Positions 1 through 64,000 of a stretch of 64,000 nucleotides of DNA are shown piece after piece; positions within the stretch are counted from its first letter, which is position 1, and each line of letters starts with the position of its first letter. The translations under genes and the position numbers were made by a program. Below the pieces are notes generated by a model, which did no database searches, was not told the DNA's origin, and worked only from the letters and a program-made list of their open reading frames with translations. Source of the stretch: Siphonodentalium dalli (taxonomy: Eukaryota > Mollusca > Scaphopoda > Gadilida > Siphonodentaliidae); contig CP136069.1 in NCBI GenBank assembly GCA_032622095.1, positions 128,259,123 through 128,323,122 of the forward strand, given 5' to 3'.

Positions 1-436
1 TTGGAACTTTGGTACATTCGGGTCCATTCTACACGATAGTGCATACCCCATCACGCTCGGACCCACAGGGGCGGTCCGGTCGGCGGGTGTTAATTTCGGC
101 GTTTTTGCGTACATTTATAGCGAATTCGGCAGCATCGTATGGGTTAATTTATTCACTTCCGCTGCAGCTAGCGACTTGTCCGATCGCCCATGGATGCATA
201 TGGGTATTCACTTCATGATATAATGTCCATTTCCGTGGTCAGGCAGTCAGTGGAGGTGCGGTCGGCGCCTTTTTGGATTTCTCGTACCTGGCGGAAACGG
301 CCGCCAGTCAGGGGTTAACAGTGCCGTGACCGCTCGAGCTATCGACTTGGGGATTGGAACTTTGGTACATTCGGGTCCATTCTACACGATAGTGCAAACC
401 CCATCTCGCTCGGACCCCTGGGGGCGGTCCGGTCGG
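1..436. repeat. 353-bp period direct repeat at window edge
   Basis: Bases 1-83 recur at 354-436 with only a few differences (both begin TTGGAACTTTGGTACATTCG). The window therefore starts inside a repeated unit of about 353 bp. It is much more GC-rich than the rest of the window. The second unit breaks off into a 10-bp minisatellite. Whether a longer satellite array lies to the left cannot be seen. Confidence 0.75.
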
Positions 437-488
437 GTGCGGTCGGGTCCGGTCGGGTGCGGTCGGGTGCGGTCGGGTGCGGTCGGGT
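431..488. repeat. 10-bp GC-rich minisatellite
   Basis: The 10-mer GGTCGGGTGC is repeated about 5.8 times in perfect register, with one GGTCGGGTCC variant. It starts where the 353-bp repeat ends. Apparent proline/arginine-rich reading frames here are by-products of the repeat. Confidence 0.9.
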
Positions 489-2942
489 TTTAGTAGGACC
501 CGTCACATCTGTTCGAAAATGTTTGGCTGTTTCTTTTCGCAAGGTTTTTGATTTAAAGATTTGTTCTAAATATGACAATACGAGACAGTTCTTTCGTCAA
601 CACCAGTCTATCATGGGCAGCAACTATAGAATGCATCTAGGTAAGTTATCTTCTGTATTTGTATACGCGTGCAGGTCTAAAGACGGCCCACGGCAACAGG
701 GATGTCGATTTGATTTGCATAGATGGGTGGGGGTGGCACTGAGTTACGATTGGTTCCCCTATATAGTAAAAGTAGAACTTACCGTAACAGTATGTTGACA
801 TTTACATAACAATGGTTTCAATACATAGAGGACACCTATGTTTTTTGAGTGAATACATAATTATTTCATGAGTGACTAGCAGTGGAAATATCAATTTTCA
901 TCGAGCGACCGCAGGACGCGCGAGTCCAAATCCATATTTAATAAATAAATAAAACATCTACATGTATATGTATAGGTGTTCTATTTATTTATGCTTCAAC
1001 CATGTAGATAATTATTATTTGTAATGCTTAAAGTTGCTAAATTATGCAGCATTTCACTTATAATAGCACAGCAAATTAAACAATACACGGAACCGATCAG
1101 CTGATAGGTAGCCTAGTACACAGGCCAGAAAACGGGCGAGTAGCAGGAGTTGGGACAGTGTACCAATCTACTGATAGGTAGCAAACCGCTTTCAAGTGAT
1201 GACGTCAATCGACAAGCCACAGTATAGCTTATTTTACCGGAAGTATATAAGCGACAGTGAAGATATCATTTTGTAAAATCTAGACACTAAATACGATATT
1301 TACGTTTATAGTGCCTTGATATACGGTGTTAATAACAATCTATGCCATAAAATATTATAAAAATACTATAATTCATCAGCATGTGAAACGTTTGTGTCTC
1401 AGACGATGCGCATAGAGAAATAGAAAACAGCTGAAATTATAGAAAGATTTCCCCCATTATGGGTCCCAAAATGCAACAATATTCAAACTAAAGATGTATT
1501 CTCAATGGAACCGCAATAATAACTCTATATCTTAAAAAATAGAGTTACTCCCCTTCCGTTGAAAATAATGAAATAGTACAAAACACAAGTCGGTATGTCA
1601 ACAAAACAACATGTCCACAGTTTATTACACCGAATAAGTTGATAATACAATGTTTTGGAGCTTCTTTTTTCAAATGGTATCTATCTATATAATATGTCAT
1701 AATTATATTTTATATAAAATTATCTGGGCGTTCGAAAATTAAGTGGGCCTTTGATGGGGAAGCATATGATAAATAGCATTTCATTATTGGAGGATTATTG
1801 ATAATGAAAATTTACCAAAGTGTATTTTATCATGTTCTTCTTGGTGAATATTCGAAAACAAGGCCAAAAAAGATAGATATGACATATAATGTACAGAAAA
1901 CTATAGGGATGTCTTTTATTCCAAAATCTTGAGACTTTTCCCAAACTCTATCTCATGGGGAATTAACTTAAATTCGTTCCCTCGTACAAATATGACAGTG
2001 ATATGATGCGGCAGTATAAGTCTATATGTACTCTTATTAGAAAATTCTTCACATATTCTTGTCATGTCAAAGGGTGTTTATATCTCCACTGTATTGTGCA
2101 CATTTGTGGGTAAGTTACACAAACGCTGTGTCTGTATAAACGTATGCATGTTATAATACTGCATATAGGAAGTGTATAGTTATGAAAGATAATGTAGGGC
2201 GAGTTGGATGTGTGTAGGTGACAGAATGTGTTATTTGCCTGTGTTTGGTACGGAAGGGTGTGTATGGATTTCGAGAGAGACTATAATTGTGGTAACATAA
2301 TCTTTCGGCCATTTATAATTCCTATGTAATATACCGTTCACATTTGCTTAATCAATGGAACCATCTGCTTTATATGAATTAATTCTTAAATATTGTAATA
2401 GTATAAAATAAGTTGATATAATTGTACACCTATATTATTAGGGCATTATATCCCTGAAATGATTATATATATTACGGAGTTTTATGATTTTTCACGTATG
2501 CGAAGGCTTTGAGTACCTTTAACAATTTCCTGTGAAATGTTCTTATCATCACAAATGTAGTAATTAACAAATATTCAAGCATGTCCTTTACCGTAACATT
2601 CCCAGAAGCCATAATAATTGTAAATATTTCACCAATGTTAGATTAAGACAGAACATGTCGCACGCCCCATATGAACATATTGCCAAACAATTGCACTTTA
2701 CTATAGATGCGCGACTGGCTATAAAGTACATTATCGTATATCCTGCGGCTCTTTGTATACGCCAAATATTTCTAATTCATTATATCGAACCAACTCAAAA
2801 TATCTATTTAAATTTAACTCGCGTGGACTCAATTTCCGCGTATGCTGTATGGTTGCATAAACACCTCGGTAAAAAATGCAGTATATGTTTTACTGCTGTG
2901 TTTACTACATTCACAATACATTGCATACAGTAATACCCTAAG
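489..2942. other. AT-rich non-coding stretch
   Basis: I see no convincing exon, RNA gene or intact transposon. A 20-base stretch CGAAAATTAAGTGGGCCTTT at about 1733-1752 recurs at about 19593-19612, which suggests a decayed dispersed element. Confidence 0.5.
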
Positions 2943-3107
2943 TAATCGACTCCTTAACCACAGCAGAATTATGGCTAACTTTTCAGGATTTTGTTGCCAT
3001 TCATCGGAAAGCTCAGTGAGAGCTTTCCGATGAATGGCAACAAGCCATATTTCCGACTAAATCCTGAAAAGTTACCCATAAATCTGCTGTGGTTAAGGAG
3101 TCGATTA
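2943..3107. mobile_element. Fold-back element, copy 1
   Basis: The element is almost wholly an inverted repeat. It opens TAATCGACTCCTTAACCACAG and closes with the reverse complement; arms meet near a short loop at about 3012-3020. The left arm lacks 16 bases (the block after CAGGATTT) that are kept in its own right arm and in both arms of copy 2 at 4370. No coding capacity. Movement by a transposase supplied in trans is inferred. Confidence 0.85.
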
Positions 3108-3359
3108 ATTAGTGCAAATGAAACGCGACAACGACACCTGCATAATACAAGTAAAGATCCGGTTCGCAAATGTACTACTACTCCAAAACATCAAACATAG
3201 CAGCTAGTACTCCGTTGTGGTTTAATTAGTCGTGCTCTACAGTGGATACTCCCATCAATTCTAAAGATATGCATTGGAATGATATATTATTCAGTTAGAG
3301 AGATGTTAGGGAAATATAAGCATACTGCAGTTATTAATACTGCAGAGGGAATCCAATTC

Positions 3360-3453
3360 ATTGGAGAGAAATCTTCAGATAATAAGTTCGTTCAACAAAC
3401 GGCCTATATAACGGGACTATTCGTCGATGATTATTTGGTAAATAAATGGTTAA
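3360..3453. mobile_element. Degenerate piggyBac-like MITE end (type P2)
   Basis: The stretch holds CAGATAATAAGTTC, then CAACAAACG and TCGTCGATGA, and ends AAATGGTTAA at 3453. This is the internal order seen in the better P2 element at 24038-24254. Only the right part is recognisable. Confidence 0.45.
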
Positions 3454-4363
3454 CATTGATTCAATGGTGTAGCAAAACCATACAATGTATACATTATAGG
3501 AGTATTCAGCAATACACTCGTTATGTCAAAACAATTCCCCATTATGACCACTTAAATCCTGAAAGTCCACACAAGTGGAAATATAATAGTTTAAACCTGG
3601 TTTGACAGCTAAATACATAGGTTTTACCCGAGACCACATATCTAAGTGACGCATTCGTCTTCTGTGTGCTCTGGTTTAAACCTGGTCCAGACACTCCCAT
3701 GGTTTAGCAGTAGTGTCTCTTTATCACTGAGCTAATTAATCGTACTTGCTAGCCGCGCTATTGTTTATTTTTGGACCGACCCCCACCTTTATTATGTTAT
3801 TCTACACGTATAAGTGCGTATACATGTCATAATTATCCTTCAAAGTTCGATGTATTGATTGTAATGATTCAATGGTTGTTTAGTTAAATGTGAACCAGGG
3901 TCGGTCTGTCTACATGTGTACTTTCTTTATGTCATACGATGTATGATTTATAAGAAATAAACCATTGGATTGGCTATTCGTCCGTTGCCCCTTGCATACT
4001 TGGACATGCAGGTATACAACGTGCCTGCGGTTCCGTGGAATCCTTTCATGAAACTCACATCAAACATGTTCGTGCGTGATCGAGTGATTAACAGAGAAGT
4101 ATAATGCTGTTTTCTTGCTTCAATCGATCGAAGTGATCTTAAATATTCATTACATCGGCTTCGTCGCGTACACTGGTCAATATACACTCAACGCATCCAT
4201 ATAAAATAGTATCGTGGTCTACGTGCGAACGGCAGGTGCGCCAATCGAAGAAGGAGCATGCATGGTATGATGATTGTGTTAAATTCCGTGGTAGCGCGTT
4301 TGCTATCGGCTGGTAATCTGGGTGTATCTGTATTCAACGACTCTGACATACCCGCAACGTCAT
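3454..4363. other. Non-coding stretch with a repeated 13-mer nearby
   Basis: No exon or RNA gene is recognisable. GTTTAAACCTGGT occurs at 3589-3601 and again at 3674-3686. The rest is unremarkable AT-rich DNA. Confidence 0.4.
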
Positions 4364-4369
4364 CTAAAC

Positions 4370-4551
4370 AATCGACTCCTTAACCACAGCATAATTATGG
4401 GTAACTTTTCAGGATTTAGTCGGAAATATGGCTTGTTGCCATTCATCGGAAAGCTCTTGCCGAGAGATTTCCGATGAATGGCAACAAGCCCTATTTCCGA
4501 CTAAATCCTGAAAAGTTACCCATAATTCTGCTGTGGTTAAGGAGTCGATTA
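4370..4551. mobile_element. Fold-back element, copy 2 (more complete)
   Basis: Same family as 2943-3107. Both arms are about 85-90 bp and nearly perfect, from AATCGACTCCTTAACCACAGC to its reverse complement, with a loop of only about 10 bp near 4456. The inverted match may extend outward to CTAAA/TTTAG at 4364 and 4556. The hairpin could extrude as a cruciform. No coding capacity. Confidence 0.88.
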
Positions 4552-4743
4552 TTTAGAGTATTACTTATGTGGGCTTACATTCTCACCCCTTTAACCCTTT
4601 ACCCAACAAACCGGCCAAAACCGGCCAAATAAAGCTTCAACAGCCTAAAATATCTTCGGTCTGTCTCAATAGAACCATACAAATATGGATATCATTGGAA
4701 CCGGCTCCTTGACCACATTGTGATAGTTACAGTTATGCCCTGT

Positions 4744-4812
4744 GCCAATGCATTCTTTTATATATGCGAGTCGACCATAGGTCGCCTCGCATATATAAGA
4801 GAATGCATTGGC
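4744..4812 (+). repeat. 69-bp palindrome module (forward centre)
   Basis: 27-bp arms starting GCCAATGCATTCT flank a 15-base asymmetric centre, TCGACCATAGGTCGC. This copy has one arm substitution (TTCTTTTAT in place of TTCTCTTAT). The same module occurs at 4893, 10423, 11395, 32013, 32214, 50753, 51033 (shortened), 59281 and 59571. Confidence 0.95.
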
Positions 4813-4892
4813 CTAACAAAAAATCTGTTTTTAACACTTTTTACCATTTTTTCTTACATTCTTTAACAATTTTATATATTTTTTTGTGTTAA

Positions 4893-4961
4893 GCCAATGC
4901 ATTCTCTTATATATGCGAGGCGACCTATGGTCGACTCGCATATATAAGAGAATGCATTGGC
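4893..4961 (-). repeat. 69-bp palindrome module (reverse centre)
   Basis: Same arms as at 4744. The 15-base centre reads GCGACCTATGGTCGA, the reverse complement of the left copy, so the pair is arranged as an inverted repeat around the 80-bp AT-rich spacer. Confidence 0.95.
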
Positions 4962-4991
4962 ACATGGCCCTTCTGTTGGGTAAAGGGTTAA

Positions 4992-7900
4992 AAAAGAACG
5001 GGAGATCGACCAAATGACGTGGCGTACATGACCTCCTGTGCGTTTGCTAACGGCGGGTAACCATGTGGGAGGGTCTCACCACGGAGAGGAGAGCGCATCA
5101 AACGGATAACAAACTTAAAATAAGCCAGTGGGCTTGTTGTTTAATTCCCTTTTAATCATTCCATTTATTTACTATTATATTTACTTATATTGGAATTGAT
5201 GTTATTTACCTACATGTATGCTTTCGGGATTGTAAAATAAATATGTTTACACTAAGAATAGACCATTCCGATGTACACGTTTTAACGTTTTATGGAACGT
5301 TTTATAGCATGATCCTACCCTTATTCCATCAATAAACCCATTATATAAATTGTGATATGAAACGTTCGTCGCATAACAGGAAATAGTGCCAGGTGACCTT
5401 TGACTTCCGGTTTGTCGTCTGTTTATATTGCGTACTCTACGTCTAAAAAATATAAATATTTTTACAACAAGCTCTAATGAATGAAGAGTTTGAAAGGTTA
5501 TTTCATTAAATTTACGCCATTAAATACGTCAAATAATCTTTATTTATCTAGGACTATTTCTTTAACCGGGTAAACTATGCATAGCTACGTGAAACGTCAT
5601 CACATGCCTTATAGAAGCCGATGTTAGTTTCACGCCCCATTGTTGATTTAAATAAGTTTTATCAATGTTTTTGGATCATGTAATAAATAGAATCTACAAC
5701 TCGTCCCAAATTTATAGCGGAATTTACAAAACTAACCAGAATTTTGACTTTTATCGAACAAGCAAATATACCTAATTTTAGAACAACCTTGACAATAAGT
5801 ATCTAAAACATTGGATAATTAATTTTAACTGTCATCCAATTGAATAATACATTTCAGAATTATATATTATATTATCATGACAAATTAGGAAAAAAAAGAA
5901 AAAATTACATAAATATTTCCTTGGTGTTTTCTCAGTTGACAACCGATCTTCACGCGGAAAGTGACGTCACATTACAAAACGCTCGCAGTTACACCACCTC
6001 GGCGGATCATTCCATTCATTGCCCATTGTAGCCGAGCGTAACCAATGGAATCGCCCCCAAATCGTCGTCGTTATATATCTGCGAGCAGCGACCATAAATA
6101 AATGGGTTGTCAGTCTCGCCCGGTATAAACCACTTGGACTATTTATAAACTCCACCGATGAACATCACCGCTTGGTGTACCTGGTCTTTTCTTCGTCAGT
6201 TATCGTTGTTCGAATCGTCGGTTGCATATTAGGTCTTGAACGCGGATTCAAATACACTGCGTTAGTAGAAAACCCAGGACCGGCATTCTACAGAGCCATG
6301 TACGCCAAACGGTATATATATACTTGGTATATTTTCCATGCCGTGTGTGACTTAAACTAATTTTATAGTAATACAGTTTTCCGCTCTTACTTTGGATCAC
6401 CCAACCAACCAGTTTATGTACGGCTTATGACAGCCCAACGCACTATACACCTCACCGACTGACCCACTCTGGAATTGGTCTAAATGTGTGCGCATAATTA
6501 ATAAGCCTATATGTTTATAGCAACATGAGACGGCTTAATGTTCAATAACATTCGCAGCATCTCCATAAGTTGCATCTTCCAATCATTGCCTTATTGTTTT
6601 CGGAAGGTATTGTCGGTCAAAATATTAATCGCTATTTGTTGGGTAGCAACCAGACGCTATAGTCTGCCAGCCAGGTTACGATATGACGCGTTGTGTGGGT
6701 CTCTTAATCATTAAATGCAAACATATAACGGCTATGACCTCGTATAGCTCGTGTCTAGTCAAGTTACCCTGATACTTACTCGAGTAACCAAATTGCGAAT
6801 ATGTTTACAAGCGCGAATCCTGAGTCAATCAACGTGTTATGTTGTGACTCAGATTATACAGATTATCTTATTGGAAAATACGTATTGTCATAACTGTTAT
6901 ATATGTGTAGAGTTATCCCGTTCATTGAGAAATCACCCCATTGCATGTAGAAACCACTGGAAATCACCTGACAAACTTGCCGAGATACACGTACGTGTGT
7001 TAGGTTACCTCAACTGAGCGTGGAACACAAATCAACGCTCATCGGGATTGGAAACAGCTTCGTCGCGGCTGGTCGGTTTGTGTTGGCCTGATTCACATTA
7101 CTAACTGGGTCACTTGGGACATCCAGTGTTGATATAAATCAGACAGATTCGTACAATATTTAGAAGAGTTTCACTTTCACACGTATAGACCTTCGGAAAA
7201 CATCCCAAGTATCGAATTACTGGGGTATCGCTCACAGTGCATTTCAGTGGGTGACCTTCGGAAAATATTGACACTGGCATATAAGCACGTATACATGTCG
7301 CAAACGCAGTGAAGCAATCCAGAATCGATTACTCTGCAGCGTCGTTTTAAATGGTGTGTTAGTCACATAGTGGAGAATTATCACCTGGACCGAATGGTGA
7401 TGGCAATCATTTGATTGTACGATATTGGAAACATGTTGTGATTTCATCATATGAGTGGCACATGCTTCAGTGCACTAAATAAACCACGTTATACATCGAT
7501 ACTGCAAACACTATAAACAGCAATCATCATGCCCATTCATGCCATTGGAATCATTAATGACTACTGCAGTTAATATTGATACAAGAAAATGCATGCATAT
7601 ATGATCATATGGCGAAGTGTACACAGCTGATGGACATAATGAGTGGCAAAAGGCACATATCAGTATCACCCCTGGTTAAGTGGTCCTGCAAATTTGCCAC
7701 GATGTTCGTTGGTCATGCTGAATAGATATGATGCTGTTGGGGTAAAATTATGCTTTTAAGAAGAAGTGTATTTCATATTATAAATATCGTCGCATCGAGC
7801 CCCTGCCTTATTATCTTACAGCGGACTTGACGCCCAGATGCTGTGGCTGGATTTTTCGTCAAATTTTAAACGACTTTATCATACAACTCGATACAAAATG

Positions 7901-8394
7901 TTACATTTATCGGTTTATCAGAAAGAGCGATACTTTACGGTCATAATGATGTGTTATAATCTAACTGCTGTGTTAAATTACGTACAGGATATACCATGTA
8001 ATTTGGGAGTAACCTCACATTTGATCTGTTTGTTTACGTATATTATAGAGAAGACCCGAACTTTTGCGAAGCTCGCGACGTCAAATGATTTTGTATTCTT
8101 TTGAAATTATGTAAACAGTATGATAAAATAAAAAAAATCATATTAAATTACTACTTTCAGTTGACAACTCTTCTTCAGAACAAATATAATGTTTTCTATG
8201 GAATAAACCAAGTTACTGTCACAATTGTGACCTTTTTTTTACAATCATTGGTGAACTTAGTTGAGCGGGCGATTTACGTTTAAAGTCCACTATAGAAAAC
8301 TAAGGCAACCGTACTTCGACGCAAACCAGCATTTTCCCTATAAATTCCACAAGCTGGTTTACGACAAAGGAAACATGGGCTGTCTTAACCCTTT
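4992..8394. other. Long stretch without recognisable genes
   Basis: Both strands show only short open frames with background codon use. The longest, at 6019-6360, resembles no family I know. I see no RNA gene and no intact transposon end. Confidence 0.45.
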
Positions 8395-8600
8395 CGTGAC
8401 TGGAGCTTCGCCGATGCAGCATTACATATCTGATGCCCCATATGGAGCCTCGCATATATAAGAGAATGCACTGGCTTACAATGTCATTGTAAATATTGTT
8501 AGGTCAATGTATGCGAGTTCCCTATGGTAGAATCGCATACATAAGAGAATTCATTGGCATTTCGCAATATCTCAGGAATCTCCAGTCATGGTAAGGTTAA
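8395..8600. mobile_element. piggyBac-like MITE, type P1
   Basis: TTAA at 8395-8398 is followed by CCCTTTCGTGACTGGAGCTTC. The right end is its imperfect reverse complement, closing with TTAA at 8597-8600. Two degenerate versions of the palindrome module (CTCGCATATATAAGAGAATG at about 8450, and ATGCGAG..CGCATACATAAGAG at 8510-8550) fill the interior. At 206 bp with no coding capacity, it is the cleanest P1 element here. Confidence 0.85.
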
Positions 8601-8988
8601 GCGATAGCGAAGTTGTATCGATTCCAGCTAAGCGCATATATATCCAAAAGGGAGTTTACCTAATTCATGTATCGGAACACGTTTGTCAATTGCTTACCGG
8701 CCATGGTTACTCTGTCATAGGCCAATGGGTAATATTTTTTTTCGAAAATGGCCAAACCAAATTTCATTTGGTCAAACTTTTGGCCAAAGTTTTTATTACC
8801 CCAAGATCGAAAATCTAGTTAAAAAACCCAAACTGACTTTGCAACGGGAGTGAAACGAGAATAAAATTTATAGTATTATCATCTGTTAATTGATTAGGTG
8901 ATACAGCTTAACATGTAACACAATGCACTCATGGCAGTGCACTACCAATCAATGAGCCACCAAATTCAATAAAAGACAGTAATGAGGA

Positions 8989-9490
8989 TTAAAGGCACGT
9001 GCGGCCTTAATTGTCGAAAATATTCATATTTGTTCCAAACACCGTAAACAGAAAAACATTAAAACGCATACAGTTCCGTTCATATATACCATGACCATCG
9101 CGTAAACAGCATGTTATCATAAAGATTTACTATATTTTACCTAAGCAAGAGCCTGATTGTGTTACAGAAGACAACACAATGCTGCTGGCTAATCACACAC
9201 AAATGGCATAAACGCTCTTTATTCGTTCCATATCAGGAATCCACCCACAAAGAACGCTCTTTATGTTTACCATCATAATATAAACAAACACCAGAAAAGT
9301 AACTTTTTAGGCTGTTGTTTACATAACAATGGTCAAACATATGACCATAACATACTGTTTATGCGATATTTCTTATTTGTATACGGACAAAGTCTATCTA
9401 CATTTTGATGTTCTTTCTGTTTGTGGCGGTTTTTGACAGGTGGATATATTTTCACAGGATACCCACCGCCAAGGCCGCACGTGCCTTTAA
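8989..9490 (+). mobile_element. Kolobok-like TTAA MITE (type K1), about 500 bp
   Basis: Bounded by TTAA at 8989-8992 and 9487-9490, with TIRs AAGGCACGTGCGGCCTT and its exact reverse complement. Near-identical elements lie at 20781-21280 (reversed) and 57514-58014, with diverged copies at 45734-46230 and 28884-29655. TTAA plus an AGG-starting TIR fits Kolobok-type elements better than piggyBac; this is an inference from the ends. Inside are several TGTTTAC/GTAAACA sites and a pair of AACGCTCTTT motifs at 9211 and 9253. No transposase. Confidence 0.85.
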
Positions 9491-10370
9491 CACTAATGAA
9501 TCCTTTGTCTGTCATAATGCTGAATGGTAGATGGTGTTGAGTGGTATACATGTATTATCAAGTAACATTGGTATGATTAAAGGCGTTTATACACGGTATT
9601 TGAAGGTATGGGCATAATTTTTATAGATGTTAGATGTTAAATAAAACAAACTTATTAATTAATTGTGACGGAGACCAGAAAATGAGGATTTAATTTGGCA
9701 ATTTGTTTTTATTTGGCTGAAAAATATTAACCAAAATATTGTTCGGCCCAGCGTGAACACTGTTACCGGTGGTCGGTGGTTTCTACGCGTGAATGGATTT
9801 CCCGTGGTCAAGCGACTGAACCGACGATAAACAAATCCTGCGTATGTGACAAAAGTCAGGTGAGATAAACAAGTTCAATGTCGTCTATGTATTCACTTTG
9901 CAAACATTTGGAAATAAACCCCCTCCAGGCAAAATGTATCCAAGGTGACTGATTAGAGTCGCCTATATGGCTGATGTCTCTCGTTTGTATATGGATTTGC
10001 TCGGCAAATAAACCGCGCTCTGCGCTAATATTATGACATGAATAATCACCGTATAGGTATATAAAATTATCGTAAAAATATCTGCCCTTTCTAAATTGAA
10101 GAACGTGTGTAAATTGAACGCATGTACAATGTTGTCCAGTCTAGTGTATATACTTTAACGTGTAAATTTGTGTGAAAATACACTTACGTGAATCTATTAG
10201 TTTGACTATGTTTGTTGCTATACGTGTATATTTATGATAGGTTTACCGTTGCTATGGACTCCCCGTCAATGATTCCTACCAATTATTCAAATGTTTCCGC
10301 TTCCCGTGTTAATATAGCATGATAAATAATGGATATTACCACAGCTGTCAATCAACTAAATATGACCAGA
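9491..10370. other. Non-coding stretch
   Basis: No exon, RNA gene or transposon end is recognisable between the K1 element and the TA-MITE. Confidence 0.45.
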
Positions 10371-10422
10371 TATGTGACCCGCCATATCAAATCCAGTCGT
10401 AAGTCGGGATTTTTTACCCTGT

Positions 10423-10491
10423 GCCAATGCATTCTCTTATATATGCGAGTCGACCATAGGTCGCCTCGCATATATAAGAGAATGCATTGGC
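10423..10491 (+). repeat. 69-bp palindrome module (forward centre)
   Basis: Canonical copy with perfect 27-bp arms. The centre is TCGACCATAGGTCGC. Confidence 0.95.
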
Positions 10492-10634
10492 CTAACAATT
10501 TTTTACAATTTTAATAATTTTTTTATTGTATTCTTTAACAATTTTATAATTTCACCCATACAGAACCCCAGACAAACATGAGCAGACGACACTCTTCTAT
10601 ATGCTTCTATATATGTGTGAGGCTCCCTGCAGGG

Positions 10635-11318
10635 AAAGGCAAAAAAGGTTTTGGTTCTCAGGCCCTGCCGCATTGAATAAAAAGGGCCGCATTAGGCCTT
10701 TTTATTGCAATGCCTGATGTTATGACAAAAAAACTTACGAAAAAATAAATTTGAAAAAAAAAGAAGAAAAAAATTCGGGATTTTATCATCATGTCCATAG
10801 CAGATATGTGTTGAATATTAGTGTGCATTGAGCTCTAACATGTAATGTGTTAAAATGTGACCTGCAGACTTACAACATGAAGTAGATGACTACAATTCAG
10901 AAAATGATTAGCTGATCCTCATGCTCTTCTTACAATTAGTCATTGTGAACAACTTACAATAATTGTAACTTTATACAATTGAAAGGCACAGGACTAAATT
11001 CAGGATAACATATTAGAATGGGGAGGTATCAGTTTTTAGACAACAATAATAGTAGTTAATGTCAGGGGCATTATATATTGTTAGGTAAATAAGGTAATCC
11101 CAGTCATACACTGGTAGTACAATGTCATTTTTATATAAGACTAAATGAGTTTATATGCATAACAGTTCCCTCTACCTTTCTGGTTATTACTAGACAGAGG
11201 AAGGTATCTTTGTCCATGCTTACAATGCGCAGAAAAAAAATAAAAATAAAACCCTCCCTCCCTCATTGATTTGAAAAAAAAATTGCCCGAGAACCAAAAC
11301 ACTTTCTTTTTTTTGGCC
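10635..11318. mobile_element. Insertion nested inside the TA-MITE
   Basis: The sister element at 50699-51122 reads CTGCAGGGTAATGGATG without interruption. Here that sequence is split after CTGCAGGG by about 684 bp. The inserted DNA has inverted ends: GGTTTTGGTTCTCAGG near 10647-10662 and CCGAGAACCAAAACAC at 11287-11302. It also holds a small hairpin at about 10671-10714 (AATAAAAAGG..CCTTTTTATT). No coding sequence is visible. No obvious target duplication is seen. Confidence 0.75.
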
Positions 11319-11394
11319 TAATGGATGTTTTTTATTTTATGTCCTAAAAATTGTAAGAAACGTTTATTTAAAAAAAATGATAAAAAATTGTTAG

Positions 11395-11463
11395 ACCAAT
11401 GCATTCTCTTATATATGCGAGTCGACCATAGGTCGCCTCGCATATATAAGAGAATGCATTGGC
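11395..11463 (+). repeat. 69-bp palindrome module, unexpected orientation
   Basis: At the right end of the TA-MITE the centre reads TCGACCATAGGTCGC, the same orientation as the left copy. In the elements at 4.9, 32.2 and 59.6 kb the right copy is reversed. One outer base differs (ACC in place of GCC). Confidence 0.92.
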
Positions 11464-11793
11464 ACAGGGTAAAAAGTTAAAAAAATCCCGACTTACGACT
11501 GGATTTTATATGGCGGGTCACATATGTTCTACCAATCAGCGACGCAGCCGGTCGCTTGCTGGATTAAAATTTATTTGTACACCCTGTAATATTTAATATC
11601 AACGCATACTTTAAGTGTTAAGTTGCCCATTTTCAAACAATATATTTGTTGTCAAATGATAATGCATTGAAATTTCGATTTATGTAATGCTGTTGGAAAT
11701 TCATCCATGGTTATAGGCCTAACACTATTTTCATTTTGCGTGAAAAATCGTTATATTGTCCACAATTAAAGACGAAAATAATGTATATCTACA

Positions 11794-12547
11794 CACCTAA
11801 AAAAAAGAGTTCCCACCCCCTAATATATTCGGTAATATTTTATGAGATATTGGATGGATTTTAACGAAACTTTACGCAAATATTTAGTGGTATCTGATAC
11901 ACAACCTGTGTGAGGCACCGTCTTGTGAGTTATGTTATGGCTGGCTGAGCATCAATTGAATGAATTTTCAAGTTTCAAAACACTGACATATTGAGTGGAC
12001 AGTCACTCCATTGTTCCATTGTTCACACAAGTTGTTACTGGCTGTAAATGTGGTCTAAAAGTGACACTATGAGTCCACGATAACATACGTGTCATCTTCG
12101 GGACACAAAGTTCCTGCTGCATATACCCAGGTCATTCAGTCTCACCACATTCCTTTGAAATGACACCTTGAAGTTTCATGTTGTGAGCAACACAGAGTTA
12201 TTGAAATCAGTATCTTTGAAACCATTTTTCAGTAAACCATATATCTCACCATGTAAGTCATTGAGGAACCAACATATAAGGATGTTCCAAGCATGTGCGA
12301 GAGGTGGGGACCAAGGCACAGCCGAATGTCCGTGATCACTCTAATTGTGTTTTTGCAACTTTTGAAAAGTGCCCCTCTTCCATTCAAATTGTGCTCACTC
12401 AAGCCACATCTCACCCCACAGCACAGTAATTAGCACACTTGATGTATTTGGTACCATAAATCATTTGTGGAAAGTTTCATCAAAATCCATCCAATATCTC
12501 GTAAAATATTACCGAATATATTAGGGAACTTTCTTTTTATGAGGTGT
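11794..12547. mobile_element. Long-TIR non-autonomous element, about 750 bp
   Basis: Terminal inverted repeats of roughly 85-90 bp, 11794-11883 and 12462-12547. They share ACACCT at the tips and the core ATATTCGGTAATATTTTA then GAGATATTGGATGGATTTT. Tips lie next to TA. The interior has no credible coding sequence. The family is not assigned. Confidence 0.8.
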
Positions 12548-12957
12548 TTATTTCCATGTCTTTAATCCAACTGTATTTATATGTCATGTGTATCGATCTC
12601 TCCTATACTTGGAGGTAATACAGATATCTCAATTGGCAATTAGCAATAACTCTTGTTGTGGTAATGCTCGATAAACGGTCACGGGAGATGTCGTGTATAT
12701 ATGCGGGTAACATTTCGTGTAAACACAGCTTAAGGCTAGACCTGACACAGTAACACATATCGGAATTCATATGTTGAATATACCAGCGGGTTTTTGTCTG
12801 GTCACTTTCCTGTCACGTCTATATCGATTAGGCATCAATATACACAGCCTCGAGTGTTTTGTTGGTGCAGGGGTACCTTGAACTGACAATGTGTAAGTGA
12901 GAGTATATGGTACATGGTTTGAAACTTAACTATATGGTACCTTGATATATATATATT
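12548..12957. other. Non-coding stretch
   Basis: I see no gene or repeat structure between the long-TIR element and the following inverted repeat. Confidence 0.4.
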
Positions 12958-13112
12958 CAATCAACGTTGTTTTCGATGCATCTGGTGGCGTATAGAAGTG
13001 CCTGATGAATTACATACTCTATAATTTCGCGATGCGAAGTTATACTAAGTACATAGTTCGGCATCAAACACTTCTATACGCCGATAGATGCACCGTAAAC
13101 AATGTTGATTGC
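12958..13112. repeat. Imperfect inverted repeat
   Basis: Left arm 12958-13000 and right arm 13070-13112 are about 43 bp and largely complementary; both contain the core GGCGTATAGAAGTG or its complement, and TCAACGTTG / CAATGTTGA near the tips. The loop is about 69 bp. This is consistent with a small MITE. Confidence 0.7.
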
Positions 13113-13803
13113 TTATAATTACGACAATCCGAATACATTAGTTGGTGATTAAAAGTTTTGTACGAAGAAACCATATTTAAAACACCAAAATAGAACAACA
13201 ACCGAAGTCATACTTGTGTCTGGGCTTCATCTGGTCTTTTAATGGACATTGGGAAATTGGTTCGAGAATAAATTGGGCGACCGTCTGGAAGTTCATAAAA
13301 TGCACACAATTCGATCTCTGTTTCAAACGTTAAAAGTACACAAAAGCAAGACACCACACCCGTAAACTATTAAACTGTACTACCTAATATCGTCCCTCAT
13401 AAACCTATGAACGTAAATATCAATGTAGTCCATAGGTTTATGAACACATTGTCATTAGAAATGGATTGTCGGACATGAACGACTCCACGTCCGGATTTGG
13501 CAAGAAGTTTGTTTTGATATATAATCAGTGTTGTTACCCTTCGCCCATGTCATCTGATTACACATCAGATAGGTCACACAACCCACATCTCGACAATTGT
13601 TGCCGTGACATTGCAACCTGCGGAGATCTCTCACTCACCGCCATGTTACAGTACAAACACGACACTTTGTTTCATCTTTCGAATCATCGCGAACAATGGT
13701 GTTTGCTCATTTGCATACTTATCGCTTTTAATTTGTAATTGAAATGCGTTGTGCGCATATAGTGATGCGACCAACGTAAATTCGTTTAAGGTGTAATATT
13801 CAT
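13113..13803. other. Non-coding stretch with a small inverted repeat
   Basis: ATAAACCTATGAAC (near 13399) is opposed by CCATAGGTTTATG (near 13430). A 90-codon open frame at 13466-13738 resembles no family I know and is not called. Confidence 0.4.
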
Positions 13804-14406
13804 ATAAGCCTTGTCACTGGTTCGCGATTTTCAAGATGGCCGATGGTTCCATATGGTCCGATTCTTAGCATTTTACCCAACCCACCGGTAAAAGGTCAAA
13901 GTTAAGAAGTAGCATCCATTTGTAAACATTCGACAGCTGAGTGCGAGCATTTTTTATCAGCATTTTATGGCTTAATATAAGTTATTCAGAGTGTAACTAC
14001 GGGTTTAAGAATTGTTTTGTGGCCATGTCATAGATCTACAGAGTTAGGATCTGGTGACGATGCGGACATTCAGACGTTTAAGCGATGGACACCCTCTTGT
14101 CAACGAACTTCCCATAATTTACTGATAAATAGCGAGTATTTGCGATAAAAAAAAATAACGCAAAAACATATACGTGATACACTCAATCGATCTACTTCGT
14201 GAAACCTACGTATTGTATGTATCCAGGGTGATTGTTTAATTAGTTTTATGAAGTTGTCGCACCAGCGATTCGGTAACGAACTGTTGCCATTTTATTTTTG
14301 GGAATTCCCAGACAGGAGCCATATGCTAAAAATAGATGCTACTTCTTAACTTTGACCTCCGGAGACCAAATGGCGGATTCACCGCGAGTTAGTGATCTCA
14401 CTTATT
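13804..14406 (+). mobile_element. Long-TIR MITE family M, copy 1
   Basis: About 600 bp, present again in the same orientation at 47041-47634. Ends are AATAAG/CTTATT-like, and each arm carries GTCAAAGTTAAGAAGTAGC or its complement. Both arms also carry an ATGGC-centred motif (AAGATGGCCGATGG left, AAATGGCGGATTC right) that resembles a YY1 site. No coding sequence. Classification is not possible from the ends alone. Confidence 0.8.
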
Positions 14407-14466
14407 GGGTCTTCTTGTAAGCAGCGTTATAATGAGCTAATACTGAAATACCGCAGACAAATGCAA

Positions 14467-14577
14467 AGCCGAGCGATGTTACAATACGTTTCGTGTTATA
14501 CTAAGCCGAGCGACGTTACAATACGTTTCGTGTTATACTAAGCCGAGCGACGTTACAATACGTTTCGTGTTATACTA
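14467..14577. repeat. 37-bp tandem repeat, three copies
   Basis: Three head-to-tail units begin AGCCGAGCGA. Copies 2 and 3 are identical; copy 1 differs by one base (GATG in place of GACG). Each unit contains ACAATACGTTTCGTG. Confidence 0.95.
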
Positions 14578-15069
14578 AGCGTTGATGTTCAAATAACCGC
14601 TCTACTCATATCATATCAGTAGAGTTTGATTATTTTTCCTGTCGCTACAAATATTCCCCCGACCTCACAAATATACCATTGTAGTAGAACGGCGTGTTGC
14701 CAATTTCTTATCCACAGACGAAAGTTGTAAGTTTCATATATAATCATGCTTGAAATCAACACGTCTAAATTCATTACAAGCTATAAAACAAGACATTTCG
14801 TCATATATAACGTTACTGTGAAATTGAGCTATTTCACTCTCCGTCAACGGATTCTCACAATTTGACCAACAAAATAACGGGACAGTAACAGTCTCAATCA
14901 TAAAATGGTTTACCGATACAAAATTTGAATGTTTAGTTTTCTAAAAAGCGAGGATTCGAACTGTCCGAACTGAACTCCATGCTTTATTTAAAGTTGAATA
15001 AATAGTGGGAAAGACAGACATGCAATCCTAGTCCATAATGAATATAAGTATACGAATATAAATAACAAA
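14578..15069. other. Non-coding stretch
   Basis: No gene recognised. A GTTCGAATCC-like string on the minus strand near 14950 is not part of a tRNA fold. Confidence 0.4.
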
Positions 15070-15206
15070 CGGCGGATTCAACGTGTTCAAGGGTTTTGAC
15101 GGCGATAAAATCCAGCAAACAACATGAACCCCGAAGCCCTTCGGGTTCATGCAGTTTGCTGAATTTTTCTCGCGGTCAAAATCCCACGACCACATTGAAA
15201 CCGCCG
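15070..15206. repeat. Long imperfect hairpin, tiny loop
   Basis: Bases 15070-15134 pair with 15138-15206. Inner stem CATGAACCCCGAAG / CTTCGGGTTCATG has a loop of about 3 bases, then AGCAAAC and GGTTTTGAC blocks pair on both sides, then CGGCGG at the base. Total stem is about 65 bp with scattered mismatches and bulges. It could be a MITE relic or a small-RNA hairpin; only expression data would tell. Confidence 0.75.
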
Positions 15207-17054
15207 CTCATTTCTTATATATATTAAAAACGATTCTAAGACGATCTAATGTCATGGGCCCACTCAGAGTCAATAGATACTCGTCCAGTAAATTCCGCTA
15301 TAAGCTGGGGACGTTTGGACCACAAAATTGCCCTATACGAATGTATCTTGGCCCACTCTTGACGACCCATATAGTTTATGATCTATTTTAATCCGAAAAT
15401 TTCAATAGAAGAACAATGTATTCTATTCAGACTGTTTACCGGTATATACTAATTGATCGAACACAAATCGAAAGCTCGCATGGCTCTGACATACATAACT
15501 GTGTGCCATATGGATTTTAAATACTCTGAATAGTTTGCCATTTATCAGTGCATTTAATCATACACGTGTGCATTGATATTTCCAAATTAAAACCGCGACT
15601 CTTTTGATCAGCCCCTTTCATTACGGGCGTTCCGATTGCCAATCAGTGGTTATTATGAATCCAATACCTGTCTATCAGGTATCAACGAATCTTGTATTGC
15701 GTACATGTACATAGCAATATTCTTGTTAAGAATTACATATGTTGATTCTGGTGCGCTCAGGGTAACTATATACACAGTAATTGAATTCGTATTATGAGTT
15801 GTAAATATACATATAACTACACACTTTAACTCGGTTGTTATTAATATTGTTTATATGCAGTTAAGATAACCCTAACTTAGTTCACTATACGATGTCTTCA
15901 ATGTCACAATGTCACATAACATACACAATAATTATAATGGTTTTAAAAAGTTGATTGGACGTTACTAAATTGACTTAGTTGCACTTAAACTCTTCGCTGC
16001 TAAATGACATTACGATGTCGTGTGCTGGGCTGTTGACATTATTATCATTTCCAGACGAAAAATATAACGGGAATATCACAAGACCCATAAAACTGACTCA
16101 GTTTAATGGCTATTATCATTCACTATCTTGGCAGACCACACACTCTTTGAAACTTCAAGATACAGTTATTCCCATGCACCTATCTCTGAGTTTCAGTTAT
16201 GAATAATGGCCTACTGCTAGTGTGCTGAAGTACGGACATACGGACCATGTAGCACACGACGTGCACTTTTACGGCCGTAATAGTTACGGACGTAATATCA
16301 GCGAAGATGTTAAAGCCCCGTGGCGGTTTGAAGCCCCACATTATGGTCGCGTATGTTACACCCCGGCCCGGTAGCAGGGATTAAAATAAGTCGACACGTT
16401 TCTTTAAGGTGTTTTTACAACATAAACACTTATTCATCTCAATAGAATAAAAAGAAAAGGAGAATGGAGCAACTCGTAACCTCGTTAGTCACTTCCTGAT
16501 ATGATAAAAAATAAAGGGCGTTATTAAACGACCACAAACTTTCTTCTAAAAGTCCCATACTGAATGATACGGAAAGGGAGTTCATAAATCATTATATCTA
16601 CTGCATAGTCCTATAAATAGAACAGATGGGTTAATGAAAAGATCACGCGACGTCATGGGTTATTAATAGGAATTGTAATCCTGTTTATTAAATTTTGACT
16701 TCTTGAATCACATTGTTGTGCATTTGATGGATCCATGTACACATAATACACACGGGTCAGCAAGGTATCACAGGCCTAACTGGCTTGATAAAATTGGTAG
16801 ATCATATAATATAACAATTATTGCATTGTTTCGAGGTTGACAAGAGGATTTATCAACCCGATGAGGTTAATATTCACCGAGGCTGCAGGCCACATTTTGT
16901 GCGAAGCATTGAAACAGAGTGAGAATTGTTATGACTTTGAAGATCGTTAGAGTATATTAAATGCTGCATATTGGTTATTCGTGTATATATATTAACCTAT
17001 CTTATTTCTCCTGTCAAATTACACAATTTGGAGGTTCAAATGGGCTAGGTCCAA
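15207..17054. other. Non-coding stretch
   Basis: Short open frames only (15149-15391 overlaps the hairpin; 15979-16206 is unrecognised). No transposon ends are recognisable. Confidence 0.4.
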
Positions 17055-17313
17055 TTAACCCTTTTTATACTAAATGGATTATCCCAGTCTGTTAAAAAGT
17101 GTAGATCGGAATGGTCTATAAATGATTTGGATGGATGTTAAGGCGAACAGAGCAGACGTTGTATAAATAAAATGCAGAAGGAGCCCTATTTATTGAGGGA
17201 CATGTTTTTATACTAAGTTCAACAATATATATAGTCGTTTGTTGAACTAATTATCTGAACATTTCCTATGGGATAACTAGTCATCAATTAATGTTTAATA
17301 TGGAACTGGTTAA
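17055..17313. mobile_element. piggyBac-like MITE, type P2 (diverged)
   Basis: TTAA plus CCCTTTTTATACTAAATGG at the left, and ATATGGAACTGG plus TTAA at the right. The interior has AAGTTCAACAA opposed by GTTTGTTGAAC and a CTGAACATTTCCTA block, as in 26168-26402. Confidence 0.65.
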
Positions 17314-18059
17314 AATCCCATACTCAAATGTTTCATATATCACACTGTTCAACCGGCTCGTGGGCTATCAGTGAAACAGTGGCGTTATTAAACAATTTCA
17401 ACCAATTAAACAGCGGCATATATCAGTGTTTCACATAGGCCTATTAGTGTATTTTGTCAATTTCGAGGGATCACATGCTATTACGAATTGACAGAACATT
17501 GTTGAAATAAGATCATAACGGGAAGATTTATATAACCCGTTGGGAATTTACCTGGTTGAGGGGTCATCTGGCGATGTACAGTTCGACTTGGGGCAATGGA
17601 ACTCTTGTTTAAAGGCAACACCGGACTATATATGCGTTATAAGGGTACCTGATAATGAGCAGTGAAAGATCTTGTCAGTATGCTAGCCATATGGTATCCT
17701 GGCCTACTCTCGGCTGTAACTCCCCCTCTTCCCGGGGAGCAGTAGATGGTTACTGAGTGTTTAGGCTCATCAGGGTAATAATTGTAATACATTGAGCGCT
17801 TTGGGCCTCATGGGAAAGGCGCTTTACAAATGCTATACATTATTATATGATGTAGGTCAACTTTTCCCAATATATAGGCATTACATTTTTAGCAGGGTTT
17901 ACAGGGTTTTATGTAATTCCTGATCATCACATGTAGAGAGTTTGTTGAAAACATGCGAAATAGGATGAAACTGGTATCAATGGCACTGTAGTTCAAATTG
18001 AAGAGGGGATAATGTCATGGAACGATACAGAATGCGGAAAGTTAAAATGTTTAAAGTAT
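17314..18059. other. Non-coding stretch
   Basis: No gene or intact repeat is recognised. Confidence 0.4.
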
Positions 18060-18560
18060 TTAGTGATGCAAAGAGTAAAATCCATGATGGCTGCTGGCAG
18101 TCATGTTTTTAATTGAATATCATTCAAATTCGATAGCTCCCATCTAGAAGTGGCCCTAAACATGCCAATTAATGTTCAAAACAATTCTCTGATTTGTGCG
18201 GGCTGCAAGGTATAACTGCATGTGGATTCAAATTTGAAATCCATGATGGCTGCATGTTGTTTAACGAATTTCATAAACAAAATCGATGGCTCCCATCTAG
18301 AGGTCACCCACTAAGATCCGAATGAAGTTCGTTCAAATTATATAGCTCCCATTTAGAGGTTATTCTAAACATGCATGCATGTAAATGTTCATACCAATTG
18401 TTCAATAAATGCGGTCTGCTACTGCAAGGCGTGCAGATGAATTCAAATTTGAAATCCAAGATGGCTGCTGGTGGCCATAGTTTTAACGAATTTCGGGGGG
18501 GGGGGATTCAATATCTCCCGAAGATCCATATGAAGTTTGTACCACGCTATGTTGTGGGTA
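18060..18560 (-). repeat. Diverged array of 'ATGGCTGCTGGC' units
   Basis: Degenerate repeats carrying AAATCCAAGATGGCTGCTGG and GATAGCTCCCATCTAGAGG elements, in reverse orientation to the better array at 39169-40235. A G-run lies at about 18494-18505. A further fragment is near 22265-22290. Confidence 0.6.
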
Positions 18561-18989
18561 CATTTCGATGGACACATTAAACAGCGATTTATCTAGTAAC
18601 CGGGAATATCGCATCCCAAACAGAGAACGATTTGTTCTAAAATGGTAAATCCGTTGGACAGCCGCGGTATATACTACATGTGCATGTACGTAACAAATGT
18701 ATCAACTGTCTTTAACGACACATAAATTACGCGGCTTATACTAAACAAGAAAACCATAGTCAGAAATAGTAACGCCACCAAGATCATATTATTCGCCAGA
18801 AATATAAATTATAATATAATTATAATATAAACTAGCTTTCAAATTACATCTGGGAAATTTGGATACTTCCATATATCAAGTTTTCCCGTTTCTCGTGTTA
18901 TACATTACATTCTTCAAACTGTCTTTTTTATTACACTAGCTGGTGGGCCCGACATCGTCCGGGCTGTTTCCCATCTTATTTCCGGCGAA

Positions 18990-19370
18990 ATGCGCGATTT
19001 GACCTTGAATTGACTATTTTGAAAGTCTAGGTCAGGTCGGGGTCACGATTTGACCCGTCCAAAACACTCCCCGGAGAAAAGTACCCATAGGTATAAAATT
19101 TCGTCGAAATCCGTCCGTTTTACACGACTTGACCTTTAATTGACCATTTTGAAGGTCAAGTTCAGGTCGGGGTCACGATTTGACCCGTCCAAAACACTCC
19201 CCGGAGAAAAGCACCCATAGGTATCAAATTTCGTCGAAATCCGTCCGTTTTACACGACTTGACCTTTAATTGACCATTTTGAAGGTTAAGGTCAGGTCGA
19301 GGTCACGATTTGATCCGTCCAAAACACTTCCCGGACACAAGTACCCCTAAGTATAAAATTTCGTCGAAAT
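18990..19370. repeat. 130-bp tandem repeat, about 2.9 copies
   Basis: The marker TGACCCGTCC falls at 19051, 19181 and (as TGATCCGTCC) 19311, giving an exact 130-bp period. Units contain TTTCGTCGAAATC and CTTGACCTTTAATTGACC. Copies are about 90-95% alike. Confidence 0.92.
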
Positions 19371-19373
19371 CTA

Positions 19374-19670
19374 TGGAAAGCTGAAGGGGACATATGCTAG
19401 TTGCTAATTGCTAGTTGCTAGTTATACGACGCACGACTTCACGCGGTTTTTTCAAGGTGTTTCAGGGTGTTTCAAACTAGGAGATAGAATTATTCTGCGT
19501 TTCAAATGGTGATGAATTATAATATTTTATTCATATTTTATGGCATAAATTATTATTAAAACCGTATATACTATTTAAAAAATCGATGACTCGAAAATTA
19601 AGTGGGCCTTTAACGTCAATACAACTAGCAACCAGCAATTAGCAACTAGCATGTCCCCTTCAGCTTTCCA
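19374..19670. mobile_element. Inverted-repeat element with CTAGTTGC-rich arms
   Basis: Arms of about 50 bp, 19374-19424 and 19620-19670, start TGGAAAGCTGAAGGGGACAT. They are followed by a small internal tandem of GCTAGTTGCTAATT. The left arm begins inside the third unit of the 130-bp array, suggesting insertion there. No coding sequence. Confidence 0.75.
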
Positions 19671-20384
19671 TCTTTGATTATCACACGATGCCATGCTTTT
19701 CAAAGGGTGCTGTTTATAATACCAATATCAGCACAAATCAATTCAAGCTCGGACTATCGTGACTCTATCGGTACGGTTTACTCAAGTATGAGAATACCTA
19801 TATACCCATAATGCATTCGCCCATTGGTCCACGGGTTATTAAAATCTCCAAAACATCTTACACCTGTGGCGTAAATAAGACACCGAAAGCGCAAACATGG
19901 CTAGCACAAAAAGCCACTCTCGCCTTGGATACAGATTCGGATTTCAAGTCAAATCGCGTTCGTTCATCGATTAATATTGTCTCGTCCTTGACTACTCAAG
20001 TGAGGCGAGGCACGCGGTTTTATTTATGCACGCATAATAAATTTGCCTTTCAAGAATTGGGCACACAGGTGCATTAATGAGAATTAATCGTTTCCCTGAA
20101 AATTTGGCACGTATTCACTGTCGATAACAATTGTATGTTAGTTTTGATCAGAATAAATAGTATGTGACCCTCAAGGCGTTCGCGATGTAAATAGAAAGTT
20201 ATTGGAACTTCGCCGATCAAACAACAATTAACAAAATGCGCGATTGTAACCGCATCAAAATTTATACACGCTTGTCCTAGAAGAACAGTTTTCATGCATG
20301 CTTGGTAATTTTTACAAATATATATCACGGGGTAGGAACTTCTCCGCGGAACAGACTCCGCTGTCGATTTTTGGTCGAGTTGGA
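19671..20384. other. Non-coding stretch
   Basis: Open frames at 19811-20077 (plus) and 20074-20421 (minus, running into a MITE end) match no family I know. Confidence 0.4.
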
Positions 20385-20467
20385 GACTCGCATAATTATA
20401 TAAGAGAATGAACCGGCACATGATCTTTAATGCTGCACCAGCGCATCTCCCGCCATGAATGGGTTAA
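20385..20467. mobile_element. Right end of a P1-like MITE
   Basis: A diverged CTCGCAT..TATAAGAGAATG half-module is followed by GCACCAGCGCATCTCC and CATGAATGGGTTAA. The same order is found at 24555-24620. No matching left end was identified. Confidence 0.6.
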
Positions 20468-20780
20468 GTAATATCGAGAGTTTAGAGTGTGAATGTGTGG
20501 AGGTACTGACTCAGTATGTGCTCATATATAGCTTGATATATGCGTATATATCATTCCTTTTCATAATGTTCATAAAATACGAGTCTCGACACTTGGTATC
20601 GATGGTACATTTACGCAATCGGCCATTTTGATAACTTACTTGAAATTCGCTCAGTATTATTTTTCATTCAGTTTTACATTGGCGCACTTTGATTTTGCAC
20701 ACCCTGATGCGCGAATTTAAAACTCACAAAATATTTCCGAGGAAACCATGTATCCGACGGCACGCAAAGTTATGGGGTCC

Positions 20781-21280
20781 TTAAAGGTACGGTTGGCCTT
20801 GGCGGTGGGTATCCTGTGAAAATACTTCCACCCATCAAAAACCGCCACAAACAGAAAGAACATCAAAATGTAGACATACTTTGTCCGTAAACAAATAAGA
20901 AATATCGCATAAACAGTATGTTATTGTCATTTGTTTGGCCATTGTTATGTAAACAAAAGCATAAAAAGTTACTTTTCTTGTGTTTGTTTATATTATGATG
21001 GTAAACATAAAGAGCGTTATTTGTTGCTGAATTCCTGATGGACCTAATAAAGAGCGTTTATATCATTTGTGTGTGATTAGCCAGTGACACTGTGCTGTCT
21101 TCTGTGACACAATCAGGCTCTTGCTTGTGTAAAATATAGTAAGTCTTTATGATAGCATGCTGTTTACGCGATGGTCATGGTATATATGAACGAAACTGTA
21201 TGCGTTTTAATGTTTTTCTGTTTACGGTGTTTGGAACAAATATGAATATTTTCGACAATTAAGGCCAACCGTGCCTTTAA
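20781..21280 (-). mobile_element. Kolobok-like TTAA MITE (type K1), reversed
   Basis: TTAA at 20781-20784 and 21277-21280, TIR AAGGTACGGTTGGCCTT and its near-exact complement. It is the same family as 8989-9490 in the opposite orientation. The AAAGAGCGTT motif pair is at 21009 and 21049. The TIR differs from 8989 in the middle (CGGTTGG in place of CGTGCGG), and both ends differ in concert. Confidence 0.88.
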
Positions 21281-22018
21281 TCATGCATGCATTTAATTGT
21301 TGAAATTAGATATGTAAAGACTATTACACCACGATATAAATGTCATCATATTCATGCGAGCGTAGGATATAACTCTTTCGTATTTAATCATGAAGATATG
21401 TATATCTCACACTTGGCCCAAAAATCATTATGGTATTTCAATAGTTAAGGGTATCACTGACGTAAAATCGAACAAAGTAAAGTTACCTGAACGACCATCG
21501 ACAGATTGCTAACTTCAGAAATGCCAGTTCTTAATTGACATGCATAATTTGAATATTGATTATTACACAGACCCGTTTATTTTCCCAGTTTGTTCGCTGA
21601 ACTATCTGAGTCGTAATATTTTTTCGCTCAGTTTTTAATGTGAGCGCGAAAAATTGTACTGCGCGAATTTAAACATGAGTAATGTATCGGCAGCAAACAT
21701 CACGTCTCTACACATAGGAACCACGTATGGTGCTACGTGCAAATTACAAGACAATTGTGAGCAGGAGTTTGAGAAAAGAGGCATATTGAACATGACCAAA
21801 CACGGCACTAACGTGGTTATGTAACAACATGAATGTACTGGTATACCGAATACATAATCTTTTTATCTTAAATCCCTGGAAGGTTCGCATTGTCAATGTC
21901 AATATCAAGTTATTGAAATTTCGCTGCCCAACGAACAAATAAATACTTCTATACGGATGATTTCGTATCGGTATATCAAATAAAATCATACATATTTCTT
22001 TACAGCTGTCAAAATTGT
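21281..22018. other. Non-coding stretch
   Basis: No exon or intact repeat recognised. GCGCGAATTTAAA near 21660 echoes a similar string near 20710. Confidence 0.4.
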
Positions 22019-22600
22019 ACTCATTACAGGGGGGGGGGGGTGAAAAAAAAAATTCCGGCACGTATGCCGGGGTGGGTGGGTGGGTGGTCAAAGCCACCAA
22101 CAAGCAATTTTTTCCGCAACTAAAAAAAAAAATTCCTGCTTGTTTTTTAGTGTTTTGGCAATGAGTTGGGCTTCAAAACCACTTTGAATGAGAGAAATAA
22201 TGTAATTCTAACTGTAAACTGACTGCAGGCAGTTATCGTGTTGTATTTTGTTGCAAATTTTTAAATCCAAGATGGCCGCTGGCAGCCATGTTTTTTTGGC
22301 CGAATGACCTCAAAATGACTCATTCCTATTTACATGTCCATGTTAACATCCATGATAAATAGTATGCACAGAAATTCATATACAGCTGTTTACAGTGAAT
22401 TCCCCCCCCCCCCCCCGCAAATCTCTGTTTTAGTGTTAAAAGGGGGGTGGGTGTCAAAAAATGGTCGGAAAAACTGCCGAAAACAGAAAAAAAATTGGCG
22501 GTGGGGGTGGGTGGGTACAAAAAATGATCGAAAGGGAAAAAATGCCATACGTGCCTGAAATTTTTTTCCGACCCCCCCCCCCTGCTCATTACGGTATTTA
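22019..22600. repeat. Pair of G-run elements in inverted orientation
   Basis: At 22019-22140 a TCATTACAGGGGGG tract leads into AAAAATTCCGGCACGTATG; at 22400-22595 the reverse-oriented relative holds ATACGTGCCTGAAATTTTTTT and a C-run before GCTCATTACGGTA. A third relative is near 33170-33240. Several long open frames here are by-products of the homopolymers. Confidence 0.6.
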
Positions 22601-24037
22601 CAAGAATATTTATGCAAAGGGCTACAACTATTTTTTTCTTGTGTTTTAATACCAATACATTAATATCAGACGACTTAATTAGTGTCCCCATTGCTGTTTC
22701 ATAGCGGGCTTCACGATAACCGACTATGATACTGAAAATGACATCGCGGTATATATGACTAAATAGCGTCACCAATAATCTTGGGTAGAACTGTTTGAGC
22801 ATGGTACTGGTAACAAGCAGAACAATTTATAGAATTATTGATTTTAAATACTTAGCAATATGTTGCATTCATTTGCTGGTAATAATTATGAACAAATGTT
22901 GCTTTGACATGTATACACAATAAATAGTTAATATAAATTGTCCGGAATTTATAAATGCCTGATGTCATCGGGAATTCCCTACCAACTGCAGGTCGCTTAT
23001 GACATTAAAGGTAACTAAAAGTCGCTTATGTGAATAATAACAGCAAACGTCATTATCCAGATTATGCAAACACCACTCATGTTCATTGTATTTGGACTGA
23101 AAACCTTCCAGCAATATTGAGCTGAGATCAGCCCATATAAACGTAAATTGCCGCTCATTGTGCTATGAGGTGAAGGAGAAGATCACTCGATCTTTTCGAC
23201 CATCCCGGGCGCTTCACGTCCAACCACTCTCCACTCCTCTCATTGTGTGAGGCATGCCTACGTGATTGTCTGCATTGTGTTGACAAACGTTAAGGGGGAA
23301 GTGAGAGCACCAATCACTAACGTGTTACCCCGAGCATACATTGTACTTATTTATGAAAAAGAAAATTGACGTCAGCAATTTTAATCACGAAATAAATCTC
23401 ACTTTTCTTCCCTTGCAAAAAGTGAAGTTTGTGCCCATCTGCATACAAAATAAATAGAACCACTGACTTAAACCATGAACTTAGGATACCACTAATGCGA
23501 CTATACCATGATTAATTTCTAAAATAGCTTGCATTCACGCCGAGGGGCATTACAACTATAATGGTAGCTATTGTGCCATCCGATTAACGCGATCATTTAA
23601 GTTTGCGCATTAACCATATTAAGCTGCAAAACAGTGTTCAGACCCCTCGCTACGCTATGTCTGACTGCTGCCAGCATGTGTATTTTCTTAATTAAATCTC
23701 ACATTTGTTATTGAAGTGTTTTGACAGTTCATTCTGGCTTGATCTAGACAATTTTCAAATGAATATGGACAGTTCAGTTTCTCAGAATAATGCAGAATGA
23801 ATTGTAACATACAAAAGTTTCAAATAAATATTTGATTTCTTCCCATTATGTGTGAGGTGCTGGCAGCTGTAAGTCCTGCGTGGCAGTGGATTGAACTCTG
23901 CATAGACATTGTCGAAAGTATATAACCAATGTATGAGTGTCTTGTGACTAATTGAGTCATTTCCGACCGAATGCCGGGTAGAAGGATCGGACTGCATTTT
24001 GCAGGTCCCTTCATCCTCATGTATTGTGGTGTGCGAA
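22601..24037. other. Non-coding stretch
   Basis: No gene or transposon end is recognised. Confidence 0.4.
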
Positions 24038-24254
24038 TTAACCCTTATTTACTAAATGCATTCTCACATTAAGCTATGGGAATCTTCTATTATTGATATG
24101 GAGGGGTTTTCGGGAAATATGAGCAGACCACAAACATAAGAACTGATAATACAATTGATGGGAAATGTTCAGATAATAAGTTCAACAAAGGGCCTATGAA
24201 CAGTTTCTGATGGAACTACTCGTCAATGAGTATTTTTTTCATAGAAAGGATTAA
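24038..24254. mobile_element. piggyBac-like MITE, type P2
   Basis: TTAA-CCCTTATTTACTAAATGC at the left, and CATAGAAAGGA-TTAA at the right. The interior has CAGATAATAAGTTCAACAAA and CTACTCGTCAATGAG blocks found in the other P2 copies. No coding sequence. Confidence 0.7.
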
Positions 24255-24284
24255 CAGTAGAGAGACGAAATGTCGATGCTGGGA

Positions 24285-24384
24285 CCATAGATCATGTCAT
24301 GAATATCTACTCTGGCTACGCCTGTGGAGATCATATTCTTCCATTTCAAAACCTGGTAACGTTATGAACTTATTACGAGAACCT
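24285..24384 (-). repeat. Dispersed repeat family D
   Basis: Contains (as complement) CCAGGTTTTGAAATGGAAG and GATCATGTCATGAATATCTAC. Relatives lie at 24965-25075, 36645-36765, 38925-39030 and 42295-42345. Confidence 0.6.
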
Positions 24385-24620
24385 TTAAACCCTTACATGA
24401 CTGGAACTTCCGGAAATTTTGCGAAAATCCTGTGCCAATGCATTCGTTTATATATGCGGAGCCTCATTTATATAAGTAATACATATACATTTTAAGCCAG
24501 TGGATTCTCTTATATGTGCACGATGCTTCCTATGGGCGACTCGCATATATAAGAGAATGCACTGGCACAGGATATTTAATGATGCACCAGCGCAGCTCCC
24601 TGCATGAAATGGTTTAGTTA
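24385..24620. mobile_element. P1-like MITE with diverged palindrome modules
   Basis: TTAA and ACCCTTACATGACTGGAAC at the left lead into TGCGAAAATCCTGTGCCAATG and a half-palindrome at about 24432. A second copy, with a longer centre, closes with CACTGGCACAGG. The right end is CATGAAATGGTTTAG, a decayed TTAA terminus. Confidence 0.65.
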
Positions 24621-24785
24621 TAATATCAAACAAATAACATATCTCATAGATAATAAATGCTCCTTAAGAATGTATTTCACAGAAGGTGAAGGTCCCAGCC
24701 CGAGGTCACATCAGTTAGGTAACGATTTTGAGATAAACTGTATGACTGTAAGCTAAAAAATAGAAGTACATTATTAAGGAACATA

Positions 24786-24937
24786 TTAACCCTTTCATGA
24801 CCGGGGCTTCCTAAAATTATGCGAAACCCCTATTATATATGAGATATGGATCTCGAGCCTCGCATGAAAAAGAGAATACATTTTCCTAACAGTATTTACC
24901 ATTACCTTGTAGGTCATACATGCAGTGGACGGGTTAA
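24786..24937. mobile_element. Short P1 MITE, internally decayed
   Basis: TTAA-CCCTTTCATGACCGGGGC at the left, CATGCAGTGGACGGG-TTAA at the right. The palindrome module is reduced to GAGCCTCGCATGAAAAAGAG. Confidence 0.7.
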
Positions 24938-24964
24938 CTAAGAAATATATATATCCTACGTTAT

Positions 24965-25075
24965 GTGTTCGATGTCATAAGGTTCCCAGTGAAAACTTCA
25001 AAAACGTTCCCAGGCTTTGAACTATTGGAATATGAGCACCGTATAGATTCGTGTCGTGATCTACCGAAACCATTG
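24965..25075 (+). repeat. Dispersed repeat family D
   Basis: Contains GTTCCCAGGCTTTGAACTAT and GATTCGTGTCGTGATCTACC, as in the copies at 38925 and 42295. Confidence 0.6.
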
Positions 25076-25259
25076 CTGGTATACACGTACAGTGTTATGA
25101 TACATATGATATACACGTCAGTTATGCGAAGTAACCAATTCTCCAAAATACAGGGTATCACATTACAATGACGTTACCCGGTACACACAGGGACGTGACA
25201 TGGGGTATAGTTTTCTTATTTTGATTCCAAGATATGAAAACATTGATGAATAATACGGC

Positions 25260-25510
25260 TTAACCCTTTTCATACCCATTGGCGAGTGGTTATCCCTCAT
25301 GAAATGTTGAGATAATAAGTTCAACCAACGACCTGTTTGTTCAACTTAATATCTGACCACTTCCCACCAATAAATAGGATTACTTCAGCACTGTCTATTA
25401 CCTGTCATCTGCACATATTTCCTGAACATCCTTCCAGATTATTATACACCCTTCCAATGTATACTTTCGTGACTTAGTTAAATAATTCTATATAGTATAG
25501 ACAGAGTTAA
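25260..25510. mobile_element. piggyBac-like MITE, type P2
   Basis: TTAA-CCCTTTTCATACCCATTG at the left, TATAGACAGAG-TTAA at the right, with GAGATAATAAGTTCAACC and GTTCAACTTAATATCTGA as internal inverted blocks. Confidence 0.65.
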
Positions 25511-26167
25511 CCCGATACGGGACGCCAATCACGTCAACCAATTATAGTATATATTATTGATTACGAATATTTACGACGATTATAGAAGGTCATTAAATGT
25601 AAAAGGCTATGTGTGTCGTTGGAATATTAATACTCCCCACTAAGTTATCTATATGTTAAAGCTTGAAGTATTCGCACTAAATACGTATGCATAGCACAGT
25701 GCTTCAAATGACGGATAGTTCATCTTCACTTCCGCTCCGAACAAGTTGCATTGTGTGAACTGAACACACCGCCGCACAAAATACTGCAAACAGGACAATC
25801 TTAACCTTGCACTTCGACCTTGAAGGATGTTTGGTGCAAACGTCACCGCGATGTATCATCACACACTTGAGTAAGGAAGTCTTTTCACCTCCACTGGGTG
25901 CATGTTATGGCTCATTGATAATTATCGCGCATACGTGTGTGCTGGATGAAGGAGAATTATTTTTGTCATGTCGCCCATTGTCATCAACTCACTGCACTCC
26001 ATTGACTTGGATGATATTTAAGTTAATTGTTGCAGGTAAATATTTATACGAATATTAGCGCAAAGTACAAAGTCGTCAATATAATAAAACGAAAGCCTAG
26101 CAATCCGTTCATTAACATGTATGCTGTGTTAGTAACAATAACATTAATCATTTCTAAACTAAATAAA
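25511..26167. other. Non-coding stretch
   Basis: No gene is recognised. An open frame at 25807-26058 has no family resemblance I can name. Confidence 0.35.
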
Positions 26168-26402
26168 TTAACCCAGTCAGTTAAAGAGTGTACATCGGAA
26201 TGGACTAATATTCATTTGGAAGGACGTTGGGTGATTAAAGCAGAAGACAGATAAATAGAAGTGAAGAAGGGGCCATATTTATTGAGATAAATGGTCAGAT
26301 AATAAGTGCAACAAACGACCCGGTTGTTGAACTTGATATCTGAACATATCCTACGGGATAGTTACTCATCAATGATGATTTATAATATAGAAATGGTTAT
26401 AC
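26168..26402. mobile_element. P2 MITE, diverged
   Basis: Shares with 17055-17313 the order TTAACCCAGTC, ACATCGGAATGGACTA, ATTTATTGAG, CAGATAATAAGTGCAACAAA, GTTGTTGAACTTGATATC and ACTCATCAATGATG. The right TTAA is lost. Confidence 0.6.
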
Positions 26403-26439
26403 ATGTGTATCTCAAATTGCCGTCAAATGAAAATGGCTC

Positions 26440-26960
26440 ATTTGAACCTATGATGACGATGTAGACAAGTATGAAGATGTGCCTATAGAGTACTGATGCT
26501 GGTGACGATACTGATGCTGCTGCTGATGATGATGATGATGATGATGATGACGAAGATGATGACGACGATGATAATAATGATGGTGATGTTGATGATGATA
26601 AATATTATGATGCTTATGACGATGTAGACAATTATGACGATATGACTATAGAGTGCTGATGATGACGGTGATAATGATGATGGTGATGTTGATTATGATA
26701 AACAAGATGATGATGATTATAATGAGCTAGACGATGACGGCACTGATGGCGGTGATACTACCAATGACTTTTGAGTGCTGGTGATGATGATGATGATGAT
26801 GACGATGATAATGCTGATGGTGAACCTATATGATGATGGCGACGTGGACAATTATGAAGATGTTCCTATATAGTACTGATGCTGGTGACGATGATGATGC
26901 TGCTGCTGATGATGACGAAGATGATGACGACGATGATAATAATGATGGTGATGTTCAGTC
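26440..26960. repeat. GAT/GAC-rich satellite with larger duplication
   Basis: Interrupted GAT/GAC trinucleotide repeats. A block of about 120 bp around GATGCTGGTGACGAT (near 26498) recurs near 26880, about 380 bp apart, so longer unit duplication has occurred on top of the microsatellite. Acidic open frames here carry stops in all phases. Confidence 0.85.
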
Positions 26961-27184
26961 ATGTTATTTATCTAATTCTCATGTTGCACATATTGTGTAA
27001 TAAACCATTACATTAAAGAAAATGTGATGCAGGGTACACATGGTTTGCTATCGGTGCTAACAAGGTTATGTCAACGGTGTTACTGAAAGTCTGGCGCCAA
27101 TCAGCAATTTATTTTCAGTTCATTCTAATTTCCACTGGAACGTAAATAATTATTCAAGCATAAATCGTGGCAGAAGAAAAACTA

Positions 27185-27812
27185 GAGGTGTGACTGTCCC
27201 AATGGGACTACGGATACCCCCCCCCCCCTGTTTTTAAAATACTAAGATGTTTCACATGTCAGTAAACATTTATTTAAAATAATAAAATAACAGTTCCCAT
27301 TGCATGTGTACAACCATAACCCCAATCTTAAACCTATTGACCAAAAAATGTAGGAATAAAAGCTCGGACAAAATTATGCATGTTGCAAAAAAAGTTTCTA
27401 AGTCGAAAAAGGCGGATAACTCCACCAAAAAATGTCGGACAGACGTCATAATCGCAGGTGCACAAGCTCCCATGGTACTAAATATATGTGCCACGTTTTA
27501 AAAAAATTGACCGAAAAATGTAGGAATAAAAGCTCGGACAAAAGTATACATGTTGCGAACATTTTCTAAGTCGAAAAAGGGGGGATAACTCCAGCAAAAA
27601 AAGTCCGACAGACGTCATAATCGCAGGTGCACAGGTTCCCATGGTGGTTGATGTCTGTGCCAAGTTTCACGGAAATTGATCAAAAAACGACTGAGAAAAA
27701 CTCCGGACAAATTTATGTCCACGGACGGACGACGGACGACGGACGAACGGACGGACGGACAAGCTGACTCCAGTATACCCCCCTAACTTCGTTGCGGGGG
27801 GTATAAAAAACT
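27185..27812. repeat. Mollusc-type repeat with 'GGACGGACG' end
   Basis: A C-run near 27219 opens the block. Two to three units of roughly 200 bp follow, each with AATGTAGGAATAAAAGCTCGG, GATAACTCCA and CGCAGGTGCACA. It ends with a GGACGGACGAC tract and TATACCCCCCTAACTTCG. Relatives: 30780-30995 and 46380-46905. Confidence 0.75.
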
Positions 27813-28769
27813 AAACCACGTCATTTTGAACAAGACTTAAAACCATGTGTACCCTTCAGCTCATTTCAGCGAAATTGTGTACCCTTCACTGTACTCTTCT
27901 GCACTGTTTACGTGAGAGTAACCTCTTCAGCCATAATACTTCCTTTAACAATGTTATTGAAAACTTAAGAACCTAGCTATTGATTCTTGAATGGTATTTT
28001 TAACTTTAGTTTGGCGAAGACAGTTTGTGTGTGGATGGGCGTCTACTGGTGGCGATAGCATGATAACTGGAACAAATATAATCTGATTTTGTTGATATTT
28101 GGTTAATGACAATTGCTCAACAATATCATGATTGAGTTCAAAAACCGACCAGGTCCGCATATCTTGGGCAGAGTTACGGCCCTTAATTCGTTAAATTTTG
28201 TGAATTTGTAATGCGATAGTACAATATATTTGGACAGTTGGGGTCCGCGGGGGAATATTTGGTATTCATGTCAGACGTCATCAGCAGTTATGTTTACGAT
28301 AGCCATTTACATTTGATTCATTTTCAAATCAAGCCCATGTTTGGCATTGCTATAGTGCTGCAACTCGACCCAACACATCTGATGCGATTCTTATATTTAA
28401 TAAACAACGTCTGAGATGGCTATAAGTAGAACACTGGGTGCACCTTTTGTACAGCTAAGGTCATTGATCAGGCGTTCAGTGAACGTTCATTGTAAATGTG
28501 TACCTGCGTATATACAATCGATTCACTGCCATATATAGTATAGCTACGTCGTATTATACAGCGCCCCCACACAATATGTATGTCTGCATGGATCTGGTAC
28601 GATTATCAAATATAGATTAATATTACCAGAGCCAACGGGCAAGTGAAGCATCGATATCCTCATTGTACTCAAACTGTTCTACTTCGTCGTACTCTGACGC
28701 CATTCTCGTCGGTTGTACTATTATATATATGTCTGCGTCATTCAATGTGGCTGCTGGATTTTGAACATG
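27813..28769. other. Non-coding stretch
   Basis: No exon or repeat structure is recognised, apart from GTGTACCCTTCA strings near 27847-27890 that recur near 32633. Confidence 0.4.
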
Positions 28770-29814
28770 TTAACCCTTTCTATACCAAATACTCATTGAA
28801 GAGTACATGGTGTTCACATTGGACATGTTCATATAATAAGTTCAACAAACGACTATGTATGTCGTTTGTTGAAAACGTCGAAATTAAAGGGACGGGCGGC
28901 CTTCGTTGTAGGTTATGATTTTGAAATAACATTTATCAAATTATGATAATTTCCTCAAGAATATACCAATAGCATAGCATAACTATGATATGAAAGCGAT
29001 ATTATTAAAAAAAAACTCTTTGTTTCAGAGTAAATGCAGGTCGAGTGTTGTTTAGTTTCTTGCAAAAAGCGCAGTTAGTTGTTTATAATGCAATCACGAT
29101 ATTGCGTCATTTCCTTATTTAGATTTGTAATACTATCATAGTAAATTCTTTATTTGGTATGTATTACCATATATAGGCTAGGAGAAAATACCAACTGGAT
29201 TCAAAGATATTCATCTCTTTGCAAGAACAATTATATCATGTACACGTTTTCTGTCTGATCATTTCCCAATCATGAATGTAACGTGGATTAGTTGGATTTT
29301 GAACTGACAGCGGGTAGAATGGGTCGATTAAAATAAAATTTGATGTGACTTGATTGCGATTTTTGACGGCGCCAATAATTTTATCTTCGCCTTCCACAGC
29401 ACAACGGAACATTTTCATTGGACGATCCGGTAGTTCTGAGCGTTTGTCTATAAACAAATGGTTCTGTAACGTTTTCGATGGTTGTTTACATAACAAAGCG
29501 TACAAAAGTGACAATAACATGCAATTTGCGCGATATTTATGATTGGTATACGAACAATATCTCTATTATAAAATATTCCTTCTGTTTATAGCGGTTTTAG
29601 CGGATGTGACAGTGTTAACAGCTGTACCCACCGCGAAGCCCACCCGTATCTTTAATATGATCTGAACCTGTCCCTCCAATAAATAGGACTCCTTCTGCAA
29701 TTTTAATATCTGTCTTAATTTTTCCTGATTACCCCTCCAGGTGAATAAATGGACCATTCCAATGTATAATGTTATTACTAAGTGTGAGAATCCATTCAGT
29801 GTAGAAAGGGTTAA
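28770..29814. mobile_element. P2 MITE interrupted by a K1-like element
   Basis: Outer ends TTAA-CCCTTTCTATACC (28770) and GTAGAAAGGG-TTAA (29814) are a good inverted pair. Between them, AATAAGTTCAACAAACGAC and GTCGTTTGTTGAA at 28838-28874 form the P2 internal inverted block. The TTAA-bounded K1 relative occupies 28884-29655. Removing it would leave a P2 MITE of about 275 bp. Confidence 0.75.
28884..29655 (+). mobile_element. Diverged K1-like TTAA element nested in a P2 MITE
   Basis: TTAA-AGGGACGGGCGGCCTTCG on the left, CGAAGCCCACCCGTATCT-TTAA on the right. The last 200 bp (GTTTACATAACAA, CTGTTTATAGCGGTTTT, ACCCACCGCGAAG) match the K1 right half. It is 772 bp rather than 500. A 94-codon minus-strand open frame (29236-29520) fills the unique middle; I do not recognise it. 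Confidence 0.7.
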
Positions 29815-30109
29815 TAGCCCACAAATAATGTGCAAGCCTCAAGATTAGGATAGTAATTTATAGCTTTTGTGACATTCAGGCGTTCAATATAGCTCGAAAA
29901 CACTTGATATTTACATGTATCTGGAACAAATTTGTCGAAATTATAATATATGGCTGAAAATATACGTGTTTTGTTTCTTATATTTCTCGATATATTTGAG
30001 ATAGTTTCGTTTAAGTTCCGGTATTTTTTGTTAAAGAATATTGTGGACTTTTTCGGGTTCGAAAAATTCATATTTAGTATTCCGTCGCCATGACAACACG
30101 GGGAATGTA
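29815..30109. other. Non-coding stretch
   Basis: A minus-strand open frame (29811-30143) spans it and runs into the dispersed repeat at 30110. No family is recognised. Confidence 0.35.
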
Positions 30110-30345
30110 TCATTCTATTAACATCGCTGAAAATCTCAAACAAATCAACCGAAGCACTCCAAAGAAAACATCGTCTGAACTTGGCTCAATTGTAAATATT
30201 TACTTCTCGATTCGGGACGCAACTATCGGCGATAAACTAACGAAAACAATTTAGCCACCGAGAGACACTGCATTTAATTAATAAATAAGAACGGCGGTGT
30301 GTGTTGTCAATTTCGATATAATATTTGTAAAAAAAAATAAAAAAT
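30110..30345. repeat. Dispersed repeat, copy 1 of 2
   Basis: About 235 bp with roughly 80-85% identity to 62948-63175, same orientation. Shared strings include CTCAATTGTAAATATTTAC, CTCGATTCGGGACGCA and CTGCATTTAATTAAT. It might be a transposon end or the duplicated 5' part of a gene; a minus-strand frame (IFxDVxRM) is shared between copies. Confidence 0.75.
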
Positions 30346-30779
30346 ACTTTGAGCAAGATTGTTCTCCATTTATATTCCATGACCCCGCCGACCTGCAGAG
30401 TGTTTCATATCAGTTCTAAGTGCCACGAAAACAACTATACTAGCTGACGTTGTCAGCCATCCTTCAAATTATCTCACGCGGACCAAAATCATGACCTTGA
30501 AAAATTAATGTTATCATTCCTTCACGAAATGACATTCAATCGTATATGCTCTGAATTTGCGATGTCACATCCTATATGCATTCCAACTTTAATTTGATTG
30601 ACGTTTATGCCCATTACAGGAGTTTTTATGTTGTTGATGTTTTCATCATATTTAGTTTTATGAAGAGATATATAAGGGAAATCGGTTTATTAAATTTTAT
30701 TTGCAAATCTATAAACATCAGAATTGGTCAGAACTCATCAGGAAATTAATGAGTACATCTATATTCGGACAGCACTATT
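30346..30779. other. Non-coding stretch
   Basis: No gene or repeat is recognised. Confidence 0.4.
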
Positions 30780-30995
30780 TATGTTACAAAATAATTGGAA
30801 GTCCAAAAAGGGAGATAAGTCATTTAAAAGGTCCGATCGCAGGCGCCCATTCTCCCGTTGTGTAAATATATATGTGTGAAGTTAAAATAAAATGTAGGAA
30901 TACAAGCTCGGACAAAGTAGCGTCGCCGGACGGACGGACGCCCGGACCGACTAGCCGATTCCACTATCCCCCACGTCCACGACTTCTTTGCTGGT
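30780..30995. repeat. Copy of the 'AATGTAGGAATACAAGCTCGG' repeat
   Basis: Single diverged unit of the family at 27185-27812, with GGAGATAAGTC, CGATCGCAGGCGCCCAT and a CGGACGGACGGACGC tail. Confidence 0.7.
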
Positions 30996-31360
30996 GTATA
31001 CTGCTTATGCGGTATTAATACCGAATACGGTCGATAACAAAGTGTCAGCATTTGTCCTCTGATACCCTTTATACCTATTTGGTATCTCAATAACATATAG
31101 TTAACCTTAATATAAGAGTACCCGCTCTACGTGTTCAAGTGGAGTATTTAAAGACCACTTGACAGTCAAACCCCCTGCTATATTTCATTTGGAGTCACCA
31201 ATAAACATTTATGGGCCGTGTATTAAAATAGAGGTAAAACGTGTACCCCGTGAAGATACGAAACATGTGTGGCCTCGAAGTCCCAACTAAGCGATAGGAA
31301 TTTTTTCACTTCACCCTTGAGCATATCATCCTTTAATCCAGTATCCTCTGCGCATGGAAA
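30996..31360. other. Non-coding stretch
   Basis: Nothing recognised. Confidence 0.35.
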
Positions 31361-31440
31361 ATAAAGAGCGTAACGTGTAAATCGTTTCCTGGCAAGGCAA
31401 CAATAAAGAGCGCTTTTCTCATTGATATTCTGCAAGTTGA
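31361..31440 (+). repeat. AAAGAGCG motif pair, spacing 42
   Basis: AAAGAGCG at 31363 and 31405, outside any K1 element. The following TTTTCTCATTGATATTCTGC recurs at about 32289. Confidence 0.6.
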
Positions 31441-31679
31441 ATAATAATGCTTTATTCTCTGATCCAGATTACATGATAGGATATTGAGACAGAAGTATAT
31501 ACAAAGAGATGAAGCATATACACAATATTTACATCCGGTTTTACATGGTCTCAAAACCTTACATACAATTACATGTGCAATTTATATAATAAGTGTGTTG
31601 CTGTCGAGATAACGGGTTATATTACATTTATATGTTGTGTATCATGTGTATACGGTAGATTCATTGCTTGTGCGATAAC

Positions 31680-32012
31680 AACAACAACAACAACAACAAC
31701 AACAACTTCAACCACGTTATGTGTTGCGAGTCTTTTCTACTTCACTAAATATAGTTTTGATAAAAGAACATAACTTGCGTAGGAAATGTGGGTCATTTGA
31801 GTTCAGAACGTCACTCATTGTTACTACATTAGCCCGTTCAGTGTGTCTATTTTGGATTAGATGGGATCTTTGAGTCTTGAATTTGTTACATTCTAAAAGG
31901 TAATGAAATTCATCTCCAATATCTTCGGTCTGTCTCAATAACACCATACAAATATGGATATCATTGGAACCGGTTCATTGACCACATTGTGATGGTTACA
32001 GTTATGCCCTGT
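31680..32012 (-). pseudogene. LINE reverse-transcriptase protein, C-terminal remnant
   Basis: On the minus strand a frame of about 76 codons (31947 to the stop at 31717-31719) carries DIGDEFHYLLEC followed by LRKLCSFIKTI. This is the usual C-terminal tail of a family of animal LINE ORF2 proteins (zinc-binding HxxxxC, then a helix ending in FI). Just after the stop is a short UTR and a (TTG)9 tract (31681-31706 read as CAA on the plus strand), as expected for a LINE 3' tail. Upstream (31948-32012) the frame has stops. Reverse-transcriptase catalytic motifs are absent. The upstream edge joins a palindrome module. It is a decayed, 5'-truncated insertion. Confidence 0.75.
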
Positions 32013-32282
32013 GCCAATGCATTCTCTTATATATGCGAGTCGACCATAGGTCGCCTCACATATATAAGAGAATGCATTGGCCTAAAATCAACACTTTTTA
32101 CCATTTTTTCTTACATTCTTCAACAATTTTATAATTTTTTCTTACATTTAAAAAAAAAATTATAATATTTTTGTACATTCTTTGACAATTTTATCATTTT
32201 TAATATATGTTAAGCCAATCCATTCTCTTATATATGCGAGGCGACCTATGGTCGACTCGCATATATAAGAGAATGCATTGGC
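32013..32282. mobile_element. Palindrome pair with AT-rich spacer
   Basis: 69-bp modules at 32013-32081 (forward centre) and 32214-32282 (reverse centre) enclose a T-rich spacer with ACATTCTTTAACAATTTTAT-like repeats. The layout matches 4744-4961. The TA-type TIR (TGTGACCCGCC) is absent, so only the core of the element is present. Confidence 0.85.
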
Positions 32283-32309
32283 ACAGTGCTTTTCTCATTG
32301 ATATTCTGC

Positions 32310-32400
32310 AAGTTGAAGATAGCCGTTAAACGGATATGGCTCATTTGAACTTCCAAATTGTATCTACATGATTTGGGAAGATGCATAAGATATGTTAATA
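32310..32400 (+). repeat. Dispersed repeat family B
   Basis: Contains TTAAACGGATATGGCTCATT, TTGAACTTCCAA and TAAGATATGTTAAT. Relatives lie at 41928-42005, 42777-42860, 43557-43622 and 45463-45523. Confidence 0.65.
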
Positions 32401-32712
32401 AAGCGGAAGGGGTAAAAAAAAAAGTGCTGAAGGGTACACAGGTTTTGAAAATGTGCTGAAGAGTACACATGTTGAAATGTCATTCTAAATGACGTTTAGT
32501 GTTCGTATCTGCCATTATTTCTGTTAGAGAATAATTGTTTACGTTATAATGAACATTAAAATTAACAGAAAACCAACGGTGTTAGTGCCGATCACAAACC
32601 CTGTGTACTTTTCAGCACATTTTCAAACCCTGTGTACCCTTCAGCACTTTTTTTGGTGAGAGTGACCCCTTCAGCTTTAATAAATGGTCGAAATATTGAT
32701 ATACATGTGTCG

Positions 32713-32770
32713 AACGCTCTCTATTTCTACCATGTTAGGATTTACAGACTAACAGGGAACGCTTTTTATT
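32713..32770 (-). repeat. Diverged AAAGAGCG motif pair
   Basis: AACGCTCTCTATT at 32713 and AACGCTTTTTATT at 32758, spacing 45. A GTTAGGATTT string sits between them, as a weak form of the TATCAGGAAT seen in K1 elements. Confidence 0.5.
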
Positions 32771-32837
32771 ATTGCATGAATGTCGAAGAAAGTTCTGGAC
32801 TCGAACTTTATGAGTTCCATCCCTTGTATTTAGGCCA

Positions 32838-32925
32838 TTAAACCTTTCACGACGGGAGCTTCCTGATATTTTGCGAAAACACGGTGCCAGTGCATTTTCT
32901 TATATATGCGAGTCACCAGATGCTA
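32838..32925. mobile_element. Solo left end of a P1 MITE
   Basis: TTAA-ACCTTTCACGACGGGAGC and TTTGCGAAAACACGGTGCC are followed by a half-palindrome ending ATATATGCGAG. No right end is seen. Confidence 0.65.
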
Positions 32926-33170
32926 CCAGTTTCGTTAGTTCATTCTTACCAGACTTACAGTCCTTGATATTATTACTAAAAGAGCATTAATAAAGTCAGT
33001 GCGACCACGTGTACCGGGTAATGTGAATCGTAGTCTTCAGCCCTCATATATACATGCGTAGTAATGTATGACTCTTTTGCTTGTCACGTCGTTCCTGTGG
33101 TCGAAATATGCCAATGAATACATAAGATGCTTACCAATGGACTGTACACGCGTCACAATAACTTATTGCG

Positions 33171-33240
33171 GTAACTGGTGGGGGGGGGGTCGTGACAAAA
33201 TTTGCAGGCACAGGGTCGAAAAAATATTACCGCTACCTAA
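33171..33240. repeat. G-run element relative
   Basis: A G-run then TCGTGACAAAATTTGCAGGC, similar to 22400-22595. The long minus-strand frame over this region (33233-33616) is not considered coding. Confidence 0.45.
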
Positions 33241-33917
33241 CCACATACCCCACCCTCTGTGTACATTTTGTATTGTATCCAGGCCAACTGTATTGGTAGC
33301 CATCGCCACCCCCCGAAATTAGTAAATAAATCAGAACCATATGAAACAAAACTATAAAATGAATGACCATTATATAAATAAAGGTTACACAAACGTTTGT
33401 GTATACTGTTGGAATCCAGGACACATGAATCCACACGACATAGTGTAAATTCATCGGCTTAGGTGGAACGTTGGACGAGAGTCGGACAACCCACTTGACA
33501 AGGAGGCCAAACACTACACAAATATTCACAATATGACGAAATGTATTGTAATATAATGCATTATTATAAAATTGATAAACAGAAGATATACTTGCATGGT
33601 GTAGAGACTTACCCATTAACTAGGTAGAAACAAAAACTCTTGCGAGAAAGTTCCGAGGGCATGTAAACCATGCACGCAACCTTCGACGACGACAGAAATA
33701 ATCGCGGGCAGATTAGTCAGAGTATAACAATTATGGATGACTACATATGGATAGTTAGTTATCAGACATATCTCTTTAACATATGCGACATCATAAGTGT
33801 TTAAAATGATATATAAATATATAAAGATGTATATATATACATGAGACATTCCCCAAACTACATGTACTACAACCTGCTACATGTACCTGCTACATGTATA
33901 CACTACAACCTACTCAC
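33241..33917. other. Probable first intron of the neverland-like gene
   Basis: On the minus strand this follows the splice donor at 33912-33917. I see no Rieske exon (CxH..CxxH) here; downstream exons must lie further left or were not recognised. Confidence 0.45.
33912..33917 (-). promoter_or_regulatory. Splice donor of nvd-like exon 1
   Basis: On the minus strand the sequence reads G|GTGAGT, matching the metazoan consensus GTRAGT, exactly where the conserved protein segment stops. Confidence 0.75.
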
Positions 33918-34389
33918 CCATCACGTTAATGGTGGTAGCCTCTCTCTTCTTCAAGCGGTGCGACTCTATCAGACCGAACCACCCGTTCGGGTACACCGGT
34001 GGAATATTAGCACCTTGAGGTCGTTTCTGCATCAAATTAGAAACTTCCTTCGCTGTCAGAACTCCATCAGTAACGTAACCAACATCTCCTAATTTCATAA
34101 TTCTAGTATATGGTTTGAATAAAAACTGGTGCAGATAATAGAGGACAACAAATATCAGCACAAGAGCAGCATAAGTTTTCCAAGAAGTAAAATCCAAAAG
34201 TTCAACACATGCTGCTAAACTCGTTGTCATTCTTAACTGGGTGTCCAGCAATGCCCGGTACCAGAGTTGTCCAACTTCGAGAAGCGGGGATTTCAGAACT
34301 TTGTCTGCGAGGGCAGCGACCAGCGTTGCACACAATCCAATTATAGTGACTCCGCACAGGAAGCGTTTTGAAAAATAACTATTGGCCAT
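33918..34389 (-). CDS. nvd: neverland/DAF-36-like cholesterol 7-desaturase, first coding exon
   Basis: Neverland-type Rieske oxygenases convert cholesterol to 7-dehydrocholesterol at the ER membrane. This exon encodes the N-terminal 157 residues plus one base of the next codon. Hydrophobic segments lie at residues about 9-27 and 72-92. The conserved segment just before the Rieske domain, PPVYPNGWF (130-138) followed by ESHRLKKRE, is diagnostic of the family as I know it. The ATG at 34387-34389 is the first after an in-frame stop (34429-34431) and has A at -3 and G at +4. The exon ends ATGG|GTGAGT, a strong donor, in phase 1; the frame stops three codons later if unspliced. The family is about 420-460 residues, so the Rieske and catalytic domains are missing here. 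Two predicted membrane segments rather than one is a point to verify. No downstream exon was identified. Confidence 0.85.
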
Positions 34390-36639
34390 AATTTCTGATA
34401 ATTCAGAGGTCACCTGACGTGCTAGAATTCAATATATCCGCGTCTTGAGATGACGGAGCACTTACTTATGAATTGTGTGTTGGTGATTAATCCCGACAGT
34501 TACGATGAAAATTAATCCTATTACAAAACGTTAATCCGTATACCGGAAACAGAATAATGCGTCAGCACGTAGGCGATTACGGCGTTGATAAATCTCCGTG
34601 AAATTGGTGCGCACCAGGATTCCACATTAACACTGCGCTTTAAACTCCAGGATGGTAAAGGGAGAGAAAGGCACAGCGATATCAGAATGACATGCGTGTG
34701 ACCACGTACCGCGTGCACCGCACACACGATAAGGATGGAGTCAAAATCTAGTTAAGCTTAACTCTGATTCAAACCGTCGGCGACAGAGATAATAACGCAG
34801 AGCTTGTATCATAAGGTCACTTTATAAAGCTAGCACGCTCTATCATTAATATATCCGGCTAAAATGTTTACCATCGCGACGCGAAAACTCAGTCGCTGGT
34901 GCATGAAGACCATTGCTTAACAACAACCATTGATTTTATTGTGTTTTGCCTCGCAGCTCTGTGGCATAACGGCTCGGGTACGATATCGGGTAGATGATAT
35001 CGGTGAAAGCCTGTTTGCGTCCAGTGTGTCTTTAATCGTTAAGACTCGCCGTTCGGTCGTAAATCTGTGGACGGACAGACCCCCACTATCGATTTTATTT
35101 ATGTACATCTCACATAGAGTGAAAGTGTCGCTACATCTCACATATTAAGAGTGAAAGTGTCGTTGGTAAATTATGTATGTCTTGATGAATTAGTGAGGGT
35201 CGTGTTATTACATATATTATAGCTTTTACGCACGTTAAACTTGTCCCCGTATACGACAGGAATGTTCAAGGCCACGAATCTACGTCACTAATGTAATATA
35301 TAAACCGTCGCGTCTGACGTTCGGAACTCATGCCGTCGAATTCTGGTATCTGGCCTGGACCAGGTTTCGCGTAAACTATAGTAAACCAAAGTGTGCCTTC
35401 TTGTTGTCATTCAAGCCTCTGTCTGTTAATAGTTCGTACTATGTGGTAAAGTACGAGTTATGGTCACGATTCACGAAACATACACTGTAGGTAACTTGTT
35501 TGAAGCGCAAATTGGAGAAGCTTTATAGAAAACTTAATGAGATTCGTATACCTATGAAGTTGTATTATTGTGTTCTATATATAGCCCACGTTACCTGAGA
35601 ATAGTATCAGAGCACGCGCTTAACGTAACGTAAAGTGGCGCTCTCTTAAACGAAAGGCGCAATAAAAACGATTATCCGATTGGTCAGATTGTCTATCTTA
35701 ACCAATCAGATTTGACGTTGCATAGACATGGTTGTTGCTAAGCCTTGTAGTTCAAATACAGAACTCATCACCTCGGCGTTATAAGTATTTCCACAAATTA
35801 CCTATTATAACACAACAAAAGGATGAGATGAAAACTATATACATAGAAGGTGAGTGATCTAAATAAAAAATGTACTTCATATATTGTTTCGGACCGAAAA
35901 ATGTCACCAAAACACTTCTTTTACTGCGATTTGAGACGTCCGTTGTTTGAGTCTGACTTGGTTGGTGAGTTGGTCAAGGACTCAAGTTTGTGTTTGAAAT
36001 CGACAGTTTCAAACTCTGAGTCTTTGTTATTGCCGTTTATGTTTCAATGAATGATTAGCTGAAAGTTAACTTGGCAAGATAACTAGATCATAGTTGCCAT
36101 CAACTGAATGAATTTAATCGCAAAAAAATGCCTCTAATTTATCAATTATCAGCAGTCTCTGTTCCAACTCCAAAGCTTAACAACAGTTGTCATTAGCGAA
36201 GACCGGAAAAAAAATCAAAACATATTTCCGGTTATTCCAACAAGGTGAAGGACAAGGTCGGGACAATTCTCAAAACAAAAATTAAAATCCTTGAAATTGA
36301 AATGAAATTAGGCTTCATGTTGGACGTGAGGAATTATTCTCACTTCGTCTTTTCATCGTGGATTTAGCGGGCGTTAGTTAAAAATTATCTGATTCTAATT
36401 AATGGCCAGATTTCCAGTTTACACTACTCACTTGTCACAACATGATTCATGAATTCCAAGGATTGTAATTTGTACTATTTGTATATACATTCCGCTTTAT
36501 TTAATTTGAATGTGATTACTACTAGTGCTAGTTTTGTGAAAGTAACATAAATAGGATACATATATACACAGAGACACGCTTGTCCCAAACCACATATCAA
36601 CACAAGTAAGAAGAACTAAGATGGATGCTGATTGTTTAT
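34390..36639. other. 5' flank of the nvd-like gene; no other gene seen
   Basis: Contains the probable 5' UTR and promoter of the minus-strand gene; I could not define a transcription start. CAGGTGACC at 34408-34416 (minus) could be a UTR splice site. No transposon ends are recognised over these 2.2 kb, which is unusual in this window. Confidence 0.45.
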
Positions 36640-36897
36640 ATCTCGATCATGCCATGATTCATGAATCTCTACTAAAGCTAGAACGCCATAGAGATCATAT
36701 TCCACCTTTACAATTCCCAGGAAGTTTTTTTAAGTTTTGACAGGGAACCTTATAAAGTAACGCGGGGAATGTAGTTCTTTGTTCATACCTGTTGCTTACT
36801 AGTAAGGATTTATTCATCGGTACGGTACTAGTAAGTGAAGTTCCCGATTCCGCGATAAATATTTATTTTATTCCCTGTCACGAAAATTATTGTTGTT

Positions 36898-38792
36898 AGG
36901 CCAAAGTAAAAAGATACTATGTTTCCGTACATTGGATGAGCCTAAAAATAACCCGCCGACCCTAAACTTTTTATTGATATTTTGAGAAAAAGTAAACAAA
37001 TTCTAAAATTTACTGTTTTTTTACCACTAATGCTCATAAATATTGATGACCTTTAGTGTGCAAAACACATGGTTTCTATCATATCCCTGTGAAAAGTGAC
37101 CATGAATTGACGGCTGTCTCAAAGGCCCTAGGTGTGTGATTGGTTGTGGATTGATGGGCATACATTTTGCAATTTTAATTTCCTGCTTTTACAGTGCTTA
37201 ATGTCTTGTTTGGGACTTATGGAACACTATCAACAGACATGGTGGGTGTATATATACATGTATAGAGGTTATCACCACATATGTTAGGGCAACCCTGATA
37301 ATTAGGAATAATGTCCTAGGCAAAAAAAATGCCTTCAGAGGAGAAATATTTCTCCTAGGCAAAAACAGCATTCTCTTAGGCTTTTTTTTAAAACTAACTT
37401 AATGTACTTAAAATGATTAACAAATAACATTCATTGACATATTGAATGATGATTGAATAGATTCACTGAATATTTCTGTTAAGTTTCCACATTTTGAAAT
37501 ACTCAGTTACCTATTTCTTGATTTTCTGCATTCAAAGGCACACCCTTTCAGTAGTTTCACAGTTTAGTACAGCTATGATCTATGCACAATTAACGGCTTT
37601 GACACCGACCGATTACCGAGTGTCTCTAATTTCTAAATTTCTGAATCATTGGGAATAAAATTTCGATTTTTCGGTTTGATCTCGCTTTATTACCATCAAG
37701 CCAAAATACACGATTACAAATATATTTGCACACTATAAAATGGTGCTCTCGGATAATTTTGTGGCCCAATATATTCAGCAACATCGGTGAATTTAATGAG
37801 AATACGCATGGACAGAATTGTTTGAGGTCTGTTCGATTTGCGGTCTCACGGTTACTGCGTATATAAAACACGGAATACCACAAAGACGGAACTAAAATAA
37901 ACAAAGTTTAAATCAGGATTATAAATTTTATATCTATCTATATACTTTAATATTTATCCATCTATACTATAGTAACTATACATGCTAGCCATAAAAACTT
38001 CAAATACTATTATATTAAACCAGCATACACATCGCCAATATGCACCATATTTCTTTCCGGTTTGCGTTCCCGAAATTGGAAATCTCATAATTGTTTTCCG
38101 CACGGTAACACATTTGACTTAATAAACTTGGGGGTTGGGCAGCTTGTGGTGACAATATACCTGGTAGTTATCGTTGCCTAATGTCTGTTTATCATTTCTT
38201 CAGATAATGTCCTCGGCTATTTTTTAGCCGAGGATAATAAATTTTTCATCGGCAAAACGGTCGGCTTTGCCGATAGCCGACCGCTAATAATCAGGGTTGT
38301 AGGGGTAAAGCTACATCTACTGTCTCCAAAAACCAGGCATGCTCGGTGGACGTACTGGCTACCCCAGACAATGGGATGTAGTCGTCACAATACAAGTACA
38401 GTATAGTATATACATGTATAATGGTGGTATTATTGGTAAAATTCTTATAAAAAGTTAGTGACATCAATTTCCTACCAAGTTTATAGCCAAATTTATGAAA
38501 ATGTGCTACATGTCATGTATGTGAATAATAAAAAACATACCTAAGCATGAAATTGGATTTGTGTTATCAACCTTAATGTATATTTCCAGTTTCCACTGTG
38601 TTGATCAAGTAATACTTTCCCCACAACACAGGTTGGCATTTTATGTCACTTCGGTCAATGTTGTTGAACATTTCTGCAGCTGGATAAAAAATATCGAAAT
38701 AAATAAAAAAATTTAAAAATCCTACCTACCTACCCTAATTTTTTCGCTCCGTTACCGGAAACATACAATCTTTTTTCTTTGGCCTAAGCGAC
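36898..38792. mobile_element. Inner 1.9-kb non-autonomous element
   Basis: Inverted ends TTAGGCCAAAG then AAAAAGAT..TATGTTTCCG on the left (36898-36935), and CGGAAACATACAATCTTTTTTC then CTTTGGCCTAA on the right. Interior is AT-rich with no recognised protein. Two small hairpins lie at 38211-38233 (CCTCGGCTA..TAGCCGAGG) and 38259-38282. Confidence 0.65.
38209..38285. repeat. Two adjacent hairpins
   Basis: First, a perfect 9-bp stem CCTCGGCTA/TAGCCGAGG with a T-rich loop. Second, GGTCGGCT..AGCCGACC with a short loop. They share the TCGGCT/AGCCGA core. Function unknown. Confidence 0.7.
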
Positions 38793-39168
38793 ATAACGCG
38801 AAAGCAATTCTGTAATATTGAGCTGGGAACTTCACGTACCGATGAATAAATAATTAAGCAACAGGTACATGTATGAACAAAGAAGTACATTCCCCATGTT
38901 TTTTTTTTACTTTATACGGTTCCCTGTCAAAACTTAAAAAAAGTTCCCGGGTTTTGTACAGGTGGAATATGATCTCTACGGGTGTCAGCTTTAGTAGATT
39001 CATGGCATGATCTAGTTTATGTCATGATGACATGTAAATCCTACCACACAGTGGCGCTCTCTATTTGAGGAACTTTTGGACAAATTGCATGCTGCTTCGG
39101 GGAAGGTTGTGCAAACTTACTGTAATTTCTACATTTCAGTCCGTTTATACCTATAATTCAAGTTGTTA

Positions 39169-40235
39169 GCTCAATTTACTTTGTAAAGCTTGAGCTATTG
39201 CCATGGCTTTGTCGTCCGTTGTCCGTGTGTGCCTGTGTACGTAAGGCATCAACATACTGAACAATGCAGGCTACAGGTCATAACTTTGGTCGGATCATTA
39301 TGAAATTTGTCATAGCTGTTGACATCAACATTTAGACCAGAATGATTAATTTTGGGGTCATTTGGAAACAAAACATGGCCCCAGTGGCCATATTGGATTT
39401 CAAAATTCAATCCATTAGCACGGGCTACAGGCCGTACTGTTTGTCTGATCATCATGAAATTTGTCATGGGTGTTAATAATGACATGTAGCTGGGAACGAG
39501 TCATTTTGGGGTCATTCGGCCAAAAAACATGGCCGCCAGCAGCCATCTTGGATTTTACTCTTTGTATGACTAAATCCTTTAGCACGGGCTACAGGTCGTA
39601 CCTTCAGTCTGATCATCATAAAATTTGTCATGGTTGTTGAAATTGGAATGTAGATGGGAACGAGTCATTTTGGGGTCATTCGGACAAAAAAAATGGCCGC
39701 CAGCAGCCATCTTGGATTTTACTCTTTGTATGACTAAATTCTTTAGCATGGGCTACAGGTCGTACCTTTAGTCTGATCGTCATAAAATTTGTCATGGATG
39801 TTATCGATGACATGTAGATGGGAACGACTCATCTTGGGGTATTTTCGCCCGAAAACATGGCCGCCAGCAGCCATCTTGGATTTTACCCTTTGTATGACTA
39901 AATGTTTAGCATGGGCTACATGTCATACCTTTAGTCTGATCATCATAAAATTTGTCATGAATGTTAATAATGACATGTAGATGGGAACGAGTCATTTTGG
40001 GGTCATTCGGCCAAAAAACATGGCCGCCAGCAGCCATCTTGTATTTTACTCTTTGTATGACTAAATTCTTTAGCATGGGCTACAGGTCGTACATTTAGTC
40101 TGATCGTCATAAAATTTGTCATGGATGTTAACGATGATATGTAGATGGGAACAACTCATTTTGGGGTCATTCGGCCGAAAACATGGCCGCCAGCAGCCAT
40201 CTTGGATTTGACTTTTCTCTTCATGTCTATAAACT
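39169..40235 (+). repeat. 164-bp degenerate tandem array, about six units
   Basis: A head at 39169-39240 (AGCTTGAGCTATTGCCATGG, then GTCGTCCGTTGTCCG) is followed by units marked by GGGCTACAGGTCGTA at 39269, 39423, 39587, 39751, 39913 and 40078 (spacing 154, then 162-165). Units carry TGATCATCATAAAATTTGTC, GAACGAGTCATTTTGGGGTC and ATGGCCGCCAGCAGCCATCT. Arrays with this head are common in mollusc genomes. Confidence 0.85.
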
Positions 40236-41927
40236 AGTATTAGACATTCAACTTTCCACATTCCTAATCGCTCCATTGACTGTAATACATTAAATTATTC
40301 CCTTTCCAAGTTGAGCTACAGTGTCATTGACACTTTCATTTGAAATGGGTTTTGCTGCGTACATGCAATGCATATTCTGAACTGATAGTGTGCCCTTTTT
40401 TTTTTTTGGAACATCTCCGGGTACCAAATTTATTTGTTACAGAGTGTTTATTTTAGCTTAGGCATGGAATAGGATGCTATTTTAAATGAGAAACAAAATT
40501 ATCATTATACAAGGTCACCATTCGTCACTGCGTGCTGAAATTTCAATAATTTTTCCAAGTCTAAAAGACTAAATTGAATCGCGATGTGGATATAATATCA
40601 TATCATTGGTGCTATCAAGTACCAATCACTGTAGCAGAAGTGTACATGCAATATCCTGTTCATTGAATGAATCATGAGTGTAGCCTGGTTGAAATACTAC
40701 TTTGTGGCGAGTCACACTCGTCTTCGGGCTATTGAGGCCATGTATGCATGGTGTTATGAACGGTTTGTATTGTGAATGGGTTAAATTATCTGCTCGTAAA
40801 CCCTCACAGTAGACAATTTTATACCAGGTTCTATTCAGTATTCAGAAATAGCTCGCAATGGAAATTTGCATGGTACATATTTTGTTAAGATTTTTTGGTC
40901 AAAGGTGGTAGCCGGATATTTGGTTTAAATAACCATCAGTGGCAGTGCTTTGGTTTGTTTTGTCAACCAGTCTGTCTGGATCACTTTATGTTTTACTTTT
41001 ACAAACATATTTCAGAGTTAATAAATGGCTGATATATAGAGTCCTACAAATCTTCCAAAATGAGGACTTAGCCCACCAGATATACAGAGGCACAATGAAC
41101 CTCAATGCCTGACTTAAATAACTATTAGTTGTATTAAATGCTATTTCTAAATCATGTATATGAACCCCATGTTATGTAAACAAACAGTATATAAAGAGTA
41201 TGAGATAACCAAAACACTAATCGCCAGATATACCCCATGCATTAAGTGAACTTTGGTTAGAAATTCAATTCAGTATAGCGCTAGCTAACCCTCACCTTTC
41301 AAGATTTTGTGTTGAATGAGTCACTGCGAATAAGTCTCCTAAATACATTTCCTCGGTGTTGAGTGTTGTTCTTATTGCTCACTTTCTATGTGCTGTATAT
41401 AAACAAACGATCGACTCACACAATGTGTGTTTTGAGGATAATATGGCATTCATACTATCATAGTATTATAGTATAATATAAGTATATTCTTTACAACATA
41501 CAGGGTCAGGGTATTATAATTTAGTAACTGGTATTCCTAAGTTATAACATATAACGAAGGCCATCCATGTCTTAACCAATACGGTCCAAATGATATGTAT
41601 GCTTTCAGTAACAGTGCGTGGAACATACATTCAATTGTTATATACCGGTACATGTCCGTGAAATATAAATACACGGAACCATTGAAACCGGATTTAAACC
41701 GGCACATGCATGCTACTTTAGAATATACTTCAAAGTATCAACCTGTGCGGGTACAATTACCGGTATTATTCATCTAATCTAATTGTATATTTACATATCA
41801 TGGCCTTGGATGGAGTAAGTTTTCGAATAACGTAGTACGTTCTTATCATATTATTGCTATATGAGATGTAGAGTGAAGATTCCAATGATGTTTGAACTTG
41901 ATTTTTTTTTAGAATAATCGATATCGC
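40236..41927. other. Non-coding stretch
   Basis: No exon, RNA gene or transposon end is recognised. Confidence 0.4.
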
Positions 41928-42170
41928 AACAACCATTTAAACGGGCAGGACTCATTTGAACCTCTAACCTGTGTCTGCGTAATTTATAAATAGGTAAGAT
42001 ATGTATAAGATTAAATGAAAATAGCGGTAAAAAGGTGTTGTATTTCTCTGAAATATTGCGAAAGTTGTAGAAATTTTCCAGAGATGTTTATGTTTTCAAT
42101 CAGATTTGATGCGAACGCTCTTTATATCAACCGTATCAGGAATAGTCTAACAAGGAACGCTCTTTATTGA
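41928..42170 (-). repeat. Family B repeat followed by AACGCTCTTT pair
   Basis: CATTTAAACGGGCAGGACTC at 41934 opens a family B unit. AACGCTCTTTAT at 42114 and 42156 (spacing 42) flank CGTATCAGGAATAG. TTAA ends like those of K1 are not seen, so this pair sits in a different context. Confidence 0.6.
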
Positions 42171-42294
42171 TCCATGCTCCCGAACTGGTACATTTGCCTA
42201 ATGATTAATGCATTATTAAAGAATGGGTGTCTACTAAGAAGTAAATTATACCTGTGTTAGTTTTTTTGATTTTATATAAAGTTGCCCGTCAGAT

Positions 42295-42345
42295 CTTTCC
42301 CAGGTTTTGAACTGGTGGAATACGATCTCTCAGTCTGCATGTTCT
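42295..42345 (+). repeat. Dispersed repeat family D
   Basis: TTTCCCAGGTTTTGAACTGG and TGGAATACGATCTCT, as at 38950. Confidence 0.55.
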
Positions 42346-42379
42346 CCTGAAAATAAGCTATATAACATATTTTTGAATA

Positions 42380-42535
42380 ACAAATAAGCCCATATCGTAA
42401 TTGTTTTACGCTCTATATGAACCTAAATCGACTTGGATGTACCAGCTAGATGTATACACTCTATAATGTGTACTCACTGTTGTCCATGCCATAAAACGGA
42501 ATAACGGGTATATGTCCACTATATATGGGCTTATT
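42380..42535. repeat. Short inverted repeat pair
   Basis: AAATAAGCCCATAT (near 42384) is opposed by ATATGGGCTTATTT (near 42521), with about 120 bp between. It could be a small decayed MITE. Confidence 0.45.
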
Positions 42536-42776
42536 TGAGAATCAAATAAGTCCAACATGAACCTATATATGTGAATATTTAGGTCAAATATGAACATATT
42601 TGTACGGGGATATGTTGGATCTCTACATAGTATAGATTCGTTGCGTGATCTAACCATATATAGATTTGTCCACGTGTCATGCGTATACCGCTGGAATCTT
42701 GGTGACTTATGTTGATATATAGGTAAGAAGTTTGCACCAATTCAAACTTTTACTATATGACTATTAGATAGAATTA

Positions 42777-42860
42777 GAACGACCATTAAACTGACATGGC
42801 TCCTTTTAACCTGTAACCCATGTATACATAATTTAGAAAGGAGTAAGATAGGTTAATTAC
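42777..42860 (+). repeat. Dispersed repeat family B, diverged
   Basis: CATTAAACTGACATGGCTCC, then CCATGTATACATAATTTAG. Confidence 0.5.
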
Positions 42861-43501
42861 TAAATGAAATACAGATTAACAGGCAAGTAAACAAAATTGC
42901 TAAAGTCATATACATTTTCCAGCTGTTTTCAAGTTTCACTCACATGACTCAGATAATTATGAATCTGAAACACTGTGGCAAAGCTTGACTATATATCCGA
43001 TTGTTTGAGTCGGATGTACTCAACCACCAATCTTGAAGTTATACAGGAGCGAAGCTGACAATGCGCTATTTCGTACGGCAGGTCGTCCAACTAATGGCTC
43101 ACGCAATATGACCGCCCTTGTACCAGCGGGTCTTTTATACACCACCCTCACCAGTCCTCACTAGAGCTACCCCACGGCATATCAATCAATCAATTTTATT
43201 ATAAACGCGTCATTTGGCTTGACATTCATGTTTAACACACATGTGTCCTCATTTACAGTTGTAAGATTAAAATAAATACATATCAAAGGTGGGAGAAACA
43301 CAGCAAATATTCAATGAATATGATCTTGATTATAATGGATGGGTAACTATACATATTCATGCAGACATTAATATACATATAACTGTGCGTAATATGCGTA
43401 TGCAAATAATAATACTGACAAGCAATAACAGAACATATATAATGTATGTGCACTATGTGGGTATTTATGGGACATGACATACATGTACGTAAACAATATC
43501 T
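42861..43501. other. Non-coding stretch upstream of the LINE duplication
   Basis: No gene is recognised. CAATCAATCAATTTTATTAT near 43186 resembles the tail of a LINE, but nothing else supports that. Confidence 0.35.
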
Positions 43502-43622
43502 GAGACACGTTATAGGTGCCTCGCAGTGCGGTGGTGAACACCGCGGGCCCACACGGATCATTTAAACGGACATGCTCATTTGAACATCCAACTGTTGTCT
43601 ATAAGTAATTTAGAAAATGATA
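43502..43622. repeat. 121-bp flanking duplication, left copy
   Basis: Starts GAGACACGTTATAGG and ends TTTAGAAAATGATA. It differs from 45403-45523 at two positions out of 121. It lies directly against the 3' tail of the LINE. Its first 55 bases are unusually GC-rich, and the remainder is family B repeat sequence. Confidence 0.93.
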
Positions 43623-45402
43623 GAGAGAGAGAGATGTTTTATTGCCTCCTTGAAGGAGAGATATGTGTACAGGTATATACATGTTTATGAATACAACAGT
43701 GACATTCAAACTAAATCAATTTCACTTATATGAGGTTGGTTGACCTTTTGCATTGGTCAGATGGAGCAAAGGACACACACAAATATGAGACAATGAATAA
43801 ATAAGCGTTTCTCATCACACATGAGTTCCAGAGTAGGATGACTTCCACATCCACATGCATAAGTGAGGAATCCTACCGGCGAGAGTAAATCCAGGAATGA
43901 AAATGTAGGAATTCCGAATATGTTTATGATTTTATACCAGAATTCATTTCTGAGTTCCTGTATGTGCGGAGAGAAGCAATGGAGGTACATGTGTGACATG
44001 AGGTCAGAGTATTGGCACCCGCAGTGCTTGCATAGTGCGTTGTTGTCATATGTCGTTCTGGAGATGATGTTTGCCATATAGAGAGCTTTAGATTTGTACT
44101 TTGGGTGTTCCCTGCATAGTAGCCAGCCTCTCCAGATCGACATAGGATAGGATTTAACCATCCTAAAGAAATTCAGTGATTCATTTGTCAAATCACACCA
44201 TGGTGCTTGATATGCGAAGTTGTTGATCTTCTCTTTTACAATTTCTTTCCATTGTTTCTGTGATGGAAAGAACCCAGAATCAATAAAATTTGTGAGGTAA
44301 TCGATGAGATCATATGCGTGCAGGTGTGTGAATATTTCCTTCGCAAAGCCAGAGAGGGGCCGTTTATAGAGGAGGTGGCCCTGAACATTGAACAGAAACA
44401 CTCTTAGAGCATCGCGATGAGTGTTTGGAATATTTATTAGTGTTCCCAAGAATAAAAGTTTTTTCCGGTCTACTTCGACATGCAGTGGTGTTAAACCAAG
44501 TAATGACAGTGAAAGTTCTGTACTTGTTCTAGTAGGCAGACATTGAATATGTTTTATACACATACGATAGACTCTCTCAAGTTGCAGAACTTGTGTATTT
44601 GTCAGGCCATACCACATTTCACATCCATATAATGCCTTGGGGATTACTACACATTTCAAAATTTCAAGAGCAGACGAGGGAGTCAGGAATTTGGTGATTG
44701 GCGATCGGCATGCACCGAAGAATGTCCTTCTTAGCATTTCACATGCTCTGTCAATATTTCGAGATCTATCAGACCGATTATTTTGAGGGATACCAAGGTG
44801 AATAACGTCTTTGACTTCATTCAGAGTGTTCAGTCCGAGAAACCATTTATGTTCTCTCGCTGGAGCGTTTGAGCGTTTACGAGTGTCAAAGACGATAATT
44901 TCGCTTTTAGCAAATGAGTATTCAAATTTCCACGTTTTGCTGTACTTATAACATTTATTCAGAAGACTTTTTAAGCCACCTTCTGAGTAAGAAAGAACGC
45001 AGACATCGTCGGCAGTTGTCGGACATGAACACGAGATTGAATCTATATGAGCGCCCTCCGGTGATAATGAGAGTTCCTGTAGGAGGTCGTCTATATAGAT
45101 AAGGTACAGGAAAGGGGACAGAACACCCCTTGTCTTGTACCTTGCTCTATGGTGAACGGTTCTGAAAAATAGCCAGCATATCGCACTTTGCTTTTGATCT
45201 CCGAGTACATGGCAGCAACAACTCTAAGCATACGCCCTCCAAGGCCTTTCTGCATTAATTTATAGAGTAGTCCTTCGTGCCATACTCTGTCAAAAGCTTT
45301 TTGTGAATCCAAAAATGCGGCGTATACCTTAGAATTGTTGAGATGTGCATATTCGACGACATCTTGGAGTATATATGAGGTTACTGGGCAGCCAACCAGC
45401 CA
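43623..45402 (-). mobile_element. Young 5'-truncated LINE (non-LTR retrotransposon)
   Basis: On the minus strand the element runs from 45402 (truncated within the reverse transcriptase domain) to 43623. The 3' UTR of about 134 bp ends AATAAAACATC followed by a short (TC)n tract. Direct repeats of 121 bp flank it exactly. The single frameshift and 2/121 difference between the flanks suggest a fairly recent insertion. The clade is not assigned; endonuclease and N-terminal parts are absent. Confidence 0.9.
43757..45402 (-). pseudogene. LINE ORF2 reverse transcriptase, C-terminal two-thirds, one frameshift
   Basis: Reverse transcriptase would copy the LINE RNA at the nicked target. Visible in order on the minus strand: the motif A region FLDSQKAFDRVWH (about 45284-45320), then GTRQG at the start of motif B, where a one-base loss in the run at 45126-45129 shifts the frame; the next frame continues LSPFLYLIYIDD, then TADDVCVL (45005-45013 encode the ADD), the thumb with a KSEIIVFD stretch, and near the C-terminus a CKHCGC..H..C zinc-knuckle (CX2C-X9-HX4C). 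From the frameshift to the stop at 43757 there is no interruption, about 460 codons. The catalytic box reads TADD rather than FADD/YADD. The element starts inside the domain, so it cannot encode an active enzyme. Confidence 0.88.
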
Positions 45403-45523
45403 GAGACACGTTATAGGTCCCTCGCAGTGCGGTGGTGAACCCCGCGGGCCCACACGGATCATTTAAACGGACATGCTCATTTGAACATCCAACTGTTGTC
45501 TATAAGTAATTTAGAAAATGATA
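45403..45523. repeat. 121-bp flanking duplication, right copy
   Basis: Partner of 43502-43622, same orientation and identical length, at the 5'-truncated end of the LINE. After it the sequence continues into unrelated DNA (AGATGATTATTG). Confidence 0.93.
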
Positions 45524-45582
45524 AGATGATTATTGTTTCGATTTATAAACGAAAACCAGATGAACAGGATGTATATACTCTA

Positions 45583-45665
45583 GTCCGAAGGTTCCCTATT
45601 CCGACAGTATCAAGGGGGTTCATTATTCCGAAGGTTTTCTGTTCTGAAGGTTCTTTATTCCTATT
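45583..45665. repeat. TTCCGAAGGTTC repeat cluster, left
   Basis: Short imperfect tandem of ATTCCGAAGGTTC-like units ending CTTTATTCC. An inverted relative lies at 47983-48039; the two may be the ends of one older element that later received the insertions between them. Confidence 0.6.
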
Positions 45666-45733
45666 ATAAAAAATCTATATGTTACCATCCCCCAACCCCG
45701 TCATGAAATGGAAAATACTAGTACCACAGAACA

Positions 45734-46230
45734 TTAAAGATACGGGCGGCGTTGGCGGTGGGTATGTGTTCAAATATTCACCTCCGTCAAAAACCGACAT
45801 AAACAGAAAGAATCGTAAAATATAGACAAAATTTGTTCTTATAGCAATCAGAAATATGGCATAAACAGTATGTTATTGTCAATTTCCCCCCTATGTTATG
45901 TAAAAGAAAAAAACGTTACATTACCTGGCTTTTGTTTAGATCCGGATATGGTAAACATAAAGAGCATTATTTGTTACTGTTTTCCTGATATGAAAATAAT
46001 AAAGAGCGTTTATATCATTTGTGTGTGATTAACCATTATAATTGCGCTGTGTTATATAAACAGAAGCACAACTTCTGTAACACGAGCAGGCTTGACGACA
46101 ATATACTATTTACGCGATGATTATGTTTGGCATATGAACAAAACTATATATATATTTTAATATTCCTTCTGTTGATGGCGATTTGAACAAATATGAATAT
46201 TTCTGCAACGAACGCCGCCCGTGCCTTTAA
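45734..46230 (-). mobile_element. Kolobok-like K1 MITE, diverged and reversed
   Basis: TTAA-AGATACGGGCGGCGTTGG at the left and AACGCCGCCCGTGCCT-TTAA at the right. The AAAGAGC motif pair is at 45959 and 46001. About 497 bp, more diverged from the three best copies. Confidence 0.82.
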
Positions 46231-46379
46231 TACTTCATATTCTAATTTCCAAAATTGTTCCACATTACGGTTGTAAAAAATAATATGGATAAACTCCGCA
46301 CGAACTGGCTTCTGGAAAATTAAAAAAAAACAATAAAAGGTCGGAGACCAAAATGTTCCCTGACGAAGGTGGCAGATTT

Positions 46380-46905
46380 GAAGAATTAATGGGTTTCAGA
46401 TCCCTATACTACAAACTGTAGGAGGAATTGATTACACCAATATGATACAAAGTGCATATTCAATAAATGTGTTGAACATATTCAGTGTGTCGAGAAATGG
46501 TCAATAACTCTATCAAATATAAAACATTTATGTCGACAAATGGCAATAACTCGGCCAAAAGGACTCCGACTAAACTCAAAATCGCAGGTGCGCTGGTTCC
46601 CATGCTGGTTGACATCTGACATGTGCCAAGTTTTAAACAAATTGACTGGAAAATGACAGAATACAGTCTCGACAAAAGATGCGTTCCATGATGTACGATT
46701 CTATGTCGAAATTGGCAATAACTCCGCCAAAATGAGTCCGACCGAACTCAAAACTGCAGGTGCGCAAGTGCCAAGTTAAAAAACAAAATTGACCAGAAAA
46801 TGACAGAATACAGGCTCGGATAAAGTTCCGGACGTACGGACGCAGGGTCACACGGAAATTACTATAGTCCTCCGACGGAATGTCGGGGGACAAATAAAAT
46901 GACAC
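46380..46905. repeat. Copy of the 'gcaataactc/ctcggacaaa' mollusc repeat
   Basis: Two units carry GGCAATAACTC, CGACTAAACTC, CGCAGGTGCGC and GACAGAATACAG-CTCGG, with a GGACGTACGGACGC tail. Same family as 27185-27812. Confidence 0.7.
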
Positions 46906-47040
46906 TTCACCACTCACATGTGTGTTCGTCACCCGTCGAGTCATCGATATGCAGTAAGTGATTTGAGTCCCAATGCTGACATAGAAAGGGTCAGATAACT
47001 ACGAGTCGGGCGAATGGTTCGATGTGGACAAGGACCAGTC

Positions 47041-47634
47041 TAATAAGCCTTATTACTGGTTCGCGATTTTCAAGATGGCCGATGGTTCCATATGGTCCGA
47101 TTCCTAGCTTTTTATCCAACCCACCGGTAAAAGCCGGTAAAAGGTCAAAGTTGAGAAGTAGCATCGATTTGTAAACATTCGACAGCTGAGTGCGAGAATT
47201 TGTTATCAACATTTTATGCTTAATTTCATTTATTCTGAGTGCAACTACGTGTTTAAGAATTGTTTTGTGGCCATGTCATCTATAGAGTTAGGATCTGGTG
47301 ACGATGCAGACATTCAGACGCCCTTTTTTGTCAACGAACTTCCCATAAGTTACTGATAAATAGCGAATTCTTGCGTTAAAAAAATAACTCAAAAACATAC
47401 GTGATACATCCAATCCATCTACTGTGCGAAACCTACGTATTGTATGTATCTAGGGTGAGTGTTTAATTAGTTTTATGAAGTTCTCGCACCTGCGATTCGG
47501 TAACGACCTGTTGGCATTTTATTTTGGGAATTCTCAGACTGGAGTCATATGCTTAAAATAGATGCTACTTGTTAACTGTGACCTCCGGAGACCAAATGGC
47601 GGATTCACCGCGAGTAAGTGATATCACTTATTAG
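47041..47634 (+). mobile_element. Long-TIR MITE family M, copy 2
   Basis: About 90% like 13804-14406 over its length. Ends CTAATAAG and CTTATTAG. A short internal duplication (CCGGTAAAAG) and a small deletion distinguish it. Confidence 0.82.
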
Positions 47635-47982
47635 CGCAATTCGGCAACTGTCTAAATTTCTACTTCAAGTTCATGGAAGTAAAAGTACATTTTAATAATA
47701 AAAAAAGAAATTCATTCCAAAGTTGGTGAATGCTAACTGCTATCTGACTGCCGTCTGTCATTGTTCCTGTGACTCTCGTGTTTGTTTATTTCGCACTCAA
47801 TGTCTCCTGTTGAGTAGACTGGTTCCAGGTCTAAAACTGCAAAAATCTGAAAACTTAACCTGCTGACTCCAGCAATACTGATTGCGAGTGACAACGCAGC
47901 AACTATATATATTCTTGTCAATTATGACTGTATAAGTCCTTCAGATGTCTCACAAAAACTCGGAAGACCCCTCAAGACTTTT

Positions 47983-48039
47983 TGAATAAAGAACATTCGG
48001 AATAGAGTGCCTTCGGAATAGCGAACCTTCGACATAGCA
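47983..48039. repeat. CCTTCGGAATAG repeat cluster, right
   Basis: GAATAAAGAACATTCGG, CCTTCGGAATAGCGAACC: inverted relative of 45583-45665. Confidence 0.6.
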
Positions 48040-48393
48040 AACTATTTATATTAAATGGTGGAGCATGTTCAATTGATTTCGATGTTCATTTTGTTTCGTG
48101 TTCTTTTTGTTTTTCACCAGTCATTGCTTAAGCTCAATAAACTGTTCGCGTTTTGTGTGAATGAAACTTCCAGAAGAATATTCGAGGAAAGGTATACAAA
48201 CCGTCCAATGTACATACTTTGGTCATGCTGGATCTGATTATGGTGTCTGTCAATCCGCTATTCCACTTTTTAATTCCCAATTATCAATTCTTTTAATTTA
48301 AAATTATGTTTTACTATCGCGGGCCTCCATACTGACAACACGTAGGTAAACAACCTTCACATTAACTTCGAACGTTTGTGATTTAAAAATAAT

Positions 48394-48915
48394 TTAAAGG
48401 TGGATTATCTCTTTGTAAACATGTGTTATATAGTTACCGGGGAATAAAACATTAGATCTGAATCGAAGACTCATGCCCGGAAATGCTTCTATCGATTAAT
48501 ATTCATTTTATTTCGAATATTTTCTGGTCTAAAAGGGTGTTTAGCTAACGAACAATAGTGGTTACTGTTAACAGAGACCAGAAATTTTATTGTGTAATTT
48601 TGTCACACATAAACGTTAATTATTCTCATTATCGCTTATAACTATGGAATAAAACAATACAACCAATCAATCTGGGACATTTGACGTTCGGTACTTAGCC
48701 ATCGGAACAGCCTAATGCTCTATATCGCTATATGGTATCACCCGAATGGTCTGTTCTAAAAATAGACAAATAAACGGTCCCAATAAAATATTCGAAATAA
48801 AATCAATATTAATTGATATGAGCCTTTCCGGACAGGGGTCTTCAGTTCATATTTATTATTTTATACCCACGCAACTATTTCAAATTTGTTATTTAAAGAG
48901 ATAATCCATCTTTAA
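48394..48915. mobile_element. TTAA-bounded long-TIR MITE
   Basis: TTAA-AGGTGGATTATCTCTTT at the left and AAAGAGATAATCCATCT-TTAA at the right. Internal inverted blocks (ATTAATATT..TTTCGAATATTTT) extend the pairing to about 150 bp with gaps. No coding sequence. The AGG start after TTAA again suggests a Kolobok-like source. Confidence 0.75.
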
Positions 48916-50126
48916 ATGCTGCTGCCATTCTGACATTATATTAATGAACAATCTCTAATAATTTTGCCGGTAATAATGCCAGAAGTATCACATAATGTGT
49001 ATCCATATATTGTGTGCAGATCAAAATGATGAATATATTATAAGAAATACATGTTGATAATTCACAGACCTGTCAAAAACTGAATAACTCGTGTGGTGGA
49101 ACTTTGTTGGGAAAGGCGGTTGACGTACTGTGCACATGCCAGACCCTCGTTCATGGTTATAATGTGTGCAGTATTTTTGAGCAATAATTGAAGAGAAAAT
49201 CATGATTTTGTTTGTGGCGATATTACTGAATAAAAATACGCGATAAATTTATACATTTTTGGCTACGTATAGTGGCCGTCACAATTAGTGAACACGGTTT
49301 TAAATGATTAACTGGTAGTTATATTTGTGTTTTGTACTTTTTTCCTGTGCAAAAATGTCAGAGATGAGAAAAACATAAAGTCACCTGTCGTGATGTTTAT
49401 TTGATATATGTACATTTATGTGCGTTTTCCTGATGTGGACTGCACATGTGCCATGTACAGTCAATGGCATATCCATATATCAGCATGGGTGATTAGTCGT
49501 ATATTATATGGATAGCTGTGTATGCAGCACACATGATAACTGATATATTGCACAAATAGGTGTAACTGGTATATACAACCACGTTTAAGTACCGTAATTG
49601 GAGGTGACTTGAAACAGTTTTATGGTATTTCAAAGGTAACTTGAAGTGGATGATTAGGACTAAAGCCACATCACTCGAAGTTTATCACACTTCCTCTCTC
49701 TCAGCAATTGATCCCTTGTAAATAGTTCTATTTGGTTATACTCTATGATAAATGTCAAAAATAATGTCCAAATAGGCGTCTGAAGTACGTCACTCCGGCA
49801 ATGGGTGACTTGAGACAGATGTGTCCTACTGTACATATGTGACACCTTGTTCGGTTGCTCGAGTACATATATAGATTATATTTATCAAAGGGACGCCCTG
49901 CCAGTACAGGGCTTCGGTTTCAGAACCGCATAACCACCCACCTCCACATTAAACGCGTTTGCATGGGAACATTTATGGTAACTGCTGTTCTATAATGAGC
50001 CACTTGCGAACAAGAGCAGGCCATTTGAACAAGTTGCCTGCCCTGGAGTGTGTCGCACTAACATCTGTTCTTGCATTTCTGTCTTTGGCGTGACCAGAAT
50101 TCGAAAGGTAGTCCACGTGTACTGTT
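48916..50126. other. Non-coding stretch
   Basis: No gene is recognised. A small GC stem GCCCTG..CAGGGC lies near 49896-49911. Confidence 0.4.
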
Positions 50127-50493
50127 TTGTATATGACAACTGAAATCAAAGAAACCACGACCTGTCGTAAGAATGGTGACTCGCTGATCTCCAACGATGT
50201 TGGGGTATTCCCACAGTACATGATTCTTAGCTTCGACCAGGCTATTAAAAACCAATATTTGTCATTCATTGATAAGACACTTCAAAGTATTGATGAACAA
50301 ATGAACTATGTCGAACAGATTAGGACCGGGCCAGTGACTGGCTCCCCTGATTGAATTTTCAAAGAAATATGATGCTTTGTTGCAGTTAACAGCTATTACA
50401 CAAACGCCTGTCACGCTTTCTCCTCACAAAACTTAGAATAGTAACAAAGCATTTTGAGAAATCTCCGACTCTTTCTCAGTCGGATATTTTGGC

Positions 50494-50590
50494 TGAGTTG
50501 GCACCACATGGAGTTACTGAGTTGGCACCACATGGAGTTACTGAGTTGGCACCACATGGAGTTACTGATGTTCGCACCACACGGAGTTAC
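50494..50590 (+). repeat. 24-bp in-frame tandem repeat inside the ORF1 relic
   Basis: TGAGTTGGCACCACATGGAG starts each of three perfect 24-bp units (50494, 50518, 50542), followed by a variant (GATGTTCGCACC..). Each unit is exactly eight codons (ELAPHGVT). Confidence 0.9.
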
Positions 50591-50698
50591 TGATGTTCGC
50601 ATGTTGTCTAGGACAGTTGAATGACTAAAAGTTCCTTTGCATAGTTATATTTTGACTTTTAATGAGTGCGAACATCCGCCAGCATTGAAGGTTGGATA

Positions 50699-51122
50699 TA
50701 TGTGACCCGCCATATCAAATCCAGTCGTAAGTCGGGATTTTTTTTACCCTGTGCCAATGCATTCTCTTATATATGCGAGTCAACCATAGGTCGCCTCGCA
50801 TATATAAGAGAATGCATTGGCCTAACAATTTTTTACAATTTTAATAATTCTTTCTTGTATTCTTTAACAATTTTATAATTTCACCCAATACAGAGCCCCA
50901 GACAAACATGAGCAGACGACACTCTTCTATATGCTTCTATATATGTGTGGGGCTCCCTGCAGGGTAATGGATGTTTTTTTATTTTATGTCCTAAGAAAAA
51001 TTTGTTTTAAAAAAATGATAAAAAATTGTTAGGCCAATGCATTCTCTTATATAAGAGAATGCATTGGCACAGGGTAAAAAAAATCCCGACTTACGACTGG
51101 ATTTTATATGGCGGGTCACATA
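50699..51122 (+). mobile_element. TA-MITE with palindromes, inserted in the ORF1 relic
   Basis: TA-TGTGACCCGCCATATC at the left (TA at 50699-50700) and GGGTCACA-TA at the right (51121-51122). Left palindrome 50753-50821 has a CAACC variant in the centre; right module 51033-51068 is shortened. It sits between the LKVGY and VPNPLQCFK parts of the ORF1 relic, so it entered an existing copy. Confidence 0.9.
51033..51068. repeat. Palindrome module lacking its 33-bp centre
   Basis: A perfect 36-bp palindrome: 18-bp arms starting GCCAATGCATTCTCTTAT. Compared with the 69-bp form, nine bases of each arm and the 15-base asymmetric centre are missing. Confidence 0.95.
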
Positions 51123-51870
51123 TGATATATTTTGTCTACATAAGTTCCAAATCCCTTACAATGTTTTAAAAGGCATGGTATGGTCGTGGACAGGAACATT
51201 GTAAACGTAACTAAACCATATGTGCACGCTGTTTTGTTTCTGGTCATGATAATGAGGATTGTGCTAAACCAAAAAAGTTTTCAAAATGCCAAGGTTCACA
51301 TGCTGCAGTGGACCGAGCATGCCCCATATGGGACTATGAATTCAAAATTCAATGGTGTAAGATTGAGACACAGCTATCATATCTCGATGTAAAGAAAGTA
51401 GTTGGTACTCGACCATCAATTTAACCAGTCACATACACTGCTTTCGTTTCCACAAAACGTGTGGTGATGCCAGCACTCAGACAACAACCAGACCAACACC
51501 ATTCGAGTATCACAATCGACACAACTTGACGTAACTGATTTTACTCCTGTCCCAGAACCTGTATCACATGGCGCGGAAACGTCTACTGAAGATGCACCCG
51601 TTGCCCACAAACAATCCACTCAAGTTGAGCCAGTTACTGCAACACAGTCTATTCGTGTTGATGCTATTGCTACACAACAAAATTCGCCTGTTGCTTTGAA
51701 AAAAAATCACCAAAGTCTCTCCAATGTTTTATCAGGCCGTGACATGGGATTTGAAAAAAAAAGGACTATATCTGTTATGGCAGATTTATCAGGCTGCCGC
51801 CTGACAAGTGGATGCTACCTGTTCCTCTTTCAATCAGGAGAGCAGGTAGCCGTGGATAAGGCATATAAGA

Positions 51871-52058
51871 TCATCATCACATGGGTCAGGGAATATTTTT
51901 ATTTTATTATATTATTTTAGAAGGGTCACATCTCAGATTGTGAGGAAATCACACCAAGCTTGGGGAAAATGATTTTCTCAAAATTGGAGATGTGACGGTT
52001 CTAAAAAAAAATAACATAACATAAAAACAAAATTTTCCGGACCCATGTGATCATGATA
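51871..52058. mobile_element. Fold-back element ending the ORF1 relic
   Basis: Arms of about 85 bp with mismatches: ATCACATGGGTC, AGAAGGGTCACATCTC on the left, and GAGATGTGACGGTTCT, GACCCATGTGAT on the right. The loop near 51955-51965 contains CAAGCTTGGGG. Adjacent coding-like sequence on the two sides does not obviously join. Confidence 0.78.
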
Positions 52059-52454
52059 CATGTTTTATTATAACTGGTTGTCTCGATTGTTTTCAAAAGC
52101 GTTTTCAATTTTTCCAAGCTATATTCGGTTCTAGAGAATACGACTAGGGAATAATCCTCTTGATTGATTAAGTGCTTAATAACAGGGAAAGTTACTCCAA
52201 CAGAATCCACGATCAGGTTAAAAGTGGTACACAAGCTGCAAAAACGAGTTCAGGCCCTCGCTACGGTATGTCTATATAGTCCTGCATATATGGGACTGAA
52301 CTCTGCATGGAGCTTGGTGGTACGATACTCAGACTGAATGTACACATCCATGTACAAGAGTTTCATTTCCTGTTGCTTAGGATCTGGTTATGGAATATTG
52401 TATGAAAAGAGTACACATGCAACAGAAATCGTGACAGGGCCTCTTGTGGTATGA

Positions 52455-52512
52455 TAATAAAGAGCGTTACCTGTATATGTATATGACATTGGTCAAATTA
52501 AAGAGCGTTCTT
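52455..52512 (+). repeat. AAAGAGCGTT motif pair, spacing 41
   Basis: AAAGAGCGTT at 52459 and 52500, outside recognised K1 ends. The sequence between is not the K1 sequence. Confidence 0.55.
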
Positions 52513-53103
52513 CGCATTTCTGTGCTGAAAACTGAAAGCAGTTAGTCACCTGCAGGTAATAAAATGAATGGAAATGTTCGCTTCCTATTTGCTCAACGTA
52601 ATGCACGACGTCGCCAGCATCCGCCATTCTATAGTAGGTTACCATGCAGAGCGAATTGCGTCATTGCACTGCCAGATGTTGCGGGGAAGATAACCCCGAA
52701 TAAATCAAGATATCCAGTGGAAAGACCACAAGAAGTAATTAACCTTAATGCAAATGATAATATTCGATGCAGCTAGTATTTGGCAAAAGAATCAGCAAGG
52801 CGCGCGCGTGTTGAGTCTTTTGTCGAATACCCGATGCTGAGAAAATTAGCTGATTTAAAACCTTCCCACCGAAGTATCATTGGAGCCGACTAGCCAGTCG
52901 GTCTGGCCCACTGCTCTGTCCCGATTCCCTGTTTATACACCCATAGTTCATCGCGGACAGTTATTATTGTCAAAAAGCAACACGTTTCAATTATTTAATT
53001 CGAATCTAGAGGGACTGCATGTCCTCCGAAGTTGTCCGTTGCGCTGTGTATTCGGCTAGTGTGAGCTATATTTCTATTCAATTTTATGTTTATGCCATTT
53101 TTT
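52513..53103. other. Non-coding stretch
   Basis: A 70-codon frame at 52564-52776 has somewhat coding-like codon use but no recognised family or splice context, so it is not called a gene. Confidence 0.35.
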
Positions 53104-53680
53104 AGCTCATCTGAGACGAAGTATGCGGTGGAGCTATAGTCATCACTCCTCGTCCGTCGTCCGCCCGTCCATCCATCCGTCCGTCCGTCAACAATTCTTT
53201 GAACATCTTCTCCTCTGATTACATTGGACGGAATGGGTTCATATTTGGTGTGGATGTTCCCTAGGTGAATCCCATTCAGATTTGTTCAAATGAGGTCACT
53301 GGGTCAAATAGTTGCGAAGCCAGGGCCATAACTCTTTCCCTCCATAGTATTTATTAAAAACAACTTCTTGTCTAGAACCATTGGTCCGATTTAGCTTATA
53401 TTTGGTATGAAGTGTTCTTGAATGACTAGGGTTCAGATTTGTTCAAATGAGGTCACCAGGTTGATTAGTGAGAAACCAGGGCCATAACTCTATTCCTCAT
53501 AGTAATTCTTAGAATGACATCTTCTCAAGAAAGATTGGGCCGATTTAGCTTATATTTGGTACGGAGGGACCTAATGGGTGAATGGAGTTTTTTTCAAATT
53601 GGGGCACTGGGTCAAATAGGGGCAGAGCCAGGGACATAACTCTAAATACAAAAAATAACATTTTTGCATTTTGATCTTTG
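53104..53680 (+). repeat. Mollusc-type tandem array with 'CGTCCGT' head, part 1
   Basis: The head has AGCTCATCTGAGACGAAG, GGAGCTATAGTCATCA and a CGTCCGTCGTCCG tract. Units are marked by CAGGGCCATAACTCT at 53331, 53477 and 53639 (as GGGACATAAC), spacing 146-162, with GTTCATATTTGGTGTGGATG. Same head style as 39169. Confidence 0.82.
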
Positions 53681-53994
53681 ATTTTATTTAGACACATCAC
53701 AGCCACCCACCCCACCCCACCTCCTGTCCCTGTCTCACCATGCTGTACCATACCATATTATCTCTGCCTACTTCACCGCATTAAAATCCTTGTTTTGATC
53801 ACAGCTGTAGGAGTAACACAATACATTGGTATTGCTCTGCAAAATGTTTGTGCCATAATTAATTATCTCCATGTCAACAGGTATCCCAGACATTCTGGTA
53901 GCTGATAGTGGCTTTATGAATGGAATTTTATCCCATGTTTATCTCAGATACAAATTACCTGTTTGACAGATAAAGTTTATTTTTACTATTAATA

Positions 53995-54190
53995 TTAACC
54001 ATTTCATGACCACAGTTGTGCTGGTGAGAGCAATGAAGACACTGTGCTTGTGCATTCTCTTATATATGCTCCCATGGGGAGCCTCCCATATAAAAGAGAA
54101 TGCACTGGCTTTCAAGGTCGAGGAATTTGTTTTAAGCCAATAGTGTCATGCATTTAAATAAATCATGTATGTCATATTCTTGCAGGGATG
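53995..54190. mobile_element. P1-like MITE splitting the tandem array
   Basis: TTAA-CCATTTCATGACCACAG at the left. A diverged palindrome with GTGCATTCTCTTATATATGC and AAAAGAGAATGCACTGGC flanks a CCCATGGGGAG centre. The right end is not resolved. DNA between 53680 and 54240 that is not MITE is unremarkable. Confidence 0.65.
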
Positions 54191-54240
54191 TCCCTACTGT
54201 GTTGGGGTGATTTACAGATGTGTTCAATGAAATGTAATTT

Positions 54241-54840
54241 TTGAGCTCACATCTTCTCTCGACTGAATGGGTTCATATTTGGTGTGGATGTTCCCTAGGT
54301 GACTCATATTCAGATTTGTTCAACTGGGGTCACTCTGTAAATGGCTATGAAGGCAGGGCCATAACTCTTGCCCTCCATAGTAATTCTTAAAAACTACTTC
54401 TTCTGCTGTATCATCAGGTTGAATGGGTTCATATTTGGTATGAAGGGTCCTTGGGTGACCCGGAGTTCAGATTTTTTCAAATGGGGTCATTTGTTTTAAA
54501 TGGGTTCACCTGGTCAACTAGAGGCCAGGCAAAGGACAGTTTTCCTCTTAATATGCTTCCTTCACACGGACCATCAGGTCTATTTTACTGATATTTAGTA
54601 TGAAGGGTTCTTTGGTGTCTGGGATTCAAATTTATTGAGATGGGGTCACCAGATTAAATAGAGTGGGACCAGGGACATAACTGTATGTCTCTCTAGTAAT
54701 ATTTAAAATGTCTTCTCAAAAGAGGTTGGACTATTTAGCTTACATATAGTATGGAGGATCCTTTAGTGACTGCGATTCAGATTTGTTAACATGAGGTCAA
54801 CCTGTTAAGAAATGACGGGGATATGGGGACTTCACTTAAA
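54241..54840 (+). repeat. Mollusc-type tandem array, part 2
   Basis: Further units of the 53104 array: GGGTTCATATTTGGTGTGG, CAGATTTGTTCAA, AGGCAGGGCCATAACTCTTG, with degraded units to about 54830. Confidence 0.75.
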
Positions 54841-57513
54841 ACATCTACCTTGGAACTACCTGACTGATTAATCTGACATATATATATGGTGTTTTCGGGT
54901 CCATGGATAATTGGGCTTCAAACATGTCTAAATAGTTTATAAAAAGGTGCTTGTGAGATTGGAAATTTCGAACAATTGAGAAAGTTTGAGACGTCAGTTG
55001 TGAAATTCCAACCTAAGACTTGGGAGTCTGGAGCCCGGTCAGGAGGGGATATGTTGAGCTGGAGGGGGGGGGGTGATCTGTAGTGTTCCATTGGTAATTT
55101 AAAGGTAGATATTCACCGATCGACATGAATCCTCTCTAGTCACATATCCTGTTTAGATCTACTTCTTTTAAAGTTCTGACTGTTATGGTCTCAAGAGTCC
55201 CAGTCTTATCAGTCTTTGCAGTCTGGTGAGCGACCCCACAGTCTTTGACTGTCTAGTTTCTTTTGTGATTTAAAGATACTCCATCAAATAGGACACCAAC
55301 TGCATTAACATTGTATAAGACATTTTATCCATTTCATCAGGTGTATAAAAGATAATGGCAATCAACGACAGTTGGTCTAAAAACCATCACAATCCTCGCT
55401 AATTACTAATTGCCCCCTGAGTCCCTGTTACGATAGTTGTCTTGTGCGTCGTATTATTCGATGCTATCGACATGCGACCAGAGTACACATGAAATAATCC
55501 CTTTCGTATTCTTAAAATAATACCCGGGGCGTTATAAGAACACCCATGTTATCACGACAAAGAGATAACACGCAGGTGGGTTTTAACTTGAGTATCATAC
55601 TACAATCTTAAAATGCGCTGCATGAAGATCGATATTGACCTTTGGTGGTGACATTTGTTCATTTCCCTAGCGTTCGTGACAGCCGTAGAGTACACCTACA
55701 GTACACGTGGATCAAATTCGCAATTACTTTTGAAAGTACGTGTCTTATTTTGGAACTTCCATAAACTTTACAACAACGACAATGTTATATATTACTCACA
55801 TCAATTCCGAAGCATCTCCCCGACTGCCGACTGTGTTCGATTGAGCCCAGCAACAGTGTTGCACTGAGTGAATAACATATCCATCCAGATTACCTGAATC
55901 AAAATGACCTTTAATGATGAACACGATGATGTTCTATCGTGACTTTGTTCACTTTTATCCAACAAACTGTGCTGAATAATATGCCCGTATACCATAACCA
56001 TATGTGGACTATGCATGCTAGTACTCAGTAATGACTATTGATATAAAATAAATTTGCATTTGTCATCTCGAAAATGTTTATTGTTTTCTGATAATGAACG
56101 GTTAGAATTGAACAATAAAGAGCACTTATGTGCATCTTTTCATAGTGTTTATAGCGCTTCTACATGCCAATTTCTAAACATCTACCTTCATGTGTGACAA
56201 AGCTAGTGCTCATTATGCAACGCCATTGTGATACATGCTTACAAGTGTATATATGACATAACTATATGAGTGGTATAGTGTAGACTTAAAGATTATAGGT
56301 CACTTTAAAATAAGAAATCGAAATATTCAAGGGACATCTGCATGACTATTTCGAATCTGGTGAAGACTGAATAGCAGAATAATTACATGCTGGTAACTGG
56401 GGACTGTATCATATGATATGGTTTTATGGCTATATAATTTTGGAAACTAATTATTATCAGTAACTTACGTCAACCATGCAATGAGGTACACAGGCACACA
56501 CATACATGTCCAAAAGTCTTATGCAATTTCCGCTAACGTTAGACATTTTGTGTGCATAACATATATCCCTCTACTAAAGTTTAGAGAGTAGAGAACAATT
56601 ATATTAATTAATCACAAGCAGCAAAACTTTCAAAGTCCCATTACTTTGATTACATTCCCATATTCCCTAACATTTTGCTTTTTCTGGCTAATTTCTGTTC
56701 GAAGGCTAACATGAAATCGGAGAGTGGTAAATACGCTTATTATGTGTATCTCGGCTTTCTGTCATTTTGGATCAGTACCAATTCTTATTTTGATTTTGTC
56801 CTGGTGTTCAAGGGAAGTAATTTTTTTCCAAAATTATATTTTTAGTTTTTCCAACCTACCCAACAAATGGAATTCATGGTACATTTAGTCCTCCGAATCA
56901 TCATGATGTTATATAATGCTTTCCAGTGTGTTCCGATTTGAAATGTTCATCCTCTGACGCCAAACTACTAAGCACATATTGATATATTTATGTGACGTAT
57001 TTAGTTTCTTCAGCAAACACCCTGCTATATAATATAATGTATTTATTTCAGGTAGGGGTGAGGCGATATCATGAATATGGATACTTGGAGAGATTTTATT
57101 TGGAGATTGTGAATGCTTGGCGTTTTCTGATGCTGCAGCTACATAGTCATGATCATTTTTTGTGTTATCAATTTATCAGAAACATTCCCAGAAGCCTCTA
57201 CAGCTGAGACTATTGAAAGTAGAAAGCAATATGTCGTCGTCATCTTTATAATTACTGCCTTTTGGCTTCTTCGACATCAGATTGATAAGGCATTGTTTGT
57301 AAGCAGAGACCAATTATGCAGTATCTCTACATATATCTGCTTGTCGAATTAAGGAGAAGACAATCTTGGTTGAGCCGATTTGTCGAACGGAAATTGAACG
57401 TCTCGTTCTCTGCTTATTCTTTCCATAAGCCACACGTGGCACTGCTGTAAATAAGCCATCATTTGATGAAATGCAATATAGCCTAAGATATACATACAGG
57501 CTGCAACTCATGG
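54841..57513. other. Long stretch without recognisable genes
   Basis: A G-run near 55063 and a single AATAAAGAGC motif near 56113 are the only features noted. No exon is recognised. Confidence 0.4.
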
Positions 57514-58014
57514 TTAAAGGCACGTGAGGCCTTAGTTGTCGAAAATATTCATATGTGTTCCAATCACCGTAAACAGAAAAACATTAAAACGCATACAGTT
57601 TCGTTCATATATACCATGACCATCGCGTAAGCAGCATGTTATCATAAAGATTTACTATATTTTACCTAAGCAAGAGCCTGATTGTGTTACAGAAGACAAC
57701 ACAATGCTGCTGGCTAATCACACACAAATGGCATAAACGCTCTTTATTCGTTCCATATCAGGAATTCACCCACAAAGAACGCTCTTTATGTTTACCGTCA
57801 TAATATAAACAAACACCAGAAAAGTAACTTTTTATGCTTTTGTTTACATAACAATGGTCAAAAATATGACAATAACATACTGTTTATGCGATATTTCTTA
57901 TTTGTATACGGACAAGTCTGTCTACATTTTGTTGTTCTTTCTGTTTGTGGCGGTTTTTGACGGGTGGAAATATTTTCACAGGACACCCACCGCCAAGGCC
58001 AACCGTACCTTTAA
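57514..58014 (+). mobile_element. Kolobok-like TTAA MITE (type K1)
   Basis: TTAA at 57514-57517 and 58011-58014. The left TIR AAGGCACGTGAGGCCTT and right TIR AAGGCCAACCGTACCTT are less well matched to each other than in 8989-9490. The AACGCTCTTT pair is at 57736 and 57778. Otherwise near-identical to 8989-9490. Confidence 0.87.
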
Positions 58015-58113
58015 CTCCGGCACTGCTAGCAGAGGATTGTCGTGAACCGAATTGGATGTTACCTTTGTGTGACGAGAATTGAAGCAGTCAAATAGCTGAT
58101 CGTACCGAATCAG

Positions 58114-58231
58114 GAATTCAGCACAGGTCCCCAGAACAAAAATTGACCCAACCCCCAATAGTACTTAATCCTATAGGATTAACAGTACTATTGGGGTGGG
58201 GTCAATTTTTTGTCTGGGACCTGTGGAATTC
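58114..58231. repeat. Long fold-back, fully palindromic
   Basis: From GGAATTC at 58114 to GGAATTC at 58231 the sequence folds on itself: CACAGGTCCC/GGGACCTGTG, ATTGACCC/GGGTCAAT and CCAATAGTACT/AGTACTATTGG, with a centre TAATCCTATAGGATTA that is itself palindromic. Stem about 55 bp with a few bulges and no real loop. Confidence 0.85.
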
Positions 58232-58649
58232 AGAGCTGTGTATGGCTTTTAGAGGCAGCTAACAAGATTATGTTGCTATAGCATGCAGCAGCAACTGAAT
58301 GACTCAAGCCTTGTGATAGACCCGCATCTTGGAGAAATGGTTCATATTAAGATGTTTTGGTGTTAGTTTTGGACACATACGGATTGGAAGTTTTGCATCC
58401 ATCTTGTATAAGTCATAATATATCTCAAATTTATTGTATTTCATAAGGTTATTGTGGCACTCTTAATACGATGAGGAGGGTCATAGAAACAGAACATTTT
58501 GTTACCGTTGAATGTTAATGACTAGTGTCATTTTCACTAACACCAAGCTTGAAATATGTGGACCTGTTTGTGTAACCCCGATCACATACAATACATTTAA
58601 TGTTACACCTAGCATCTTGTAATATAGGTATTATCTCAAACACTAGATA

Positions 58650-58871
58650 TTATATTAGTGCTGCATCTGAACAACCAGATGTAAAAAATACTCTATTATA
58701 GGCTGCTTCCGTTTGACATTTAAACCTCTTACAATGAACTCGGGTGCCTTTTTTTTTTTTAGCAATTTTAGAGCTTTTAGAAATTGTGGCGTCATCCAGA
58801 CCGATCGAATCCGTGCGACTGTTGCACTTCATCTTGAGCGCTTGCTTTATTGACATCTCATCGAAACTCAT
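58650..58871 (-). CDS. Candidate hydrophilic first exon, unknown
   Basis: On the minus strand an ATG (58869-58871, A at -3) opens a frame with G/C-rich third positions compared with the AT-rich background. It encodes a charged segment (starting MSFDEMSIKQALK) with a lysine run after SKIA. An in-frame stop lies upstream. A donor-like GTAAGAGG follows about 46 codons in, near 58732. No family is recognised. It could be a real first exon or chance; the lysine run reflects a T-run in the DNA. Confidence 0.22.
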   Translation of the reverse strand: MSFDEMSIKQALKMKCNSRTDSIGLDDATISKSSKIAKKKKGTRVHCKRFKCQTEAAYNRVFFTSGCSDAALI

Positions 58872-59234
58872 GATACAACATCGATCTTTGTTACCGAATA
58901 ACTTGATTTATCTTTGAGAATGTTGATGACTACTGGATGGAAGCTTATGTCTGTTGTAAATGACCGAATCCACATTTTAACTGAACTGACAGATGGTAAC
59001 ACACAGTATGGAGAGAGTAGCCGGTATGTCTTTTGTTACTATAGTAGATAGATAAAGCCAAACGTTTGTCCTCATCTGTCAATCTTCATTCATGTTTTAG
59101 CCTTGTCGACATCAAGGCCTGACTCTGGAGAAAAACTGCTGCATTGACGGAGGAATGACTTTCACAGCAGCTTCAATTATCGCATTTGTTCGTTTTACCC
59201 GGAGAGACTGATTTTAGTTGTACTACCCTTTTCC

Positions 59235-59690
59235 TTTCCATATCAAATCCAGTCGTAATTCGGGATTTTTTTTACCCTGTGCCAATGCATTCTTGTATAT
59301 ATGCGAGTCGACCATAGGTCGCCTCGCATATATAAGAGAATGCATTGGCCTAACAATTTTTTACAATTTTAATAATTTTTTCTTGTATTCTTTAACAATT
59401 TTATAATTTCACCCATACAGAGCCCCAGACAAACATGAGCAGACGACACTCTTCTATATGCTTCTATATATGTGTGGTGCTCCCTGCAGGGTAATGGGTG
59501 CTTTTTTATTTTATGTCCTAAAAATTGCAAGAAACATTTATTTTAAAAACATTATATACAAAATTGTTAGGACAATGCATTCTCTTATATATGCGAGGCG
59601 ACCTATGGTCGACTCACATATATAAGAGAATGCATTGGCACAGGGTAAAAAATTCCCGACTTACGACTGGATTTGATATGGCGGGTCACA
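59235..59690 (+). mobile_element. TA-MITE with palindromes, left tip decayed
   Basis: Right end GGCGGGTCACA is intact; left tip lacks TGTGACCCG but continues CATATCAAATCCAGTCG. Palindromes at 59281-59349 (forward centre) and 59571-59639 (reverse centre). Interior matches 50699-51122. Confidence 0.85.
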
Positions 59691-60570
59691 AATGGCTGCC
59701 TGCTTCTGTTGATTATTGTTTTGAATGCTTTGTTCTTGTTTGCGATATATTTAATCTTCTCATTTGATGTACATGTACTGATGGAACTATCTGCTGCATA
59801 AGAAGATGGACAAATATGCTGCTTCTTCCGGGTAGGTGTGGTCGTTGAGAGCACTTGTTTCGCCATTTTGTTTTTGTGTAAAGAATTCCTAATCTGACTA
59901 TTGGCTTTAACCAATAGAAAACCACTTCAAATGTTTGGAAAGATTTGAATAATTCTCAACGCCGGGAACCATTCTGGACTCCTCGACCTGTGACCTCTTA
60001 GGTGTGGTTACGGAGAATGACGAGATTTGCCCAATAGCTGCATGGGTAACCTGCTAGTGATATATGACTATACTATTATTTTAGCTACCTATCTAATTTG
60101 GTATTTTATTGTGATGATGGTACAAACGCGTAGGTCTATGTATATTCGAGTGGTGTACTAATAGTGGACTGTAAGTTAATTGTGGCTCTACACCTAATTA
60201 TCACCATATAATTATAGTAATATCGAATCGCAGCATATGTGGTTGCTCCACTTCGTGTCACGTGCGATCATATTACCGAGTTCAGTTATGATTGATAGTA
60301 ATCTGGTAACGATTACTGTCGCGAATAATTAATCGAGCTTATGTTCCAGTTGTCAGATATCGCCTTTCAAACGGAGAAGTCGCACACTTTTTGTCAGGTG
60401 AGCAAAACTGTCAATATGATCGTCGATGATGACGAGCGCCATTGGTTTCGTTTCCGAAATGCTGTATCTAATAAATAACGTTCCTAATTATGAGTATATG
60501 TAATGGTTTCAACATGTGGAACCTCTTGTGGATTCTCGTGATGCCTGTGCAATACATAGATAGAAATACA
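59691..60570. other. Non-coding stretch
   Basis: A minus-strand frame at 59713-59914 runs into the MITE; its residues (MAKQVLSTTTPTRKKQH) are not recognised. Nothing else is seen. Confidence 0.35.
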
Positions 60571-60710
60571 AATAGAACCGCATGAGTGTCTGGATTTTGA
60601 CGAAATTATCGCACGAGATTTGTTGGCAGTCCCGCACGAGAGGTATCGCGTTCCGCCAACAAATCTCGTGCGATAATTCGTCAAAATCCAGACACTCATG
60701 CGGTTCTATT
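60571..60710. repeat. Near-perfect long hairpin
   Basis: Left arm 60571-60627 (57 bp) and right arm 60655-60710 (56 bp) are complementary except for one extra A in the left arm. The loop is 27 bases. Tips AATAGAACCGCATGAG; inner end GATTTGTTGGC. The loop repeats GCACGAGA from the stem. No TIR-family match elsewhere in the window. Confidence 0.92.
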
Positions 60711-61450
60711 TTTATTACATATCTCCGTATCATAGTAAGTTGACTCACAATCGTATATCTCCGGTACAGAAAATGTGAATTTAATTGAGTTTTAACGGCA
60801 TTTTAGGGTTAACGCAACAATCAGACAGGTAGCCCATCTATCCGCGAGTGACATTGACCCATCTTTAATGATGCGTTTGAAATTAAATTCTGTGCCTCGA
60901 CAAACATATTCTTGAAATTAAACTATGCTTGAATGAATCATCTCATCGATTGACCGCTTATTGTTTCTTTATTGTCGTGATTGAAAACGTAAAAATAGTA
61001 ACGGCGAGAACCAGTCTAACAACACTGAATGAAATAGTTCCGTCGACAGATTGCACTAGTGCGGTTCTGAGAATTATCACACGCCTGGAAACTCGTGCGA
61101 TCATGCGATTTACGTTGATAGATATGTAATACAAACGATGGTTATTACAAATATCTTTTATCGTTTGTCTGGAAAGCTGAAATTTACCGTGGGAAAGTGA
61201 TTATTAGGTGTCAAATCGGACCGCGACTACGAAGCAGCTGTAAACTATTTGATGTCAGAGTCAAAAACTTGAACTTGAACAATTATAACCGGGCCAGGTT
61301 TATCCACTGCCTGTATTATATTGCCTACACACAGCCTGCTCGATATATAGTCGTTACGTCAACGTAGCTGTATTAGGTCAGTGTAGCTTTATTAGGTTAC
61401 ATTATTCCTGCACGGCGTAATTGTTTCTGCAAATTGCGCCATGTGATTTA
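60711..61450. other. Non-coding stretch
   Basis: The frame at 60929-61129 is unrecognised. No repeat is seen. Confidence 0.35.
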
Positions 61451-61476
61451 GAGAGAGAGAGAGATAGAGAGAGAGA

Positions 61477-61538
<62 letters not shown>

Positions 61539-61550
61539 GAGAGAGAGAGA
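61451..61550. repeat. (GA)n microsatellite
   Basis: About 100 bp of GA repeat with a few GG or GATA interruptions. Confidence 0.97.
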
Positions 61551-62947
61551 TAGTTGAACTGTGCTGTTTTGGGAAGATAGCGGATGGCGGAAGAATATCA
61601 CCAGAGCCGAAGACTCAAGGGGTATCCTTCCGCAACCCACTCAAGTAAGGTAATCTTACCAAAAACAAACACAAGTGCGGCTCTATGTTGATCACATATC
61701 CCAAATAGAAAACAAACCTGACATTATCTTGAACTTTTCCGATCAATAGTTGTTTATGATGTTTGTGTCACAAACTTCCTAAGTTCACATTGGTCGCCTT
61801 TAGCAACGTAATTACGTCATGCGTCTCAATTAGGACACCAGGGTCACACTATAGAGCTAACTGTCGAAATTACAACATATAGGCTTGAACGAAGGAAACA
61901 ACAGCGAGTGTATAATAATAAATGTGAAAACAACGGGAACTGTTTTTCGTTCGTTCTGAAACATATATAAACTATTAGAGCAGGTAAAGTGTTAAACAAG
62001 TATCAGGGAAATGAAGAACTCTTTCATTTCTTCTGCACTCTGGTCTGCCCACGTCACGATTACTAACTAGTATCCACGTACGTACTCATACGTGAACGGA
62101 CGGACGCCGTCGAAGAAATAATGAATCTCTTTATCTCGGGAAAATGACACATTTCCTATACAAAGGATAAGTTTTGTGCGTTTAATAAATAAAATACATA
62201 GCCAATGATGTCTATCAAACTGTTAATGTCCACTCGCGGGAATTGGTATCAATCTATTTGACTCGGCTAATAGATGCTCAAATCCCCCGCATCTACAAAA
62301 ACACTTTAAGCGATGGCACTAGCTACAAATTCTATAAATATTTACATTACGGTGTATTGCATGTGTCAATGCCCCCGAACAAAATCTAGACTGACTGCAT
62401 GGGGTCATCAGACATGTTTACCTTAACTGTGGGCAGTTCGTGTCACTGCGGTTTTCCGGCTTTCTGCCAATAAACTAGAGGTGTTTGTAACATGCTACTG
62501 TCAACAAAAGTACATAGCTTAAATTGTTTGGTCGATAACTGGAGATGATGTTTTTATCATGTTGCATATAAAACACATGCATACCTTGAATTTTACCACA
62601 GAATTGTGAGACATACATGTATATTCCCTGGTCTACTTGATGTAGATTACGGGGATCATTCATCCCTGGATAAGTGGTCCCTGTTATTTTGATATGATGC
62701 TGGGTTGGGGGGGGTCTGCTTAATTGATCGGTGATGATGTTGGAGCAAAGTGATGATGTTTAAAAAAAAGGTACCGTTATTGTTGTTTTCTAAAGTTGCA
62801 ATGTTCAAACCAGTGTGCATGAAACATTCAAGAACATACATATTCATATATATCAGCGCTGGTTTTTTTTAGACATATTATGGACTTGTTCAGGCGTGTG
62901 AAACTGACAAGTTAGTACTCAAGCGCTATGCCAACTAGAGGAATTTA
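61551..62947. other. Non-coding stretch
   Basis: No gene, RNA or transposon end is recognised. Confidence 0.4.
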
Positions 62948-63175
62948 GCATTCTACTAACATCACCGAAAATCTCAAGCAAATCGACCGTACCATTCCAT
63001 AGAAAATATTGTCTAAAATGCGCTCAATTGTAAATATTTACGTCTCGATTCGGGACGCATCAATCGGCGATTAGCTAACGAAAACGATTTCGTCATCGGT
63101 AGTCGCTGCATTTAATTAATATATAACAACGACGGTGTGTGTTGTCAATTTGGATATAATATTTGTAAAAAATAA
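62948..63175. repeat. Dispersed repeat, copy 2 of 2
   Basis: Matches 30110-30345 in the same orientation, with CAATTGTAAATATTTACGTC, CTCGATTCGGGACGCATC, GCATTTAATTAAT and GGTGTGTGTTGTCAATTT. No TSD or TIR is evident. Confidence 0.75.
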
Positions 63176-63889
63176 CTGCTTTATTTCTATTTGATCACCC
63201 TACCAGTTTGTTTCTCATCACTTTAAACGACAGTTATATACTTTTTGATTATGGTTGGTTTGCAACAACCATTCACAGAAAGTTATAACAAAGTTAAACA
63301 GATACATGTATGTGTTGCAGCTCTATGTTGTAGAAAGTGTTATACACACGCTGTTTTATTCTTCATTCGCACAAATTACACAAAGGCCGCAAAATGGCTA
63401 CTCGAGAAACACAACGGTACTTTTTCTTATATCATCAACGGTTTGCCCCACCAGCATCATAGCAATTTAACGGAACCCACAAACATAGCAAATTAGCAGT
63501 ACTTAATTAGGGTGGAATTGCATTAAGACAATACAGTGCCCAACAACGGCGGCAGTGACACGACAAAAATGGATACGTATCATGACAACATATAACTTGG
63601 TCAAATGAAGAAGCCAGAAACACTCAATCGCCTGAACGTGACAAAACCATGTGAATTCCACGGATCTATCTCCATCCCAAAGATAGTGAGCCGCTTTCAT
63701 CAGAGGACTTGAACCAATAACCAATGACATGTCCGATATTACATCATACATAATATAGATAGATTCTCACATTCAGTTATAAAAACATATTTTCGAATGG
63801 TCTATCATTCATTTGGATGAGCGTTCGCGTAATAAAACCAGACGACAGACAGAAAAACAGATAATATAATTTAAGAGCAGAATTCATTG
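63176..63889. other. Non-coding stretch
   Basis: Open frames at 63245-63496 and 63503-63751 are unrecognised. Confidence 0.35.
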
Positions 63890-63960
63890 GTTAGAAATGT
63901 TCAGATAATAATTTCCTAATGTAACTACTCGTCAGTGAGTATTTAGTATAGAATGGGATA
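63890..63960. mobile_element. Fragment of a P2 MITE
   Basis: AAATGTTCAGATAATAATTTC, AACTACTCGTCAGTGAGTAT and TATAGAATGGG follow the order seen at 24165-24254. The right TTAA is not conserved. Confidence 0.5.
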
Positions 63961-64000
63961 CTATGAGGTTTCGATGGCCTAGCTAGAACTTCCATGCTTA

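Follow-up and report, generated by a model that had tools for sequence, protein, structure and literature searches.

Insertions of LINEs usually carry target-site duplications (TSDs) of about 5–20 bp. Within the window, a stretch of 64,000 nucleotides from the scaphopod Siphonodentalium dalli (contig CP136069.1, positions 128,259,123 to 128,323,122), a 5'-truncated LINE copy lies between two direct repeats of 121 bp. The locus raises the question whether these repeats are a true TSD and, if so, whether their length reflects a set distance between the two nicks of the insertion or a distance that varies from copy to copy.

The insertion in the window

The LINE copy occupies positions 43623–45397 on the minus strand, and close sisters match both its parts. 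Its 3' end is formed by a (CT)n tail (43623–43634, minus strand), read from the sequence and of the same kind as in sister copies. A 326-aa reading frame at 43757–44737 (minus strand) represents the C-terminal part of the LINE's ORF2; the same protein occurs in sister copies and had no match in a Pfam search. The Pfam domain content of the copy consists of a part of the reverse transcriptase (RT) only, at 45091–45390 on the minus strand (RVT_1, E 5.6e-7).

The repeat at the 3' side of the LINE (43502–43622) starts right after the tail. It is identical in 119 of 121 positions to the repeat at the 5' side (45403–45523), with mismatches at repeat positions 17 and 39, which confirms the two differences described in an earlier sequence-only reading of this DNA. 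That reading had both flanks abut the element. This holds for the tail side and fails at the truncation point, where five bases (AGCCA, 45398–45402; like the repeats, assigned to no strand) differ from both target and LINE. They are not LINE sequence, since every one of the 39 other copies among the matches listed aligns from query base 6 and not from base 1, and are regarded as filler.

Long repeats by themselves are not rare in the window, as a self-comparison gave 40 direct-repeat pairs (≥60 bp, ≥90% identity), the 121-bp pair among them. Its distinctive feature is the LINE that fills the space between the two repeats, with only 5 bases left over. Among the best candidates scored in the 2.23-Gb, nine-contig genome, none besides these two places contained the full 121 bp, and bases within 49–114 of the repeat recurred at 14 further places with 82–87% identity. 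The 121-bp direct repeat is a true TSD. Its first 55 bases are GC-rich as had been stated (65% GC against 29% in the remainder), but the suggestion that they form a preferred target was not borne out: among the candidates scored they occurred only at the window site, and the target sequences of the other insertions are unrelated.

An Rfam search of window positions 43000–46000 gave no known RNA gene, and a tRNA search of the whole window found none. Just past the LINE's 5' side, four imperfect repeats of ~24 bases are located at 45581–45663. A dispersed repeat of ~500 bp lies beside the LINE near 45730–46230, with copies at 8989–9491, 20781–21281 and 57514–58015 of the window. A 172-aa frame at 33910–34428 had no Pfam match; it seems similar to the N-terminal region of Neverland-type Rieske oxygenases.

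The LINE family and its long duplications

With the 5' part of the LINE as query, at least 39 other copies were obtained at 93–99% identity (best 40 of 203 first-look candidates scored), and with the 3' part at least 39 at 98–100% (best 40 of 369). Thirty loci from each of the two match lists were read (L009–L068), ten per list being left out. A 3' end with a (CT)n-type tail was reached in 27 of the 30 loci L009–L038, and the truncation points vary. In L046, the (CT)n tail measures ~45 bases, compared to 5–20 in most sisters.

The sisters L016 and L015 contain the domains PF14529 (AP-like endonuclease, E 1.2e-7 and 1.9e-7) and PF00078 (RT, E 2.8e-23 and 5.7e-25), and the alignment of L015 with human L1 ORF2p spans query residues 3–678, covering both the AP endonuclease and the RT. 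The ORF2 frame of L016 extends over 1,174 codons from stop to stop. It is open across the 1,046 codons covered in L015 and L023, and interrupted in L010, L020 and L026. Upstream in L016 lies a frame that overlaps ORF2, is at least 402 codons long and gave no match in a Pfam search. The family is a young APE-type LINE: the endonuclease domain precedes the RT in L015 and L016, the 3' ends are alike and followed by a simple tail, copies are 5'-truncated and LTRs are absent. A TSD of the usual 5–20 bp, a trait of APE-type LINEs that is not strictly defining, was not found next to both junctions in any of the 25 truncated copies described below. Two further members, L010 (C5:132160850) and L011 (C5:129894005), are located ~2.27 Mb apart and are 99.95% identical over 3.8 kb including their flanks, due either to a duplication or to an assembly effect.

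The sample comprised 25 distinct 5'-truncated copies with truncation point and 3' end both inside the locus, L009 being the window copy. Dropped from L009–L038 were L031, L035 and L037 (no 3' end reached), L036 (its 5' edge coincides with the locus end) and, because their 5' ends lie beyond their loci, the long copies (L010, L011, L013, L015, L016, L020, L022, L023, L025, L026 and L038). L049 was left out as a duplicate of L048, and the remaining loci of the 3'-part search were second views of known places that served only to extend flanks. L048 (C6:125503214) and L049 (C6:125487125) contain the same truncated insertion 16,089 bp apart with flanks 99.7% identical, apparently a tandem duplication of 16 kb with the LINE inside it; a TSD of ~15 kb at this place was unsupported when pieces of the region were tested.

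For every copy, its own 5' and 3' flanks were compared. As a cross-control, 600 mismatched pairs were formed from the 5' flank of every copy and the 3' flanks of the 24 others; they gave five hits of at least 60 bases, none of them anchored. A reading of the repeats as LTRs of an LTR retrotransposon was rejected on the same control and because sequence and length of the repeat differ per insertion.

Long TSDs of 121 to ~1,360 bp were found in eight of the 25 copies, the window copy included. In seven of them, located on four contigs, the repeat reaches the LINE at either end: L009 (121 bp), L066 (256–265 bp), L065 (429–438 bp), L046 (507–511 bp), L019 (514–524 bp), L051 (591–594 bp) and L014 (~1,092 bp). 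The higher figures count a junction stretch where the target resembles the LINE. Owing to an overlap of tail and target, the L014 repeat begins 6 bases past the reference end. In the eighth copy, L030 (~1,360 bp), the repeat was seen at the far end only, its start lying outside the sequence examined; here, 212 of 212 bases of the 5' flank recur without difference and end at base 1,357 of the 3' flank. The members of the repeat pairs are 98.3–100% identical.

The phenomenon is wider than the single copy first described. TSDs above 100 bp in 8/25 copies compare with at most 10% for L1 in HeLa cells (excerpt of PMC5223499; p 0.002). The 121 bp of the window copy is the shortest duplication measured in the sample and, given the broad spread of lengths, one draw from a broad distribution and not a fixed stagger.

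Two other repeats were kept out of the count. In L047, a repeat of 121 bp with 83% identity was not accepted because it is diverged and ends 32 nt short of the LINE. In the long copy L016 (C1:74788866), bases 11–410 of the 3' flank recur in the same orientation 11,966 bp upstream, at 98% identity; this is possibly a TSD of 0.4–7.1 kb or an empty paralog.

Deletions, copies without duplication and junctions

Two copies differ from their empty counterparts by missing target sequence, the counterparts being paralogs and not alleles. Both flanks of L054 recur at 99% identity ~19 kb away without the LINE and with 169 bases between them. Two diverged paralogs (75–80%) have ~170 bases between the flanks, and one further (73–81%) has ~405. 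The 99% empty paralog and the LINE have GGCC in common at the 5' junction, a microhomology of 4 nt, so that the insertion removed 165–169 bases. A TSD of ~19 kb had been considered for L054 and was rejected, as 200 bases at the predicted place gave no match and the empty paralog was found. The insertion of L027 probably made a deletion of ~91 bp, judged by the ~91 bases missing compared to a dispersed paralog; the evidence is weaker here because identity to this paralog is only 88% on one side and 95% on the other. The value of 91 was determined by hand, and the script value of 59 counts an inverted LINE piece as target. At its 5' end, L027 contains an inverted copy of its own next ~25–34 bases, a fold-back.

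L012 and L028 seem to have no duplication: among 40 scored candidates no second copy of their 3' flank was found beside the LINE, and none was found in their own flanks. Thirteen of the 25 copies (L017, L018, L021, L024, L029, L032, L033, L034, L047, L048, L055, L057 and L067) had no accepted duplication within summed flanks of ~1.0–2.9 kb, and extending the 3' flank by 8 kb for L055, L057 and L067 gave no same-strand match. A demonstrated long duplication is thus absent in 17 of the 25 copies, including these thirteen. A search for short TSDs in 22 copies (18 of the 25 as well as L031, L035, L036 and L037) gave none that abuts both junctions. Flank matches of 5–7 nt were present in nine of the 22. 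L018 came nearest, with 5 nt that abut the 5' junction yet lie 4 nt beyond the tail, and may have a short TSD. The sequence-only reading had proposed sister insertions with short or no duplications as evidence against a long TSD; the sisters gave a divided answer, with long ones in the eight copies above, none clearly short, two apparently without any and the two with deletions (in L027 a probable one). The sample consists of truncated copies only; TSDs of the ordinary short length may occur in complete ones, as is reported for human L1.

The 5' junctions were examined for microhomology, with lengths counted by eye from the printed alignments. It amounts to 4 nt in L054, 3 nt in L066 and L051, 2 nt in L065, L019, L014 and L030, and 1 nt in L046; the window copy has none and carries the 5-nt filler instead. 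At least 2 nt are shared in seven of nine readable junctions, which in this small sample gives p 6e-5 to 1.2e-4 against random joining. In L066, one base next to the microhomology matches neither parent. Read in LINE sense, six or seven of eight readable sites have T immediately before the first nick (p 0.0016 if seven, on a small sample); L014 is ambiguous and L019 shows G. This hints at a preference of the endonuclease.

Completion of the insertions and alternative explanations

That the 3' ends are intact and tailed and that an endonuclease domain is present speaks for target-primed reverse transcription, and the spread of the duplication lengths together with the deletions points to a second break at no set distance from the first. 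It is quite probable that this young APE-type LINE completes its insertions without a tie to a second nick near the first one. Judged by the junction sequences, the second end would most likely be captured at a distant nick or gap via short microhomology. In the proposed course, the element's endonuclease would nick one strand, and the RNA tail would be copied from that nick. The other strand would then open far away, at a position that varies, through an independent nick, a gap from repair or replication, or a late cut of the endonuclease. The cDNA end would be joined there by a microhomology of 1–4 nt, at times together with a filler or a fold-back, in the manner of alternative (polymerase-theta-like) end joining, which the short microhomologies, the one filler and the one fold-back resemble. 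If this break lies to one side of the first nick, fill-in would produce a long duplication; if it lies to the other side, a deletion would result. A more far-reaching version is put forward tentatively, its chances being somewhat short of even: the lineage, or its host, would lack any coupled second-strand cleavage, and end-joining capture of any distant nick, gap or nascent strand would finish each insertion, with routine tandem duplication or deletion of 0.1 to >1 kb around the element.

The spread of lengths also bears on the alternatives. The sequence-only reading had cited R9 of rotifers as a precedent for widely staggered nicks. One alternative of this kind is a wide, set stagger of ~120 bp brought about by the protein of the element, as for R9 of bdelloid rotifers, for which a TSD of 126 bp, specificity for rDNA and a single length are reported (excerpt of PMC6895275). 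The 121 bp of the window copy taken alone would fit, and in both elements the TSD is far above the usual size. For the window's LINE, however, the duplications range from 121 to ~1,360 bp, a deletion occurs in L054 and probably in L027, and the sites are dispersed; a fixed stagger is refuted for the sample and scarcely credible for the family. An R9-like element with a constant ~126 bp at one rDNA site was likewise rejected, since lengths vary, the sites are unrelated and lie on several contigs, and positions 43000–46000 of the window had no Rfam match. Tandem duplications that existed beforehand, or assembly errors, with a LINE between the copies by coincidence, could be expected in a repeat-rich genome in which one LINE copy does lie inside a 16-kb tandem duplication (L048/L049). 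Against this, seven LINE copies sit between their repeats to within a few bases at both ends, so that coincidence would need the LINE at a duplication seam every time, and no cross pair was anchored; this explanation is very improbable.

Two alternatives carry more weight. The long duplications may be a property of the host, whose germline repair would supply no close second nick, so that any LINE there would produce them. A similar spread of TSDs, from 5 bp to 5.3 kb with a median of 1,495 bp, is given for L1 in human cells deficient in nucleotide excision repair (NER) (excerpt of PMC5223499), and this explanation, if unlikely, deserves attention. It is rather doubtful that the TSDs of the family are usually short and that the long ones are peculiar to a minority of 5'-truncated insertions, like those known from HeLa cells. 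All copies measured here are truncated, truncated L1 insertions in HeLa include extremely long TSDs and deletions (excerpt of PMC2912911), and ZfL2-2 in normal DT40 cells gave a TSD of 1,228 bp in one insert of 25 (excerpt of PMC2666801). Short TSDs dominate in those systems, though, and one abutting both junctions occurred in none of the 25 copies.

Single long TSDs are already known, and in NER-deficient cells they are common for L1. In cultured human cells of this kind, TSDs above 100 bp were present in 4/7, 21/23 and 22/28 L1 inserts of three cell types along with some deletions, and a distal, more random second nick was proposed (excerpt of PMC5223499). This resembles the present family, also an APE-type LINE with long TSDs of broad length and some deletions; unlike here, where the insertions belong to a natural genome and the protein is only distantly related, a repair defect was needed. 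ZfL2-2 in chicken DT40 cells shares the one kilobase-scale TSD and, with Ku70 deficient, long deletions (343–50,187 bp in 5/25 inserts), and differs in that 24 of 25 inserts in normal cells showed changes of at most 20 bp (excerpt of PMC2666801). L1, ZfL2-1 and Nimb-2_DR also have microhomology or extra bases at 5' junctions, but their TSDs peak near 15, 5 and 12 bp, respectively (excerpt of PMC4245944). A natural LINE family with such long, variable TSDs was not met in the literature searched, which had most subscription journals outside its scope.

For the question of how the second cut is placed during LINE insertion, a family with naturally long, variable target changes offers a contrast, in its protein or in the host's repair genes, to LINEs with short TSDs. 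Surveys limited to short repeats (10–49 bases, excerpt of PMC13295347; 5–30 bp, excerpt of PMC2912911) would miss such insertions, which duplicate or delete exon-sized stretches. If coupled second-strand cleavage were indeed lacking, the family would be a germline engine of local duplication and deletion.

Other elements were seen beside copies of the family. No LINE of the window's family lies inside the further direct repeats seen in L069 and L071. Those at 321–4482 of L069 are 1.1 kb long, 98.8% identical and enclose 1.9 kb; a frame inside has a protease-like motif, and the whole is presumably an LTR retroelement. At 6122–7992, L069 contains a related LINE with a protein 35–54% identical, the 5' end of which lies beyond the piece examined.
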